This document shows positions 1 to 64,000 of a stretch of 64,000 nucleotides of DNA, piece after piece. Origin of the DNA: Myxococcales bacterium (GTDB lineage: Bacteria > Myxococcota > B64-G9); the NCBI GenBank assembly GCA_012798435.1, contig JAAZNF010000109.1, positions 1-64,000 on the forward strand. The letters are read 5' to 3'. The position numbers and the translations under genes were made by a program. The notes under the pieces were generated by a model. It had not been told where the DNA came from. It saw only the letters and a list, made by a program, of their open reading frames with translations, and did no database searches. Each line of letters begins with the position of its first letter. Position 1 is the first letter of the stretch.

Positions 1-42
1 CTCATAACCCGAAGGTCGCTGGTTCAAATCCAGCCCCCGCTA
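1..42 (+). tRNA. tRNA-fMet (CAT), 3' part only
   Basis: The window opens inside the anticodon loop CTCATAA, which gives anticodon CAT. It continues with the 3' anticodon-stem strand CCCGA, variable loop AGGTC, T arm GCTGG-TTCAAAT-CCAGC, acceptor strand CCCCGCT and discriminator A at 42. The run of three C in the anticodon stem (pairing with GGG just outside the window) and the close match to the E. coli initiator tRNA in this half point to the initiator rather than the elongator. CCA is not encoded. Confidence 0.9.
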
Positions 43-46
43 TAGG

Positions 47-77
47 AACCCTCCCGGGTCTCGGGAGGGTTTTTTTT
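47..77 (+). terminator. Rho-independent terminator after tRNA-fMet
   Basis: AACCCTCCCG (47-56) pairs perfectly with CGGGAGGGTT (62-71) around a 5-nt loop. An uninterrupted run of T from 70 to 77 follows. It lies 5 nt after the tRNA and fits termination of that transcript. Confidence 0.92.
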
Positions 78-241
78 GGGCACATCGAGATCGAACCGAG
101 GGGTGAAACGGGGCGGGTGGCACCGAATGCGAGTCGAGAAATCCGATGCTCGATGGTCGCCCGGCCGTCTTCGGACACCTGGACGCGGGTGTTCCCAACG
201 GGTCTCCCCAACATTGATCTTGTTTTTTCAATGAGCTCTGG

Positions 242-634
242 TTGGGTGGCACCTGGGTATGGCACTCGACAACCGAAAAATTCCTCCCGATCTTGACTCT
301 GTTCTTGATCGGTGGCTCTCTCGCTCGCTATGAGGTGCGCCGGATGGAATCCCGCCGCGAGATCAACCTTCCCCCGCCCACCGGCGTCGAGATCGCCACG
401 GCGGTGAAGCTGGTGCGAGTGCTGCTGAAGACCGTACTCTCCCTGCTGGGGGTGGCGACCTTCCTGGTGCTGGAGTTCGGCACCCGCGTGGCGGACTCCT
501 TCGGCGGAACCCCCCAGCAGGTCGCCTTCGCGCTCGTCATGCTGTGCTTCATCCCCTTGCTGGTGATCTACTTTCCGCTCTCATTATGGGCAACGGCCTG
601 GGTCAAGCGGCGGCTCCAGCGCCGCGGCCGCTGA
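242..634 (+). CDS. Small hypothetical membrane protein
   Basis: I do not recognise a family. The 130-residue product has three hydrophobic stretches: residues about 14-28, 57-77 and 90-115. It ends in a basic tail (KRRLQRRGR), as expected for a small inner-membrane protein. The start is uncertain. The frame opens after a stop at 215-217 and the first usable codon is TTG at 242, without a clear ribosome site. An ATG at 344 would remove the first membrane segment. The frame shows the high-GC third-position bias of its neighbours, which argues for a real gene. A REP-like repeat follows its stop. Confidence 0.45.
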   Translation: MGGTWVWHSTTEKFLPILTLFLIGGSLARYEVRRMESRREINLPPPTGVEIATAVKLVRVLLKTVLSLLGVATFLVLEFGTRVADSFGGTPQQVAFALVMLCFIPLLVIYFPLSLWATAWVKRRLQRRGR

Positions 635-663
635 GACTCTTCTGCCAAACCCCGGGAACCCCC

Positions 664-676
664 GGGGCCTGTCCCC
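664..676 (+). repeat. REP-like palindrome, copy 1
   Basis: Core GGGGCCTGTCCCC, preceded by GGGAACCCCC and followed by AAGAAAAAA. It lies in the gap between the membrane protein and the next gene. Five further copies occur in the window. Confidence 0.7.
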
Positions 677-760
677 AAGAAAAAACCTTCATTATCAACA
701 GGGTTGTGGCAGATGAGGCTCGATCGTGTCCGAGCGCCAGGCCGGTCGTGGGTGCCGCTC

Positions 761-790
761 TTGTACCAACCGCCCGCGGGGATTTACTAT
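761..790 (+). promoter_or_regulatory. Sigma70-like promoter for the 824 gene
   Basis: TTGTAC (761-766), an 18-nt spacer and TACTAT (785-790) lie just upstream of the GTG start at 824. The predicted transcript start near 797 leaves a leader that carries a GGAGG ribosome site at 814-818. Confidence 0.5.
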
Positions 791-823
791 ACAGGCATCT
801 CGCGACCGACCCGGGAGGAAGAC

Positions 824-1531
824 GTGAAAGAAGGGAAGAAGTCAAAGCCGAGAGCCATAGGATCTGCGCGTCTCTGGCTCATCGGGACACCATTTTTCTT
901 CGCTATCCTCTTTTCCCTCCCGCCGCGAACGGCGAAGGCCGGTTGCGAGGATCTCCATTGCTGCTGGGACGTGAGGCCGCTCTCGCCCAAGATGAACCTC
1001 GCCGTGGCCCTGGTGGAGGTCAAAGAGCGCCAGCTGAACGGGGTCACCCTGGCGCTGCTGGACTCTTCGATATACTGCGAGGAAGATCTCGATTGTTCGG
1101 GAGTGACTTTCCCGCTGGAGGTGACGTTCTACAAGTCTGACTATCCCTGGGCGTGCGCCCGTTGTGAAGACCTCGACCCGGGCGACCGCATCATGGCCAT
1201 GGTGGATGTCGTCGCGGCGGTCATCCTCCAGTACGCGCACTTGGATGGGGATGCGGGAGTGCAATGCTTCTGGAACACGGACGAAACAGTGGACGTGAAT
1301 TTCGCGCTCCAACACGCCTTGCACCCGGCCTGTGTCTCGGCCTACGGCATCAATTACGGCCCTGTGTACGATTGCCACGGCGAGGCTACAGAAGGGTGCG
1401 CCACCGCCGGAACGGGGGAAGCGCTGTGGCCAATCCTCTTGTCGCCTTTCATAGTGGGCTTGAACCGCTGGCGCCGCGTCGCTCGCCGGGAGGCGGCGAA
1501 CGGCTCGGGAAGATATCCGTTGCCTGGCTAG
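824..1531 (+). CDS. Secreted Cys-containing protein with C-terminal anchor tail
   Basis: A 235-residue exported protein of unknown function. The GTG at 824 is chosen because GGAGG sits 5 nt upstream and because the product then begins with a basic stretch followed by a hydrophobic segment (WLIGTPFFFAILFSLPP) and an AKA-like cleavage site before GCEDLHCC. The mature part has about a dozen Cys, including CC and CxxC pairs, so disulphides in the periplasm or outside are likely. Near the end, LWPILLSPFIVGLNRW followed by RRVARR resembles a MYXO-CTERM-type hydrophobic-plus-Arg anchor, though it continues about 15 residues further. A longer frame open from 704 lacks a ribosome site. Confidence 0.65.
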   Translation: MKEGKKSKPRAIGSARLWLIGTPFFFAILFSLPPRTAKAGCEDLHCCWDVRPLSPKMNLAVALVEVKERQLNGVTLALLDSSIYCEEDLDCSGVTFPLEVTFYKSDYPWACARCEDLDPGDRIMAMVDVVAAVILQYAHLDGDAGVQCFWNTDETVDVNFALQHALHPACVSAYGINYGPVYDCHGEATEGCATAGTGEALWPILLSPFIVGLNRWRRVARREAANGSGRYPLPG

Positions 1532-1821
1532 TGCTTGCGAGCATCGCTGCCCCTCGATACCATACCGGCTGAATCCTCCGGGAGGTCGGGCATGCAGAGC
1601 GAGGCGGAGCCGAAGGCGCGAGGTGTCTTTGCGAGGTTCGCTGTGCGTGCGCTGCCATTCTGTATGACTCCCGGGGGAACTCCAGGGGCCTGTCCCCATT
1701 ATTTCCTCCATGGTTTCAGTTGGTTAATAACGTCTGCGGTTCGAGGCGCTCGTGGCCGTTGACATTCGTGCGGGCCGTTGGCAGCGTACCAGCCGGCCAT
1801 CCCAGGAAACCAGGAGGATCC
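1532..1821. other. Intergenic gap with one REP-like copy
   Basis: No convincing gene is seen in these 290 bases. The gap holds REP-like copy 2 and, at 1759-1764, a perfect TTGACA hexamer without a good -10 at normal spacing. The ribosome site AGGAGG for the next gene is at 1811-1816. Confidence 0.5.
1685..1697 (+). repeat. REP-like palindrome, copy 2
   Basis: Core GGGGCCTGTCCCC, preceded by GGGGGAACTCCA and followed by ATTATTT. The flank matches copy 1 in its GGAAC-C pattern. Confidence 0.7.
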
Positions 1822-2556
1822 ATGAAGCATGTTGAGCTTTCGGTGCAGGCCCAGGAACACGTCGGTGTGCTTTACTTCACCTGTCCTCCGGAGAACCGGC
1901 TGCACCCGGACCTGGTCCGGGAGGTCATGCAGGTCCTGGACGAGGTCGAGACCCGGGACGAGGTGGGCGCCCTGGTGTTCACCAGCCAGGACGCCAAGTT
2001 CTTCTCGACCGGCCTGGACCTGGTCTGGCTGATGGAGCACCAGGGCGATGCCGGCAAGGTCCGCGAGTACCTGCTCGCGGTCAACCACCTGTACCAGCGT
2101 TGCACCCTGTACCCCAAACCCACCGTGGCGGCGCTGAACGGGCACACCTTCGCCGCGGGTTTGTTCTGGGCCGCCCACCTGGACTTCCGTTTCATGCGTC
2201 AGGACCGGGGCTGGATCTGCCTGCCGGAGGTGGACATCAACATCCCGCTCCTGCCGGGGATGATCGCCATCTGCCAGGCCACCATGACACCCCAGGGCTT
2301 CCGCAGGCTCTACTACACCGGCGAGCGGCTGACCGGCCCGCAGGCCATGGAAATCGGGTTCGTGGAAGGGGTGTGCTCCGTGGACCAGCTGGTGCCGCAC
2401 TGCGTTCAGTTTGCGGCCTCCCTCGCCAAGAAGCGGCCCCGCACCTACGCCGAGATGAAGCGACGCATCCGTGAGCCCATCGCCCGGCTCCTGGAGCACG
2501 AGGATCCCAAGCTGTTCGAGAGCACCCTGGCCATCGCCTCGGAGGGCGCAAAGTAA
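1822..2556 (+). CDS. Enoyl-CoA hydratase/isomerase (crotonase) family protein
   Basis: A 244-residue crotonase-fold enzyme acting on an acyl-CoA. The two stretches that form the family's oxyanion hole are visible: KFFSTGLDL near residue 60 and NGHTFAAGLFWA near 105. The stretch RGWICLPEVDINIP resembles the delta-isomerase branch (compare KGWLCLPEVD in plant and peroxisomal enoyl-CoA isomerases), where the Glu of LPEVD can act as the base. An isomerase role is therefore favoured, but substrate specificity cannot be read from sequence. The start is ATG 1822 with AGGAGG 5 nt upstream. It has no obvious operon partner; REP-like repeats lie on both sides. Confidence 0.85.
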   Translation: MKHVELSVQAQEHVGVLYFTCPPENRLHPDLVREVMQVLDEVETRDEVGALVFTSQDAKFFSTGLDLVWLMEHQGDAGKVREYLLAVNHLYQRCTLYPKPTVAALNGHTFAAGLFWAAHLDFRFMRQDRGWICLPEVDINIPLLPGMIAICQATMTPQGFRRLYYTGERLTGPQAMEIGFVEGVCSVDQLVPHCVQFAASLAKKRPRTYAEMKRRIREPIARLLEHEDPKLFESTLAIASEGAK

Positions 2557-2608
2557 CCCCCGGGGCAAAAGAGCCGGTCGATTTTCGTAGACGACCCCTG
2601 CCCCCCTC

Positions 2609-2641
2609 GGGGCCTGTCCCCATTGATTACCCATTGATTAC
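2609..2641 (+). repeat. REP-like palindrome, copy 3, plus 11-bp tandem duplication
   Basis: Core GGGGCCTGTCCCC at 2609-2621. The last two core bases begin an exact tandem duplication of CCATTGATTAC (2620-2630 and 2631-2641). The flank upstream is C-rich and matches the other copies less well. Confidence 0.65.
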
Positions 2642-2781
2642 GGCTGGTTATATCGGCCTGGCTGCCCAATGCCCAGGCTCGACATCTGACCGGGTGAATC
2701 ATCCCTTGCGCGGCCCGCGGGCCGGTGGTATCCGTGTGCAATCCCGGGCATCCCGGACGCGAATTCGATCGGAGGTGGCGC

Positions 2782-3303
2782 ATGTCTGAACAGAAGCGGG
2801 TGTACGAACGCATCCCGGTGGAGATCCCCTGCCGGCTGTTCATCCCCGAGGAGGGCAAGAAGCAGGGGCTGCGCTTCGAGGCCTTCTGCCACACCCAGAA
2901 CCTGGGCCTGGGCGGGGTGTTTCTGGTCAGCACCTTCTTGCTGAAGCCGCGCGTGGAGCTGCGGATCGAGCTCAGCCTGCCTTCCGGGCCGCTCGAGATC
3001 CAGGCGCGCATCGCCCACGTCATCGGCCTCGAGAACTCCGAGTACCCCTCCGGCATGGGTGTCGAGTTCTTGAGCGTAGACAGCCGTGCCCGCGAAGTGC
3101 TGCTGCGGTACTTCACCCCGGAGCGGTACCAGAGCTTCTACGTCTCCATGACCAAGGAGTTTCCTCACCTCAGAAACGAGCTCGAGCAGACCGACGTGTC
3201 GCTTTTACTGAACCTGTGGGAAGAGTGGAAGATCCGCCAGGCCGGCGGGCCCTCCTCGCTCGAGGACGGCGCCCCCGGCCCCCTGACGCGCCGCCGGCGC
3301 TGA
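2782..3303 (+). CDS. PilZ domain protein (c-di-GMP binding)
   Basis: A 173-residue protein that is mostly one PilZ domain. The RxxxR motif is at the N terminus (RVYER, residues 6-10). The second motif, usually D/NxSxxG, reads NLGLGG, with Gly where Ser is usual. The spacing and following beta-strands (GVFL, VELRIELSLPSG) fit PilZ. Such proteins bind cyclic di-GMP and pass the signal to motility, exopolysaccharide or secretion partners; the partner is unknown here. A helical tail of about 50 residues follows the barrel. The start is ATG 2782 with GGAGGT at 2771-2776. Confidence 0.85.
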   Translation: MSEQKRVYERIPVEIPCRLFIPEEGKKQGLRFEAFCHTQNLGLGGVFLVSTFLLKPRVELRIELSLPSGPLEIQARIAHVIGLENSEYPSGMGVEFLSVDSRAREVLLRYFTPERYQSFYVSMTKEFPHLRNELEQTDVSLLLNLWEEWKIRQAGGPSSLEDGAPGPLTRRRR

Positions 3304-3351
3304 GCGGAAACCGCCCGGCGCTTCCGTCTATCGCCTCCGCCCCCGCTCGAC

Positions 3352-3379
3352 TTGAAACCGGCGCCCGCGGGGGTATTCT
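3352..3379 (+). promoter_or_regulatory. Sigma70-like promoter of the CSTSSDC gene
   Basis: TTGAAA (3352-3357), a 16-nt spacer and TATTCT (3374-3379). The predicted start near 3386 leaves a 30-nt leader with a strong AGGAGGAG ribosome site at 3403-3410. Confidence 0.6.
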
Positions 3380-3416
3380 GTGGGCGTCCCACAACCCTTT
3401 TCAGGAGGAGAAGACG

Positions 3417-3815
3417 ATGAACCGCTTCGTCACCATGGCCGTTGTCGCGTGCGCCCTGCTCGGCGGGCTGCTCTGGGCCAGCCAGTCCACGGCACAGCTG
3501 CCCAGGGAAAACCCGACCCGGCTCGAAGCCCAGGACACGGATGAGGGAATCCTGGTGGCCAACAAGAAGTGCTCGACCAGCTCGGACTGCACCGGCAGCA
3601 AGTGCAGCAACGGCGAGTGCGGCCACTGCTCGACCAGCTCGGATTGCGCCTACGGCAATTGCAGCGGCGGCGACTGCGGCGCCTGCTCGACCAGCTCGGA
3701 CTGCAAGGGCTGGGGAAAGTGCAGCAACGGCAAGTGCGGCTCCTGCTCGACCAGCTCCGACTGCGGCTCCTTCGGCTCCTGCTCCAGCGGCCGCTGCGAG
3801 AAGTCGCCGTACTGA
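3417..3815 (+). CDS. Small secreted protein with four CSTSSDC repeats
   Basis: A 132-residue protein. The start ATG 3417 has AGGAGGAG at good spacing. Residues 1-27 form a Sec signal peptide (hydrophobic VVACALLGGLLWA, then cleavage near STAQ). About 25 residues of spacer follow, then four tandem Cys repeats from about residue 48 to the end. Each begins CSTSSDC and carries four Cys in the pattern C-x5-C-x4/5-C-x4-C, for instance CSTSSDCTGSKCSNGEC. The even Cys count suggests two disulphides per repeat. The repeats are highly similar at DNA level too, which suggests recent internal duplication. The function is not recognised. Strong promoter and ribosome site hint at abundant expression. Confidence 0.85.
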   Translation: MNRFVTMAVVACALLGGLLWASQSTAQLPRENPTRLEAQDTDEGILVANKKCSTSSDCTGSKCSNGECGHCSTSSDCAYGNCSGGDCGACSTSSDCKGWGKCSNGKCGSCSTSSDCGSFGSCSSGRCEKSPY

Positions 3816-4106
3816 GCGCCACTCATCCGTTCGTCGCACAGACCACGCTGAGTGCCGATCCATTTCGCTTCGCGATTCTCCTCACCCCTGACACCGAATC
3901 CCGAACCAACGGAACCAGCGGAACCAGCGGGGCCTGTCCCCAAGATATGCCGTTATAAAATAGGCTATTACAGCCTCCAGCCGGGTGCGCCCCTGCGTCA
4001 CCCGTTCGCTATGCATATCGCTCGAGGAATCAGGAGGAGCGAATCTTGTCCGAGGATTTGAGCGCAAGAGAACGTAGAGGCAAAGGCGGGGAGGTTTCAG
4101 CGGAAG
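3816..4106. other. Intergenic gap between convergent genes
   Basis: These 291 bases separate the CSTSSDC gene from the minus-strand lysozyme gene. They contain REP-like copy 4 and a short direct repeat GGAACCAGC at 3911-3919 and 3920-3928. No T-tailed terminator or credible gene is seen. Confidence 0.5.
3929..3941 (+). repeat. REP-like palindrome, copy 4
   Basis: Core GGGGCCTGTCCCC, preceded by GGAACCAGC and followed by AAGATATG. Confidence 0.7.
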
Positions 4107-5729
4107 TTACGACCGGCGCCGGCGGATGGCGAGAAGCAGCAGGCCGAGGAGCGACAGCCCGGCCGGCGTCCCACCCGCGGTGGCGCAGCCGACGGGCTCG
4201 GGCTCCGGCTCTCCCCCGCCATCGTTGACGCCGCCCGTCCCATCCGGGAACAGCGGCACGTAGCACTCGGTCTCGCCACCCAGCACCACCTCGCACACCG
4301 AGGAGCCCTGGAGATAGCCCTGCTTGGTGGCGACCACCACGCGCTGGCCGGGTTTCACCCACAGCTCGTAGTTGCCGTCGGCGTCGGTGATGGTGTCGAT
4401 CTCGTTGTCATCGGTGTACACGCGGGCGCCCGGGATGCCGGTGCCCGTCTTGTAGTTCAGCGGATCCGGGCTGCGAGTGAGATCCACGACCTTGCCGAAG
4501 AGCTTGCCCTGGGTCGAGGGATCGCCCGTGTCGCCACCACCCGTGTCGCCGCCACCGCCGGTGTCCCCACCGCCGGTGTCCCCACCGCCGTCGTCCCCGC
4601 CGCCGTCGTCCCCACCGCCGTCGTCCCCACCGCCATCGTCCCCGCCGCCGCCATCACCCGAGGCCACCAGGCCGATCGAGCACCACACCGAACCGCCCGC
4701 GGTGACGCTGCAGGTGCGAGAGGCGGTCTGGTAACCGGCGAGCGAGGCGGTCACGGTGTAGCTCCCGGCCCCGACCGAGAACGACCAGTAGGCGTCGCCC
4801 GCGCCGGCGGTGGCCGAGCCGCCGCCCGAGATGCTCACGGTGGCGCCGGGGAGCCGGCGGCTCATGTCCGCCGTGCCCACGCCCACGTCCTGGAACACCA
4901 CGCCCTGGATGGTGGCGTCTCCGCCGCCGCCGCCGCCATCGTCACCACCACCACCGCCACCGCCGTCACCGCCGGCGAAATTCGCCAGGGCATCGGCGTT
5001 GCCGTTGAAGAGGTCGAGGTCCACGTTGCCGGAGATACCGGGCACGGTGCCCTTGTCGCTAGTCTGGAAGAACGTCCAGCGGGTCCAGGTATCCGGGATG
5101 TTCGGGCAGGTGGGGCCCCACTGGGCGATCCACAGCGCGTTGTCTCCGAAGCTGCGATCGTTGACGATGTCCACCCAGAAGTAATACCCGACGTAGATCA
5201 TGGGCTTCTTGCCCGTGCCCGCCTCCACCCGGTCCACGAAGGTTCGGATCTTGCTCGCCACGGTGGCCTTGGAGTACCCCGAATACAGGCTCTCGTCCTC
5301 GATGTCGATGGTCACCGGGAGATCCCCGGCGCCGAGCCGGCCCACCATCTCGACGACCTGGTCGGCCTGCGCCGCCGCGTCCTTGTTGGGCCGGAAGAAG
5401 TGATACGACCCGCGGACCAACCCGACCCGCCGCGCCTCGGACCAGTTGCGCGCGAACTGGGGATCGCGGAAGAAGCCGTCGCTGGTGCGGATGATGGCGA
5501 ACTTGATCCCGGAGGAGGCGACGCGGTCCCAGTTGATGGTGCCCTGCCAGTAGGAGACGTCGATGCCGTTTACCGTGGCGCCGTCGGCGCACACGCGCAC
5601 CTCCTGGAGGATTTCGGCGAAATCCCGCCCCGAACCCTCCGTCATGTCGCGCTGATTCATGCAGCCGGCGAGTGCCATGACCGCCAAAGCCAGGGTCAGA
5701 AGCTTCCAGGTCGTCCGGGAGTTGGTCAT
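4107..5729 (-). CDS. GH25 lysozyme-like lipoprotein with two carboxypeptidase-regulatory-like modules and MYXO-CTERM-like tail
   Basis: A 540-residue exported muramidase candidate. LAGC at 20-23 is a lipobox. Residues about 52-250 are a GH25 domain: GIDVSYWQG with Asp57, the DxE pair Asp142/Glu144 in TIDIEDES, WIAQWGP and DLDLFNG. These are the residues this family uses to cleave the MurNAc-GlcNAc bond of peptidoglycan. After a Gly/Asp linker, two beta-sandwich modules (near 275-350 and 405-480) resemble carboxypeptidase regulatory domains, separated by a GGGDD-type linker of about 45 residues. The C terminus has a Cys-containing spacer, LSLLGLLLLAI and RRRRS, a MYXO-CTERM-like sorting tail. 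The start has GGAGG upstream. Carrying both a lipobox and a C-terminal anchor is odd. Confidence 0.88.
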   Translation of the reverse strand: MTNSRTTWKLLTLALAVMALAGCMNQRDMTEGSGRDFAEILQEVRVCADGATVNGIDVSYWQGTINWDRVASSGIKFAIIRTSDGFFRDPQFARNWSEARRVGLVRGSYHFFRPNKDAAAQADQVVEMVGRLGAGDLPVTIDIEDESLYSGYSKATVASKIRTFVDRVEAGTGKKPMIYVGYYFWVDIVNDRSFGDNALWIAQWGPTCPNIPDTWTRWTFFQTSDKGTVPGISGNVDLDLFNGNADALANFAGGDGGGGGGGDDGGGGGGDATIQGVVFQDVGVGTADMSRRLPGATVSISGGGSATAGAGDAYWSFSVGAGSYTVTASLAGYQTASRTCSVTAGGSVWCSIGLVASGDGGGGDDGGGDDGGGDDGGGDDGGGDTGGGDTGGGGDTGGGDTGDPSTQGKLFGKVVDLTRSPDPLNYKTGTGIPGARVYTDDNEIDTITDADGNYELWVKPGQRVVVATKQGYLQGSSVCEVVLGGETECYVPLFPDGTGGVNDGGGEPEPEPVGCATAGGTPAGLSLLGLLLLAIRRRRS

Positions 5730-6059
5730 TTGAGACCTCCGGGTTCAGTTCCGCTGAACAAATAAAGCAACGACTGTGCCAGCCCGCCGCGAGGGATGAC
5801 ATGTTTATAATATTGATATTGTTGTATTATTTTAATCTGAAAATCCCGCCAGCAGAGTCGCAAACGGCAAATTGCGACTAATTGTCTCAGTTGATTTTCG
5901 CCAATGCCGGGCTCACAATTCGTGAATTTTTCATTTTTTTCAATTCGTTATCCTTTTGTTTCCGTTTTGCATGGGTATGGTATCCAGAGTTTCCACTTGC
6001 CACGAGAGCTTATCGCGGTTACCCTGTTTCCTGGGGGCGGACAGAAAGCGAGGAACCAG
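5730..6059. other. AT-rich intergenic region
   Basis: This 330-base gap between divergent genes is far more AT-rich than the rest of the window, especially 5800-5970, with long T and TATTAT runs. It must hold the promoters of the lysozyme gene (minus) and the selenoprotein gene (plus). TATAAT occurs at 5806-5811, and a plausible plus-strand pair is TTGCCA (5997-6002) with TACCCT (6020-6025). No gene is seen. Confidence 0.55.
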
Positions 6060-6383
6060 ATGCTCGAAGTAAAGGACACCGCCCGGAAAAGGCTCTCCCA
6101 ATATCTCAAGGACGAGAAGGCGGATTCCGCCTTTCGGGTCTATCTCGCCTTTGGTTGAGGAGGGCCCTCACTGGGCCTGGCTCTGGATGAGCCAAAAGAC
6201 GACGACGAGAGCTTCGAGTTCGACGGGCTGCGTTTCGTGGTGGAGAAGAGCCTGATGGAGAAGGCTGGCGACATCACCATCGACTACGCGGAGTCCGGCT
6301 GGCAGGCCGGCCTGTCCATCACGTCCAGGAACTCCCTGAAATCCTCGGGAGGTTCCTCCGACTGCGGGAGCTGCTGCTCCTGA
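6060..6383 (+). CDS. HesB/IscA-like selenoprotein (in-frame TGA = Sec at 6156-6158)
   Basis: ATG 6060 (AGGA at 6051-6054) opens a frame that reads MLEVKDTARKRLSQYL and so on to YLAFG at residue 32. It then meets TGA at 6156-6158 and continues without a break as GGPSLGLALDEP for 74 more residues to a TGA at 6381. The total is 107 residues with Sec33. The part after the TGA is family-typical: FVVEKSLMEKAGDITIDYAE and a Cys-rich end, DCGSCCS. In HesB/IscA proteins a conserved Cys occupies the position of the TGA, and a HesB-like selenoprotein family (TIGR01911, as I recall it) has Sec there. IscA-type proteins bind or deliver iron-sulphur clusters. A SECIS-like hairpin follows. A nonsense mutation is the alternative, but the intact downstream frame argues against it. 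The final TGA could also be read through. Confidence 0.85.
6178..6194 (+). promoter_or_regulatory. Putative bacterial SECIS hairpin
   Basis: TGGCTC (6178-6183) pairs perfectly with GAGCCA (6189-6194), leaving the 5-nt apical loop TGGAT. The loop starts 25 nt after the UGA and has G at its second position. Bacterial SECIS elements are described as a stem with a small loop bearing an early G at roughly this distance from UGA. A second possible hairpin (GGCCC/GGGCC, 6163-6177) would compete with it. Confidence 0.6.
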
Positions 6384-6433
6384 AGTAGCAGGGGTCTTCT
6401 CTCCAAATACCGACAAGAAAGTCGCCTCCTGTG

Positions 6434-6439
6434 GTAGAA
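6434..6439 (+). promoter_or_regulatory. -10-like element before the MopE-like lipoprotein
   Basis: TAGAAT lies 30 nt before the start codon. No good -35 hexamer is visible. The ribosome site GGGAGGT follows at 6460-6466. Confidence 0.3.
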
Positions 6440-6469
6440 TCGGGTCGATTCGAACCACGGGAGGTATCC

Positions 6470-7729
6470 ATGTCCATTCGCTGGGCACCCCTGATCCTTG
6501 CCTGTTCTTGCCTTCCGCTCTTCTTCTTCGCCACGCTCGAAGGCTGTAGCTCGAGCAAGACCACCCCAGGCGTGGAAAACTGCGCAAACCGCATCGACGA
6601 CGACGGGGACGGCGTGGTGGACTGCATCGACTCCGACTGCCGCGCAAATGCCCTGTGCCAGGGCAACACCGAGATCTGCGGCGACGGGCTCGACAACGAC
6701 CTGGACTCCAAGGTGGACTGCCTGGACACCGACTGCCAGTCCCAACCCGCCTGCTCCGAGGTCTGCGGGAACGGCGTCGATGACAACGGCGACACGCTGA
6801 AGGACTGCGACGATCCCTTGTGCCGCGGCAAGGACCCTGCCTGCGGCGAGGTGTGCGGCGACGGCACGGACAACGATGGCGACGACCTGATCGACTGCAA
6901 GGATCCCGACTGCGCGGACGTGATCCCGCCCTGCGGCGCCGGGCCCGGCCCGGACGGAACCATGTGCGCCTACGGCGGCGTCGAGCCCCACGTATGCGCC
7001 TGCGCCGACGGCAAGGACAACGACGGCGACGACACCGTGGACGGCGCCGACCTCCACTGCTTCGGGCCGTTCGACGACGACGAGGGGAGCTACGCCACCG
7101 GCATCCCCGGCGACAACAAGGGCTCGCATGGCGACGTGGAGTGCCCTTTCGACGGCAACAGCGGCATCGGCAACGACGATGTGTGCTGCAACCCCTCCGA
7201 CCCCACCCAGAACGTCACCCCCAACGGCTGCGACAACCTCGGCTGCTGCGAGGTGGACATCAACGGGAACACCACCGGCGAGCACGTCTCCGTCCGCGAC
7301 ACCTGCGTCTTCGCGCCCGCCTGCGGCAGCGCGGGGAAACACGGCTGCGCCTGTGCGGCGGACGGCGACTGCGACAACGGCCAGTATTGCCTGAAGGACG
7401 ACGACAGCGGCGCCGGCTTCTGCTCCACCTGCGCGCCCTGCGTCTCCAACCAGGCCTGTGAGAATCCCTGCGACTGCGGCGAGCAGTGTTTCGGCGGTTT
7501 CCGGCAGCCCGACAGTCTGTGTTTGCCGGGTGGCGTCTGCCCAGCCGGCGTGACCCCGTGCCCGAATGGAGACGCGGACTGCGACACGGCGGCCAACGAG
7601 AAATGCCAGAGCGGCTGCTGCCGGCCGGTGTGCGGCGAGGGGGTGGTGCCGTGCCAGACCAGCGCTGATTGCCCCACCGACGTGCCATACTTCTGCATCA
7701 CCGGCTGCTGCATCGAGGTGCCGCTGTAA
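6470..7729 (+). CDS. Cys/Asp-rich lipoprotein with MopE-like repeats
   Basis: A 419-residue secreted lipoprotein. ATG 6470 follows GGGAGGT. The signal sequence ends in a lipobox-like LEGC at about 22-25. Residues about 35-170 carry four to five repeats of the type C-N/G-x-DNDxDGxxDCxDxDC. These resemble the acidic metal-binding motif of the MopE family and Ca-binding thrombospondin-3-like loops. A longer Cys-rich region follows (CACAADGDCDNGQYC, CCEVD, CENPCDCGEQC), ending in CITGCCIEVPL. The protein probably sits on the outer membrane or outside, stabilised by disulphides and metal ions. No enzyme domain is seen. Similar domains recur in the 26821 and 60021 products. Confidence 0.8.
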   Translation: MSIRWAPLILACSCLPLFFFATLEGCSSSKTTPGVENCANRIDDDGDGVVDCIDSDCRANALCQGNTEICGDGLDNDLDSKVDCLDTDCQSQPACSEVCGNGVDDNGDTLKDCDDPLCRGKDPACGEVCGDGTDNDGDDLIDCKDPDCADVIPPCGAGPGPDGTMCAYGGVEPHVCACADGKDNDGDDTVDGADLHCFGPFDDDEGSYATGIPGDNKGSHGDVECPFDGNSGIGNDDVCCNPSDPTQNVTPNGCDNLGCCEVDINGNTTGEHVSVRDTCVFAPACGSAGKHGCACAADGDCDNGQYCLKDDDSGAGFCSTCAPCVSNQACENPCDCGEQCFGGFRQPDSLCLPGGVCPAGVTPCPNGDADCDTAANEKCQSGCCRPVCGEGVVPCQTSADCPTDVPYFCITGCCIEVPL

Positions 7730-7830
7730 GCCGAAGCGGATTGCGCCTCCCCTCCGCCGCGGTGAGCGCTTGCCTTGCCCCATCCCGGACGATGTGCTAA
7801 CCATGACCTCGGAAAACGGGGAGAGAATCC

Positions 7831-8880
7831 ATGTCATATCGGTGGATGCTCGCGTTCTGGTTGAGCCTGTGCCTGGTGTCACCCGCCTTGGCCGAGGAGG
7901 GCGAGGAGGAAGACGGTGCCGCGGTGGGCGAGCCCGCGCCTTCGGGAAACACAGCGCCTCCAGCGGTGACCGAGAGCCCGATCCCGGTACCGGCGGAGGA
8001 TGAAGCGGCACAAGCGCAGGAACGGGTGTGGCCCTACCAGGAGCCGATTTTCGCCCTGGCGGGCATCCCCCAGACCCGGGTGCGGCTCCACGGCGGCTTC
8101 GGCGCAAGCCCCGACGCGAGCTCGCTCGGCTTCGTGCTGGAGGGTGAGGTTCGCCTGGGACGCTTCGGGATCGTGCTGCGGCTTCCGAGCGGGCTTTCCT
8201 GGTCCGACGGGGTGGGCGCGAGCTACACCGTGGGCGATGTCCAGCTCGGGGCGCGTTTCCTGGTTCACGAGGAGCCCGGCGATCGCAAGCACCTGAGCGT
8301 GGGGCTCGACCTGATCGCCCCCACCTCGCGCATCGGCGAGGAAAAGCAGCTCGCCGCCGTGCAGGCCGGAGCCATCCAGGACGACAGCAACTTTGGCCGG
8401 CGCTACCTGGTGGCCCAGAAGCCCATGCTCGACATGGGCCTCATCCCGCGCCTCAACCTGGGGCTGGTGCCCTACGTGACCTTCGGCCAGAACCTGGGGC
8501 GGGTGAGCCTGCAGACCGACCTGGGCTGCCTCATCCTGATCGCGGACAACGTCGATGAGAGCATCTACGGCACCGACCGCCGGGCGGGGTTCGTGCTCTT
8601 CTACGATCTGGCCGCCCCGGTGGCCATCACCGAGAGCCTCTCCATCGTGTCGGAGTTCAACGCCCTGGTGGCCCTGGACGGGCTTACCGGCACCGGCTTC
8701 GCCATCACCCTCGGGCCGCGCTACAGCACAGGCTCCTTCTCGGCGGCGCTGGGGGTGCAGCTCCCGCTGGGGGTGGACAACCAGCCGCCCGACGACGACA
8801 AGAGGATCGGCCGCTTCGACAGCGCCATCGTGGTGCGGCACCAGATCGCCGCGGTCCTCGACCTCTCTTATCGCTTTTAG
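7831..8880 (+). CDS. Outer-membrane beta-barrel protein
   Basis: A 349-residue protein with a clear signal peptide (FWLSLCLVSPALA, cleavage near residue 21). An acidic, Pro/Ala-rich spacer to about residue 65 follows, then alternating beta-strands to the end. The last residues are LDLSYRF, with the terminal Phe that the barrel-assembly machinery recognises. No specific porin or transporter motif is recognised. The start is ATG 7831 behind GGGGAGAGA. It lies 60 bases before the Clp gene but seems to be a separate unit. Confidence 0.7.
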   Translation: MSYRWMLAFWLSLCLVSPALAEEGEEEDGAAVGEPAPSGNTAPPAVTESPIPVPAEDEAAQAQERVWPYQEPIFALAGIPQTRVRLHGGFGASPDASSLGFVLEGEVRLGRFGIVLRLPSGLSWSDGVGASYTVGDVQLGARFLVHEEPGDRKHLSVGLDLIAPTSRIGEEKQLAAVQAGAIQDDSNFGRRYLVAQKPMLDMGLIPRLNLGLVPYVTFGQNLGRVSLQTDLGCLILIADNVDESIYGTDRRAGFVLFYDLAAPVAITESLSIVSEFNALVALDGLTGTGFAITLGPRYSTGSFSAALGVQLPLGVDNQPPDDDKRIGRFDSAIVVRHQIAAVLDLSYRF

Positions 8881-8943
8881 GCGAGCCATTGAAAGCCGTG
8901 GGGCGATCTGGTACACCAGCCGGGTGAACTTCCGGGAGATCCG

Positions 8944-11399
<2,456 letters not shown>

Positions 11400-11403
<4 letters not shown>

Positions 11404-12284
11404 CCCAACCTGGCGCGGATCCCTATCGCGGCGTGGTCGGCGCGAGCCGCGTGCTGGTGGTCGACGACGAGCCGGTGATGCTGGACACGCTGGTGCTGGC
11501 CCTGGCCGGGGAGTTCGCCGTGGCGGGCGCGGCCACCGCCGAGGAGGCCCTGCCCATCCTGCGCGACCATTCGCCCGAGGTCCTGCTGCTGGACAAGAAC
11601 CTGCCGGGCATGAGCGGGCTGGAGCTTCTGCGCATCGTGCGGCGCGACTGGCCGCACATCGAGGTGATCATCATCACCGCCTACGCCTCGCTGGAGAGCG
11701 CGGTCGAGGCGCTGCGCCTGGGGGCCTGCGATTACCTCATCAAGCCCCTGCCCCACATCTCGGTGGTGGAGGAGAAGGTCCGCTGGGCCCGCGAGCGCCG
11801 CCGCCTGCTGCACGAGCGTTACGAGATGGCCAACCAGCTGCTCTCCGCCAACGAGGAGCTGCGCCAGGCGCTGGAGCTGGCGAAGCGCAGCGAGGCGCTG
11901 TACCGCGGGCTGTTCGACGCCGTGTCCGACATGGTGTTCGTGAACCCGATCTCGCCCGAACGGGCCGTCGGCTGTTTCGTCGAGGTCAACCGGGCCGCCT
12001 GCGAGACGCTGGGGTATTCCCGTGAGGAGCTGCTGCAGAAGACCGTGCTGGACGTGTTGGCCCCGCGCGAGGCGGCCGCCCTGCCGGGGATGATGGAGCT
12101 TCTGGCTCGCGAGCCCAAGGTGCTATACGAGACCGAGGTGGTGACGCGGAACGGGCAGGGAGTCCCGGTGGAGGTGCACTCGCACCTCGTCGAGATCGGA
12201 AGCCAGCGCCTGCTGCTGTCGGTGGCGCGCAACATCCGCGACCACGTGCTGGTGGAAATCGAGCGGCCCGGCGAGCCCGGCTGA
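11400..12284 (+). CDS. Response regulator receiver-PAS protein
   Basis: A 294-residue two-domain signalling protein. The receiver (about 16-130) has the acidic pocket Asp22/Asp23, phosphoacceptor Asp65 in LLLDKNLPG, Thr93 and Lys115 in YLIKPLP, so it should be phosphorylatable. A helical linker (about 130-175) leads to a PAS domain (about 176-290: LYRGLFDAVSDMVFVN, GYSREELLQ). There is no DNA-binding, kinase or GGDEF output, so it probably acts through protein contact. It overlaps the Clp gene by 4 nt and is followed 27 nt later by the zinc-ribbon gene, so all belong to one operon. The cognate kinase is not in the window. Confidence 0.85.
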
Positions 12285-12311
12285 GGGCGGGGCCGACGGA
12301 GGGAGGAGGTC

Positions 12312-12959
12312 ATGACCGACGCCATCCAGTTCACCTCCAACGTGACCGATCACTGCACCAACACCGGCTTCCAGTTCGAGTTCCACTGCGACCGTTGCCA
12401 CTCGGGGTACAAGACCCGTTTCTCCACCTTCGTCGCCGGCGCGGCCGCCTCGGTGCTGGGCGCCGCCTCGGACCTGTTCGGGGGCATCTTCGGCAAGGCG
12501 CGCCAGGTGAGCGAGCACGCCCGCTCGGCCACCTGGCACCAGGCCCGCGACAAGGCCTTCGCCCAGGCGGTGGAGGAGGTGAAGCCCTCCTTCATCCAGT
12601 GCCCGCGCTGCAACGCCTGGGTGTGCCGTGAGCGCTGCTGGTCGCAGAAGAAGGGCCTGTGCAAGACCTGCGCCCCCGACCTCGGGGTGGAGATGGCCGC
12701 GGCCCAGGCCAGCAAGTCCGTCGAGGAGGTGTGGGCCCACGCCGCCATGGCCGAGGAGGACAAGAAGCTCCACCGCGAGGCCTGGCGCGAGGGGATCGTA
12801 GCGAGCTGCCCCAAATGCGAGAAGCCCCTGGCCAGCAACGCCAAGTTCTGCCCCGAGTGCGGCTTCGCCCTGAAGAAGAAAGACGAGTGCCCCGGCTGCG
12901 GCGCCAAGCTCTCCCCCGGCGCCAAGTTCTGCCCCGAGTGCGGGCACAAGCTCGTCTGA
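12312..12959 (+). CDS. Zinc-ribbon protein of unknown function
   Basis: A 215-residue protein rich in CxxC pairs. CDRC near residue 26 and CPRC/CKTC pairs (about 97-121) suggest N-terminal and central zinc sites. The last 50 residues are a double zinc ribbon (CPKC, CPEC, CPGC, CPEC). A Gly/Ala stretch near 40-60 (FVAGAAASVLGAASDLFGGIFG) could be an amphipathic or membrane-active helix. No signal peptide is seen. A strong GGAGGGAGGAGG ribosome site precedes ATG 12312. The position between a receiver protein and a PilB-like protein suggests an adaptor role, which is inference only. Confidence 0.75.
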   Translation: MTDAIQFTSNVTDHCTNTGFQFEFHCDRCHSGYKTRFSTFVAGAAASVLGAASDLFGGIFGKARQVSEHARSATWHQARDKAFAQAVEEVKPSFIQCPRCNAWVCRERCWSQKKGLCKTCAPDLGVEMAAAQASKSVEEVWAHAAMAEEDKKLHREAWREGIVASCPKCEKPLASNAKFCPECGFALKKKDECPGCGAKLSPGAKFCPECGHKLV

Positions 12960-12984
12960 CCAGGGCCTTTCGCGGGAGGTCCGC

Positions 12985-14223
12985 ATGGTCGATCTCAAGA
13001 AGCTCAAGTTCATCACCCAGAAGGACGACAAGGAGGGCGCGCCCGGTCCCCGCCCACCGCAGGCCGCCGCCGAGGACGTGTCGGTCACCCGCAAGGTGGA
13101 CGAGGTAATCGCCCAGGCGCTGGCGGCTGGCGCCTCGGAGATCCACTTCGAGGCCTCTCCCGAGCGCACCCGGGTGCGCATCCGGGTCGGCAACCAGCTC
13201 CAGGAGCAGGGGGCGCTGGAGAGCCGTCTGCACGCCAACGTCATCAACCGCATCAAGGTGCTGGGGGGCATGGACATCACCCGGCGCGGCATCGCCCAGA
13301 AGGGCTACTTCAAGGTGGACCTGGAGGACCGCAAGGTGGACATGGCGGCGGTCATCATCCCCACCCCGATCGGGGAGAAGGCCTACGTCCGGATCCACTA
13401 CACCCAGGCGCTGCAGTTCTCGCTGGACCAGCTCGGCATGTACCCCCAGATCCTGGCCGGCTTCAAGAAGGCGCTGGAGCGGCCCAACGGCCTGATCCTG
13501 ATCGCCGGGCCGCCGGGCTCGGGCCGCACCACCACCGCCTACACCTGCCTGCAGCACCTCAACGCCCCCGAAAAGAACATGGCCTCCTTCGAGACCACCA
13601 TCCGCTACCAGGTGCCGGGGGTGATCCAGGGCAAGCCCGATGAGCGCTTCAACTTCGGCTTCATCGACGGCCTGCGCGCCATGCTGGACCAGGAGCCGGA
13701 CGTGCTGTACGTCGGCGATCTCAACAACGATCAGGCGGCGCGCATGACGCTGGGGGCGGCCTTCGGAAAGCGCATCGTGATCGGGCGCATCAACGCCGGC
13801 AGCGGCGCCACCGCCCTGCTGGCCCTGCTGGACATGGGCATGCCCGGCTTCCTGGTGGCCTCGGGCGTCATCGCGGTGCTCACCCAGCGGCTGGTGCGCC
13901 GATTGTGCGAGCGCTGCCGCCAACCCTACGCCCCCACCGAGCTGGTGCTCGGCGAGCTGGGGATCAAGCCCAAGCCGGGGCTCTCCTTCTTCTCCGCCAA
14001 GGGCTGCGAGGCCTGCGGCGGCACGGGCTTCTCGGGCTACCTGGGTCTGTTCGAGCTCTTCGTCCCCAACGAGAAGGTCCAGGAGAAACTCATCGCCCGC
14101 GCCCCGGCCCGCGAGATCCAGGAGGCCGCCGCCGAGACCGGCCTGGTGCCGCTGCGCCACGACGGCATCCGCAAGGTGAGCCAGGGGCTCACCACGCTGG
14201 AGGAAGTCCTGGCGCGCCTGTGA
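12985..14223 (+). CDS. PilB/GspE-like protein with degenerate ATPase motifs
   Basis: A 412-residue protein with the full fold of type II/IV secretion and pilus ATPases: N2-like domain (about 30-140), RecA-like core (about 150-310) and tetra-Cys zinc site (Cys308, 311, 341, 344). Every catalytic signature has changed. Walker A is GPPGSGRT, with Arg181 for the essential Lys. The Asp box reads FETTIR instead of VEDPVE. Walker B is EPDVLYVGDLNN instead of DPDxxMxGEIRD. The His box GHLVxSTLHTNDA has become GKRIVIGRINAGSG. The protein is therefore probably a non-hydrolysing relative that binds nucleotide or partner proteins. The start is ATG 12985 after GGGAGG. No pilin or secretion genes are near. 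Confidence 0.85.
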   Translation: MVDLKKLKFITQKDDKEGAPGPRPPQAAAEDVSVTRKVDEVIAQALAAGASEIHFEASPERTRVRIRVGNQLQEQGALESRLHANVINRIKVLGGMDITRRGIAQKGYFKVDLEDRKVDMAAVIIPTPIGEKAYVRIHYTQALQFSLDQLGMYPQILAGFKKALERPNGLILIAGPPGSGRTTTAYTCLQHLNAPEKNMASFETTIRYQVPGVIQGKPDERFNFGFIDGLRAMLDQEPDVLYVGDLNNDQAARMTLGAAFGKRIVIGRINAGSGATALLALLDMGMPGFLVASGVIAVLTQRLVRRLCERCRQPYAPTELVLGELGIKPKPGLSFFSAKGCEACGGTGFSGYLGLFELFVPNEKVQEKLIARAPAREIQEAAAETGLVPLRHDGIRKVSQGLTTLEEVLARL

Positions 14224-14226
14224 GGA

Positions 14227-14265
14227 CGCGTTCCTTTCGCGCGAACGCGAAGATTTGTTGTCTTT
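14227..14265 (+). terminator. Possible terminator after the PilB-like gene
   Basis: CGCGTTC (14227-14233) pairs with GAACGCG (14243-14249), followed by the T-rich AAGATTTGTTGTCTTT. It lies between convergent genes, just after the stop at 14223. Confidence 0.4.
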
Positions 14266-14319
14266 GAGCGCCTGGCGGCGCTGCCGATAGAGCAAGCGCG
14301 GTCAGGCGCGGGCGGGGGG

Positions 14320-15111
14320 TCAGGTCGCCCGCTTGGCCTCGGCGGGGCAGTTGGCGTGCTGGAGCAGGATCTGGCGCAGGTGGGGCGTGCGCCGCACCAT
14401 GGGCTGGGATAGCAGGTGGCGGATGACCGGCGGCGGGGTTCCGGGGAAGCGGGCCAGGTTCTGCACCAGCAGCGTCGAGGCGTAGGTGCGCCGGCACAGG
14501 AGCGCGGTGGTCTTGCCGTCGAACTGGAGGCCCAAGAGCATGGGCAGGCAGCGGCCCTCGGTGGTGAAGATCAGCGCGGCGCACTCCTCTCCGCCCACCT
14601 GGAGGAAGCGCCGGCGCAGCGCGTCCCGGGCGGCGCGCTTGGCCCGCTCGTTGACCTCCCGGCTCACCGCGACCTTGAAGAGCTGGAGGAGGTTGCTGTT
14701 CTGGAATAGCTTGCGCAGCACGCTCTCGGGCGTCTGGACGTTTCGCAGCAGCAGGCGGCGCACCGCCTCGTCGTGCAGGAAGGCGCTACGGGCGGCCAGC
14801 GCCTCCAGGCCCACCGGGTTGAGGTGGTGCTCGGCGATGAGCCGCGCGTGGGGCAGACCGACCAGCGCGTTCTCCAGCACCAGCCGGATCACCCGCGGAT
14901 CCGGATCCAGGCACAGCGCCGCGAGCAGCGCCCCCTCCGCGTGCCGGGCGGCGGCCATGCGCGCGTCCGGGGGCAGCGGGTGGAGGTCGCGCTCGAAGAT
15001 GCGCCGGTAGTTGATCCCCAGGCCGCCGGCGGCCCCGACCGAACCGCCGCCCTCGCACTCGCTCTCGCCGCCCGCGCCGTGGTCGTCCGTGTCTATCATG
15101 AGCGACATCAT
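14320..15111 (-). CDS. Helical-repeat protein of unknown function
   Basis: A 263-residue soluble protein. After a short acidic, Gly-rich N terminus, residues about 30-255 are tandem helical pairs with regular Leu/Val/Arg spacing ([38 protein letters not shown]). These look like HEAT or leucine-rich-repeat-variant units used for protein binding. No catalytic motif is seen. The start lies among clustered Met codons (15111, 15108, 15099); 15111 is given, and 15099 is possible. It converges on the Clp-to-PilB-like cluster and may belong to it functionally, but that rests on position alone. Confidence 0.65.
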
Positions 15112-15187
15112 AGACTCGGATCCACTCCGCCGCAAAAAATGCCCGCGCATGGTGCCGAAATCGCTTCGGCCGCGGGGCCCGTGCGGA

Positions 15188-15193
15188 TACAAT
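15188..15193 (+). promoter_or_regulatory. -10 element of a possibly leaderless miaA
   Basis: TACAAT ends 7 nt before ATG 15201, so the transcript would begin at or next to the start codon. No good -35 is seen. The upstream ATG at 15192 overlaps the hexamer and is unlikely to be used. Confidence 0.4.
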
Positions 15194-15200
15194 GCCACGC

Positions 15201-16139
15201 ATGACGGCCCGGCCGAAATTGCTGGTGATCGCCGGGCCCACCGCCTGCGGCAAGACCCGCCTGGCGGTGGCCCTGGCGCGCGCCTTCGGCGGCGAGATCG
15301 TCTCGGCCGACTCGCGTCAGGCGTACCGCGCGCTCGACCTGTGCGCGGGCAAGGATCTCGAAGAGTACCGCACCGGTGGCCCGGTGGTCCCCGTGCACCT
15401 CGTCGACGTGGCCGAGCTCTCCGAGGAGTTCTCGCTGTTCGACTTCGTGCGCGGCTTTGCGCGCGCCTTTTGGGACATCTGCGCCCACGGGCGTCTGCCC
15501 ATCCTGTGCGGCGGGACCGGCCTGTACCTGGAGGCGGTGCTGCGCGGCTACCGGCTGGCCGAGGCGGCCCCGGACGATTCACTTCGCGCGGAGCTTTCGC
15601 AGCTCAGCGCCGAGGAGCTCAAGGAGCGCCTGCGCGCCGAGAAGCCGCGCCTGCACAACGTAAGCGACTTCGGCAGCCGCGAGCGCACCATCCGCGCCAT
15701 CGAGATCGCCGTGGCCGCCCGCACCCGGCCGGCGCTGGAACTCCCCGCCTTCGAGCCGCTGGTGATCGGCGTGAGCCTGCCCCGGCCCGCGCGCAAGCTC
15801 CGCATCCGCGAGCGGTTGCGAGCGCGGCTCGCCGCCGGCATGCTCGAGGAGGTGCGCCGCCTGCTCGACGCCGGCGTGACCCACCCGCGCCTCGAGGAGC
15901 TGGGGCTGGAGTGCCGCTTCATCTCGCGATTCCTTCGCGGCGAGATCCCCTCCCAAGACGAGCTCGAGGAGCGCTTGAGTCGCGAGATCTATCTCTTCTC
16001 CAAGCGCCAGGAGGCCTGGCTGCGGCGCTGGGAGCGCGCCGGTATGCAGATCCACTGGCTCGAAGGTCCGGACGTCGAGCGGGCCAGCGCCGTGGTCCGC
16101 GAAGTGTTGGGGGCTCGGCCGCCGGGAGGGGAATCGTGA
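15201..16139 (+). CDS. miaA: tRNA dimethylallyltransferase MiaA
   Basis: A 312-residue enzyme that transfers a dimethylallyl group to N6 of A37 in tRNAs reading UNN codons. Visible signatures are the P-loop GPTACGKT (12-19), SADSRQAYR (35-43, usually SxDSxQVY) and [26 protein letters not shown] stretch sits where the tRNA-binding region lies, with the C-terminal [20 protein letters not shown] block. The length is normal for the family. The ATG at 15201 is preferred over 15192 because the -10 TACAAT overlaps the latter. The stop overlaps the GTG of the radical SAM gene, so the two are co-transcribed. Confidence 0.92.
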
Positions 16140-18070
16140 GCTTCTTCGAAGACGGCGCCACGCGCCGTGGCGCCTGGCGCACCCCCGCGCCGGCGCTGCC
16201 CATGTCGCAAGAAGAGATGGAGGCGCTGGGGTACGCCGAGTGCGACGTGGTGCTGGTCACCGGCGACGCCTACGTGGATCACCCCAGTTTCGGCGTGGCG
16301 GTGATCGGGCGCGTGTTGGAGGCCGCGGGGTATCGGGTGGGGATCGTCGCCCAGCCCGACTGGCGCTCGGCCGCCGACTTCGGGCGGCTCGGGCGCCCCC
16401 GGCTCTTCTTTGGCGTCAGCGGCGGCAACCTGGACTCCATGGTCAACCGCACCACCGCCGACCGGAAGATCCGCACCGACGACGCCTACTCCCCGGACGG
16501 CCAGGCCCTGCGCCGTCCCGAGCGCGCCGCCATCGTGTACGCCCAGCGCTGCCGCGAGGCCTTCCCCGGCGTGCCGGTCATCATGGGCGGCATCGAGGCC
16601 AGCTTGCGGCGCTTCGCCCACTACGATTACTGGTCGGAGCGCGTCCGGCGCGCCATCCTGCTCGACGCCAAGGCGGATCTCTTGCTCTTCGGCAACGCCG
16701 AGCGGGCGGTGCTGGAGGTGGCGCGGCGGCTCGCCGCCGGGGAGGCGGTGCAGAACCTGCAGGACGTCCGCGGCAGCGCCCTCAGCCTGCCGCGAGGCCA
16801 TGCGCGGGCGGATGCGGCCCTGCGCTTGCCCTCCTTCGAGGAATGCGCGCGCGACCCGGCGGCCTTCGCCCGCGCCACCCGCCTCGCCGCGCGCGAGAGC
16901 CACGCGTTGCGCGACATCTCCCTGGTGCAGGCGCACGGCGACCGCGAGGTCCTGGCGAACCCGCCGGCCTTGCCGCTTACGGAGTCGGAGCTGGACGAGG
17001 TGGCCGAGCTCCCCTACTCGCGCCGCCCGCACCCGGCCTACGCCGGCCATCGCATCCCCGCCTGGGAGACGGTGCGCCACTCGGTGATCATCCTGCGCGG
17101 GTGCTTCGGCGGCTGCAGCTTCTGCTCGCTGTGGGCGCACGAGGGCCGCGTGGTCCAGAGCCGCTCCGTCGCGTCCGTGCTGCGCGAGCTCGAGCGTATC
17201 CGCGACGGCGGCGATTTCACCGGGACCATCTCGGACCTGGGTGGCCCCACCGCCAACATGTACCGCATGGGCTGCCGTGACCTCGCGCGCGACCGCGAGT
17301 GCCGCCGCCTCTCCTGCCTGTATCCCAAGATCTGCCCCAACCTCAACACCGACCACGGCCCGCTGCTCGAGCTCTACCGCCGCGCCCGCGCCGTCCCGGG
17401 CGTGCGCCGGGTGCTCATCGGCTCCGGGGTGCGTCACGACCTGGCGCTGTGCTCGTCCGAGTACGTGCGGGAGCTGTGCGCCCACCACGTCGGCGGCCAC
17501 CTCAAGATCGCCCCCGAGCACGTGTGCGCGGGCCCGCTCGCGTGCATGCAGAAGCCCGGCGTCGAGCTCTTCGAGCGCTTCTGCGAGGTGTTCGCGCGCT
17601 TCTCGCGCGAGGCCGGGAAGGAGCAGTACCTCGTGCCCTACCTCATCGCGGCGCATCCCGGCACCACCGACCACGACATGCTGGAGCTGGCGCTGTGGCT
17701 GAAGGCGCACCATTTTCGGCCCGACCAGGTGCAGACCTTCCTGCCCTCGCCCATGACCGTCGCCACCGCCATGTACGCCACCGGGCGAAATCCCCTGCGC
17801 GAGGATCTGCCGCCGGTCGAGGTGCCCCGCGGGCTGCGCGCGCGCCGGCTGCACAAGGCCTTCATCCGCTACCACGACCGGGCCCACTGGCCGCTGCTGC
17901 GTGAGGCGCTGCGCCGCCTGGGACGGAGCGACCTCATCGGCACCGGGCGCGCGGCCCTGGTGCCTCCCGCCGCGGAATCGTCCGCCCCCGGCACGCCCCG
18001 CCGCAGCCCCGGCCGCGGGCGAGCGAGCGGCCTTGCCCGGCGCAAGGCCCGTCCGCGCCGCCCCGCTTGA
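16136..18070 (+). CDS. ygiQ: YgiQ family radical SAM protein
   Basis: A 644-residue member of the YgiQ (UPF0313) family. The N-terminal half ([38 protein letters not shown]) and the CxxxCxxC cluster motif [10 protein letters not shown] in the middle are diagnostic. [26 protein letters not shown] and [14 protein letters not shown] also match. The three Cys hold a [4Fe-4S] cluster that cleaves S-adenosylmethionine; the substrate of YgiQ proteins is not established. The last 50 residues are Arg/Ala/Pro-rich and disordered. The start is GTG 16136, overlapping the miaA stop, with GGAGGGG upstream. The coupling with a tRNA-modification gene is suggestive but not proof of a tRNA role. Confidence 0.9.
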
Positions 18071-18126
18071 AGCGCTCCGCTTTGCCGTGCTACCGTCCGC
18101 CCACCTGAACCCGCGGAGGACGAAGC

Positions 18127-20646
18127 ATGGACGAAAAGCCCCAGTCGAGCGGCAAGCTGCTCCCCGAGAACGCCTACCGCAAGCTCCAGCCCGGCGAGGT
18201 CTACCGCCCCATCGTGCCCGCCGAGGACCGCCGTGCGGAGGTGACCCGCTGGTCCATCGGCATGGGCCTGCTCATGGTGGTGATCTTCACCGCCGCCTGC
18301 GTGTACATGGCGCTGCGGGCCGGCAACGCCATCGAGGCCTCCATCCCCATCGCCATCCTGGCCATCTTCTTCGGGCGGGCCCGCTCGCCGGCATCCACCA
18401 TCCTGGAGAACGTCATGGTCCAGAGCGTGGGCCAGGCCGCCGGGGTGGTGGCCGCCGGGGCCTCCTTCGTCATCCCGGCCATCTACATCAACGACAAGGT
18501 GGGCGCCGCGCAGACGGGCCTGCTCCACGCCGCCTGGTGGCAGATCGCCCTGGCCTGCTTCATCGGCGGGGTGCTGGGCACGGTGCTGATCATCCCCATC
18601 CGGCGCTACTTCGTCAAAGACCAGCACGGCGAGCTCCCCTTCCCCGAGGCCACCGCCATCAACGAGATCCTGGTGACCGGCGAGAGCCAGGGCACCGGGG
18701 CGGGGAAGATCCTGCTCATCGCCTTCGCCCTGGGCGCGCTGTTCGACTTCTCGGTCGAGGCGCTCTCCTTGTGGAACGCCAACCTGACCTCGGCCGCGCT
18801 CCCCTTCGGTATGGGCGAGGCGCTCTCGGGGGTCCGGCTGGAGCTTCAGATCAGCGCGCTGGCCTCTCTGTTCGGGCTCGGCTACATCATCGGGCTCAAG
18901 TACTCGGCCATCATCGCCGCCGGCTCGGTGCTCTCGTGCCTGGTGCTGGTGCCTCTGGTGTACCTCATCGGCCGGGACGCCGGCCCGCTCTCCTACGCTG
19001 GCGGGAGCTGGCCGATCGGAGACATGAGCGCCACGGGCATCTTCAAGAACCTGGTGAAACCCATGGGCATCGGGGCCATCGCCGTCTCGGGGCTCATCGG
19101 CATCCTGCGCATGGGAAAGATCGTGGCCGGCTCGGTGTCGCTGGGATTCAAGGGGTTCTCCAAGAAGGCGCAGGCCGCCGCGGCCCCGGAGCGCACCCAG
19201 CACGACCTCTCGCCGCGCACCGTGGTGCTGATCGAGCTCGGCTCCATGCTGGCCATGGGGGCGCTGTTCGTGGTGGTGGCGTTGCTGTCGTCGCCGGGAC
19301 CGGGCGAGGAGCCCTACAGCGTGGGCCAATGCCTGCTGTTCGGCGTGGTGGGCATGCTGGCGGGCTTTTTGCTCTCCTTTCTGTTCACCCCGGTGGCCGC
19401 CCAGGCCATCGCCATCGTGGGCACCAACCCGGTGTCGGGCATGACGCTCATCACCATCGTGTTGGCCATCGGGGCCATGCTGATGGTGGGCCTGCGCGGT
19501 ACGGCCGGCATGGTGATCGCCCTCATCATCGGCACCGCGGTGTGCACCGCGCTCTCCACCTCGGGGGCACTGATTACCGACTTCAAGATCGGCTACTGGA
19601 TCGGCTCCACCCCGCGCAACCAGCAGCGCTACAAGTTCCTCGGAATGGCGGTGGCGGCGCTGGTGGTGGCCTTCGTCATCCCGCTGATGGACTCGAGCTA
19701 CCACTTCGCGGTTCCGAACCCCGCCGGCCCGGGCTGGATCCCCAACGACAACGTGCTGCCCGCCCCCCAGGCCAACATGCTGGCGGCGGTGTCGCGCGGC
19801 ATGATGAACGACCCGGCCAACCAGCCCTGGCTGCTCTACGGGCTGGGCGGCATCATCGCCATCTTGCTGTTCCTCTCCAGCGTGCCCATGCTGGCCTTCG
19901 CGCTGGGGATGTATCTTCCGCTGGGGATCAACCTGGCCCTGCTGGCCGGCGCCTTCTGCGGCTGGCTGGTGGCGCGCACCGGAAAGACGCCCGAGGAGCG
20001 CAAGCGGCGCGAGGAGCAGGGCCCGCTCATCGCCTCGGGGCTCATGGCGGGGGCGGCCATCTTCGGCATCCTCACCGCGCTCCTGCGCCTGCCCGCGCTG
20101 GGGGCGCCCGTCCAGTACATCTCGCTGGGCAAGGACTACAAGGTCGAGGCGGTGGTGGACGGCCGGGCGCTGTGCGGCGTGTCGAGCTGCGACCGGCTGC
20201 CGGCGGACTGGACGGAACGCTGCCCGGAGCTGTTTCCGCTGGATTCGCCTCTGGGGAGACTGCGTGAAACTCATCCCGACCTGTGCGGCCCGCGCCAGAG
20301 CCTCCCCGACGAGGTGCGCGAGCGCTGCAACCCCAACCTGCGCGAGATCGTGCAGACCGAGGACGAGCGGTGCCGCACCTTCTTCGTGTGCTCCCGCGTC
20401 GAGGACGGAAAGGTCGTCGAGTCGCGTGACGTGCGCAAGGACGAGCTGGACGCGACGTGCCCGCCGGGATGGAAGCGCGAACCCAAGCTCGCCCACCCGT
20501 GGTACGAGGGCGGCGTGGGGCAGGGGTTGGGGCTGCTCTTCTACCTCCTGCTGGGAATCCTGTGCTTCTGGCTGGCCCGGCTGGGCTCGCGCTGGAGCCG
20601 CGCGGCAACATCGCCGGGCGGAAAAGAAAAGAACTCAGGCAACTGA
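18127..20646 (+). CDS. OPT family oligopeptide transporter with a Cys-containing extra domain
   Basis: An 839-residue multi-pass membrane protein of the OPT superfamily, which imports oligopeptides or metal-siderophore complexes using proton gradients. Family stretches include SIPIAILAIFFGRARSPA near residue 75, LPFPEATAINEIL near 170 and many Gly-rich membrane helices. Between the last helices, residues about 670-800 form a hydrophilic, probably periplasmic domain with eight or so Cys (CGVSSCDRL, ERCPELF, DLCGPR, RCNPN, DERCRTFFVCS, TCPPGW). A final helix, LGLLFYLLLGILCFWLARL, follows. That domain is not part of the usual OPT core. ATG 18127 has GGAGGA upstream and lies 56 bases after ygiQ. 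Confidence 0.88.
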   Translation: MDEKPQSSGKLLPENAYRKLQPGEVYRPIVPAEDRRAEVTRWSIGMGLLMVVIFTAACVYMALRAGNAIEASIPIAILAIFFGRARSPASTILENVMVQSVGQAAGVVAAGASFVIPAIYINDKVGAAQTGLLHAAWWQIALACFIGGVLGTVLIIPIRRYFVKDQHGELPFPEATAINEILVTGESQGTGAGKILLIAFALGALFDFSVEALSLWNANLTSAALPFGMGEALSGVRLELQISALASLFGLGYIIGLKYSAIIAAGSVLSCLVLVPLVYLIGRDAGPLSYAGGSWPIGDMSATGIFKNLVKPMGIGAIAVSGLIGILRMGKIVAGSVSLGFKGFSKKAQAAAAPERTQHDLSPRTVVLIELGSMLAMGALFVVVALLSSPGPGEEPYSVGQCLLFGVVGMLAGFLLSFLFTPVAAQAIAIVGTNPVSGMTLITIVLAIGAMLMVGLRGTAGMVIALIIGTAVCTALSTSGALITDFKIGYWIGSTPRNQQRYKFLGMAVAALVVAFVIPLMDSSYHFAVPNPAGPGWIPNDNVLPAPQANMLAAVSRGMMNDPANQPWLLYGLGGIIAILLFLSSVPMLAFALGMYLPLGINLALLAGAFCGWLVARTGKTPEERKRREEQGPLIASGLMAGAAIFGILTALLRLPALGAPVQYISLGKDYKVEAVVDGRALCGVSSCDRLPADWTERCPELFPLDSPLGRLRETHPDLCGPRQSLPDEVRERCNPNLREIVQTEDERCRTFFVCSRVEDGKVVESRDVRKDELDATCPPGWKREPKLAHPWYEGGVGQGLGLLFYLLLGILCFWLARLGSRWSRAATSPGGKEKNSGN

Positions 20647-20806
20647 TACCTTGCCGTCGACACCGCGTCGGGGACAACACAAACAAATAACCCCAGTGCC
20701 CCTCCTGGTCTCGGGTGCTCTCCACTGCCACTTTTCGGCTCGGGTCCGGAGTGCGTTTTACGAGTCGACCGCGCCGATAACATATTGATAAACAATAACA
20801 ATCACA

Positions 20807-20819
20807 GGGGACAGGCCCC
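20807..20819 (-). repeat. REP-like palindrome, copy 5 (minus orientation)
   Basis: GGGGACAGGCCCC on the plus strand is the exact reverse complement of the core. The flank on the minus strand is GGGAATCCCT, matching the other copies. Confidence 0.7.
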
Positions 20820-20877
20820 AGGGATTCCCTGCAATTTGATTGAGCCATTGTGGATCTTGTCGTGGCGCGGCGCGCCA

Positions 20878-20941
20878 GGCGGGTCCTCCATGCAGCGGAG
20901 CCGGCTCTGCGGCGAGCAGTTAGGAGGACCCGCCGTTAAGC
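20878..20941 (+). repeat. Large palindrome ending in GTTAAGC
   Basis: GGCGGGTCCTCC (20878-20889) and GGAGGACCCGCC (20923-20934) form a perfect 12-bp inverted repeat. The 33-nt interior contains the palindrome GAGCCGGCTC. GTTAAGC follows directly (20935-20941) and fits the GTTRRRY end of an integron attC, but the matching RYYYAAC box is absent at the other end. It may be a structured RNA, a transposon end or a degenerate recombination site. Confidence 0.5.
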
Positions 20942-21029
20942 AGCCGCGCCGAAGAGAACATTGTCGGGAAAAAAGTGAAGCGCGGTCAGGTGTTGGGTGC
21001 ATTGACATGGTACGGCAGGAGCGATTCTG

Positions 21030-22673
21030 ATGGCGGTTGTTTTGACCGCATGTTCGTCATCCTCTTCAACGTCACCGGCGACTTTGGATGGGCTCGGGTC
21101 GATACAATACACCCTCGATCCCACCCGGCAGGACGTTCAGACCTATGACGTCAATTCCACGAACTACACCGTGCTCAGCGTCGAAGATGCCAACGGCTAT
21201 CGATGGATGCTCTCCATTCCCGCAGGCGCATTGTTGGCGACCCAGAAGCTTACCATGACCGCATTCTCCACCATCGATCGGTCTCAATCCCAATCAGGAA
21301 TCACAAGTGGGGTAAAGCTCGAACCGGACGGCTTGTTTTTTATCAATGCGGCAAGGTTGATGGTGACTCCGCCCCACGGCATCAAGCGGAAGGTTGGGCT
21401 GATGTTCAACCTCAGCCAGAATCAAAATGACCAGAACCGCATGGACGTGGCGTTGGCGCCCACCGAGAACACCGATACGATGGCCTACTCGGATCTGTGG
21501 CATTTCAGCGGCGAAGGTTATGGCGACAACTATTCGGATGATGCGCTGGCCACACTTCTCAACATGGCGAAAGAAGACTATCAAAATGCGGTGGCGGCCG
21601 CCAAGCTGTTTATCACAAACCCCGCTCCGGCACCTCCCGCTCCCCCGGCCATCAGCATGTTCTGCCGGTTCACCGAGGTCAACCCTGAAAATGGAGAAGC
21701 CTATGAGTTTACGAAAGAATTCATATCTCCATATGAAGACATCCTGAATGTCTTGGCAAGCACAATCAAGACGTTTCAGCTCCTCGGGGCGAATGATCAG
21801 GATGTCAACGAAGGATATACCCTGCTCTTGCAAGTCGCGCAAAAGGCCGAGAAGTCCATAATGGATCCGGGTGGCACCTATACCAGCGAAACCCCTCCCG
21901 ACCACTTGTATGCCATTATCCAAACTGCTCTCCACATCGCAAAGAGGGTTGCGCTTCTCGGGGGCGATACCAGCGCATCTCTTACGACGATAACGGCTTG
22001 GGAAGAGTACATCCGAAATTATTACCTTGACCAGCTCAAGAATACGCATGATTACCGGGCCTTCCCGATCATTATTACACTTGAAAAATGGGTGGAACTT
22101 CTCGGCGGTGAAAATCGCCTGGCCGATATCATGTCGGCGATGACCTTCGAGGTGGTCGTCGACACGAGTTTCAATGCTACCTGGACGGACTCCCAGGGAA
22201 AAGCTCAAGCAACCGGAAGCGTGACGCAACACGCGGACGTGAAAGAATTAACTGACGAATTGAGGTCGCCTGATTTCTTGTGGGGAAGTCCGACCGGTGG
22301 GAACATGGTGCTCACGTCCACGGGCGGATCCTTTACGGATTCCGGCGGAACCGTTCAGCTGGCCGGTCAGAAAGATACCAGTTCCTTGTGGCTGCTGAAC
22401 TGGGATGCGTGCGTGACCAAGAGTTTTGACGTGCGGTTGACCCTTGTTGCGAGTGAAAACAACGAGTCCAATACGATCACGGTCGCCGCATCAAATGCCG
22501 CGCTCAAAGACTACTACTGGGAGGGAGCCGCCGCTTTCATGTTCACCGTCCCGATGACGAACAAGGACCCGAACCTCGGCCATCAGAAGAGATTTTCCGG
22601 CTCCAGCTCCGTAGAAAACATCTTCACAGGCAACGGATGGGTCGATATCTCGATCGTGCATACGCCCAAGTGA
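21030..22673 (+). CDS. Hypothetical lipoprotein, lower-GC gene
   Basis: A 547-residue product of unknown function. LTAC at residues 5-8 followed by a Ser run looks exactly like a lipobox, so this is probably a lipoprotein. Only seven residues precede the Cys, with no basic charge, which is too short for a signal peptide. In the preceding frame a GTG at 20975 gives VKRGQVLGALTWY and so on, so a frameshift may have split off the real N terminus. The rest is mixed alpha/beta with a beta-rich end and a Pro/Ala spacer near 200. The gene is visibly less GC-rich than all its neighbours and uses more A/T-ending codons. This suggests transfer. Confidence 0.75.
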   Translation: MAVVLTACSSSSSTSPATLDGLGSIQYTLDPTRQDVQTYDVNSTNYTVLSVEDANGYRWMLSIPAGALLATQKLTMTAFSTIDRSQSQSGITSGVKLEPDGLFFINAARLMVTPPHGIKRKVGLMFNLSQNQNDQNRMDVALAPTENTDTMAYSDLWHFSGEGYGDNYSDDALATLLNMAKEDYQNAVAAAKLFITNPAPAPPAPPAISMFCRFTEVNPENGEAYEFTKEFISPYEDILNVLASTIKTFQLLGANDQDVNEGYTLLLQVAQKAEKSIMDPGGTYTSETPPDHLYAIIQTALHIAKRVALLGGDTSASLTTITAWEEYIRNYYLDQLKNTHDYRAFPIIITLEKWVELLGGENRLADIMSAMTFEVVVDTSFNATWTDSQGKAQATGSVTQHADVKELTDELRSPDFLWGSPTGGNMVLTSTGGSFTDSGGTVQLAGQKDTSSLWLLNWDACVTKSFDVRLTLVASENNESNTITVAASNAALKDYYWEGAAAFMFTVPMTNKDPNLGHQKRFSGSSSVENIFTGNGWVDISIVHTPK

Positions 22674-22789
22674 CCATAGACAACGATTGATATTCCGAAA
22701 TCCTGCGGGGTCAACAGAACCAGCGCGGGCGGGTACGCGTTCCGGTTACTGCCGGAGGCCGCGCCGGGGGAGGAACGTCTATGCCCGGG

Positions 22790-24103
22790 TCACTTCTTTT
22801 CTTTCGAAAGATCGACAAGGCGCGCGGCGGCCTCGGCGGTAGTGATGACCTCGAAGCCCGGGCGGGTTTCTTGCATGGCCTCGTTGAGCTGGAGCCAGCA
22901 GCCGGAGCACTCGGTGACGAGGAGATCGGCGCCGGTGGCGAGCACGCGCTCGACCTTGGTCCTGGCGATGGCGCGCGACAGATCGTAGTGCGTGAGGTTA
23001 AAACTTCCACCGTGGCCGCAGCAGTGGCAGGGGTGCTCCATCTCCACCAGACGCATGCCGGGCAGCCGGGTGAGCACAAAGCGCGGGGCGTCCTTCTCGC
23101 CGAACCCGCGCGACAGGTGGCAGGGGTCGTGGTAGGTGACCACCCGTGCCGGTCCCGAGACCTCTCGTCCCGGCCCTTCCGCGCTCCAGCCCGAGAGCGT
23201 CGAGAGCAGGCGCGAGAACGGCACCACCCGCCGGGAGAGCTCCGCGGCGCGCGCCATGCCTTCGGGATCGTCGCCGAGCAGCTCGGGCAGGTGCTGCTTG
23301 AGCATGTAGGCACACGAGGCGCACGGCGAGGTGATGGCCTCGGGCCAAGACCGCTCGGCGCCGGGTGGAAGCAGCGCGTCGAGGTTCCGGCGCAGAAGCT
23401 TGCGGGCGGACCTCTCGTCGCCGGCGCCGAACGCCGGCAGGCCGCAGCAGGCCTGCGCCGCCGGCACCGCCACGCACGCGCCGGCGGCCTGGAGCGACTG
23501 CAGCGCGGAGGCGGCGGCCTGGGGCCGTAGGTAGTTCGAGACGCAGCCGACGAACAGCGCGACGCGCATGCCGGGGCCCGCGAAGTCTCGCGGTAGTTCC
23601 CGCTCCAGGAAGAACGATGTTGCGACCGTTGGGATGATCCGCCGCTCGCCGCGCGGGCCAAAGAAGCGGATGCGCAGCCCCGACTCGCGGGGGATGCGCC
23701 GGGCCCACAGCCAGCGCAGGGCGCGCGCCGTCTTGAGCAGCCCGGTGAGCCGCAACGACGATGGCACACGGCCCAGGAGAAAACGCTTGAGCGCTCCGCC
23801 CCGCCGCTTTGCGGCGAGCTCGACCCGGGCCGCCTGCACGATGAGCGGGGTGTCCACCTGGTTGGGACAGCTCGAGGCACAGCGCCCGCACAACAGGCAG
23901 GCCGAGAGGAAATACCGGTACAGGCGCCCGTCCGGGATGTCGCCGCGCAGCACGGCGTCGGCGAGCGCGATCTTCCCGCGCGCCACACCGCCCTCGCGGC
24001 GCATCACCTCGAACACCGGGCACACCTTCATGCAGGCGCCGCAGCGCACGCAGCGCGCCATCTCCTTTTTCGCGGCTTCAGGTAAGGTCAGCGGCCGGCG
24101 CAC
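22790..24103 (-). CDS. glcF: Glycolate oxidase iron-sulphur subunit-like protein (GlcF)
   Basis: A 437-residue electron-transfer subunit. Two [4Fe-4S] motifs are near the N terminus: CVRCGACMKVCP (about 18-29) and CLLCGRCASSCP (about 70-81). Two CCG-type domains follow (FVGCVSN, ACCGLPAFG; HDPCHLSRG, HPCHCCGHGGSF), as in GlcF, LldE and HdrB. With the FAD subunit encoded upstream it should oxidise a 2-hydroxy acid such as glycolate or lactate and pass electrons to the membrane pool. The start is GTG 24103 with GGGAGG 5 nt upstream. It lies 269 bases downstream of the FAD gene on the same strand, with a strong hairpin between them. Confidence 0.85.
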   Translation of the reverse strand: MRRPLTLPEAAKKEMARCVRCGACMKVCPVFEVMRREGGVARGKIALADAVLRGDIPDGRLYRYFLSACLLCGRCASSCPNQVDTPLIVQAARVELAAKRRGGALKRFLLGRVPSSLRLTGLLKTARALRWLWARRIPRESGLRIRFFGPRGERRIIPTVATSFFLERELPRDFAGPGMRVALFVGCVSNYLRPQAAASALQSLQAAGACVAVPAAQACCGLPAFGAGDERSARKLLRRNLDALLPPGAERSWPEAITSPCASCAYMLKQHLPELLGDDPEGMARAAELSRRVVPFSRLLSTLSGWSAEGPGREVSGPARVVTYHDPCHLSRGFGEKDAPRFVLTRLPGMRLVEMEHPCHCCGHGGSFNLTHYDLSRAIARTKVERVLATGADLLVTECSGCWLQLNEAMQETRPGFEVITTAEAAARLVDLSKEKK

Positions 24104-24252
24104 GGCAGCCTCCCAATCGACCTTCAGTTGTTCGCTCGCGATATCTCACGCATAGCCTTCGACCGACCTTTGCTGTCAATGGTCTTCGAGCGCTTCGCAA
24201 CTCGCTGCGCTCGCCATTGATAGCGGTCGGGCTGCAGCTGAACCCACTGACA

Positions 24253-24278
24253 AGAAGGGAATGCTGGCATTCCCTTCT
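24253..24278 (-). other. Strong hairpin between the FAD and Fe-S subunit genes
   Basis: AGAAGGGAATGC (24253-24264) and GCATTCCCTTCT (24267-24278) form a perfect 12-bp inverted repeat with almost no loop. It sits in the 269-base gap of the minus-strand pair. No run of T follows on the minus strand, so it may be an mRNA processing or stability element rather than a terminator. Confidence 0.45.
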
Positions 24279-24372
24279 CTTTCAGAGAGAAGGTTCAAAG
24301 TTCGCAAAGCGCACGACCGCAGGGCCACCCCGGCCAACGCGACCAGGCGATGCTTCCTGTGTGTTCGAAAAA

Positions 24373-25767
24373 TCACGCCGTCTCCGCGGGGAAGATCTTG
24401 CCCGGATTGAGGATGTCGTTCGGGTCCAGCGCGCATTTCACCGCGCGCATGGCGTGCATAACCTCTGCGCCGAGTTCGAGGCCGAGGAAGGGTTGCTTGG
24501 TGGTGCCGATGCCGTGCTCGCCGCTCAGGGTGCCGCCGAGCTCGACCACCCGCTGGAAGGTCCGGCGCACCGCCTCCTCGGCCCGGCGCACCTCGCCGGG
24601 GTCCTCCGGTCGCACCAGGAAGTTGGCGTGGATGTTGCCGTCGCCGGCGTGACCGAAGCAGGCGCAGCGCACGTTCTGCTCGGCGGCGATGCGGTGGATG
24701 TCGGAGACGGCCCGGCTCAGGTTGGCGATGGGGACCACGATGTCCTCGTTGAGCTTGTGCGGGGCGAGGCGCGCCAGCGAGGGGCCCACTGCGCGGCGGG
24801 CCTTCCACATGCGCTCGGCCTGCGCCTCGTCGGCGGCGGAGCGGCAGGCGGCGCCGGGGCGCTTCTTCAGCAAGGCCTCGATCTCCGCCTGCTGGCGGTC
24901 CACCTCGGCGGGCACGCCGTCCACCTCGATGACCAGGACCGCGCCCGCCTCGCGCGGCAGGCCGGCGGGTTCGAAGTCCTCCACGCAGGCGACGGCGAAG
25001 CGGTCCAAAAACTCGATGGCCGAGGGGACGATCCCGGCCTGGAGCACCGCGGCCACCGCGTCGGTGGCATCCTCCATGCGCGCAAACGAGGCGAGCAGCG
25101 TGCCGCGCGCGGCCGGCCGGGGCAGGAGCCGAAGGGTGGCCTCGGTGATGACGCCCAGCGTGCCCTCGGAGCCGACCAGCAGCGAAACCATGTCATAACC
25201 CGAGACGCACTTGAGCGTCCGCGCGCCCAGGCGGGTGAGCTCGCCGGTGGGGAGCACCGCCTCCAGGGCCAGCACGTACTGGCGGGTGACGCCGTACTTC
25301 ACCGCGCGCGGGCCGCCGGCGTTCTCGGCCAGGTTGCCGCCGATGGTGCAGGTCTCCTTGCTCTGGGGATCGGGCGGGTAGAAGAGCCCCGCCCGGTCCG
25401 CCGCGACCTGCAAGGCGTCGGTGACCACGCCCGGCTGGACCACGGCCTGGAGGTTCTTGCCATCGATGGCCAGAATGCGGTCGAGACGGGCCAGCGAGAG
25501 CACCACGCCGCCCCGGATGGGGCGCGCGCCGCCGGTGAGGTTGGTCCCGGCACCGCGCGGCACGACGGGGAACCGCATCTGGTTGGCGAGTTTCACTACG
25601 GCCGCGACCTCGGCGGCGTCGGCGGGAAACACCACCGCCTCGGGCATGGCCGGCGGGGCCGACGGCACGGCGTCGTAGGCATGGAGCAGGAGCTCCTCCG
25701 GCGCGCTCTGGCAGTGCTCCCGGCCCACGATGGATTCGAGCTTTCGGATGATGGACCCGTCGAGCAT
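24373..25767 (-). CDS. glcD: FAD-linked 2-hydroxy-acid oxidase/dehydrogenase (GlcD-like)
   Basis: A 464-residue flavoprotein. The N-terminal PCMH-type FAD-binding domain is clear: PRGAGTNLTGGARP (about 70-84), DPQSKETCTIGGNLAENAGG, YGVTRQYVLALEAVLPTGE and GSEGTLGVITEATLRL. The C-terminal FAD oxidase domain has CFGHAGDGNIHANF and ELGGTLSGEHGIGTTKQPF, where the His residues lie at the flavin in GlcD and D-lactate dehydrogenases. The substrate could be glycolate, D-lactate or another D-2-hydroxy acid. The start is ATG 25767 with GGAGG 5 nt upstream. It is the first gene of the pair with the GlcF-like subunit. Confidence 0.9.
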   Translation of the reverse strand: MLDGSIIRKLESIVGREHCQSAPEELLLHAYDAVPSAPPAMPEAVVFPADAAEVAAVVKLANQMRFPVVPRGAGTNLTGGARPIRGGVVLSLARLDRILAIDGKNLQAVVQPGVVTDALQVAADRAGLFYPPDPQSKETCTIGGNLAENAGGPRAVKYGVTRQYVLALEAVLPTGELTRLGARTLKCVSGYDMVSLLVGSEGTLGVITEATLRLLPRPAARGTLLASFARMEDATDAVAAVLQAGIVPSAIEFLDRFAVACVEDFEPAGLPREAGAVLVIEVDGVPAEVDRQQAEIEALLKKRPGAACRSAADEAQAERMWKARRAVGPSLARLAPHKLNEDIVVPIANLSRAVSDIHRIAAEQNVRCACFGHAGDGNIHANFLVRPEDPGEVRRAEEAVRRTFQRVVELGGTLSGEHGIGTTKQPFLGLELGAEVMHAMRAVKCALDPNDILNPGKIFPAETA

Positions 25768-26148
25768 CACGCCTCCGACAATGAAGTATATCGAATTGTC
25801 CCCATTGGCAACACCAGCCTCACCAACCCGGCAACCCGGGGCCTGTCCCCAATGTTTACACTGCGATTCCGGAGGGTTACCAGCATATTGTGCGCTTATT
25901 GTATCAGCATGGAGCGGCGCAGTTGCGAAAACGCACGGTATGTTGCGAAAAAACACACGGTCTTTCCCAAAATACTGCGCCCGCGGGGTGACCGGGCTCA
26001 CTTTCCATGGTTCAGCCACATCCCGTTGTCCTTGTGAAATTATGAAAAATTGAATACTTTCCGTCACGTACAGAGTCATGACCAGCGCCGGCCTCATCGA
26101 TGCGGCGCGGGCATGAGTATTGCTAGTCTTACATGATGAGAATACGCG
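25768..26148. other. Intergenic region between divergent genes
   Basis: These 381 bases are moderately AT-rich and hold REP-like copy 6 plus a near-tandem repeat of 20 nt: GTTGCGAAAA at 25922 and again at 25942, each followed by a CACGGT. Promoters for the oxidase (minus) and the small barrel gene (plus) must lie here. No gene is seen. Confidence 0.5.
25838..25850 (+). repeat. REP-like palindrome, copy 6
   Basis: Core GGGGCCTGTCCCC, preceded by CGGCAACCC and followed by AATGTTTAC. Confidence 0.7.
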
Positions 26149-26634
26149 ATGAAGACGATGACTTCGATATTGCTTCTTACCCTGATTTCCGCAAGCGCCG
26201 GGGCCTCGGAGGGCCACTTCCTCCCGGGCCAGATGCGCGGCGGGCTCTCCTGGGACAACGTGAGCGCCATGGAGCAGGGCATCCTGCGCTTCGGCGCGGC
26301 CTTCGGCGTGACCGTCATGCGGGGACTCGAGGTCGGCTACGAGCAGCAGTTCATCGTCCCCAAGGACGGTTACGAGAGCCGCTCGTGGGGGTACTTGCGA
26401 CTGGTGCCGTTTTCGGAGTGGTACGTGAACCCGTTCCTGTCGGCTCGCACGGGATACTACGCCTACGACAACGACCGCAAGGCCTTCGCCGGCGGCGTCG
26501 GCGGCGGGCTCATCATGTTCATCGACCGGCACTTCGCCTTCGAGGCCTCGCTGTTCACCCAGTGGGTAGTCCATGGCAACATGCCCACGGAGCGGCAGGT
26601 GGACTTCGACTGGCGGGTGACGCTGTACTTCTGA
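26149..26634 (+). CDS. Small outer-membrane beta-barrel protein
   Basis: A 161-residue protein. A signal peptide ends near residue 19 (ILLLTLISASAGA). The mature part consists of alternating strands rich in Tyr, Phe and Gly and ends in DWRVTLYF with a C-terminal Phe, the barrel signature. The length allows about eight strands, as in OmpA/OmpW-sized barrels, but no named family is recognised. The ribosome site is weak (GATGAG). The following 186 bases, to the next gene, hold imperfect TTTTCCAC-type repeats and no gene. Confidence 0.65.
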   Translation: MKTMTSILLLTLISASAGASEGHFLPGQMRGGLSWDNVSAMEQGILRFGAAFGVTVMRGLEVGYEQQFIVPKDGYESRSWGYLRLVPFSEWYVNPFLSARTGYYAYDNDRKAFAGGVGGGLIMFIDRHFAFEASLFTQWVVHGNMPTERQVDFDWRVTLYF

Positions 26635-26820
26635 CTTTTCCACTGACCTTCCACAATTATTCCTCTCCTGCCCAACATCGTTTCCACTGATTTCCAACAG
26701 GTTTTTCCACCGCCCGCGTGGCCGGCCCGCGGCATGGGCCTCCCGCACGGGAGATTGCCCCGGCCGGCTTCATCGGATAAAATTCCGCTAATCAGCTCCC
26801 GTCCACTTGGAGGTTCAGAC

Positions 26821-29800
26821 ATGACCCGCCGCCTCGCCATCTGTTTTTCCCTCCTGTGCATTGCGCTGGCTAGTCTCGCTCCGCCAGAGGCCGCCGCCCA
26901 GGACACCCCCGCCGGCCTCCAGGAGTACTTCGTCCTGGGCCGAGCCAGCCAATTGCACGACTTCTTCCAGATGGTCTCGACGGCCGAGGGCGGCGGCGCG
27001 CTCCAGCCGGCCATGATCTCGGTGATCACGCTGACCGCCACCACCGACGGCCAGGTCATTCTCTACGACCAATGGGAGGACGGTTACGAGCCGGACATCC
27101 TGAACCCGGCCCAGGCGAGCACCGAGCGCTACGTCCGCAACCGCGGCCAGGTGATCTCGCTCAAGAGCGACGGCTCGGCCGGCGGCCTCAACGCGGTCAT
27201 CCCCATCCCGCGCAACCCGACAGATATGCGCTACGATGGCGGCGACCGCATCGTGAGCATCGGCGGCCCGGTGAGCCTGGCCCACGCCACCTGGCCCCAG
27301 GGAAACGTCTACATCGGCGACGCCTGGGAGATGTACTCGCGCCAGGCAGTGGAAGGTTTCCTCACCTTCCGCATCCCCGTGGGCCGCAACTCCTACACCA
27401 ACAACGGCGGCGACACGGGCACCTTCGCGCCGTTCAAGCACGTGGAGCTCCAGGTGGCGGCCTTCGAGGACGACACCCGGGTGCTCATCAACAACGGCAC
27501 AACCCAGGTGGTGGTCGACTTGGATCGCGGCCAGACCTACTCGACCCGCGGCATCGTGGACGAGACCGCCGTGCCCGGCTCCGCCATCACCGTAAACGAG
27601 AACACCACCGTGAGCGGCACCCGCGAGATCCAGGTAGGAATCCTGTCCGGCTCCGACGGCCAGTACCAGACCCGGTTCTACGACGCCATCCCCATGCGCG
27701 CCTACGGCCGCGACTACGTGGTGCCGGTGCTCGGCCAGTACAACAATACCACCAGCGGCAACGTGAACATCTACCTCTTCAACCCCAACGTCGCCGCCGC
27801 CTCCATCACCATCTTCGACAACCAGCTCCCCACCGCGGGCAAGACGTTCACCCTGCCGGCCAACTCGGCCATCTCCTGGCTGGACGCGATCGCCGCGGGG
27901 CACCTCCTGCCGCGCAACTCGGGGGCACGCATCGTGTCCGACCGGCTCATCTGGGGCGTGGTGGCCTACGACTACACCGGCACCTCGCGCGACTGGGGGT
28001 TTTCGCTGGTGCCCAGTCGCTTCCTCAACGATGACTACTACATCTCCTGGGCGCCGGTGAACGCCACGCCGGCCGCTGGAGACGTGCAGGGAAATTGCGT
28101 GTGGGTGACCGCCACCCAGAACGGTACCACCGTGTACGTGGACGTGAACAGCGACGGAGCTCCCGACAACGTGGACACCGACGGCGACGGCAACCCCAAC
28201 GCGGGCCCCTACGCCCTGGACGTGCTCGGGGTCCTGCGCGTCTACGACCAGACCGACGGCGACAACACCGGCACGCACATCTGGGCCAACGCCCCTATCG
28301 CGGTGACCTACGGCCAGGACGCGGCCACCGCCCCGGCCGGCGGCGACATGCTCGACCTCGGCTACACCGTGCTGCCGCTCACCCACCAGTTTCTGAACCC
28401 CATCCTCACCGTGCGCGGCGTGCCCTCGGCCACCTCGATGCCGACCAGTGGCGGAAGCCTGGGCGTGACCGTGACCGCGCGCGCAGGGAACTTCGACGAC
28501 CTCACCAACGCGGGAGTGTCGCTGGAGATGTCCGCGCAGCTCACCTACGTCCCGAATAGCGCCTGGCTGACGGTCCCGGGATCGCCACCGGCGCAGGTGG
28601 AACCCACCATCACGAGCGCCGGCGGCCGGACCACCCTGACCTGGGCGGCGAACGCCGAGCTGGACCGCTACCAGGAGATCCAGGTGTCGCTCGACGTCTC
28701 GTTCGATGCGGCACCAAACGGCATCTACAATTTCGTGGCGGGCGCAGCGGCGCAGTACTTCGGCGTCTCTCTCAACCCGCGCGACCGCTTCGACGTGGTA
28801 AAGACGTACTTGGAGGTCGCAAAGACGGTGGACCGCGCCAGCGCCACCGCGGGGGACCTGCTCGCCTACACCATCACCGTACGCAATACCTCGACGACGC
28901 AGAGCGCCACCGGGCTCTCGCTGCGCGATCCGCTGAACGAGGGGCTGGACTTCGTGTCGGCGAGCGCCCCCGGCGCCTACGACGCGCTCAGCCGCAGCGT
29001 GGTGTGGAACCTCGGCACCCTCAACGCAGGAGAGCAGACGACGCAGGCGTTCCAGGCTCGCGTGCGGACGCTGCCCGAGGGCACGGTCATCGGGAACATC
29101 GCCAGCGCCTTCTCGAACGTGACACCCCGGGTGGACTCCAACCGGGCGGAGACGGTGGTCGAGTACCCGCTGCTCAACGTGACCAAGTTCGGCTCGCCCG
29201 CGGCGGTGGTGGCCGACGATGTGATCACCTTCCGGCTGCAGATCGAGAACGCGAGCGCTCTCGACGCCGCCAACGTGGTGCTGCGGGACAAGGCGCCCGC
29301 GTTCACCACCTACATCCCCGGTTCCATGACGCTCGACACCGGGAGCGGGCCGGAGAGCCAGAGCGACGCGCTCGACGCCGATGCCTGCGACTTCGGTGGA
29401 AGCTTCGCGGGCGAGGTCACGGCGCGCTTCAACACGCTGCCTGCGCACGCGGCCTACGTGCTGGAGTTCCGCGTCCAGGTCAACGCCGGAACGCCCGACG
29501 GCACGGTGATCCACAACCTGGCCACCATCGAGAGCGACACGAGCCTCTCTCGGCTCTCCAACGTGGTGGTGATCGACGTGGGCAATGCCGATCCCGACGG
29601 CGACGGGCTCACCAATGCCCAGGAGGCCGCCCTCGGCACCGACCCGGACGACGCCGACAGCGACGATGACGGGCTCTCGGACGGCGAGGAGGAGAGCGCC
29701 TTCGTCACCGACCCGCTCGATTTCGATAGCGACGACGATGGGCTCTCGGACGGCCAGGAGGCCGGGCGTAGCGACGGCATCCCCGACCCGGACGGCGGCG

Positions 29801-32010
29801 GGCCGCTCGGCGGCACCGACGCTTCGATCTTCCTGCCGGACGCGGACCCCACCACCACGACCGATCCCACCAACCCGGACAGCGACGGCGACGGCCTGTC
29901 CGACGGGACCGAGGACGCCGACCACAACGGACGGGTGGACACGGGCGAGACCGACCCCAACGACGCCGACAGCGACGGCGACAACTTCGACGACGGGGTG
30001 GACACCTGCCCGCTCATTCCCAACCCGATCCAGGACCTTCTCTCCGACCCCGCCAACTGTGGCGCCTGCGGCAACGTCTGTTCCGACGCCGATGTCTGCA
30101 CCGGCGTCGAGGGTTGCAGCGGCGGAAGCTGCACTGCGGGGACCCCGCTCGGCTGCGACGATGGCAACGCCTGCACCGACGACGTGTGCGACTCGACGAC
30201 GGGGTGCGTGTTCACCCCCGACGACACGAACGCCTGCGACGACGGCGACGCCTGCACGGCGGGCGACGCCTGCCAGGCCGGCTCGTGCGCGAGCGGCGCG
30301 GCCGTCGTCTGCGACGATGGCAACGCCTGCACCGATGATGCGTGCGACCCCACGGCGGGGTGTGTGTTCACCCCCGACGATACGAACGCCTGCGACGACG
30401 GCGACGCCTGCACGGCGGGCGACGCCTGCCAGGCCGGCTCGTGCGCGAGCGGCGCGGCCGTCGTCTGCGATGATGGCAACGCCTGCACCGACGACGTGTG
30501 CGACTCGACGACGGGGTGCGTGTTCACCCCCGACGACACGAACGCCTGCGACGACAACGATTCCTGCACCGAAAACAGCTGTTCTTCCGGCGCCTGCCTG
30601 GCCACTCCGCTGGATGCCGACGACGACGGGTACGGGCCGGCCGCCTGCGGTGGGAGCGACTGCGACGACTCGAACGCATCGGTGAACCCCGCCGCCAGCG
30701 AAGGCCCGCTGGGCCAGCCGACCTGTCAGGATTCGCTGGACAACGACTGCGACAGCCGGATCGATGGCCAGGACACCGGCTGTCAGGCGTGCCAGACGGA
30801 CGCGGACTGCGACGATCACGATGCGTGCAATGGCCCGGAGAGCTGCGTCGACCACCTGTGTCACGGGGGGACAGCGCTCGCCTGCGACGACGGCAACCCC
30901 TGTACGGACGACGCCTGCGACCCGACCCGCGGCTGCACCTACACCGCCGACGACGGCAACACCTGCGCCGACGCCGACACCTGCAACGGACAAGAGCGCT
31001 GCCAGGGCGGGTTCTGCCAGCCGGGCGAGCCGCTCTCCTGCGACGACGGGGACGCCTGCACCGCGGACAGCTGCGATCCGGCGCAGGGCTGCCGCCACGA
31101 GTTTATGGACCGCGACGCGGACGGGATCTGCGACGCCCAGGATGCCTGCCCCGATGATCCCCAGAACCAGTGCGGGACGTGTCCGGACCGGGACGGGGAC
31201 GACATCTGCGACGCTTTCGACATCTGCCCGGACGACCCGCAGAACCGCTGCCAGGGGTGCGTGGACACCGACGGGGACGGCTCCTGCGACGCGGTGGATC
31301 CGTGCCCGGACGACCCGAGCGACGCCTGCGTGCCGTGCGTGGACCTGGACCGCGACGAGCTATGCGACGAACAGGATCCGTGCCCCGGTGACGCCACCAA
31401 CCAGTGCGCCGCCTGCGCGGACCCGAGCGATCCGGACGGGGACGGGCGGCCGACGTGCGTGGACCCATGCCCGGACGACCCGACGGACAGCTGCGTGCCG
31501 TGCAACGACCACGACCACGACGGCACCTGCGACGGGCAGGATCCGTGCCCGCGGGATCCGACGAACGCGTGCGCGGTGTGCGCGGACGGGGACGGGGACG
31601 GCAAGTGCGACGTGAACGATCCCTGCCCCGACGATCCACTGGACCGCTGCGCGCCGTGTCCGGACCAGGACCGGGACGACATCTGCGACAGCGCGGATCC
31701 GTGTCCGAACGACGCGACCAACCAGTGCAACGCCTGCCAGGACAAGCGCGACCCGGACCACGACGGCGCGCCGACGTGCGTGGACCCCTGCCCGGAGGAC
31801 CCACTCGACCTGTGCATCCCGTGCGTGAAGGACAGCGACCACGACGGCCAGTGCGACGAGGCGGACCCCTGTCCCCAGGACGCGCTGGACCTGTGCGGGC
31901 CGAAGGACGGCCTGGCCGGTGGCGGCTGCGCCTGCGGCGGGGGACAGGCGGGCGGGTGGCTCCCGCTTTCGCTCTTCGGGCTATGGTTCCTGCGCCGGCG
32001 GACCCGCTGA
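26821..32010 (+). CDS. Large modular surface protein: IgGFc-binding-like, DUF11, thrombospondin-3 and Cys repeats, MYXO-CTERM-like tail
   Basis: A 1,729-residue exported protein. ATG 26821 follows TTGGAGG. The signal peptide ends near AAAQ (about 27). Residues about 35-600 resemble the IgGFc-binding N-terminal domain of bacterial surface proteins (FVLGRASQLHDFFQ, DQWEDGY). Two DUF11 modules start near 663 and 784. Thrombospondin-3-type loops (DPDGDGLTNAQEAALGTDPD) fill about 923-1063. Cys-rich repeats then run to about 1,430, including 52-residue units repeated from nucleotide 30154 with a 156-bp period and a MopE-like segment near 1,265. A run of CPDDP-x-DGDGxCD units goes to about 1,695. 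The end CACGGG-WLPLSLFGLWFL-RRRTR is a MYXO-CTERM-like anchor. It is probably a Ca-stabilised adhesin. Its 3' end overlaps the convergent HtrA-like gene by 30 bp. Confidence 0.88.
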   Translation: MTRRLAICFSLLCIALASLAPPEAAAQDTPAGLQEYFVLGRASQLHDFFQMVSTAEGGGALQPAMISVITLTATTDGQVILYDQWEDGYEPDILNPAQASTERYVRNRGQVISLKSDGSAGGLNAVIPIPRNPTDMRYDGGDRIVSIGGPVSLAHATWPQGNVYIGDAWEMYSRQAVEGFLTFRIPVGRNSYTNNGGDTGTFAPFKHVELQVAAFEDDTRVLINNGTTQVVVDLDRGQTYSTRGIVDETAVPGSAITVNENTTVSGTREIQVGILSGSDGQYQTRFYDAIPMRAYGRDYVVPVLGQYNNTTSGNVNIYLFNPNVAAASITIFDNQLPTAGKTFTLPANSAISWLDAIAAGHLLPRNSGARIVSDRLIWGVVAYDYTGTSRDWGFSLVPSRFLNDDYYISWAPVNATPAAGDVQGNCVWVTATQNGTTVYVDVNSDGAPDNVDTDGDGNPNAGPYALDVLGVLRVYDQTDGDNTGTHIWANAPIAVTYGQDAATAPAGGDMLDLGYTVLPLTHQFLNPILTVRGVPSATSMPTSGGSLGVTVTARAGNFDDLTNAGVSLEMSAQLTYVPNSAWLTVPGSPPAQVEPTITSAGGRTTLTWAANAELDRYQEIQVSLDVSFDAAPNGIYNFVAGAAAQYFGVSLNPRDRFDVVKTYLEVAKTVDRASATAGDLLAYTITVRNTSTTQSATGLSLRDPLNEGLDFVSASAPGAYDALSRSVVWNLGTLNAGEQTTQAFQARVRTLPEGTVIGNIASAFSNVTPRVDSNRAETVVEYPLLNVTKFGSPAAVVADDVITFRLQIENASALDAANVVLRDKAPAFTTYIPGSMTLDTGSGPESQSDALDADACDFGGSFAGEVTARFNTLPAHAAYVLEFRVQVNAGTPDGTVIHNLATIESDTSLSRLSNVVVIDVGNADPDGDGLTNAQEAALGTDPDDADSDDDGLSDGEEESAFVTDPLDFDSDDDGLSDGQEAGRSDGIPDPDGGGPLGGTDASIFLPDADPTTTTDPTNPDSDGDGLSDGTEDADHNGRVDTGETDPNDADSDGDNFDDGVDTCPLIPNPIQDLLSDPANCGACGNVCSDADVCTGVEGCSGGSCTAGTPLGCDDGNACTDDVCDSTTGCVFTPDDTNACDDGDACTAGDACQAGSCASGAAVVCDDGNACTDDACDPTAGCVFTPDDTNACDDGDACTAGDACQAGSCASGAAVVCDDGNACTDDVCDSTTGCVFTPDDTNACDDNDSCTENSCSSGACLATPLDADDDGYGPAACGGSDCDDSNASVNPAASEGPLGQPTCQDSLDNDCDSRIDGQDTGCQACQTDADCDDHDACNGPESCVDHLCHGGTALACDDGNPCTDDACDPTRGCTYTADDGNTCADADTCNGQERCQGGFCQPGEPLSCDDGDACTADSCDPAQGCRHEFMDRDADGICDAQDACPDDPQNQCGTCPDRDGDDICDAFDICPDDPQNRCQGCVDTDGDGSCDAVDPCPDDPSDACVPCVDLDRDELCDEQDPCPGDATNQCAACADPSDPDGDGRPTCVDPCPDDPTDSCVPCNDHDHDGTCDGQDPCPRDPTNACAVCADGDGDGKCDVNDPCPDDPLDRCAPCPDQDRDDICDSADPCPNDATNQCNACQDKRDPDHDGAPTCVDPCPEDPLDLCIPCVKDSDHDGQCDEADPCPQDALDLCGPKDGLAGGGCACGGGQAGGWLPLSLFGLWFLRRRTR
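30154..30555 (+). repeat. 156-bp coding tandem repeat (two full units plus a partial)
   Basis: TGCGACGATGGCAACGCCTG starts at 30154 and 30310 and recurs with one change at 30466, a constant 156-bp period (52 codons). The units are nearly identical at DNA level, implying recent duplication and likely length variation between strains. Confidence 0.85.
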
Positions 32011-33066
32011 GGACGGCGTCAATGTAAGGCGCAGGGGCTTTCCCTTGCGCCGGATCTCCAGCTCCACCGGTTTCTTTGCGGGCAGACGCCGCACCATGGC
32101 CTGGAGCATGGTGGGATCTGGGATTGGTTGTTTTCCCAGCGAGAGGATGACATCGCCCGGGAGGATGCCGGCGCGCTCGGCCGGGCCGCCCGGGATGACG
32201 CGAGTGACCAGGGCCCCCTCCGCCCGCGGCAGCTCGAAAGCCTGCGCCAGCGCCGCGGAGACCGGCTGCACCGAGATCCCCAAAAACGAGCGTCGGGGAG
32301 ACTCCCCGCGCAGCAGCGGTGAGATGATCTCCAACGCGTCCTGGATGGGGATGGCCAGTCCCAAGCCGCCTTCGCTCTCCTGGCCGATGAGGTTGATGCC
32401 CACCACCCGCCCGTGCGTGTCCACCAGCGGCCCCCCGTTGCAGCCGGGGTTCACAGCCGCGTCGGACAGGATGAGCCCGTGGATCGAGTTCAGCGCCTCC
32501 CTGTCGCGGACCAGGGACACCATGCCCGCGGAAATGGAGTGCGCCATGCCGTACGGGTAGCCGAAGGACGCCACCCAGTCGCCTGTCCGGGCCGCCTCAC
32601 CGGTCACGAGCGGCGTGAGGGCCGCGTCCCCGCCCACGGCCAGGACCGCCAGATCGCTGGCGTCGTCGCTGCCGACCAGGCGGGCCGGCAGGGTGCGCCC
32701 GTTCCACAGGGACACCTCGATGGACTCGGCGTCCTCGACGACGCTCGAGCAGGTGACGATGTGGCCAGCGCGATCCAGCACGAAGCCCGAGCCCAGGCTG
32801 CGGACCATGGCGCGCCACAGATCCCGCTCGCGGCGCGAAAGCAACGCCTGCGGCACCGGCAACTCGTGCGCCGCCGAGACGTTGACCACCGAGGGGCTCA
32901 CCCGGGCGAAAAGCTCGTCGAAGGCCGGCAGCGCTTCCCCGGCCGGCCCGGCCACGCCATCCGGGCCGGCCTGCCGGGGAGGCGGTGTCTCGGCGTGGCA
33001 GGCCGCAATGAGCCAACCCAGGAAAAGGGCTGGCCCGGTGCGGTGGCGGATCCATCCAACGCTCAT
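31981..33066 (-). CDS. HtrA/DegP-like PDZ lipoprotein without catalytic His and Ser
   Basis: A 361-residue protein with a trypsin-like domain (about 50-240) and one PDZ domain (about 265-345: FLGISVQPVSAAL, GGPAERAGILPGDVILSLG). IAAC at 20-23 is a lipobox, so it should be membrane-anchored in the periplasm. The HtrA triad is broken. The NNHVV block reads CSSVV, so His is replaced by Ser108. Asp138 is kept in SDLAVLAV. GNSGGP reads GCNGGP, so Ser is replaced by Asn210. It is probably a peptide-binding scaffold. ATG 33066 is chosen for AGGA upstream and a normal signal length; ATGs at 33075 and 33090 are possible. It comes last in the minus-strand run after DUF1844. Confidence 0.88.
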   Translation of the reverse strand: MSVGWIRHRTGPALFLGWLIAACHAETPPPRQAGPDGVAGPAGEALPAFDELFARVSPSVVNVSAAHELPVPQALLSRRERDLWRAMVRSLGSGFVLDRAGHIVTCSSVVEDAESIEVSLWNGRTLPARLVGSDDASDLAVLAVGGDAALTPLVTGEAARTGDWVASFGYPYGMAHSISAGMVSLVRDREALNSIHGLILSDAAVNPGCNGGPLVDTHGRVVGINLIGQESEGGLGLAIPIQDALEIISPLLRGESPRRSFLGISVQPVSAALAQAFELPRAEGALVTRVIPGGPAERAGILPGDVILSLGKQPIPDPTMLQAMVRRLPAKKPVELEIRRKGKPLRLTLTPSSAGPPAQEP

Positions 33067-33146
33067 GCGCGACATCCTAGCGCATTCCATGAGAGCGCCC
33101 CAAGCACATTCACCCCGGAGCTTGTTCGTTGCGCTGCCTCACTGTC

Positions 33147-33308
33147 TCACCAACCGTACAACTTCCACCTGCGGCCCCGAGGCACGGCGGAATGCGCTGA
33201 TGCGCCTGGCGGCACCGGCTCTGTCGGCCTCGTAGCCAGGTACCCCGAGCGATCGTCTTTTTCTGCCTCGCGAACCGCACGGGCTTGGCGTTCGGTCAGT
33301 CGCGCCAA
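33147..33308 (-). pseudogene. Possible small or decayed gene
   Basis: A minus-strand frame is open from 33422 down to the stop at 33147-33149 and reads protein-like (RLPEYHGRIWIRITLNYP, LARLTERQARAVREAEKDD). It has no ATG or GTG. The only start is TTG 33308 with AGGGA upstream, giving 53 residues. It lies in the gap between DUF1844 and the HtrA-like gene and partly overlaps the end of DUF1844. It could be a decayed gene or chance. Confidence 0.25.
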
Positions 33309-33396
33309 TAGCTGTCCCTGCGTACGAGATGGATAATTCAGGGTGATACGTATCCAGATGCGCCCATGGTACTCGGGGAGACGGGCCTGGACGGGT

Positions 33397-33687
33397 TCAG
33401 GAGCACTTGCCCTGGCTGGCGGTCACGAAGCGCATGCGCAGATCGTACAGGATGGCGCTGAGCAGCTTGGCTTCCTCGGCGCTCAGGTTGCCGCGGGTCT
33501 TCTGTTCGAGCATTTCCAGGATGTCGATGGTCTGCCGCGCCAGCGGGAGCTGGACAGCGGGCGCCGCCCCGGCGCCCAGCACGTCCACCCCCATGTGCTG
33601 CAAGGCGGTCGTGGAAAGGGACAGCACGAAGGTCGCGAAACTGACCTCCGCGCCGCGGCACTCGGGCGCCTCGGGGGAGTCGCTCAA
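33397..33687 (-). CDS. DUF1844 protein
   Basis: A 96-residue cytoplasmic protein matching DUF1844: VSFATFVLSLSTTALQHMG, then LPLARQTIDILEMLEQKTRGNLSAEEAKLLSAILYDLRMRFV. The family is common in deltaproteobacteria and lacks a known function. The start is TTG 33687, supported by a strong GGAGGAGGAG and a 4-nt overlap (TTGA) with the upstream gene's stop, so translation is probably coupled. Confidence 0.88.
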   Translation of the reverse strand: MSDSPEAPECRGAEVSFATFVLSLSTTALQHMGVDVLGAGAAPAVQLPLARQTIDILEMLEQKTRGNLSAEEAKLLSAILYDLRMRFVTASQGKCS

Positions 33688-33887
33688 AGCTCCTCCTCCT
33701 CTTCCAGAACGCGGCCGGGGACCGGACGGGCCACCGGGCTGAGCTGGGCCTCCACGGAAGCGGCGTTGTCGGAGGCGTCCTTGAGCCCTTTCAGGAAGCG
33801 CTTGGCGTCCTCTTCACTGATGATGCCAGCCTTGCGGTTGCGCTCCATGATGCGGACGTCGAACTTCAAATGATCCAGGATCGACAT
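33684..33887 (-). CDS. Small conserved-looking acidic/basic protein
   Basis: A 67-residue protein of unknown function: MSILDHLKFDVRIMERNRKAG, then ISEEDAKRFLKGLKDASDNA, a Pro-containing stretch and an EEEEEL end. The first 45 residues look helical. ATG 33887 has GGGAGGAGG upstream, and its stop overlaps the TTG of DUF1844, so the pair is co-translated. The tight coupling makes a joint function with DUF1844 likely. Confidence 0.75.
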   Translation of the reverse strand: MSILDHLKFDVRIMERNRKAGIISEEDAKRFLKGLKDASDNAASVEAQLSPVARPVPGRVLEEEEEL

Positions 33888-33952
33888 GGGCTCGCCTTCC
33901 TCCTCCCCGACGGTTCAAGCAAAATCTCCCTACCCGAAGTGCCGGTCACTTG

Positions 33953-34624
33953 TCAAACCGGCGGGCGGCCCGCCGGGATGGCGCCCCCCAGGCGGCGTTC
34001 GATGACGGCGGCCAGCAGGAAGGACAGGCCCAGGGAAAACAGACAGTCGGTGGCATAATGCGCCCCGGCCACCATGCGCCCCAGGCCGACGAGTACCCCC
34101 AGCGCGAGCAGGCCGGCGAAGGCGGCGGCCGCCGCCCGTCTCTGCCTGTGGCGCCACAGGTGGAAGGGCAGCGGCGCGGCGGCGAGCGACATGGCCACGT
34201 GGCCCGAGGGAAAGGACTCGCCGGCGCCCGGCCCGGCCGGGTAGAAGAACGGCGTATAGTTGGAGGCGTCGGCCCGCAGGTCCGCCGGGCGCACCCGTCC
34301 CCAGCCGAACTTGAGCGCCTGGGTCACGAGCAGCGGGTGCAGCAGGGCCAGCAGGATGACCGCCAGGAAGAGCGGGCGCGAACGGCGCAGGCCGGGCCGG
34401 CGCCGCGACCAGACCAGCCCGAGCGCGCACAGCAGCACCGCCAGCCACCCCGGCCACTCGCCGCACAGCAGGACGATCCTTCCGAAGGCGCTCCCGGGTT
34501 GGTGTAACGAGCGCGAAAGCAGAAGATCGAGCGGCGAGAGCAGCCACAGCGCCGCCGCCAGGCCCGCCGCGCCGAGCGCGATGAGCCCGTAGAAGCGCGC
34601 GCCGCCGTTTGGCGAACCGGGCAC
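33953..34624 (-). CDS. PAP2 family phosphatase (membrane)
   Basis: A 223-residue inner-membrane protein with about six helices and the three PAP2 motifs: KFGWGRVRP (Kx6RP), FPSGH and GRMVAGAHYATD (Rx5HxxxD; the usual SR is GR). The His and Arg residues form the phosphohistidine active site facing the periplasm. Likely substrates are undecaprenyl diphosphate or phosphatidic/phosphatidylglycerol phosphate. The start is GTG 34624, 3 nt after the yggS stop, so it is in the same operon. Confidence 0.88.
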   Translation of the reverse strand: MPGSPNGGARFYGLIALGAAGLAAALWLLSPLDLLLSRSLHQPGSAFGRIVLLCGEWPGWLAVLLCALGLVWSRRRPGLRRSRPLFLAVILLALLHPLLVTQALKFGWGRVRPADLRADASNYTPFFYPAGPGAGESFPSGHVAMSLAAAPLPFHLWRHRQRRAAAAAFAGLLALGVLVGLGRMVAGAHYATDCLFSLGLSFLLAAVIERRLGGAIPAGRPPV

Positions 34625-34627
34625 GGT

Positions 34628-35299
34628 TCACCTCGAACCGAACAAGGCGGTGCCGATGCGCACCTCGGTCGCGCCCTCCTCGATGGCCACTCGGTAGCTC
34701 CCGCTCATGCCCATGGAGAGGCACCGCATGGCGGCGCCGGGGACGCTGGCGCGGCGCAGCTCTTCGAACAATGCGCGGGCGCGCCGGAACGAACCGCGGC
34801 TCTCCTCCGGGTCGTCCGCCAGCCGGCCCATGGTCATGAGGCCCTCGAGCCGGAGGTGCGAAAGGCTCGCCAGCGCCCGAGCCAGGGCCGGCACCTCCTC
34901 GGGCCGGGCGCCGGACTTGCCCGGCTCGTCGTCGATGTTCACCTCGATCAGGACCGGCAACACCCGGCCCGCGGCGGCGGCGGCCCGCTCCAGGGCCTCC
35001 CCCAAGCGCACGGAATCGATCGTCTCCACGCAGTCGAAGAGGCCCGCGGCCAGCTTGGCCTTGTTGCGCTGCAAATGGCCAATGAGATGCCAGCGCACCC
35101 GCGCGCCCAGCGCCGCCACGCTGCGCTGGGCTTCCTGGACGTAGTTGTGGCCGATGGCGACGACGCCGCCCTCGGCCGCGGCGGCCAGCTCCGCTGGGGT
35201 ACGGCTCTTGCCCGCCGCCACCAGCGTGACCCCGGCCGGAATCTCGCGCAGCAGGCGGCGGGCGTTCTCGGTGATGGCCGAAAGCTCCATGGAGCGCAT
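34628..35299 (-). CDS. yggS: YggS family pyridoxal-phosphate-binding protein
   Basis: A 223-residue cytoplasmic PLP-binding TIM barrel of the YggS/PLPBP family, which maintains vitamin B6 and amino-acid balance rather than catalysing a known reaction. The signatures are LVAAGKSR with the PLP Lys, HNYVQEA (usually ENYVQE), WHLIGHLQRNK, LSMGMSGSY and VRIGTALFG. ATG 35299 is given; ATG 35290 (MELSAI) fits the family length equally well, and no clear ribosome site separates them. It is first in a minus-strand run with PAP2, the small protein and DUF1844, and divergent from the alpha/beta hydrolase. Confidence 0.9.
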   Translation of the reverse strand: MRSMELSAITENARRLLREIPAGVTLVAAGKSRTPAELAAAAEGGVVAIGHNYVQEAQRSVAALGARVRWHLIGHLQRNKAKLAAGLFDCVETIDSVRLGEALERAAAAAGRVLPVLIEVNIDDEPGKSGARPEEVPALARALASLSHLRLEGLMTMGRLADDPEESRGSFRRARALFEELRRASVPGAAMRCLSMGMSGSYRVAIEEGATEVRIGTALFGSR

Positions 35300-35329
35300 G
35301 CTAGCCGCGCGCCAAGCCGAACGCAATCC

Positions 35330-35357
35330 TTGCCCGCTCGGCTTGCTGTGCTACACT
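35330..35357 (+). promoter_or_regulatory. Promoter of the alpha/beta hydrolase
   Basis: TTGCCC (35330-35335), a 16-nt spacer and TACACT (35352-35357). The transcript would start near 35364, 14 nt before the ATG, with GAGG in between. Confidence 0.45.
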
Positions 35358-35377
35358 CCGTCGGCACCGAGGCGCCC

Positions 35378-36358
35378 ATGGAGATCGTACCCCTCGCGAC
35401 GGACGACGGCTGGACCGTCCACCTCTACCACCTGGAAGGGGCCTCCGGCGCGCCCGTGCTCTTCGTCCACGGCATGGGCGCGAACCGCTTCAACTTCGAT
35501 CTCAACGAGCGCCACTCGCTGGCCCGCGCCGCGCTGGCGCAGGGGTACGACCCCTGGATCGTCGAGATGCGCGGCCGCGGCCGCAGCCGCGCGGCGAAAG
35601 GGAACGCCGACTGGAACTTCGAGGACTTCCTCCACCGCGACCTGCGGCGGATGGTGCCGTTCGTGGTGGAGCGGCGCGGTCAGGCGCTGCACTGGGTGGG
35701 GCACTCGATGGGCGGCATGCTGGGGGTGGCGTACCAGGAGTCCCACCCCGGCCCCGAGGTGCGCTCGCTCACGTTGTTCGGAACGCCACTGGCCTTCGAG
35801 AAGGACCAGCTCATGCTGCGGCTGTGGGGCCACCTGGTGCGGGTGCATCGCTTCCTGCCCACCATGGATCAGGAGGCATGGGGGCGGCGCATGCTGCCGC
35901 TCATGCGCCAGAGCCCCGAGGCGCTGAAGTTCTTCTTGCGCTACCTCGCCAACCCCGACAACATCGACCCGGCCACCAGCCAGGACATCTTCGCGCGGCT
36001 GGTCACCAACGAGTCGGCCGGCATCACGCTGCAGTTCTCCGACTGGGTGCGCCGGGGCGAGGTGCGCTCCGCCGACGGCGGCTTCAACTACACCGGCGAG
36101 CTTCCGCGGGTGCGCGTCCCGGCCCTGTTCTTCTCCGGCCCCGAGGATCGCATGGCCCCGGCCGAGATCACCGCCCGCATGCTCTCCCGGCTGGGCTCTT
36201 CGCTCCGGCGCCAGGTGGTCCTGTCCATGGAGAACGGCTTCTCGGCCGACTACGGCCACGGCGACCTGCTGCTGGGGAAGGAGGCGCCGGCGGAGGTGTA
36301 CCCCATGGTGTTCCGCTGGCTGCGCGAGGTCGACCAGGCAGCCACCCCGCCCCGTTGA
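35378..36358 (+). CDS. Alpha/beta hydrolase
   Basis: A 326-residue alpha/beta-fold hydrolase. The oxyanion-hole loop VLFVHGMGANRF, the nucleophile elbow GHSMGG (Ser near residue 111), PALFFSGPEDRMAP with the likely acid Asp, and the late DYGHGDLLLG, which carries the likely catalytic His, are all visible. No signal peptide is present, so the enzyme is cytoplasmic. The substrate (ester, lipid or thioester) cannot be assigned. The start ATG 35378 has GAGG 5 nt upstream. It is transcribed away from yggS. Confidence 0.85.
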   Translation: MEIVPLATDDGWTVHLYHLEGASGAPVLFVHGMGANRFNFDLNERHSLARAALAQGYDPWIVEMRGRGRSRAAKGNADWNFEDFLHRDLRRMVPFVVERRGQALHWVGHSMGGMLGVAYQESHPGPEVRSLTLFGTPLAFEKDQLMLRLWGHLVRVHRFLPTMDQEAWGRRMLPLMRQSPEALKFFLRYLANPDNIDPATSQDIFARLVTNESAGITLQFSDWVRRGEVRSADGGFNYTGELPRVRVPALFFSGPEDRMAPAEITARMLSRLGSSLRRQVVLSMENGFSADYGHGDLLLGKEAPAEVYPMVFRWLREVDQAATPPR

Positions 36359-36464
36359 GCCTCCGCCCCCGCGCGGAACGCCCGCCCAGGCTCTCTCGCC
36401 TGCGGCATCCTTGCGGGTCACAAGCCGCATCTGTCAGCGAACGCTCCGGCGGCGGCGCCGCCAG

Positions 36465-36483
36465 GCGCTGGTTTTACCAGCGC
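36465..36483. other. Hairpin between convergent genes
   Basis: GCGCTGG (36465-36471), loop TTTTA, CCAGCGC (36477-36483). It lies in the gap between the hydrolase and the BRCT gene and may slow transcription from either side, though there is no T run after it. Confidence 0.3.
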
Positions 36484-36529
36484 GGGACCGCGCGCGGTGG
36501 AAAAGATCCCGCGCTCGATCGGTTTCCGC

Positions 36530-36823
36530 TCAGGCCCGGGGGGCCTCGCCGATCAAATTCAGAAACTCGTCCTCGGAGATGATGGCGATGGGGGCGCCGG
36601 CCTCGATGAGGGCCTCGGCCTTGGCCTGCTTGGGCTTCTTCTCCCCCCCGTAGAAAGGCGAGTTCTCGTTGCCCACCACCAGGTAGTCGAGGTCCCCGGA
36701 CACCGCCGAAGGGCACTGGCCGCCGAGGGATTCCACCGTGGCCCGGGCCTGCTCCCGGGTCATGGTGGTCAACTTCCCCACGAACAGGAACTTGGTCCCT
36801 TTGGGAAAACCGGCTCTGGGCAT
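36530..36823 (-). CDS. Single BRCT domain protein
   Basis: A 97-residue protein that is essentially one BRCT domain like the C-terminal one of NAD-dependent DNA ligase: FLFVGKLTTMTREQARATVE, then LGGQCPSAVSGDLDYLVVG and an ISEDEFLNLIG end. BRCT domains bind phosphorylated partners or DNA ends. Free-standing copies are known in bacteria but their role is unclear. The start is ATG 36823 with GGAGGT 4 nt upstream; a GTG at 36829 overlaps the ribosome site and is less likely. Confidence 0.88.
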   Translation of the reverse strand: MPRAGFPKGTKFLFVGKLTTMTREQARATVESLGGQCPSAVSGDLDYLVVGNENSPFYGGEKKPKQAKAEALIEAGAPIAIISEDEFLNLIGEAPRA

Positions 36824-36919
36824 GGCCACCTCCGATCCGATTGTATTCCCGCCCGTCGGACGCGGTCAACCGGGCGAACGCCGGCGCGTTGTGCGGCATG
36901 TCACAGCGAGAAAATCCGC

Positions 36920-36948
36920 TTGCCATAAGATGGGCCTTGCGGTATGCA
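36920..36948 (+). promoter_or_regulatory. Promoter of the MBL-fold hydrolase
   Basis: TTGCCA (36920-36925), a 17-nt spacer and TATGCA (36943-36948). AGGAG at 36980-36984 then serves the GTG start at 36993. Confidence 0.4.
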
Positions 36949-36992
36949 CTTTTTGTTTCCACGGGCGTTGTGGTTATGCGAGGAGTGACGGC

Positions 36993-37826
36993 GTGAGCGC
37001 AGGGCCGCGGGATTTCTGGTTGCGGTGCTGGGGGACGCGCGGCTCGCTTCCCGCCCCGCGCCCGACCACCAACGTGTACGGCGGCAACACCCCCTGTCTT
37101 GAGATCCGCGCCGGCGGCGTGGTGTACATCTTCGACGCCGGCTCCGGCATCCGCGCCCTGGGCGCGGCGCTGCAGAAGGAGTTCGGCACCGTCTCGGCCA
37201 ACATCTTCTTCACCCACTACCACTGGGATCACATCCACGGCTTCCCCTTCTTCAGCCCGGCCTACTCGCCCGGCAACCGCTTCACCATCTTCGGCGAGCC
37301 GCGCGGCTCGCGCGGCGTGCGGGAGATCCTGGCCGGCCAGATGGCCATGCCCTACTTCCCGGTCCCCATCGAGGCCATGCGGGCCCAGGTCGAGTTCTGC
37401 GACGTGGGGCCCGGCGCCCGGCTGCAGGTGGGGCCGGCGGTGATCTTGGCCGAGGCCCTCAATCATCCCGGGCGCGCGCTCTCCTACCGTGTCGAGTACG
37501 GCGGGCGCGCCATCGTGTACGCCACCGACAACGAGCACGGCGCGGAGGCCAACGAGCGCCTGATCCGCCACGCCCAGGGCGCCGACATCCTGGTGTACGA
37601 CGCGGCCTACACCGACGCCGAGTGGAAGGCCCTGCGCAAGGGCTGGGGGCACTCGACCTGGCAGGAGGCGGTCCTGGTGGCTCGCAAGGCCAAGGTGCGA
37701 AAGCTCCTGCTCTTCCACCACGAGCCGGCCCGGGACGACCGGGCGCTGGCCGCCATCGAGCGCCGCGCACGCCGCAAGTTTCGTGGCGCCGCCGCCGCGC
37801 GAGAGGGGCGCATCTACCGGCCCTGA
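36993..37826 (+). CDS. MBL-fold metallo-hydrolase (RNase Z/PhnP-like branch)
   Basis: A 277-residue metallo-beta-lactamase-fold enzyme. RCWGTRGSLPAPRP opens the family, and THYHWDH is the HxHxDH dinuclear metal site. ALNHPG and YATDNEH supply further metal ligands (His and Asp), and LLFHHEP near the end gives the last His. The pattern matches the cyclic-phosphodiesterase/RNase Z-like group, so a phosphodiester substrate is likely, but it is not tRNase Z itself because the exosite arm is not seen. The start GTG 36993 has AGGAG 8 nt upstream. Confidence 0.85.
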   Translation: MSAGPRDFWLRCWGTRGSLPAPRPTTNVYGGNTPCLEIRAGGVVYIFDAGSGIRALGAALQKEFGTVSANIFFTHYHWDHIHGFPFFSPAYSPGNRFTIFGEPRGSRGVREILAGQMAMPYFPVPIEAMRAQVEFCDVGPGARLQVGPAVILAEALNHPGRALSYRVEYGGRAIVYATDNEHGAEANERLIRHAQGADILVYDAAYTDAEWKALRKGWGHSTWQEAVLVARKAKVRKLLLFHHEPARDDRALAAIERRARRKFRGAAAAREGRIYRP

Positions 37827-37911
37827 GCCTTCCCGTTCGTCATCGTCTTCACCCACCACATCTCCCATGCGTGCTCTTTTTGTTCCTGGAAGCTGTAATG
37901 ATCCAACTTGA

Positions 37912-37954
37912 GCGTCTGGCCGCGGAGCTCCACGAAGCTAGCGCGGCCAGACGC
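37912..37954. repeat. 13-bp inverted repeat between convergent genes
   Basis: GCGTCTGGCCGCG (37912-37924) and CGCGGCCAGACGC (37942-37954) are perfect reverse complements around a 17-nt loop. They lie in the 289-base gap between the convergent MBL and lipoprotein genes. There is no T run, so it could be a bidirectional rho-type stop or a protein-binding site. The rest of the gap shows no gene. Confidence 0.5.
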
Positions 37955-38115
37955 ATACTCGCCCTTGGCGCCTGGATGCGAGGCCCGTGGGACCAGCGCG
38001 GGCAGGCGAACGGGCGCTCTCGGCGCGGCTGACCGCGATGGGGATCACCTGTGGCGCGAAGGCGATGCCGAAAGAATGCGCGCCGCCGGGCGGCGGCGAG
38101 AAGCCGAACCGTCTG

Positions 38116-38613
38116 TCACAGCGTGGGCTCGAACCGCTCGGTGATGTGGCAGGTCTCGGAGCCGTCGAGCTTCATGCGGGTTCCGCTCAGGGTCCCGGAC
38201 AGGCGGGGAGGGGTGCCGGCGACATCGTCCTTGGGCGAGATGGTACCGATGAACGAAAAAATCTTCATGGGGTCGGTCCCGCCCGGAGAGCTGAAGGTCA
38301 GGGAGATGTTGTAGGGCGCCGCGTCCGCGTTGCAGATCTTGCCCTCGAGGGTGGCCAGGTGGCCGAGCCCCGACAGCGACATGGCGGCCTTGCCCCCGGT
38401 GTAGGTGATGAAGACCGCCGTGTCTCCGTGCAGCGTGAAGAAGGTCTGGCAGTCCTCGCTGATCTTCGACACCGTCACGCCGTAGGCGTAGGGGATCTTC
38501 ACCGCCACCGCGTTGTTGGCGTCCCACAACGAGGTGCAGTCCTCCTCGCCACAGCCGGCCCAGGCTGCCCCGGTGCAGGCCAGGGCGACCAGAAGCATCG
38601 TGTTCGCTTTCAT
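38116..38613 (-). CDS. Hypothetical lipoprotein
   Basis: A 165-residue lipoprotein. Residues 1-21 are a signal sequence ending in a lipobox-like WAGC (about 18-21). The mature protein starts GEEDCTSLWD and is mostly beta strands (VAVKIPYAYGVTVSKI, FFTLHGDTAVFITYTGG) with five further Cys-poor segments. No family is recognised. ATG 38613 has GGAGGAG 8 nt upstream. It stands between the MBL gene (convergent) and the beta-helix lipoprotein (same strand, 77 bases upstream). Confidence 0.75.
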   Translation of the reverse strand: MKANTMLLVALACTGAAWAGCGEEDCTSLWDANNAVAVKIPYAYGVTVSKISEDCQTFFTLHGDTAVFITYTGGKAAMSLSGLGHLATLEGKICNADAAPYNISLTFSSPGGTDPMKIFSFIGTISPKDDVAGTPPRLSGTLSGTRMKLDGSETCHITERFEPTL

Positions 38614-38690
38614 GGCTTCGCTCCTCCAAGTGGCATCGTCCGAACCATCTCACCATACGGCGAGACGGGGCCGGCGTCAATGAGGAGGTG

Positions 38691-41303
38691 CTACTGGATG
38701 CCGATCTGCTCGAAAGGGATGTCCACCCAGCCGGGGATGGCATACACCGGCGAGTCGGGGCGCAGGCGCAAGTCCAGGTTGGCCTCGTCCAAAAAGCGCG
38801 GATCCTGGTCGGGCACGTTGTCCTGCATCTCGGAAAAGTGCACGAAGACCCCGCCCGCGCCGGCCCAGTCGGACTCGGCCGCAAAGCGGCCGTTTTGCCA
38901 CCCCAGGTTGCGCGAGAAGACGTTGCCCTCCGGCTCGCGCCAGTGGGCGGCCGAATCGCTGATCTGCGCCCAGTCGTCGGGGATGCGCGCCAGCGAGGGG
39001 TAGGCCGAGGCCCAGGGGTCCTCCTGGTAGCGGATGCCGTCGGCGTGCAGGCGCTCGCGCAGGTTCCACGAGTCGCCCGGGGTGTCGGTGATCCACACCA
39101 GGCCCCGGTTGTCGGTGGAGATGCCCCCGCCGCAGCGGACGATGAGGTTGTTGTGCATGATGTCGTCGCGCCCGCCGCCGTGCATGATGCCCCAGCCCGA
39201 CACCCGGTACAGCACGTTGCCGAACACCTCGATGCCGCTCACGCAGTCGTCCAGGTACACCCCGTGCACGCCGTAGCCCTCGAAGTGACTCTCGATGTCG
39301 TGGATGAAGTTGAAGCGCAGGCGGTTGCCGCGGTAGCCCCAGTCCCGCCCGGTGTACACCGCCCCGGCGTCCGAGGAGTATTGGCACACCGTGCGGATCT
39401 CGTTGTACTCGATGGCGTGCTCGTTGCCGGTGTACAACACCGCGCTGTGAGGGGCATCGCGCATGAGGTTGTGGGCCACGATGTGGCCGCACCCTGAGAT
39501 GTTCACCGCGGGCCGGTAGGTCCAGCTCCAGCGGGAGAAATGGTGCAGCTCGGAGTTGGTGACGTAGTTCCGCCCCGGCACGAGCGAGCTGCGCGTGCCG
39601 CCGGATAGCAGAACACCGCTGTCGCCGCAGTGATGGACCAGCGAGCGCGAGACGCCGTTGTCCGTCCCCGACACCACCGCGCAGTGGTTGCCGGCGTTGC
39701 GAAGCTCGCAGCGCAAGATCTCCACGTGGTGCCCGCCCGACACGGTGACCAGCTCCCGGCGCGTGGCCTCGAGCGTCAGATCCTGCAGCCGCAGGTGCGC
39801 GGCGTTCTGAACCCGGATCAGCGGGCCGTCGAGCGTGGAGGCCAAAAGTTCGATGCCCGCGAGAGGCGCCGGCGGCCACAGGTACAGCCGGCCCGCGGCC
39901 CGGTCCAGGTACCACTCGCCGGGCCGGGTGATCTCCGAAAGAAGATTCTCGGCGTAGTACGGCTGGCCCTCGGCGATGCCGTAGCCGGGCTTTTGCACCA
40001 GGCGGATCATTCGGTTCGTTGTGTCGATGGCGTCGGCGCGCACGTGCAGGTCGGCCCACATGTACATCCAGTAGCCGTGCAGCCACACCTCGGGCTCGGC
40101 CGTCCAGCGCGCCGGCCGATCGCCGGCGTAGCCGAACGAGGTGTCGTCGATGGCGCGCGCGATGGAGACGAAGCCGTGGTTCTTTGCGGCCGGGTCGAAG
40201 GGGCTCAGCGTGCCGCTCGCGCCGTTCGAGGGCTGCATGCGACCGAAACTCTCGCTGTACAAATACCACCAGGGCGCGGCGTCGCCGGGGTAGCCGCCGC
40301 CCTGCGCGGCCAGGAACCAGGCGGTGTAGCTGCGGCCCTGGTAGTCCCAGGTGTAGCGGTACAGGTAGTACTGCCGGCCCTCCACCAGCCCGTCGCGGCG
40401 GTAGCGGTTGAGCCCGTCGGATGTCCCGTCGGCGAGGTAGCGTCCGGAGACGTCCGGGGCCGGCTGGCCGAACAGGGTGAGCTCCGGGTCGAGCGGGGTG
40501 GGCGCGGGATCGCTCTCGTCCTCGTCCGGCCAGCGCGCGAGCTGGAGCGGCACCCCGTCGGCGAAGAGCTCCAGCGCGGCGGGGTTGGAGGCGGAGAAGC
40601 CGCGCGGCAGCAAGGCCCCGAAGTCCGAGATCCCCTGCGCCGCAAGGTCCACGGACCACACCTGGCCCCGCGCCGCGGGATCCAGCCGCGGCCACACCGG
40701 GGAATTCGAATCGACGAGCTGGAAGGCGGATGGCTCCAGCCGACGCGCCCCCGCCAGGCGCGCCCGCTCGCCCGGCGCCGAGCCCCACACCACCGGCCGC
40801 CCCTCCTCGCCGCTGTCCTCGGCGCCGAGCTCGAGCGCCGCCTGGCGGAGGTACACCCCCCCACGCAGCCACACCGCCACGCCCTTCTCGGGCAAGCCGG
40901 CGCCGCCCTTGAGATCGCGCACCGCCTGGCGGGCCCGCTCCAGCGTGGCGAACGGCCGCTCGCGGGTGCCGGGGTTGCCGTCGTCGCCGTCGAGCGCGAC
41001 GTAGAACTCGGCCCCGAACTCCTCCACCGCTCCGCCGTCGTCGCCGCCCCCGTCGGCTCCGTCTACCGCAGCGTCGCCACCGTCACCGCCGTCTTCCCCG
41101 GCGTCCGCGTCCGTACCCGCGTCCATGCCGTCGCCCGCGTCGGCGGGCCCCGGCTCGTCGGTCGCCGCGTCTCCATCCGGCGCAGCATCGCCTCCGTCCG
41201 GGGCCGTGGCGTCCGCGGCGTCCAGGCCACCGTCCGCGGAGATGCTCCCCGCGGCGCAGGCGGCGAATAAAAAAAGCAGCGGCAACAGATGGAAGGCTCT
41301 CAT
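38691..41303 (-). CDS. Right-handed parallel beta-helix lipoprotein
   Basis: An 870-residue protein. FAAC at 13-16 is a lipobox. Residues about 22-95 form an Asp/Gly/Ala-rich linker, then a domain opens with FYVALDGDDGNPGTRERPF, the usual start of beta-helix carbohydrate-active proteins. PbH1-type repeats fill about 480-760 (HVEILRCELRNAGNHCAVV, GVSRSLVHHCGDSGVLL, NVLYRVSGWGIMHGGG). Such proteins include polysaccharide lyases and GH141/GH120-like hydrolases; the catalytic type cannot be fixed here. ATG 41303 has GGAGG upstream. Its location next to the glycan operon suggests it acts on an exopolysaccharide, which is inference. Confidence 0.82.
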   Translation of the reverse strand: MRAFHLLPLLFLFAACAAGSISADGGLDAADATAPDGGDAAPDGDAATDEPGPADAGDGMDAGTDADAGEDGGDGGDAAVDGADGGGDDGGAVEEFGAEFYVALDGDDGNPGTRERPFATLERARQAVRDLKGGAGLPEKGVAVWLRGGVYLRQAALELGAEDSGEEGRPVVWGSAPGERARLAGARRLEPSAFQLVDSNSPVWPRLDPAARGQVWSVDLAAQGISDFGALLPRGFSASNPAALELFADGVPLQLARWPDEDESDPAPTPLDPELTLFGQPAPDVSGRYLADGTSDGLNRYRRDGLVEGRQYYLYRYTWDYQGRSYTAWFLAAQGGGYPGDAAPWWYLYSESFGRMQPSNGASGTLSPFDPAAKNHGFVSIARAIDDTSFGYAGDRPARWTAEPEVWLHGYWMYMWADLHVRADAIDTTNRMIRLVQKPGYGIAEGQPYYAENLLSEITRPGEWYLDRAAGRLYLWPPAPLAGIELLASTLDGPLIRVQNAAHLRLQDLTLEATRRELVTVSGGHHVEILRCELRNAGNHCAVVSGTDNGVSRSLVHHCGDSGVLLSGGTRSSLVPGRNYVTNSELHHFSRWSWTYRPAVNISGCGHIVAHNLMRDAPHSAVLYTGNEHAIEYNEIRTVCQYSSDAGAVYTGRDWGYRGNRLRFNFIHDIESHFEGYGVHGVYLDDCVSGIEVFGNVLYRVSGWGIMHGGGRDDIMHNNLIVRCGGGISTDNRGLVWITDTPGDSWNLRERLHADGIRYQEDPWASAYPSLARIPDDWAQISDSAAHWREPEGNVFSRNLGWQNGRFAAESDWAGAGGVFVHFSEMQDNVPDQDPRFLDEANLDLRLRPDSPVYAIPGWVDIPFEQIGIQ

Positions 41304-41457
41304 GGCGGCCTCCAGGGATATCCTCGGCCGGCTCGCGGCCACGACTTTCGGTGAGCCGCGACCACACCGGCGTCTGCGTTCCCGCGTTCGCGCCCGAAGG
41401 AGACAACACCCTCGCTGCGATCAGGAAAGGAAGCCTCCCCGGGACCCTTCCCGCGTT

Positions 41458-42537
41458 TCAGGCGTCCTCGACCGCGGCGCGAATGGCGGCGAAAAATGCC
41501 TCGCCCGCCGATTCGATGGAGCAGATCCGCTCCACCCTCGCGCGGGCCGCCTGCGCCATGCGCTGGCGCAGGACGGGATCTCCGAGCACGTGCGTCACGT
41601 TATTCGCGGCGGCCTCCACGTCTCCGAGCTCAACCAAGAACCCCGTTTCCGGCTCTCGAATCAGCTCCGGCAACGCGCCCACCCGGGTGGCCACCACCGG
41701 CAGGCCGCAGGCCATGGCCTCCGCCGCGGTCATTCCGAAGGACTCGTCGCTCGAGGTGATGACCAGGCAACCGCCGCTGCCGGCGGCCAGCGCGTACAGC
41801 CGGGGCATCCGGGCGTACTCCACCTGGCACAGCCAGCGGGTCCGGTCGGCGATGTCGAGCCGGTCGAGCGCGCGGTAGAGCTCCAAGGCGCGCTCGTGCT
41901 TGGCGGTCTGGCCGCCCGCCAGCCAGAACTCGCAGACCACCCCCGCGCGCTTGAGCGCGGCGGCGATTTCGAGAAAGTCCGTGTAGCGCTTGTGCTCGTC
42001 GAGCTTCCCCACCCACAGCACCACCGGCCGGTTCGGGAAGGGCGGTGCCGGATCGGGCGAGAAGGTATGGGTATCGAGGCAGTTCGGCACCACCCGCACG
42101 GGGCAAAGCCCGCCGAACCCGAACTCTCCCTGGATGCGGTTGGCCAGGTAGCGGGAGGGCGTGAAGATGGCGCGGATGCGGGCCAGCGCCCGCGAGTCGC
42201 GGCGCAGGCCGTCGAGGTAGGCCAGGTTCTTGGTGGTGGTGTGCACCTCGTTGACGACTGCCCCGCGAAAGCCGGAGTCGAGCAGCGGCGGGTAGATCAT
42301 GGGAGAGTCGATCACCGAGACCACGTCGAAGCGCCGCTCCGAAAAGTAGCGGCGTTGGCCCGCCGCGTCGCCGCATACCGTGATGTCTGACAGGTCGCGC
42401 AGCGCGCAGGCGCCTCCGAAGTCCTCCAGGTAGAGGCAGGCGATCTCGGCCCGGCCCGCCAGGTACCTCAGGCGGTTGGCGATCTGGGTGGTCACGCCCC
42501 CCAGGATGAGGTAGCGATAGCAAAAGCAGATCTTCAC
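41458..42537 (-). CDS. Glycosyltransferase family 4
   Basis: A 359-residue GT-B enzyme. The N-terminal half has the acceptor-side GG loop (YLILGGVTTQIANRL). The C-terminal half has PVVLWVGKLDEHKRYTDFLE and the EX7E-type donor site SSDESFGMTAAEAMACGLPVVAT, typical of GT4. It would add a sugar from an activated nucleotide donor at the inner membrane. The start is GTG 42537 with GGGAGG 6 nt upstream, overlapping the previous gene's stop by 4 nt (GTGA). It is the last gene of the three-gene operon. Confidence 0.9.
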   Translation of the reverse strand: MKICFCYRYLILGGVTTQIANRLRYLAGRAEIACLYLEDFGGACALRDLSDITVCGDAAGQRRYFSERRFDVVSVIDSPMIYPPLLDSGFRGAVVNEVHTTTKNLAYLDGLRRDSRALARIRAIFTPSRYLANRIQGEFGFGGLCPVRVVPNCLDTHTFSPDPAPPFPNRPVVLWVGKLDEHKRYTDFLEIAAALKRAGVVCEFWLAGGQTAKHERALELYRALDRLDIADRTRWLCQVEYARMPRLYALAAGSGGCLVITSSDESFGMTAAEAMACGLPVVATRVGALPELIREPETGFLVELGDVEAAANNVTHVLGDPVLRQRMAQAARARVERICSIESAGEAFFAAIRAAVEDA

Positions 42538-45014
42538 GCCTGTCCTCCCGGCGGCACCGCCAGCGAGCGCAGGGCGGGCCGGATCTCCGCAGCGAAGGCC
42601 CACTCCAGAATCTGCTCGACCCGTCGGGCCCAGGTGTTCTGTTCCAGAAACGCCCGGATCCGCGCGCCATCGATCCGTTCGGCGAGGCAACGCTCCACCG
42701 CGGACGGCAGCTCCGCCCGGGTACGGGCCAGGTGGGTGTACGGGTAGCTCTCGACCTGGGGCATGCTCACGGCGGCGGTGGGGAGTCCCAGCGCCAGGTA
42801 TTCGTAGATCTTGATGGGGTCCACCGCCTCCGCGAGTTTCCCCGGCACGAAGGGAATGAGGCCGCAGCGCCAGCGGCGCGCGACACGGCAGATCTCCTCG
42901 TGGGACAAGAAGCCCCGGTAGCTGACGTTCGGGGGCAGCGTCAACCCCTCGGGGAGGCCGTGGCCGATGAGCTCGATGCGGTCTTCCGGGCGGGTGCAGG
43001 CCAGCTCGAACAGCGCCGGGTAGTCGAACCAGCGATCGGTGAGATGGCCGAAATACCCCAGGATGGTCTCCGCCGGCTTGTCACCGGGCTCGCCGGGAAA
43101 TCCCGACTTGAGGAACTCCGGGTCGTAGGCGTTGGGCGAAAGCCGTACCGGCCGGCCCGCGAGCGCCTCCATCTTGCGTCGCAGGGGCTCCGAAACCGCG
43201 CTTGCCAAATCGCAGTTCGAAAGCGCATAGCGCTCACAGGCCCGATCGTACCAGCGGGCCATGCCCACTCTGGAGAATTCCTCCCAGTCGTCGCGCACGT
43301 CGTAGTAGGTCACCCAGCCGTGGGCGGAGCACTCGTTGAGGAAGCGCAACACCTCGGGATAGGGGAAGGAGAGCACGAAGAGCTTCTGCCGCCGCCCGAA
43401 ATCACGCTCCAGGATCAGCCGGATGAGCTCGAGCGTGCGATCGATGGGCGACTGGAGCAGCAGCGGATCGTCGTCGCGCGGGACGGGCTCCTGGCGGTCC
43501 CAGCGGAAGTACGAGAACAGCACCGGTGCGCCGCGCGCGCGCAGGGCGCGGGTCAGCCGGATGGGCCGGTTGGCGCGCTTCTCCTGCATGAAGATGGTGC
43601 CCGAGAACATGAACACCAAGGGCTGCGCGGGGTCGGATTGGGCCACCCGCTCCAGGAAGCGCTGCAGCCGTTCGAGAAGATCGTCCGCCGCGGGGGCGCT
43701 CTCCGCGCACTGTGGCTTCTCGCTGGCGGCGGGCGTGGCGCGCGGCGTCAGGGCGAGCGGCAGCAGGCCGCTGCGCGCGTGGCGGCGGGCGCGGCGGCGG
43801 CGCCACCCCTCGCGGGCGAGATTGAGCAGGTTTCCGGGCAGCGACAGGACGCGCCTCGGCTGATAGAAGCACGACACCAGCGCGTCGCCCAGCCGGTAGC
43901 GCACGCCGCCCCGCAGCCCGGAGAGCGTCTGTGTGAGACGGACGACCTCCGCCCGCTGGCGCTCTGCGTCGCGAGAGAGCGTCTGCACCTTCTGCCGGGC
44001 CTCCTCGGACCGCGCCAGCGCCCCCCGCAGTTTCAAGCCCAGCGACTCGAGGCGCCGCCGCTCTTCCCCGAGGAGGTCTTGCGTCTTCTCCAGCTCGGCG
44101 CGGGAACGCTCCAGGGCCCGGCGCGCCTCCTCCGCCCGCCGCCGCTCCCGCTCCAACTCTTCCCGCGCCTGGCCCAGCAGCGCCTCGCGCTCGCCGAGGG
44201 AGGCCTGCAGGCGCCGCCGCTCCTCCTCGCCAGCGCGCTGTTTCTGCCGCAACTTCTCGATCTCTGCCTGCGCTCTCTTCTGCTCGCTCGCCGCCGCTTC
44301 GAGCTTCTCCGCGCCTTGGCGCCGCAGCGCCTCGAGCTTTTCCCGCAGCGCCCGCTCTCGCTCGAGGTAGGCCCGCTCCGCCTCCAGAAGCGCCCCTTCG
44401 GAGAGACGCAGCAGTTCATCGGCGGAGAGAGCCGTCGCCTCGCTCGCCTCATCGGAACGCACGCCCACACACAAGATGTATTTCTGGGCGATGGCCACCT
44501 CGCTCACCCGGAAGTGGCGGCCCACTTGTTCGACGAGCGAGGACAGGTAGAAGGTCGAGCGGTGGTCGGGATCGGGATGAAGCCCGAACGGGACGGTGAT
44601 GATCACGCGGCCGCCGGGACGCAAGCGCTCCCGCGCGATGAGCAGCAGGCGCTCGGGATCGTCCTGGTGTTCGAGGATCTCTCCCAGCACCACGCTGTCG
44701 AAGACGCCTTCCGCGCCGGGGATGGCTCCGGCGTCCGTCAAGAGGAACCGCAGGCGCCCCTGCACCTCGGCGGGCTCCCGCGAGAGCTCGTCCTGGGCAT
44801 AGGCGATGGCTTGCGGGTCCCGGTCCACGCCCACCACCGTCTGGCCGGCGCGGGCCAGCAACAAGCACGCGATACCCTGGGAACAACCGATGTCGAGCAC
44901 GCGGCCGCCGGCGCGTGCGCAAATCCAGTCGATCCGCGCCCGGGCGGCCCGCTGCTCCGGCTCCCCCCAGAGTTTTCCCCGGTACAGCTCGGAAATGCGA
45001 TCGTGCCCGCTCAC
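42534..45014 (-). CDS. Methyltransferase-coiled-coil-glycosyltransferase fusion
   Basis: An 826-residue multidomain enzyme. Residues about 30-190 are a class I SAM methyltransferase (VLDIGCSQGIACLLLA, GVDRDPQAI, SVVLGEILEHQDDPERLL, LRPGGRVIITVP). About 200-360 is a long Glu/Arg/Ala coiled coil. About 465-820 is a GT-B-type glycosyltransferase (YYDVRDDW, NAYDPEFL, ILGYFGHLTDRWFDY, DPIKIYEYLALGLPTAAV). The architecture recalls O-antigen chain-terminating proteins such as WbdD, where a coiled coil measures chain length between a capping and a polymerising domain; that parallel is inference. The start is GTG 45014 with GGAGGT, 4-nt overlap with the upstream gene. Longer open frames upstream are antisense-type shadow. 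Confidence 0.85.
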   Translation of the reverse strand: MSGHDRISELYRGKLWGEPEQRAARARIDWICARAGGRVLDIGCSQGIACLLLARAGQTVVGVDRDPQAIAYAQDELSREPAEVQGRLRFLLTDAGAIPGAEGVFDSVVLGEILEHQDDPERLLLIARERLRPGGRVIITVPFGLHPDPDHRSTFYLSSLVEQVGRHFRVSEVAIAQKYILCVGVRSDEASEATALSADELLRLSEGALLEAERAYLERERALREKLEALRRQGAEKLEAAASEQKRAQAEIEKLRQKQRAGEEERRRLQASLGEREALLGQAREELERERRRAEEARRALERSRAELEKTQDLLGEERRRLESLGLKLRGALARSEEARQKVQTLSRDAERQRAEVVRLTQTLSGLRGGVRYRLGDALVSCFYQPRRVLSLPGNLLNLAREGWRRRRARRHARSGLLPLALTPRATPAASEKPQCAESAPAADDLLERLQRFLERVAQSDPAQPLVFMFSGTIFMQEKRANRPIRLTRALRARGAPVLFSYFRWDRQEPVPRDDDPLLLQSPIDRTLELIRLILERDFGRRQKLFVLSFPYPEVLRFLNECSAHGWVTYYDVRDDWEEFSRVGMARWYDRACERYALSNCDLASAVSEPLRRKMEALAGRPVRLSPNAYDPEFLKSGFPGEPGDKPAETILGYFGHLTDRWFDYPALFELACTRPEDRIELIGHGLPEGLTLPPNVSYRGFLSHEEICRVARRWRCGLIPFVPGKLAEAVDPIKIYEYLALGLPTAAVSMPQVESYPYTHLARTRAELPSAVERCLAERIDGARIRAFLEQNTWARRVEQILEWAFAAEIRPALRSLAVPPGGQA

Positions 45015-46738
45015 GGGGGACCTCCTGCATCGCGGATGCCGCAGAAGATGGTGCCGACCTCCCCCGTCACCGGGTCGTACCCGTGAAAGGTCTTGACCAG
45101 GAAGAACTCCTGCAGCATTCGCAGCGCGCCGCGATCTCCATAGTGCCGGAAGGTGCCCACGCCGTACTTCTCCAGGGCCTCTTGGCCATAGTGGGCGGTG
45201 GTGTCGGAGAGCGGCTCCGTCTCCTGGTTGATACGGCAGGAGAACTCCAGGAACACCCGCCCGCCCGGCTTCAGCACGCGGCGGAACTCGGCCAGCGCCG
45301 CGCGATCGTCGCGGCAGTGCTGCAACACCGCCTTGGCGATGACGGCGTCGAACGAGGCGTCGGCGAGCTGCGGCATGTGGCAGATGTCGAGCTGGAGATC
45401 GCAGCCGGTGGGCCGGGCGTCGGCGGTGACTAGCTGACAGATGCGCCGGAGGGCGTCGCGGACGGCGGGGCTGGGGGCGATGTGGAGCACGCGCTTGCCG
45501 GAAAGATCGAACTCGCGCCGGATGAGGCGTTGGTAGACCTCCCAGAACTGCCGCTGACGCTCCAGGGACTGACAACGGGGACAGCGCACCTTCGACCGGC
45601 CGCCGAAGTCCTCCATTTCCTCGCGGGGCGTGCGACAGAAGTTGCATGCCGCGAGGCGGGGCTCCTCGCCCGACAGGGCGGGGGCGCGGATCGGCGCCGG
45701 GTTCAGCCGGCTCAGGAGGGGGTACCCCTCGCGCCGCTCCACCAGCAGACGCCCCTCTCGGATCTCGCGGTCCAGCTCGGAGGCGGTGATGATGCGGAGG
45801 TTTTCCGGGCGGCTGGCGAGGAAGTGCTCGAAGACCTGGACCGGGCGTTCGCCGCCGTACTGGAAATGGCGCGTGCGGGGGTCGGCGGCGAGGAAGGAGA
45901 AGCTGTGCATGCACATCGCCAGCACGCCGTGGCCGCCCGCCCGCTGGAAGTACTCGGCGAAGAACCGCCGGACGGCCGCCTCGTCGGAGAAGTCGAACAG
46001 GTTGAAGTCGAAGACGCGCCAGTCCTTGGGGTTCGGCAACATCCCCAGCGGGACCTCGATGACACCGTCCGGCCAGGCGAACAAGGAACGCCAGTCCTCG
46101 GGGGTGTTCCGCCACAGGTGGTTGCAGTGGTAGTTGAAGCTCAGCCGCAGCCCGTACCGCTCCATGGCCCGCAGGATCTCGGCGTTGAACTCGAACCCGC
46201 CGCCGCGGAACGCCACCGGGTTTCGCACCCCGCAGCGCGCCGCCTCGCCGAGCAGGAAACGGAACAGCACCTCGGCCTGATCGCGGGAGAACCGATTGAG
46301 CGTCGGCGGAGCCTCGGGCACGCCGTGCCGGACGAAGAAGTCCGCCGGCAACCGGATGCGATGGGCATGGATCTGGACGTCGTGCCCGCGCCGCACGATC
46401 TCGCGGCACACCTTCTCGATTTCGTCCGGGTACCGTGCCGTCTCGCAAAAATCGACGAAGAACGTCAGGCGCGCGCCGTGCTTCTCGGCCAGGTCCATCA
46501 TGCGCCCGATGCCGACCTCGTGGCTTCCGAAGCGGCCCCAGATCAGCCGCTCGACGTGGTCCTTCTCCTGGCGCGAGGGGGAGGCCTCGACGTCCACCGT
46601 GATGATCAGCGTGTTGCGGATGTCGGCGCCGAGCCGGAGGACCGAGCGACGGAGGGCCTCGCGGGTCGGCTTCGGCAGCCTCACGCGGGACTCGCGAAGG
46701 ATGTCTTTCATCGTACGCAACGTTCGGGAAAGTCGCAT
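45011..46738 (-). CDS. Polysaccharide deacetylase-like/methyltransferase fusion
   Basis: A 575-residue two-domain protein. Residues about 40-330 resemble NodB-type carbohydrate deacetylases: IITVDVE for the catalytic/metal Asp, QIHAHRI for the metal His and VAFRGGGFEFN. Residues about 365-390 hold two CxxC knuckles (CNFC, CPRC) that may bind zinc. The end, about 400-570, is a SAM methyltransferase of the kind found in glycan operons (VLHIAPSPAVRDAL, DICHMPQLADASFDAVIAKAVLQHC, VLKPGGRVFLEF). It is first in the operon. ATG 46738 is taken; no strong ribosome site is seen, and ATG 46711 is an alternative. Confidence 0.82.
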   Translation of the reverse strand: MRLSRTLRTMKDILRESRVRLPKPTREALRRSVLRLGADIRNTLIITVDVEASPSRQEKDHVERLIWGRFGSHEVGIGRMMDLAEKHGARLTFFVDFCETARYPDEIEKVCREIVRRGHDVQIHAHRIRLPADFFVRHGVPEAPPTLNRFSRDQAEVLFRFLLGEAARCGVRNPVAFRGGGFEFNAEILRAMERYGLRLSFNYHCNHLWRNTPEDWRSLFAWPDGVIEVPLGMLPNPKDWRVFDFNLFDFSDEAAVRRFFAEYFQRAGGHGVLAMCMHSFSFLAADPRTRHFQYGGERPVQVFEHFLASRPENLRIITASELDREIREGRLLVERREGYPLLSRLNPAPIRAPALSGEEPRLAACNFCRTPREEMEDFGGRSKVRCPRCQSLERQRQFWEVYQRLIRREFDLSGKRVLHIAPSPAVRDALRRICQLVTADARPTGCDLQLDICHMPQLADASFDAVIAKAVLQHCRDDRAALAEFRRVLKPGGRVFLEFSCRINQETEPLSDTTAHYGQEALEKYGVGTFRHYGDRGALRMLQEFFLVKTFHGYDPVTGEVGTIFCGIRDAGGPP

Positions 46739-46837
46739 GACACCCGCCTGCCGAATCGGCTCAAGCTATATGAGCATCCGCCGCAGCGTCAACTTTCTCC
46801 GTTGTTCGCAAGTGCCAAACCTGCTAACAGGTGGCGC

Positions 46838-47929
46838 ATGCCGAACGCCCAGGTATCCGCCGCCGGCGCCGGTGTGCCGCCGCCTCCTCTCGTCGAGGGG
46901 CCGTCCGAACGCCTGGCGTATCTGGACGCGCTGCGGGTCGGTGCCATCTGCGGGGTGGTGGTGATCCACGTGGCGGCCCGGCACGTGGACGTGCGCGCCG
47001 CCCCGGACCCGGCCTGGTGGACGGGCAACCTGTGGGACGCGGCCGTGCGCTGGTGCGTGCCGCTGTTCGTCATGTTGAGCGGCGCGCTGCTGCTCAACGG
47101 TCCCGACCTTTCCCCGGGGCGGTTCTACGCCCGTCGCTTGCCGAAGATCGTCATTCCCCTCGCTTTCTGGTCCCTGGCCTTCTACCTGTTCCAGCGGCTC
47201 GGAAGCCGAGCGCCGCTCGGGGTCGGCGACTTCGTCGGCGGCTTGCTCGGGGGGAGCATCCTCAACCGGTACTGGTTCCTGTACATGATCCTGTGGTTGT
47301 ACCTGTCGGCGCCCTTCCTCAAGCCCGTCGCGGCCCGGCTGGAAGGTCCGTGGCTCACGGCGTTCGTCGGCCTGTGGATCTTCGCCGCTTCCCTGCGACC
47401 GCTGCTCCAGGTTCTGTTCGGCATCTCCATCGCCGGCGGCGATTCCTTGTTCACCGAGTACCTGGGGTTTTTCCTGCTGGGGGCGGCCCTGCACCGGCAG
47501 CAGACCCCCGGCTGGCTCTCGCGCGGCGCCCCGCTGCTATTTGTCGCCGGGTTCCTTCTCACCGCGCTGGGGACCGGGGTGTTGCAGCAGGCGCGGGGAA
47601 GCTTCCAGGACGTCTTCTACCGCTACGGCTCACCCGGGGTGGTGGCGATGGCGGTCGGCGTGTTCGTGTTCGGCAAGCGGCGATTCGGCACGCGCCCGGC
47701 GGGCGCCACCACCGTCCGCCTCGCCCGGTTGTCGTTCGGAATCTACCTCATCCACACCTTTGTCCAGGCGCTGCTCAACCAGCCCCGCTACGGCATCGAA
47801 CTCGCGAGAGCGCTGGGCTCGCCGATCGTCGACATCCCGGTCCAGTCCATTCTTATCTGGGGCGCCAGCGCCGTGCTGGCCCTGGCCATCGGACGCACAC
47901 CGTATCTTTCCCGGCTGGTCGGCCTGTGA
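46838..47929 (+). CDS. Acyltransferase 3 family membrane protein
   Basis: A 363-residue inner-membrane protein with about ten helices of the acyltransferase-3/OafA type. ERLAYLDALRVGAICGVVVIH carries the conserved Arg and His of the first helix. FYARRLPKIVIPLAFW and YWFLYMILWLYLSAPFL follow. Such enzymes O-acetylate or otherwise acylate surface polysaccharides or lipids. It is divergent from the glycan operon with about 100 bases between, so co-regulation is plausible. ATG 46838 has only a weak GGTGG. The stop lies 3 nt from the convergent receiver gene's stop. Confidence 0.85.
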   Translation: MPNAQVSAAGAGVPPPPLVEGPSERLAYLDALRVGAICGVVVIHVAARHVDVRAAPDPAWWTGNLWDAAVRWCVPLFVMLSGALLLNGPDLSPGRFYARRLPKIVIPLAFWSLAFYLFQRLGSRAPLGVGDFVGGLLGGSILNRYWFLYMILWLYLSAPFLKPVAARLEGPWLTAFVGLWIFAASLRPLLQVLFGISIAGGDSLFTEYLGFFLLGAALHRQQTPGWLSRGAPLLFVAGFLLTALGTGVLQQARGSFQDVFYRYGSPGVVAMAVGVFVFGKRRFGTRPAGATTVRLARLSFGIYLIHTFVQALLNQPRYGIELARALGSPIVDIPVQSILIWGASAVLALAIGRTPYLSRLVGL

Positions 47930-47932
47930 AGC

Positions 47933-48484
47933 CTATTTCTTCCCCGCGTCGTCGGTGAGGGCCAGGCGGGGCAGGCGGCCGTCGGTGAGGCCGCGGCGGA
48001 TGCGGGCGGTGAGCCCGAGCTTCTTTCCCTTGGGGCGCGGGCGGGCCATCACCTCGCGCACCTCGATGGGGGCGAGCTGCCACAGGGCGTCCTCGATGTC
48101 GAAGTCGGGCAGCTCGATGCTGCGCACCACCAGGCGCAAGAGATCCTCGGCCTCGGGCTCGGGCTCCAGCATCTCGGTGGCGCCGGCCAGCCCCGCCGTG
48201 GTGCGCTTCTTGTTGTCGTCCTCCACCAGGGCCAGCACCGGGATCTTCTGCCCGCCGGCGTACGAGCGCAGCATCTTGAGGAAGGTGAGGCCGTCCACGC
48301 TCTCCGAGACGAGATCGAGCAAGATGAGATCGGGCTTCTCGCGCGGGACCTGCTTCAGGGCCGCCTCGCCGCTCCCCACCGAGACCAGGTCGCACTCGGT
48401 GGTGCGCAGCACGTGGTACAGGCCCTGGCGCAACGCTGGGTCGTCCTCGACCAGCATGATTTTCTTGCGGATGCTCTTGCCCAA
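47933..48484 (-). CDS. Receiver-domain protein with degenerate switch residues
   Basis: A 183-residue protein. Residues 8-125 are a receiver: acidic triad Glu13/Asp14/Asp15 in LVEDDP and Asp57 in LILLDLV as phosphoacceptor. The usual switch Thr/Ser is missing (PVLALVEDD) and the conserved Lys of the KP motif is replaced by Glu (EMLEPEPEAEDL), so signalling would be altered. A tail of about 55 basic residues follows (PRPKGKKLGLTARIRR) without a recognised output domain. The start is TTG 48484 with AGAGGA 6 nt upstream; ATG 48457 would cut into the first strand. Confidence 0.75.
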   Translation of the reverse strand: MGKSIRKKIMLVEDDPALRQGLYHVLRTTECDLVSVGSGEAALKQVPREKPDLILLDLVSESVDGLTFLKMLRSYAGGQKIPVLALVEDDNKKRTTAGLAGATEMLEPEPEAEDLLRLVVRSIELPDFDIEDALWQLAPIEVREVMARPRPKGKKLGLTARIRRGLTDGRLPRLALTDDAGKK

Positions 48485-48672
48485 AACATTCCTCTCAACC
48501 CGACGAGCGGGCCATCGGGAGCGTCAACGCCCGCGCCCAACGCCTCGCCGCAGCGAACGCACCTCGAGAAACCGCGGCTGCGACGACCCTGGCAGCCAAT
48601 GCTCCTCCTCCCCTCCTGCGACCCGTCCTTCGTCAGCGCACCGGCCGGCCGCCGGCCGTCGATCCCGAGAGA

Positions 48673-48743
<71 letters not shown>

Positions 48744-48752
48744 ATCAAAAAA

Positions 48753-48825
48753 AGCGGGTGAAGGGATTTGAACCCTCGACTTCAACCTTGGCAAGGTTGC
48801 ACTCTAGCCTCTGAGTTACACCCGC
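48753..48825 (-). tRNA. tRNA-Gly (GCC)
   Basis: On the minus strand GCGGGTG pairs with CACCCGC. The anticodon stem CAACC/GGTTG encloses TTGCCAA, so the anticodon is GCC. The T loop is TTCAAAT and the discriminator is T, typical for tRNA-Gly. The length is 73 nt. It is transcribed first, before tRNA-Cys. Confidence 0.95.
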
Positions 48826-48924
48826 ATCGTGGGCCCTTTTCGCCCAACTGCCGGGCCTTTGTCAAGAAAAACCAGCGCGCGGCAAGTCGCGCGCGGGGAT
48901 GGCCCGTGGCCGCGCCGAAACGGC

Positions 48925-49227
48925 CTAGTTGAGCATCTCCTCGGGCAGCGGGCCCGAGACGTCGATGGTGCCGAAGCGCTTCTCGTACTTGGCGATGTTC
49001 TCGCGCAGCGCCTCCAGCAGCCTTTTCGTGTGCTTGGGGCTGGAGATCACCCGGGCGCGCACCTTGGCCTTGGGCTGCTGCGGCTGGACGTAGATGAAGT
49101 CCAGGGTGAACTCGGTCTCGGTGTGGTTCACCATGGCCAGGTTCACGTAGGCCCCCTGGGCCATGTCCTCGTCGAGCTGGATCTGGATGTTGATCTTGGG
49201 CGGAGGGGCGTTTTTGACGTCGCTCAT
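48925..49227 (-). CDS. DUF3467 protein
   Basis: A 100-residue cytoplasmic protein matching DUF3467: INIQIQLDEDMAQGAYVNLA, MVNHTETEFTLDFIYVQP, then KAKVRARVISSPKHTKRLL. The family is widespread in bacteria and archaea with no established function. ATG 49227 has GGGAGGAT 5 nt upstream. It is transcribed away from the large TPR gene and towards the tRNA pair. Confidence 0.9.
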   Translation of the reverse strand: MSDVKNAPPPKINIQIQLDEDMAQGAYVNLAMVNHTETEFTLDFIYVQPQQPKAKVRARVISSPKHTKRLLEALRENIAKYEKRFGTIDVSGPLPEEMLN

Positions 49228-49275
49228 GGATCCTCCCTGCCGCGCGCAGCGGCGGCCTGAGAATAATGCCGCGGT

Positions 49276-49305
49276 TTGACTTTGCCAAGGGGCCGCGGGT
49301 AAAGT
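49276..49305 (+). promoter_or_regulatory. Promoter of the large TPR gene
   Basis: TTGACT (49276-49281), an 18-nt spacer and TAAAGT (49300-49305). The transcript would start about 4 nt before ATG 49316, leaving no room for a ribosome site. Confidence 0.45.
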
Positions 49306-49315
49306 CCCTTCACCA

Positions 49316-52300
49316 ATGGCCAAGAAGCCCGCGAAGAAGAGCAGCGCCGGGGAAGCCAACGCCCGCAGCCGCGAGATCCAGCGGCTCAAGCGCGCGCTCA
49401 AGGAGAACCCGTCCGACGAGGGGACCTTCGTCAAGCTGTGGGACCTCTTCGTGCAGGCCGAGGCCTGGGAGGCCATGGCGGGGATCCTGCGCGAGCGCAT
49501 CCCGGCGCTTACCGACGAGCGCGAGCGCGTGCGCGCGCTGCTGCGCCTCGGGGGCCTGTGCGACGAGAAGCTGGGGGACACCCGCCAGGCGGCCCAGGCC
49601 TACCGCGAGGTGCTGGCCATCGAGCCGGCCAACCAGCGGGCCCTGTGGGCGCTGGGGGTCATCTACCACGACCTGGAGGACTGGGAGAAGGTCATCGAGA
49701 TCTACCTCATGCGCATCGCCGCGGCCCAGTCGCCCGAGGAGAAGCTGGCCCTGCGCACCCAGCTGGCCCAGATCTACGAGGAGCGGCTCAAGGCCGAGGA
49801 CCGCGCCCTCACCGAGTACATCCGCGCGGTGCGCCTGGCGCCGCAGAACGTCCGCATCCTGCTGCACATGGAGAAGCTGGCCGGGCGGACCCGCTCCTTC
49901 CAGGAACTTTTAGCGGTGTACCAGGACGTGGTCGAGCGGGTCGAGCGGGTCGAGCTGCGGGTGGCGCTGTACCTCAAGCTGGCCCGGCTGCACGAGCAGC
50001 AGAAGAACGACGAGGCGGCGCGGGCCTACGGGCAGAAGGCGCTCGAGCTCGCCGGCGACGACCCGCAGCGCCTGTTCGCCATCTCCTCCATCTATGGAGA
50101 AGAAGAGGAGTGGAACGAGCTGATCGCCATCTACACCCGCCTGATCGCGCTGGCCCAGACCAACGAGCAGAAGAGCCGGCTACGGCGCGAGATCGCGCGC
50201 TTGTATCGTGACGGGCTGCACGACCCGGCCTCGGCCTTCTTCGAGCTGGTGCGCCTGGCCCGCTACCAGCCGGATCAGCCCGGGCTGGTGGAGGAGCTGT
50301 GCAGCCTGGGGGTGGAGTGCGACAAGCACGTGGAGCTGGCGGCGGTGCTGCAAGACCTGGCCGACCGCCTGCCGGAGGGCGCGGCGCGGGTGGCGCTGTG
50401 GGTGCGCCTGGCCCGGCTCCAGCTCGACGATCTGCACAACGCGGACCTCGCCCGCCAGGCGGTGGAGCGGGCGCTGCAGGCGGACGCGCGCAACCTGGAG
50501 GCGCAACTGCTGCGCTTCGATCTGTTGCAGACCGCGCGCGAGTGGGAGCGCCTGGCCCAGGCCCTGGAGGCCTTCCTGGGGCGCGCCGATCTGCCGGCCG
50601 ACATGGCGCGGGAGCAGCGCAAGCGCCTGGCCCGCCTGTACGAGGAGAAGCTCGACCGGCGCGAGCGGGCGGTGGAGCTGTACCGCGAGAACCTGCGCGA
50701 GCCCGGAGACGCCAGCGCCCCCGAGCCCGGCCCGCGCGAGGAGATCCTGGAGCAGCTGTACCGGCGCCAGGGCACCTGGGAGGAGCTCATCACCCTGCTC
50801 GGCCGGCGCATGCAGGAGAGCGCCGATCCCGAGACCCAGGTCAACCTGGCGCTGGAGATCGCCCAGATCCGCGAGCGTCAGCTGCACCAGCCCGACCGGG
50901 CCTTCTTCGAGATCGTGCGCGCCGCCAAGCAGGCGCCGGGGGACGAGCGGCTGCTCGACGAGCTGTTCCGCCTGGCCCGCGCGGGCGGCTTCACCTCGGA
51001 GGTGCTGGCGGTGGCCGAGGATCTGTTGGCCACCATGCCCGACGCCGCCGCCGCCCGGGTCCACGCCAGCATCGGCCTGCTGCTGGAGGACGAGGGCCGC
51101 CGCCAGGAAGCCCTGGAGCGTTTCGAGCGGGCGCTGGCCCTGGATCCGCTGGAGAGTCGCGCCTACCGCGGGCTGCGTGCCGATCTCCTGTCCCGCAACG
51201 CCTGGGAGCGGCTGGTCGAGCTGGATCTGGCCCGCGCCTCCCGCCCGGTGGACGCGGACGAGAAGATCGAGCTCTTGCTCTCCGTGGCCGAGGTGCTCGA
51301 GGACCGGCTGCGCGATGACAGCCGGGCGGCCGACGTGTATGACCGGGTGCTGGCGCTGGATCCCACCTCGATCCCCGCCCGGAAGGGCCTGTCCCGCCTG
51401 CGCGGCGAGGCCGGTCAGCCCGCGCCCTTGTCCGAGACGCCAGCCCCGGCACCGCCCGCCGGGGAACCGTTTGCGGACTCCACCGGGGCGGTGCCGCGCC
51501 CGGAGGATCTCGACGTCACCGAACCGCAGGGCCGGCCGCCGGTGGGCACGGCGTCTGCCACGATCCAGGACCTGGAGGAGTTCGACGAGCCGGAGCCGAT
51601 CACCGAGGTGACCGAGCCCTCCCCGCGCCCCGCGGCGGCCCGCCGCCCTGAGGTTGCGCCACCTCCTCCCCTGCCGGTCCCGGCGCCGGCCGATGAGCAG
51701 GACGAGGCGAACGATTTTCTCGATCGTGAGCCCACGCTGGTCGAGCGGGCGCCCACGCCGACCCCGGCGCCGAAGGAGCCGCCCGCGCAGACGCCCCCCC
51801 CGGCACCCGCGCCCACGGCCGAGCCCCCGCAGGCGCAACCGGAGCCGCCGCGCCCGGCTGCCGCGCCGGCCACGGAAACGAAAGACGTCCCGGTGGCGGA
51901 CCAGGACCCGGACACCTCTCCCATGGAAGAGGAACCGACGCGCCCCGGGGTCACGCTATCCCCGGAGGAGGCGGCGCGCCACATCCTGGCGGCGGATCGG
52001 CAGGACGTCGGCGCCTGGGAACGCCTGAGCCAGCTCGCGGGGGAAGCGCGCGGGCCCGCGGCGGCCTTCGACATCCTGGCCGAGGGGTTGGCCGCGCTCG
52101 AGAAGGCCGATGCCCAGGCAGTGCTGCTGCGGCGGCTGGGGCTGCTGGCGCAAGACACGCCGCTGCGGCTCCGGCTGGCCGAGCTGTTGCGACAGCGTGG
52201 GCGCTTCGAGGACGCCGAGTCCACCTACCGCGCCATCCTGCGCGCCGAGCCGGTCCACCCCCAGGCCCTCGACGGGCTGGCCAGCCTCTACCGGGAGCGC

Positions 52301-55294
52301 AAGACGCTGGACCGGTTCGACGCCTTCCTGAGCCGCGCCCTCCATCAGGTCACCGACGCCGGGCAGCGGCGCGAGCTGCTCTCGCGCCGGGCGCGGCTGC
52401 GCGCCCTGGAGCTGGAGCGCTTCCAGGAGGCGCTGGAGGACCTGGACCTGCTGGCCGCCATCAGCCCGCAGGATCTCGATCTCTTGACCTTGCAGGAGTC
52501 CCTGCTCGAACGGCTCAACCGCTTCCCGGACCTGGTGAAGGCCTACGAGCGGCACCTCAAGCTCGCGCCCACCCCGGCGGCCCGCGCCGAGCTGCTGATG
52601 GCCATCGCGCTGCTCCAGGAGAACCGGCTGGGCAACCCCGAACAGGCCGCCACCTACTACCGCGCGGTGCTGGAGGAGGACCCCGGCAACGCCCGGGCCC
52701 TGGAGGCGCTGATCGCGCTGCTCGAGAAGCGCCACGACTGGCTGGGCGCGCTGGAGATGCTGGATCGGGCCGCCTCCCGGGTCGGGGACGCCGAGGCGGC
52801 CGCCCTCATCCACTACCGGCGAGGCAAGATCCTGGAAGAGCAGCTGCTGCGCCCGGAGGAGGCGGAGGAGGCCTACCGCAAGGGCGCCGCGGGGCAGAGC
52901 CCGTCGCGCGACGCGCTCATGGCCCTGCGGGGCATGGCCCGGCGCCGCGGCGACTGGGTGGAGGTGATCCGCCTCGACAACCTGCTGCTCTCCGGCGCCC
53001 AGAGCCGCGAGCGCGCCGCGCTGCTGGTCGAGATGGCCAAGATCTGGCGCGAGCGCCTGGAGAACCAGGACAAGTCGCTGGAGTGTTTCGAGGAGGCCTG
53101 CCGGCTGGATCCCGACAACCTGGAGGCCGTGCGGGTGGTGGCCGACCTGCGTCTGCAGACGCGGCGCATGGAAGAGGCCCACGAGATGTACTCCCGCCTG
53201 GCCAGCCGGGGCCCGGACACGGGCCTGGAGGAGCAGGAGCTGCAGGCGGTGTACCTCAAGATGGCGCAGTCGGCGGAGGCCCTGGGGCGCCGCGATGACG
53301 CGGCGAACGCGTTCCAGCAGGCCTTGGAGCTCGCGCCCTCCGACCGGGCGGTGCGCATGAGCTTCGGCCACTTCCTGGCGCGGGGCGGCGAGTGGGGCCG
53401 CGCGGTGGAGCTGTACCGCTCGGTGCTGGAAGAGCAGCTGGCCAGCCTCGCCCCCGCGGAGGCGGCCGACCTCCACTGCCAGGTGGCGCAGGGGCTGCTC
53501 CAGCTCGGTCAGCGCGAGGAGGCCGCCGCCCACTACCGCCAGGCGCTACGGGCCTTCCCGCGGCACCTGCCAGCCATCCGGGCGGCCGTGGAGATGGCGC
53601 AGCAGCTCGGCCGCCACGCCGAGATGGTGGAGCTTTTAGGCAAGCTGCGCGAGCTCTCCACCAGCCCGCAGGCGCGCTTCAAGCTCTCGGTGCAGATGGG
53701 GGACGTGCTGGCCGACGCCATGGCCGAGCCGGCGCAGGCCGCCCAGGCCTACCGCCAGGCGCTGGCCGAGGACCCGGGGAGCCTGGAAGTTCTGGAGAAG
53801 CTGCGCAAGGCCCTGGTGCGCACCGAGGAGTTCGCCGAGGCGGTGCAGGTGCTGGAGCGGCTGGCCCACCTGGCGCCGGACGAGGCGGCCCGGGCGCGCT
53901 ACTGCCGCATCGCCGCGGACGTGGCTGCCGAGCGGCTGGACGACGAGACGCGGGCCCTGGGGCTGTACCTGCGGGCGCTGCAGCTCGCCCCGCTCGACGC
54001 CCGTTCGCAGAGCGCCGCGGTCAAGATCCTGAGTCGCCAGCGGGACTGGGGGCGCCTGGCCGCGCTGTGGGAGGAGCTGCTGCGGCGCCTGCCGCCGCCC
54101 ATCCCGGGCCAGCCCGACCGGCGCATCGAGATCCTGACCGAGCTGGTCGAGCTGTACCGCTACCGCCTCAACGACCCGCGCAAGGCCATCGCCGCCTGCG
54201 AGCAGCTGATGCTGTTGGAGCCCGGCAACCTCAAGGTGCGCGAGGATCTGGCCCGCCTGCTCGAGGCCGACGGCCAGCGCGATCGGGCCGCCGATCTGCA
54301 CCGGCAGCTCATCGCCGACAGCCCCTTCTCGGTGGACAGCTACCACGCCCTGCGCCGCATCTGCGAGGCCCGCGGCGACCGGGACCGCACCCTGTGCCTG
54401 TGCGCCACCCTGAACTTCCTGGACGAGGCCAACGAGGACGAGCAGCGGCTGTTCCGGGAGTTTCGGCATGCCCTGCCCATCCCGCCGGGCCGGCGCATGG
54501 ACGAGGCTCAGTACCGCCGCCTGGTGACCCACCCCGCCTCGCGGGGGCTGCTGGGCGAGCTGTTCGACTTCGCCGCGGACTTCGCGCGGCCGCTGTTCGC
54601 CGTCGACGGCAAGGAGTACAAGCTGAAGCCCCGCGAGGCGCTCAACCTGGCCGACCGCAGCCAGAAGATGTGCGAGGTGATCCGCGACGCGCTGACTCTG
54701 CTGGGGCTGCCCGAACCCGAGTTCTATCCCCGGGGCATGTTCGTCAAGGGCATCATGGCGGTGAACACCTCGCCGGTGGCGGTGCTGTACGCCGAGGAGT
54801 CCATGCGCAAGGCGACGTTGCCCGAGCTGCGCTTCATGGTGGCCCGCGCGGTGGCCTTCACCCGCCCGGAGAACCTGCTGGCCGCCTCGCTCACCGCCCG
54901 CCAGCTGCGCAACCTGCTCGAGGCCATGGCCGAGCTGGTGCTCCCCGGCGGGCCGGTGCACCCGGTGGCCGAGGAGGTGGGCACGCTGGCCCGCCGCATG
55001 CAACGGCTGGTCCCGCCGGAGAGCCAGGAGCGCCTGCTCCAGCTGGCGCGCCAGTACCGCGCCCAGAGCGAGGAGCTGTCCATCCGCGACTGGCTGGAGG
55101 GCGTCGAGCACACCTGCAACCGGGTGGGCCTGCTGGCCTCGGGCGATCTCGACGCCGCGGTGCAGGTGCTGAAGTCGGCGCGGGTGGTCAGCCCGTCGGG
55201 GAGCTCGCGCTCGCTCATCCGCGAGCTCATCTTCTACTCCATCTCAGAGGAGTACTTCGACCTGCGCCGCGCCCTCCAGGCCGCCATCCAGTGA
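49316..55294 (+). CDS. Very large TPR protein (1,992 residues)
   Basis: A soluble protein built from tetratricopeptide-like helical hairpins. Residues about 15-690 are TPR units (AYREVLAIEPANQRALWALG and many alike). About 695-880 is a Pro/Ala/Glu linker, probably disordered. About 880-1,660 is a second TPR block (TYRAILRAEPVHPQALDGLA). The last 330 residues form a different domain (HPASRGLLGELFDFAADFA, YPRGMFVKGIMAVNTSP, LPELRFMVARAVAFTRPENL). In layout that domain reminds me of the terminal metallopeptidase-like region of other deltaproteobacterial TPR proteins, but no HExxH is present. No signal peptide is seen. It is probably a scaffold for a large complex; the partner is unknown. It starts 16 nt after the -10 element's first base with no ribosome site. 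Confidence 0.88.
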   Translation: MAKKPAKKSSAGEANARSREIQRLKRALKENPSDEGTFVKLWDLFVQAEAWEAMAGILRERIPALTDERERVRALLRLGGLCDEKLGDTRQAAQAYREVLAIEPANQRALWALGVIYHDLEDWEKVIEIYLMRIAAAQSPEEKLALRTQLAQIYEERLKAEDRALTEYIRAVRLAPQNVRILLHMEKLAGRTRSFQELLAVYQDVVERVERVELRVALYLKLARLHEQQKNDEAARAYGQKALELAGDDPQRLFAISSIYGEEEEWNELIAIYTRLIALAQTNEQKSRLRREIARLYRDGLHDPASAFFELVRLARYQPDQPGLVEELCSLGVECDKHVELAAVLQDLADRLPEGAARVALWVRLARLQLDDLHNADLARQAVERALQADARNLEAQLLRFDLLQTAREWERLAQALEAFLGRADLPADMAREQRKRLARLYEEKLDRRERAVELYRENLREPGDASAPEPGPREEILEQLYRRQGTWEELITLLGRRMQESADPETQVNLALEIAQIRERQLHQPDRAFFEIVRAAKQAPGDERLLDELFRLARAGGFTSEVLAVAEDLLATMPDAAAARVHASIGLLLEDEGRRQEALERFERALALDPLESRAYRGLRADLLSRNAWERLVELDLARASRPVDADEKIELLLSVAEVLEDRLRDDSRAADVYDRVLALDPTSIPARKGLSRLRGEAGQPAPLSETPAPAPPAGEPFADSTGAVPRPEDLDVTEPQGRPPVGTASATIQDLEEFDEPEPITEVTEPSPRPAAARRPEVAPPPPLPVPAPADEQDEANDFLDREPTLVERAPTPTPAPKEPPAQTPPPAPAPTAEPPQAQPEPPRPAAAPATETKDVPVADQDPDTSPMEEEPTRPGVTLSPEEAARHILAADRQDVGAWERLSQLAGEARGPAAAFDILAEGLAALEKADAQAVLLRRLGLLAQDTPLRLRLAELLRQRGRFEDAESTYRAILRAEPVHPQALDGLASLYRERKTLDRFDAFLSRALHQVTDAGQRRELLSRRARLRALELERFQEALEDLDLLAAISPQDLDLLTLQESLLERLNRFPDLVKAYERHLKLAPTPAARAELLMAIALLQENRLGNPEQAATYYRAVLEEDPGNARALEALIALLEKRHDWLGALEMLDRAASRVGDAEAAALIHYRRGKILEEQLLRPEEAEEAYRKGAAGQSPSRDALMALRGMARRRGDWVEVIRLDNLLLSGAQSRERAALLVEMAKIWRERLENQDKSLECFEEACRLDPDNLEAVRVVADLRLQTRRMEEAHEMYSRLASRGPDTGLEEQELQAVYLKMAQSAEALGRRDDAANAFQQALELAPSDRAVRMSFGHFLARGGEWGRAVELYRSVLEEQLASLAPAEAADLHCQVAQGLLQLGQREEAAAHYRQALRAFPRHLPAIRAAVEMAQQLGRHAEMVELLGKLRELSTSPQARFKLSVQMGDVLADAMAEPAQAAQAYRQALAEDPGSLEVLEKLRKALVRTEEFAEAVQVLERLAHLAPDEAARARYCRIAADVAAERLDDETRALGLYLRALQLAPLDARSQSAAVKILSRQRDWGRLAALWEELLRRLPPPIPGQPDRRIEILTELVELYRYRLNDPRKAIAACEQLMLLEPGNLKVREDLARLLEADGQRDRAADLHRQLIADSPFSVDSYHALRRICEARGDRDRTLCLCATLNFLDEANEDEQRLFREFRHALPIPPGRRMDEAQYRRLVTHPASRGLLGELFDFAADFARPLFAVDGKEYKLKPREALNLADRSQKMCEVIRDALTLLGLPEPEFYPRGMFVKGIMAVNTSPVAVLYAEESMRKATLPELRFMVARAVAFTRPENLLAASLTARQLRNLLEAMAELVLPGGPVHPVAEEVGTLARRMQRLVPPESQERLLQLARQYRAQSEELSIRDWLEGVEHTCNRVGLLASGDLDAAVQVLKSARVVSPSGSSRSLIRELIFYSISEEYFDLRRALQAAIQ

Positions 55295-55419
55295 GCGCGG
55301 CTTGGCGCGATCTCGCGCCGGAAGGCCCGCGCGCGAGTCTGGATTTTCCCTCGCGGTTCGTTGACATAAAAAACCCGTTCTGACTATCTTCTTCGCGAAC
55401 TCCACCAGGAGGCCCGGCG

Positions 55420-57138
55420 ATGAGGTTCTTCTGCCCCAAGTGCGGCACCCGGCACAACCGGGAGGACGCCGACATTCCCCCGGAGGGCCTGATCCTCCCA
55501 TGCGAAAAATGCGGGTTTTCCATCTCCATCAAGGGAAAGAACGCCAAGCCCGGCCCGTCCAAGGTCGCGCCTGCCTTCGACGCCTCCAAGATCGCCCCAC
55601 CCGCGGACGACGACGATGATGACGACGACGCCTTCAACAAGACCGTGCGCGTGGACAGCCCCTTCGTCGCGACGCTGCAACAGATGAAGGCCGCCGAGGA
55701 GAAGCGCGAGGAGAAGCCCGCCCGCCCGGTCGAGTCCGCGCGCGGCGGCGGCGAGCGACCCGCCAGCGCCTCCCGCGTCGCCCGCAAGCCCACCGGAGCC
55801 GCGCCCTCGGCCGTCGAGCGGAAGCCCTCGGCCGGCGCCTCCAAGCCGCCACCCGAGAGCGAGCCCCGGGCCGCCAAGACCGACGCGCTGGCCGCGGCGA
55901 AAGCTGGCCGCGAGCCTGCCCGCACCGACCCGTCGCTGCCGGAAGCCCCCAAGGCACCGGCCGAAGCCGAGCCGAAAAACGAGACCCCCGCCCCGGTCGC
56001 CCGGGCGGCCGAGCCCGAGAAGACCCCCGTCCCGACGCCCGAGCCGACCCCGCCCGCGCCAGAGCCGATGGCCAGCACCGCTCGACCGGCGCCAACGGCT
56101 GCGGTCGCCGCCGCGCCGGGCGACGGCCGCCTGGCACGCTACCTCGCCTTCCTGCACCTCGGAGGAAGAAGCGGCGGCCGCTTCCGCTTCCGCGATCTCT
56201 TCTTCGCGCTGGCGCATCCCTTCGACCCGCGCAAGCTGCTGGCGGCGACCGCCGGCATCTTCACCGGCTCGCTGCTCTTCTCGGGCCTGATCTACCTCGG
56301 CAACCTCACCCACAGCGGCATCGGCGCCACCGTGGCCCTGATCCTGGCCTCGCTGGCCCTGGTCGCCACCACCATCACCGGCCTGGCCATGAGCACACAC
56401 TCGGCGGAGCAGGAGATGCTGGCCGGCCACCGGTTGCCCTTCCGGGAGAGCGTGGCGTACGTCTTTTCTCACCTGGGCGGGATCCTGGGCACGCCGCTCC
56501 TGTTCGTGATCGCGGTGCTGGTCTTCTTGCTCGGCGTGGCGACCCTGTCCTGGGCCGGACGTATCCCCGTGGCCGGCCCGATCCTGTACGGGGTCACCTT
56601 CCTGGGCTCGTTCGCCCTCGCACTGCTTTCGGTCCTGGCCGCCCTGGCGCTCTCGGTGGCCCTGTTCTCGTACCTGCCGCTCCTGGGAAGCTCCAACCTC
56701 TCCGCCGTGGCCGGGGCCCGCAGCATCTTCGCCTTCATTCTCAGGAACCCGGGCCGGTACCTCCTGCATTACCTGCTGGCGGGCCTGGTGGCGGCCGCGC
56801 TGTACCTTGTCGTGGGCTGGCTATGCGCGCAGGCGTTCTCCGTGATGGTTCGGGTCGCTGGCGGTCTCACCCACCAGGACCTGGGGGCCATCCTGGTCCA
56901 GATGCCGATGCTGCTGCTCGCGCCGTTGCTCTTCGGGGCCCCGGCCATCCTCGCGGGCGCCATGGCCGGCAGCGGTGGGGAGTGGCCCGAGCAGGTCGCC
57001 GGCTGGCTGGTCGGCCTGGGTTGGGTCGCCATCCTCTCGTTCGCTCTGGCGTTCGCGCTGGTGTATTTCTTCGGCGCCGGCGCGGTGAGCTTCCACCTGC
57101 TGTGGGGCGACCAGACGAACCGCGAGGAGAAAAAATGA
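55420..57138 (+). CDS. Zinc-ribbon membrane protein
   Basis: A 572-residue protein. Residues 1-40 are an MJ0042-type zinc ribbon (FFCPKCGTRHN, ILPCEKCGFSISI), common at the N terminus of deltaproteobacterial proteins. A run of Asp (about 63-70) and a Pro/Ala/Lys-rich disordered linker reach about 235. The rest is six or so membrane helices (GIFTGSLLFSGLIYLG, ALILASLALVATTI, LLFVIAVLVFLLGVA, LLHYLLAGLVAAALYLVV), resembling Yip1/DUF-type small membrane domains without a firm match. AGGAGG precedes ATG 55420. The stop overlaps the next lipoprotein's start. Confidence 0.8.
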   Translation: MRFFCPKCGTRHNREDADIPPEGLILPCEKCGFSISIKGKNAKPGPSKVAPAFDASKIAPPADDDDDDDDAFNKTVRVDSPFVATLQQMKAAEEKREEKPARPVESARGGGERPASASRVARKPTGAAPSAVERKPSAGASKPPPESEPRAAKTDALAAAKAGREPARTDPSLPEAPKAPAEAEPKNETPAPVARAAEPEKTPVPTPEPTPPAPEPMASTARPAPTAAVAAAPGDGRLARYLAFLHLGGRSGGRFRFRDLFFALAHPFDPRKLLAATAGIFTGSLLFSGLIYLGNLTHSGIGATVALILASLALVATTITGLAMSTHSAEQEMLAGHRLPFRESVAYVFSHLGGILGTPLLFVIAVLVFLLGVATLSWAGRIPVAGPILYGVTFLGSFALALLSVLAALALSVALFSYLPLLGSSNLSAVAGARSIFAFILRNPGRYLLHYLLAGLVAAALYLVVGWLCAQAFSVMVRVAGGLTHQDLGAILVQMPMLLLAPLLFGAPAILAGAMAGSGGEWPEQVAGWLVGLGWVAILSFALAFALVYFFGAGAVSFHLLWGDQTNREEKK

Positions 57139-57632
57139 CCCGGCGCACCTTGTTCCGGGCGCTCTTCGTCCTGGGTGCCGCTCTGCTATCGGGCTGCGCC
57201 GCCGCCCACGAACAGACCCCCAGCGACCTGCGCTCGGTGGTCAACCTGTTCCACCGCAACGTGCGCTGGCAGTACAGCGACCTCGCCGCCGCGGTGGTGC
57301 GCCCGGATTGCCGCAAGGCGTTCCTGGATCTCATCGAGGACGCCAAGGACGACCTGCACATCACCAACTACGAGCTGCGCTCGGTCACCCCCCAGCCAGG
57401 AACCCCCCGCGCCTCGGTGCGCATCCACATGAGCTTCTACCGCTTGCCATCCACGGTGATCCAGAACGAAACGGTGGAGCAGGTCTGGGAGCAACAGGAG
57501 CGCAACTGGATCCTGGTGAGCCAGACGGGCGGGCCGTTCCCGTTCCCGCCACCGGGCTGCGACGAGCCTCCCCCCGCCAGCCCGTCCCCCGCGAACGATG
57601 CCCCACCGGACCCCAAAAATCCTGGCCGATGA
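57135..57632 (+). CDS. Hypothetical lipoprotein
   Basis: A 165-residue lipoprotein with LLSGC (about 17-21) as lipobox. The mature part has SVVNLFHRNVRWQYSDLAAAVV, then a mixed alpha/beta region (DLHITNYELRSVTP, ASVRIHMSFYRLPSTVIQNE, ETVEQVWEQQERNWILV) that resembles an SnoaL/NTF2-like cone fold. It ends in a Pro-rich tail. The function is unknown. It overlaps the zinc-ribbon membrane gene by 4 nt (ATGA) and overlaps the pseudouridine synthase start by 35 nt, so the three form one operon. Confidence 0.78.
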   Translation: MTRRTLFRALFVLGAALLSGCAAAHEQTPSDLRSVVNLFHRNVRWQYSDLAAAVVRPDCRKAFLDLIEDAKDDLHITNYELRSVTPQPGTPRASVRIHMSFYRLPSTVIQNETVEQVWEQQERNWILVSQTGGPFPFPPPGCDEPPPASPSPANDAPPDPKNPGR

Positions 57633-58326
57633 GGCCGGGCTGCTGGCCCTGTTCAAGCCCGCCGGCTGGAACACCTTCCCCGGCCCCGGCGATGGCGAGA
57701 CGCTCTCCGGCTGGCTTCTGCATCGCATTCCCGAGCTGGCCGGCGTGGGCCCGACGAGCGCCCCGGCCCTGCTGCACCGGTTGGATCGCCCCACCTCCGG
57801 GCTCATGCTGGCGGCGCGCACCCCGGAGCTGTACCGTGCGCTGCGCCAGGCCTTCTCGGAAGGGGCGGTGGAGAAGCGCTACCTGGCGCTGGTGGAGGGT
57901 GAGCTGCCTTCGCCCGTCTTTTGCGACGCGCCGCTGGGCGAGCGCTATCGCCGCTCGAAAAAGGTGCAAGTGGTGTCGCCGGCCGCGCGGCGCCGGGTGC
58001 GCAGACCCCGCAAGGCACGCACCGAGATCGAGCCGCTTTGCTCCGCGGGCGGCTTCACCTTGTGCCGGGTCCAGATCCACACCGGCGTGCGGCACCAGAT
58101 CCGCGCCCATCTGGCCCACCTCGGGCACCCGGTGGCCGGCGATGCCCTCTACGGCGCCCGGCAAATCTTGCCCGGCCTCGAAAACCGCATCTTCCTCCAC
58201 GCCAACGCAGCGCGCCTGGTCCATCCCGCCGACGAGCGCCCCCGGACCTTCTCCTGCCCGGCGGGAGAAGATCTGCGCCGCATCCTGGAATCGCTCGGCT
58301 TTCCCCCGCTGACGCCAGACGGGTGA
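57598..58326 (+). CDS. RluA family pseudouridine synthase
   Basis: A 242-residue RNA pseudouridine synthase. HRLDRPTSGLML contains the catalytic Asp63 of the RluA family, KRYLALVEG is the next conserved stretch, and THTGVRHQIR appears as IHTGVRHQIRAHLAHLGHP. PVAGDALYG and FLHANAARL complete the signature. It isomerises uridine in rRNA or tRNA; the exact position cannot be told. It lacks the N-terminal S4 domain present in RluD. ATG 57598 lies inside the end of the lipoprotein gene, so translational coupling is likely. The weak ribosome site fits that. Confidence 0.88.
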   Translation: MPHRTPKILADEAGLLALFKPAGWNTFPGPGDGETLSGWLLHRIPELAGVGPTSAPALLHRLDRPTSGLMLAARTPELYRALRQAFSEGAVEKRYLALVEGELPSPVFCDAPLGERYRRSKKVQVVSPAARRRVRRPRKARTEIEPLCSAGGFTLCRVQIHTGVRHQIRAHLAHLGHPVAGDALYGARQILPGLENRIFLHANAARLVHPADERPRTFSCPAGEDLRRILESLGFPPLTPDG

Positions 58327-58359
58327 ATCGAGCCGAAAGCCCGGGCCCGAGGACGAGCC

Positions 58360-58995
58360 ATGCCGGAATGCCTCAACTGCCACGCCGAACTTCCCGCGGA
58401 AGCGGCCCGCTGTCCGCGCTGCGGAGCCGACCAGGAGGAACTCCACGCCAGGCTGGCGGGATCCCCGGTCGAGGCCCGGCCGCCGGCGAGAGCCTTTAGA
58501 CCCTTCGAGGAGCGCCGTCCCTTGCCTCCATGGATCCGGGTGCTTCCCCTGGCCGGAGTGGCCACGCTGGTGATCTGGCTGCTGCTTCCGGCGCGCTTCC
58601 CCTCGGTCGTGCTGCCGCTGTCGAAGCATAGCCCGAGCGCGGTCGACGAATGCCTGAACCGGGACGCCTGCATCGTGGTGTACCTGGCGCCCTGGTGCCC
58701 GCACTGCCACGACGCCATCGGCGTCATCCACGCCCTCCGCGAAAAAACCCGGACGAGCACCCGGCTCGGGCTCCGCGTGGTGGTGGGCGCGGACACGGAG
58801 GCGAACCTCGAAAAGATGGCGCAGGAGATCGGCGGCGTGGTCTTTCTGGACACCGAGCGCAGGCTTCAGAAGAAGCTGAACCGGCCCGGCGTGCCCCACT
58901 GGTACCTGGTGAGTGCCGGCGGCACCCTGCGCGCCGAGATGGCGGGCGCTTCCGGCGCGGCGACCGTCCTCCATCGCCTGGGCGCGGAGCCGTGA
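58360..58995 (+). CDS. Zinc-ribbon, membrane-anchored thioredoxin-fold protein
   Basis: A 211-residue protein. Residues 1-25 are a zinc ribbon (Cys4, Cys7, Cys18, Cys21). A single membrane helix spans about 59-77. A thioredoxin-like domain follows (about 92-205) with the redox motif APWCPHCHD (Cys113, Cys116) and the cis-Pro loop as RPGVPHWYLV. CPHC is the active site of DsbA-like and some thioredoxin-like oxidases. By topology the zinc ribbon would be cytoplasmic and the redox domain periplasmic, suiting disulphide handling for the many Cys-rich exported proteins encoded nearby. That link is inference. Confidence 0.85.
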   Translation: MPECLNCHAELPAEAARCPRCGADQEELHARLAGSPVEARPPARAFRPFEERRPLPPWIRVLPLAGVATLVIWLLLPARFPSVVLPLSKHSPSAVDECLNRDACIVVYLAPWCPHCHDAIGVIHALREKTRTSTRLGLRVVVGADTEANLEKMAQEIGGVVFLDTERRLQKKLNRPGVPHWYLVSAGGTLRAEMAGASGAATVLHRLGAEP

Positions 58996-59009
58996 GGGGC
59001 GGCGGCCGC

Positions 59010-59038
59010 TTGCCTTTGCCGGGCGGTCGCCCAATAAT
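59010..59038 (+). promoter_or_regulatory. Promoter of a possibly leaderless nitroreductase gene
   Basis: TTGCCT (59010-59015), a 17-nt spacer and AATAAT (59033-59038). The predicted transcript start falls on ATG 59044. Confidence 0.5.
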
Positions 59039-59043
59039 GCGTC

Positions 59044-59952
59044 ATGCCCGAAAGACCCGCCACCACCATCGACGCTTCTCGCTGCAACGGCTGTGGCCTG
59101 TGCGTGAAGGTCTGCCCCAGCCAGACGCTCTCCATGGAGGGCGGCAAGGCGAAGGTGAGCGGCGATCGCTCCATCCACTGCGGCCACTGCGCCGCCATCT
59201 GCCCGACCGGGGCCGTGAGCGTGGCCGGGATCGACGCGCGCGCCACCGAGCTTCGCACGGTCGAGAACCGGCCCGGCTGGCTCCCCTACGGGCGCTTCGA
59301 CGCCGCGGGGCTGGCGCACCTGATGAAGTCGCGCCGCTCCAGCCGGCTGTTCCTGGAGCGGCCGGTGCCGCGCGAACTCCTCGAGGATCTGGTGCGCATC
59401 GGCATCACCGCCCCCTCGGGCACGAACAGCCAGCGCTGGACGTTCACCATCCTCCCCGATCGGCCAGCGGTGATGCGTCTGGGAAAGGCGGTGGCGGATT
59501 TCTTGCGGCGGCTGAACTGCCTGGCCGAGTCGGGGCCGGCGCGGCTCTTCGCCAAGGCGTTCCTGAAGGACGCGCTGGGCCAGTACTACCGCGAATACTA
59601 TCCTTCGGTGAAGCGCGGCCTCGAGGAGTTTGAGCGCGGCGGGCGCGACCGGCTCTTCCAGGGCGCCCCGGCGGTCATCTTGATCGGCTCTCGAGCCGGC
59701 GCCTCCTGCCCCGCCGAAGACGCCCTGCTGGCCGCCGGCCAGATGACACTCTTCGCCCACGCCGCCGGCTACGGCACTTGCCTCATCGGCTTCGCGGTCG
59801 AGGCCATCCGGCGCGACGGCCGCATCCGCCGGCTCCTCGAGCTGTCGCCGGGCGAGCACATCCACGCGGTGGTGGCGCTGGGCAAGACCCGCGAGTGGTA
59901 CCGCCAGCCGGCGCCGCGCCGGCCCGTCACGGTCCGTTACTGGCCGGCCTGA
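59044..59952 (+). CDS. Ferredoxin-nitroreductase fusion
   Basis: A 302-residue protein. The N-terminal 60 residues are a two-cluster ferredoxin module. The first motif is complete: CNGCGLCVKVCP, Cys14/17/20/24. The second reads SIHCGHCAAICP, with Ser43 in place of the first Cys. The rest is an FMN-dependent nitroreductase fold (MKSRRSSRLF, ITAPSGTNSQRWTF, AAGQMTLFAHAAGYGTCLIG, HAVVALGKTREWY). Such fusions use reduced ferredoxin-type centres to feed FMN; the physiological substrate is unknown. A promoter directly abuts the ATG, and no ribosome site is present, so the mRNA may be leaderless. Confidence 0.88.
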   Translation: MPERPATTIDASRCNGCGLCVKVCPSQTLSMEGGKAKVSGDRSIHCGHCAAICPTGAVSVAGIDARATELRTVENRPGWLPYGRFDAAGLAHLMKSRRSSRLFLERPVPRELLEDLVRIGITAPSGTNSQRWTFTILPDRPAVMRLGKAVADFLRRLNCLAESGPARLFAKAFLKDALGQYYREYYPSVKRGLEEFERGGRDRLFQGAPAVILIGSRAGASCPAEDALLAAGQMTLFAHAAGYGTCLIGFAVEAIRRDGRIRRLLELSPGEHIHAVVALGKTREWYRQPAPRRPVTVRYWPA

Positions 59953-60008
59953 CCTGCCTTGCCGGAGACCGCCCAGGACAGCAGTGGATCTCGGGGAGAA
60001 AACACGGG

Positions 60009-60014
60009 TAGAAT
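60009..60014 (+). promoter_or_regulatory. -10 element before the CC-ladder lipoprotein
   Basis: TAGAAT ends 6 nt before ATG 60021, so the transcript would begin at the start codon. The -35 is not convincing. Confidence 0.35.
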
Positions 60015-60020
60015 GAGCCC

Positions 60021-61484
60021 ATGAAGCGGACGGTCTCGTACATTGGCCTGGGTGCCGCGTTTCTCCTCCAGGCGTTGAGCCTCTCCTGCAGCAGCGGCGG
60101 TGGTTGCAAGAACGACGCCGATTGCCCCGGCCTGGAGCGATGCCTGGACGGGAGCTGCAAGTTGCCGACGGATCCCTGCGCTGGCGTGAGCTGTCCGCCG
60201 GGCCAGGTGTGCGCCAAGGGCCAATGCCTCCCCGCGGGCACCGACTCCGACGGCGACGGCTTTTCGGTGCAAAACGACTGCGACGACGACGATGCGGCGA
60301 TTCACCCTGGCGCGGCCGAGCGCTGCAACCAGAAGGACGACGACTGCGACGGCAAGACCGACGAGGAAGGCGTCTGCCATCCCCCGTGCTCGCCCGCCGC
60401 CGAGCTGCCGTCGCAGGCCAACCCGCCCTTCCCGTGCGACGAAAGGACCGCCTGCGATCTGTGCGCGAGCTTCGCGGGCCAGGAGTACTTCTGCCGCAGC
60501 ATCCAGGGAGAGCCCTTCGACTTCGTGGCCCTGCCCGACGGCGCGGCTTGCGTTCCGGCGCGCCAGTGCCAGCGCATGCGCTGCGCCTCCTCGGTGCTGC
60601 ATTGCAGCGTCTCGGGCGGCGGCTGGGTGGAGGGCGACATCCCCACCTCGGAGAGCGAGGTGTGCGACGGGCTCGACAACGACTGCGACGGCAACCGTGA
60701 CGAGGCCGGCGCCGAGCAGAGCTGCGCCCCCCGCGAGGGTGCCCGGGCCCTGTGCGTGGCCGGGCAGTGCGCCTACCAGTGTCTGCCGGGGCGGCACGAG
60801 TGCGGCGAGCGCTGTCTGCCCGACGACGCGGTGGAGAGCTGCGGCGAGCGCTGCGATCCCTGCCCGGCCCCGGCCAACGCCACCGCCCTGTGCGTGGGCG
60901 GGCGCTGCGAGTTCGAGTGCCAGAGCGGCTACGTCCGGCAGGTGGATCGTTGCAGCGCCTGCGTCACGAACGACTTTTGCGGCACGAGCTGCGAGCCGTG
61001 CGCTTCGGGCCTCGAGTGCTGCACGAGCTCGTGCGTCAACCTGGCCTCCGACCCGCAGAACTGCGGCGCCTGCAACGCCCGCTGCAGCGGAGCCGACGAC
61101 ATCTGCTGCGGCGGCGAAGGGTGCTGCCCATCGACGCACCCCACCTGCTGCCCGGGCTCCTGCTGCGTCGCGGGCGGCCTGTGCTGCCCGGACGGCGGTT
61201 GCTGCGCCTCTCCCAACAACGTGTGCTGTGGGCCCGGCTGCTGCCCCGACGGCACGAGCTGCTGCAACGCCCAGTATTGCTGCACCTCGGACCGGCCGAC
61301 CTGTTGTCCCAACGGCTGCTGCCCGGCGGGCAACCAGTGCTGCGGTCAGTACTGCTGTGCAGCCTCCGACACCTGTTGCCCCGAGACGTGCTGCCCGCCC
61401 GAGTACCCGGTGTGCTGCGGCGCGGGTTGCTGTCCCGCCGGCTACGCCTGTTGCCAGAACAACACCGCCTGTTGCCCGGTGTGA
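60021..61484 (+). CDS. Cys-rich lipoprotein with MopE-like repeats and a cysteine-pair ladder
   Basis: A 487-residue exported lipoprotein. The signal sequence ends in LSLSC (Cys23). Cys-rich disulphide modules (about 28-75) precede a MopE-type acidic repeat (DSDGDGFSVQNDCDDDDAAI, then DDDCDGKTDEEGVC). A further CDGLDNDCDGNRDEAG unit lies near 215. From about residue 360 to the end the sequence contains about twenty CC pairs spaced 3 to 6 residues apart (CCGGEGCCPSTHPTCCPGSC and so on). This resembles granulin repeats, whose stacked hairpins are joined by ladder-like disulphides. It is probably a very rigid rod on the cell surface. It follows a -10 element by 6 nt. Confidence 0.85.
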   Translation: MKRTVSYIGLGAAFLLQALSLSCSSGGGCKNDADCPGLERCLDGSCKLPTDPCAGVSCPPGQVCAKGQCLPAGTDSDGDGFSVQNDCDDDDAAIHPGAAERCNQKDDDCDGKTDEEGVCHPPCSPAAELPSQANPPFPCDERTACDLCASFAGQEYFCRSIQGEPFDFVALPDGAACVPARQCQRMRCASSVLHCSVSGGGWVEGDIPTSESEVCDGLDNDCDGNRDEAGAEQSCAPREGARALCVAGQCAYQCLPGRHECGERCLPDDAVESCGERCDPCPAPANATALCVGGRCEFECQSGYVRQVDRCSACVTNDFCGTSCEPCASGLECCTSSCVNLASDPQNCGACNARCSGADDICCGGEGCCPSTHPTCCPGSCCVAGGLCCPDGGCCASPNNVCCGPGCCPDGTSCCNAQYCCTSDRPTCCPNGCCPAGNQCCGQYCCAASDTCCPETCCPPEYPVCCGAGCCPAGYACCQNNTACCPV

Positions 61485-61523
61485 GCGCGCCCGCCGGGTT
61501 CGCCCCGGCCCGCAAGGAGACCC

Positions 61524-62846
61524 ATGGCCCACCTCGGAATGAAACCCGCCTACCTCGCCCTGCAACAACGCCTCGACCGCATGCCCATCGGCGCCCCGCC
61601 GCGACGCGAGTTCTTCGAGCTGCTCGAGACCCTGTTTTCGGAGGAGGACTGCCGGGTGGCGGCCGCCATGCCCATGATCCCCTCCAGCGCCGCCAAGGTG
61701 GCCCGGCGGGCGGGCCTGAGCGAGGACGCCTGCCGCCGCGTCCTCGAGTCGCTGGTCCCCCGCGGCCTGGTGGTGGACCTTCCCCGGCCCGACGGGAGCG
61801 TGCTCTACCATCTCAACCCCGCGGTGATCGGCTTCTTCGAGTTCACCATGATGCGGGTGCGGGACGATATCGACCAGAAACACGCCGCCCAGCTCATGGT
61901 CCGCTACCTCCACGATGACCCGTCGCTCGGGTTTTTCCGCATGGTGGCCGAGGCGGACACCTTCTTGGCCCGGCCGCTGGTCCACGAGGACGCGCTGGAG
62001 CCGGAGGTGGAGAGCCAGGTGCTGGACTACGAGAGGGCCTCGGCCATCATCGAGTCGGCCGTAAGCTTCGGCGAGGGCCTGTGCCACTGCCGCCACGTCA
62101 AGGAGCACCTCGGCGCTCCCTGCCGGCTCCCGCGCGACATGTGCCTCAGCCTGGGCTTCGGGGCGGACTACCTGGTGCGCGCCGGCCTGGCCCGGCGCAT
62201 CGACAAGGCCCGCGCCCTGGAGGTCCTGGCCTTCGCCCGCGAGCACGACATGGTGCAGATGGCCGACAACGTGCAGCACCGCCCGACCTTCATCTGCAAC
62301 TGCTGCGCCTGTTGCTGCGAGATGCTGCACGGCCTGCGCGCGCTCTCGGACACCCGGCGCCTGGTGACCTCCAACTACGTGGCCACCATCGACCTGGAGC
62401 GCTGCAACGGCTGCGGCCGCTGCGAGAAGGTATGCCCGGTGCGCGTCATCGACCGGGTGCCGGCGGCCGGCTCGCGCAGCCAGCCGCGACGGCGCAGCGT
62501 GGCGCGGGTGAACGGCGCGCTGTGCCTCGGCTGCGGCGTGTGCCACCGCCACTGCCAGAGCGGCGCCATCCGCCTATCTCCCATCGGCGAGCGGGTGCTC
62601 ACCCCGAAGAACGCCATCGAGAAGATGGTGCTGCAGGCGCTCGAGCGCGGCAAGCTCCAGCACCTGTTGTTCGATGGGCAGGCGCTCTCCCACCGTGCGC
62701 TCAACCTGTTTTTCGGCGTCCTGCTCTCCCTGCCGCCGGCCAAGAAGGTCCTGGCCCGGCGCCAGCTCCGCAGCCGCTTCGTGCGCCTGCTGCTCGAGGG
62801 CTTCTCCCGCACGGGCCGGGCGAAGAACGTCCCGCGCGAGCTGTGA
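61524..62846 (+). CDS. Multi-cluster 4Fe-4S protein with N-terminal winged-helix-like domain
   Basis: A 440-residue cytoplasmic protein. Residues about 20-110 look like a winged-helix unit (MPMIPSSAAKVARRAGLSED, VLESLVPRGLVVDL). A Cys-rich middle carries CHCRHVKEHLGAPC near 194 and CNCCACCCE near 259. Two ferredoxin motifs follow, CNGCGRCEKVCP (about 294-305) and CLGCGVCHRHCQ (about 335-346), enough for two [4Fe-4S] clusters plus others. It may be a redox partner or redox-sensing regulator; proteins of this type occur in sulphate reducers and other anaerobes. No DNA-binding evidence beyond the fold guess. ATG 61524 has AGGAG upstream, 39 bases after the CC-ladder gene. Confidence 0.82.
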   Translation: MAHLGMKPAYLALQQRLDRMPIGAPPRREFFELLETLFSEEDCRVAAAMPMIPSSAAKVARRAGLSEDACRRVLESLVPRGLVVDLPRPDGSVLYHLNPAVIGFFEFTMMRVRDDIDQKHAAQLMVRYLHDDPSLGFFRMVAEADTFLARPLVHEDALEPEVESQVLDYERASAIIESAVSFGEGLCHCRHVKEHLGAPCRLPRDMCLSLGFGADYLVRAGLARRIDKARALEVLAFAREHDMVQMADNVQHRPTFICNCCACCCEMLHGLRALSDTRRLVTSNYVATIDLERCNGCGRCEKVCPVRVIDRVPAAGSRSQPRRRSVARVNGALCLGCGVCHRHCQSGAIRLSPIGERVLTPKNAIEKMVLQALERGKLQHLLFDGQALSHRALNLFFGVLLSLPPAKKVLARRQLRSRFVRLLLEGFSRTGRAKNVPREL

Positions 62847-62875
62847 GCCGATTGACAAGGCCGCCCGCCGTGCCC

Positions 62876-63829
62876 ATGCTGCCGGAGATGCAGGCCGTCC
62901 ACCTTCTTCTTTTCCTGCTGCTTCCGGCCGTGGTGACGGCCGGGGACGAGCTGCCCCGGCGCTCGGTTCATGGCGCGCTCGTCTTTCAACACACAGAAGG
63001 TCTGGATGCGCTGGCCGCCGACCTGGCGGGCGCAGTCCAGGACACCGTCCGCGACATGAGCGTGGAGCTGGGGGAAGCCGCCCGCGGGCCGGTGCGCGTG
63101 CTGCTGGCCACCGAACGCGCGGCGCTGGAGCGGGCCGCGCCGGTTCCGATCCGCATGCCGGCCTGGGCCGCGGGGATGGCCCTGCCGCGCCAGGGCGTGG
63201 TGTTGTTGTTCGTGGGCGGCGGCCGGCCCCTCGACGAGGTGCGCAAGACCTTCCTCCACGAGTACGCCCACGTGGGATTGCACCGCGCCGCTCCCGGCGC
63301 GCGCCTGCCGCGCTGGTTCCAGGAAGGGTACGCCATGTACCGCGCCGGCGAGTGGAACTTCCAGCGTTCGGCCACGCTCGGCCGCGGCGTGCTCTCCGGC
63401 CGGCTGTACTCGCTGGAGGCGCTCACCGAGCGCTTCCCCGGCGAGGGCGACGACGTCGAGCTGGCCTACGCCCAGAGCATCGACTTCGTGGGGTTCTTGC
63501 TGTCGCGTCACGGCGCGCCGGCCTTCGCCGACGCGCTGTCGCGGCTCGCTCGTGGCGAGGCCTTCCTGTCGGCGCTGGAGGAGGCCTACGACAAGCCGCT
63601 TGCCGTGCTCGAGGACGAGTGGCGCGCCGATCTCAAGTCGCGCTTCACCTGGTTTTCTGTGCTCGCCACCACCAGCGTGGTGTGGATCGCCGCGAGCTTG
63701 ATCTTTGTGCTGGCCTACCTGCGCCGCCGGCGCGCGCGACGGCGCGCCATGGAGGCCATGGAGGACGACCCGGGGTGGATCGAGCCGCCACCGGACGGCC
63801 CGCCCGGCCCGCCACCGCTCTTGCACTGA
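62876..63829 (+). CDS. Membrane-anchored HExxH peptidase-like protein
   Basis: A 317-residue protein. A signal peptide or first helix covers about 6-23 (AVHLLLFLLLPAVVTAG). TFLHEYAHVGLH (about 124-135) is the zinc-binding HExxH helix, and WFQEGYAMYRAGEW supplies the downstream Glu of the gluzincin (peptidase MA-like) group. A second membrane helix near 263-282 (VLATTSVVWIAASLIFVLAYL) and an Arg cluster anchor the C terminus, so the protease domain faces the periplasm. The substrate is unknown. ATG 62876 is chosen because it gives a normal signal peptide; GTG 62843, overlapping the previous stop, and ATG 62888 are alternatives. Confidence 0.8.
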   Translation: MLPEMQAVHLLLFLLLPAVVTAGDELPRRSVHGALVFQHTEGLDALAADLAGAVQDTVRDMSVELGEAARGPVRVLLATERAALERAAPVPIRMPAWAAGMALPRQGVVLLFVGGGRPLDEVRKTFLHEYAHVGLHRAAPGARLPRWFQEGYAMYRAGEWNFQRSATLGRGVLSGRLYSLEALTERFPGEGDDVELAYAQSIDFVGFLLSRHGAPAFADALSRLARGEAFLSALEEAYDKPLAVLEDEWRADLKSRFTWFSVLATTSVVWIAASLIFVLAYLRRRRARRRAMEAMEDDPGWIEPPPDGPPGPPPLLH

Positions 63830-63849
63830 CGGCCAGCGACGCGGACAAT
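63821..63849 (+). promoter_or_regulatory. Promoter of the last, partial gene
   Basis: TTGCAC (63821-63826), a 17-nt spacer and GACAAT (63844-63849). The transcript would start next to ATG 63857. Confidence 0.45.
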
Positions 63850-63856
63850 GTCGCCC

Positions 63857-64000
63857 ATGGAATCCGCCGCGCAGTTTCTAGAACGCGCCGGGTTGTCGTT
63901 CGGCCTGCCGCGGGAGCGGCTGGAAGCCCTGTGCCGCCTCTCCGAGGAGGCCGGTACGCTCGGCGAGCTGCTGAGACATCCCGAGGCGACCGATGCGTCC
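63857..64000 (+). CDS. Start of an unidentified gene (cut by window end)
   Basis: The first 48 codons are visible: MESAAQFLERAGLSFGLPRE, then a helical Leu/Glu/Arg-rich stretch (ERLEALCRLSEEAGTLGELL). The frame is open to the window edge with normal codon use. ATG 63857 fits the promoter directly upstream; the in-frame ATG at 63848 overlaps the -10. The family is not recognisable from this fragment. Confidence 0.6.
   Translation, partial: MESAAQFLERAGLSFGLPRERLEALCRLSEEAGTLGELLRHPEATDAS

Follow-up and report, generated by a model that had tools for sequence, protein, structure and literature searches.

A UGA-interrupted gene of the IscA/HesB type

The window analyzed here is a 64,000-nucleotide stretch of DNA from a Myxococcales bacterium. 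Translated with TGA read as U, positions 6060 to 6380 of the forward strand give 107 residues, followed by a TGA stop codon at 6381 to 6383. The sole in-frame interruption is the TGA at 6156 to 6158 (codon 33), which lies at the conserved GC(S/G)G cysteine of IscA and is kept in relatives. The read-through product is MLEVKDTARKRLSQYLKDEKADSAFRVYLAFG-U-GGPSLGLALDEP...SSDCGSCCS; its CGSCC cluster (6363 to 6377, +) probably provides further metal or redox ligands. In nearly all relatives the tail is Gly-rich and contains two or more cysteines, usually as CGSC(S)C, compared with CGCG in IscA. A putative Shine-Dalgarno-like GAGGA, read from the sequence, lies at 6050 to 6054 (+), upstream of the ATG at 6060.

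The sequence-only reading of this locus had described a frame that crosses a TGA at the conserved HesB cysteine and continues to a Cys-rich end, and our translation and alignment agree with it. Its expectation that the standard code would leave a 32-residue stub is accurate for the ATG at 6060, whereas mechanical ORF calling gives 84 amino acids from an upstream ATG at 5904. Annotation without selenocysteine (Sec)-aware models would truncate the gene, which is corrected here. A promoter and terminator scan gave nothing above chance, and an Rfam search of positions 5900 to 6500 returned no relevant match and no SECIS family. When the window was scanned for other coding frames broken by a UGA, only two weak candidates emerged, at 12282 (+) and 34630 (-); both resemble an ordinary stop between adjoining genes and were rejected.

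The read-through product scores 115.1 bits against NF038090 (IscA_HesB_Se; curated cut-off, 85), with the match covering model positions 1 to 100 of 101. The family originally proposed, TIGR01911 (HesB_rel_seleno), fared less well: the alignment scored 45.9 bits (43.8 in the genome search), under the cut-off of 66.35. Since only the NF038090 cut-off is passed of the two, we replace TIGR01911 with this sister model. The product also scores 27.0 bits against the Pfam family Fe-S_biosyn (PF01521; cut-off, 26.3), and its scores against the IscA, SufA, and ErpA equivalogs (29.9, 20.4, and 23.7 bits) are far under the respective cut-offs of 150.6, 136.2, and 117. We assign 6060 to 6383 to the IscA_HesB_Se family as a stand-alone gene and hold with high confidence that it encodes a selenoprotein.

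The UGA is conserved among relatives

A full-length NF038090 gene is present in six other genomes of the host family, and in each the frame is interrupted once, by a TGA at the residue seen in the window gene. The exceptions are G005, in which the gene is a fragment ended by the contig end, and G003, which has no NF038090 gene. Among 80 named loci in GTDB genomes, chiefly from Thermodesulfobacteriota with Myxococcota-classified Deltaproteobacteria and one Bacillaceae member (Vulcanibacillus modesticaldus), 79 are readable at this codon; 78 of these have TGA and one, from an uncultured member of the Desulfovibrionaceae, has TGC. The class to which Desulfogranum japonicum belongs has an NF038090 member over the cut-off in 187 of 193 genomes, and most of those listed have one in-frame TGA. 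Viral contigs were also searched and contained no relatives of the gene.

A conserved hairpin follows the UGA

A hairpin with a 6-bp stem, TGGCTC-TGGAT-GAGCCA, lies downstream of the UGA (5' arm, 6178 to 6183; loop, 6184 to 6188; 3' arm, 6189 to 6194, +). Folding confirmed the stem, loop, and spacing of about 25 nucleotides that had been noticed in the sequence. The predicted free energy is -10.2 kcal/mol (z score, -3.5), and none of 200 shuffled sequences was equally stable. The 25 nucleotides between the UGA and the apical loop (6159 to 6183) fall within the 16 to 37 allowed for a bacterial SECIS (PMC13188914), and the stem length and energy fall within the limits of 4 to 16 bp for the upper stem and -7.5 kcal/mol or lower (PMC13188914). 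The apical loop, UGGAU, has 5 nucleotides with G at position 2. The hairpin is in agreement with the current model for bacterial SECIS elements on every constraint (PMC13188914).

The stem distinguishes Sec genes from their Cys paralogues. At least five of the six stem pairs form in all 106 distinct Sec sequences, whereas 17 of 21 Cys paralogues form four or fewer, and the inner stem is intact in 103 of 105 Sec genes versus 1 of 21 Cys genes. The stem alanine codon is GCT in 104 of 105 Sec genes versus 3 of 21 Cys genes, a contrast between related sequences for which a raw Fisher p value is not to be read literally; elsewhere in those genes, 15% of Ala codons are GCT. The other stem codons are similarly fixed in Sec genes (Leu CTG, 106/106; Glu GAG, 104/106). 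On the protein tree, seven changes between Sec and Cys are needed, with Cys forms nested within Sec clades. Across seven independent Sec/Cys pairs, the intact hairpin goes with Sec in an average of 6.5, and the opposite never occurs, although the sign test on these pairs is modest (median p, 0.03). Further, in 14 diverse Sec sequences, 100% of stem cells are paired, and two stem pairs covary (GC/AU/UA and CG/UA). Together, these sequence patterns support the identification of the hairpin at 6178 to 6194 as a bacterial SECIS.

Several genomes of the Desulfogranum class carry tandem Cys and Sec copies of IscA_HesB_Se genes, separated by a few hundred bases (loci L156, L170, L177, L179, L182, and L194, in genomes G170, G262, G211, G155, G157, and G206, respectively). 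The tandem Cys copies have lost the hairpin to varying degrees, and the stem in L156 is newly broken (GAACCA). By sequence, they look like cases of SECIS decay following a Sec-to-Cys change. For the HesB-like protein of Desulfitobacterium hafniense, a published survey reports a change from Sec to Cys in which a SECIS-like remnant persists (PMC1794560). Tandem Cys/Sec pairs provide a natural control for SECIS decay, and comparison of Sec genes with their tandem Cys paralogues is a sharp test of which bases make up the SECIS of this family.

Two other genomes also contain HesB-like frames under the NF038090 cut-off, each interrupted at this Cys site by an in-frame UGA (L063, 6270 to 6600, in G038; L065, 5240 to 5540, in G119). 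Their SECIS stems differ by compensatory changes (GACTC/GAGTC and GTCTC/GAGAC), and the G038 frame terminates in ...GGAC-TGA.

Two other explanations of the UGA and hairpin were considered. The TGA could be a sequencing error, or the gene a pseudogene, such that the true protein contains Cys or is dead; the host assembly is a draft, and a single base separates TGA from the Cys codons TGT and TGC. Yet roughly 100 genomes, each assembled independently, share this TGA, among them those of the isolates Desulfobulbus rhabdoformis and Desulfogranum japonicum, and the silent codons after it are fixed. Frame decay after the TGA in relatives, which the sequence-only reading had named as counterevidence, was not seen, and the frames behind the UGA are open. 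Conservation of the TGA across relatives excludes error or a pseudogene for practical purposes, and we give this explanation essentially no weight. The hairpin, in turn, could be a by-product of protein conservation rather than a SECIS, since it sits in LALDEP, the most conserved peptide of the protein. However, where Cys paralogues keep this peptide or one close to it, they encode it with different codons, and 20 of the 21 have lost the stem, and distant Sec relatives, some with a different peptide (LTLDES, LSLDET), hold the stem through compensatory changes, making a by-product of the ALDEP peptide very improbable. The UGA and hairpin recur together in 106 distinct sequences and so are not a matter of chance.

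The host genome encodes the selenocysteine machinery

The draft host genome (5.05 Mb in 129 contigs) is 97.3% complete. Profile searches of this genome found selA (538.9 bits), selB (271.5 bits), and selD (356.7 bits), each over its curated cut-off. A single tRNA-Sec scores above threshold (75.6 bits; gathering threshold, 47), and ARAGORN identifies it as SeC with anticodon tca. SelD is the Cys version (TECGCAAKV). These findings bear out the earlier proposal that the organism makes selenocysteine, against which the absence of selB and tRNA-Sec would have counted; both are present. More broadly, selA is found in all 15 UGA-bearing genomes tested; as many genomes without the UGA gene also have selA, this co-occurrence is consistent with Sec insertion but not discriminating. 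In genome G000 of the host family, selD lies between genes for a small activase-like ATPase and a cysteine-desulfurase-like protein (L019, 60 to 3707; contig C100), a neighborhood that is possibly a selenium-supply operon.

Judging from the conserved features described above, Sec insertion via SelB at the SECIS is near certain. SelB carrying Sec-tRNA-Sec would bind the hairpin within the coding sequence just downstream of the UGA at 6156, and through this proposed binding ribosomes would read the UGA as selenocysteine.

Predicted structure and role of the product

AlphaFold2, run on the window protein and 30 relatives with Cys in place of Sec, gave a model with a pLDDT of 86.6 in which the final dozen residues are poorly predicted. 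Foldseek matched this model to PDB entry 1r94 (TM score, 0.71/0.77; E value, 5e-7), and the top PDB matches are E. coli IscA (1r94 and 1s98), E. coli SufA (2d2a), and [2Fe-2S]-bound IscA (1x0g). The product is thus predicted to have an IscA fold. In the alignment, U33 falls on the conserved GC(S)G Cys of IscA, which we take to be Cys35 in E. coli IscA numbering. E. coli IscA has three Cys ligands: C35, C99, and C101. In the window protein, Sec replaces the first of the IscA-type ligands, and the tail cysteines are differently spaced and disordered in the model.

The selenoprotein gene may be the only one of its type in the host. When the host genome was searched with PF01521, TIGR00049, and a canonical IscA query from a sister genome, this gene was the sole match each time, but for one short match at chance level (E value, 0.13). 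Among the nine host-family genomes (G000 to G008), an ordinary Cys IscA stands beside the Sec form only in G006. Ordinary Cys A-type carriers (IscA, SufA, or ErpA) seem to be missing from eight of the nine, unlike most of the phylum, and G003 (92% complete) seemingly has neither a Sec nor a Cys form. The searches are imperfectly sensitive (some control genomes are matched by one model and missed by another), and the completeness of the draft is 97%; the evidence is therefore only suggestive that the selenoprotein is the sole IscA-type protein of the host, as in most of its family. We consider it unlikely that the selenoprotein has fully replaced Cys A-type carriers in the host family, with a selenium ligand serving general cluster delivery and Fe-S assembly dependent on selenium. 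If it is truly the sole A-type carrier, it would offer a tractable system for the role of Sec at an IscA-type metal site.

The gene neighborhood does not suggest a function. No neighbors of the selenoprotein gene are common to the host-family genomes, and those found elsewhere are lineage specific: phosphofructokinase (PFK) and a ClpB-like ATPase in Desulfobulbaceae, FmdE in Desulfobacteraceae, and a TPR protein at Syntrophaceae-type loci. We therefore propose no operon-based function. A Clp-like gene at 8944 to 11403 of the window was considered as a linked neighbor; it is 2.5 kb away and not in sister genomes, and we take its position as coincidence. Just downstream of the selenoprotein gene, an ORF at 6431 to 7729 encodes a Cys-rich lipoprotein-like product in which Asp-rich units flanked by Cys are repeated (e.g., DNDGDDLIDC); it has no Pfam match. 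Encoded divergently at 4107 to 5729 (-) is a GH25 lysozyme-like lipoprotein whose long linker is rich in Gly and Asp.

In the role that we favor, the product would fold like IscA, with Sec in place of the first metal-binding Cys and a Cys cluster at its flexible C terminus, and would act as an A-type iron-sulfur or iron carrier in which Sec is a ligand or redox switch. We regard a carrier with Sec as first ligand as somewhat probable: the fold and the position of the metal site match IscA, and the host genome seemingly has no other A-type protein. Both observations count against the alternative that this is an IscA-fold selenoprotein acting in selenol redox chemistry or metal binding rather than as an Fe-S carrier, to which we nevertheless assign an appreciable, lesser probability. 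For this family, Fe-S ligation by Sec is hypothetical, the C-terminal Cys pattern is unlike the CGCG of IscA, and the neighbors are unrelated, with none conserved that points to an Fe-S pathway. Further, a Methanococcus maripaludis mutant disrupted in its HesB-like gene still fixed nitrogen (unpublished observation quoted in PMC11097638).

Comparison with known selenoproteins and A-type carriers

The gene adds a copy to a selenoprotein family that was already recognized in the 2000s. Selenoproteome surveys of 2005 and 2006 already list HesB-like selenoproteins (PMC1088965, PMC1794560), with carriers that include the Deltaproteobacteria Geobacter sulfurreducens, Syntrophus, and Desulfovibrio (PMC1088965, PMC1794560). 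The M. maripaludis HesB-like selenoprotein was found by mutagenesis and 75Se labeling, and the function of these proteins is described as "not clear" (PMC11097638). A 2026 review enters the family as HesB-like, with the motif UxGP and model TIGR01911 (PMC13188914). We found no treatment of selenoproteins of Myxococcota as a subject in the literature searched; our assignment now places the NF038090 family in a Myxococcota-type lineage.

The closest counterpart of the window protein is the NF038090 family itself, with a whole-length match, Sec or Cys at the same residue, and C-terminal cysteines. There is no essential difference between the two, apart from a host lineage of the Myxococcota type where the relatives found are mostly Desulfobacterota. 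The HesB-like selenoproteins of TIGR01911 (PMC1794560, PMC11097638) similarly have Sec at the UxGP site and belong to the same fold family, but the window protein scores under the TIGR01911 cut-off. The A-type carriers IscA, SufA, and ErpA have the same fold and place their first ligand Cys at the equivalent site; they differ in having Cys where the window protein has Sec and CGCG where its tail has CGSCC, and their equivalog cut-offs are far from reached.
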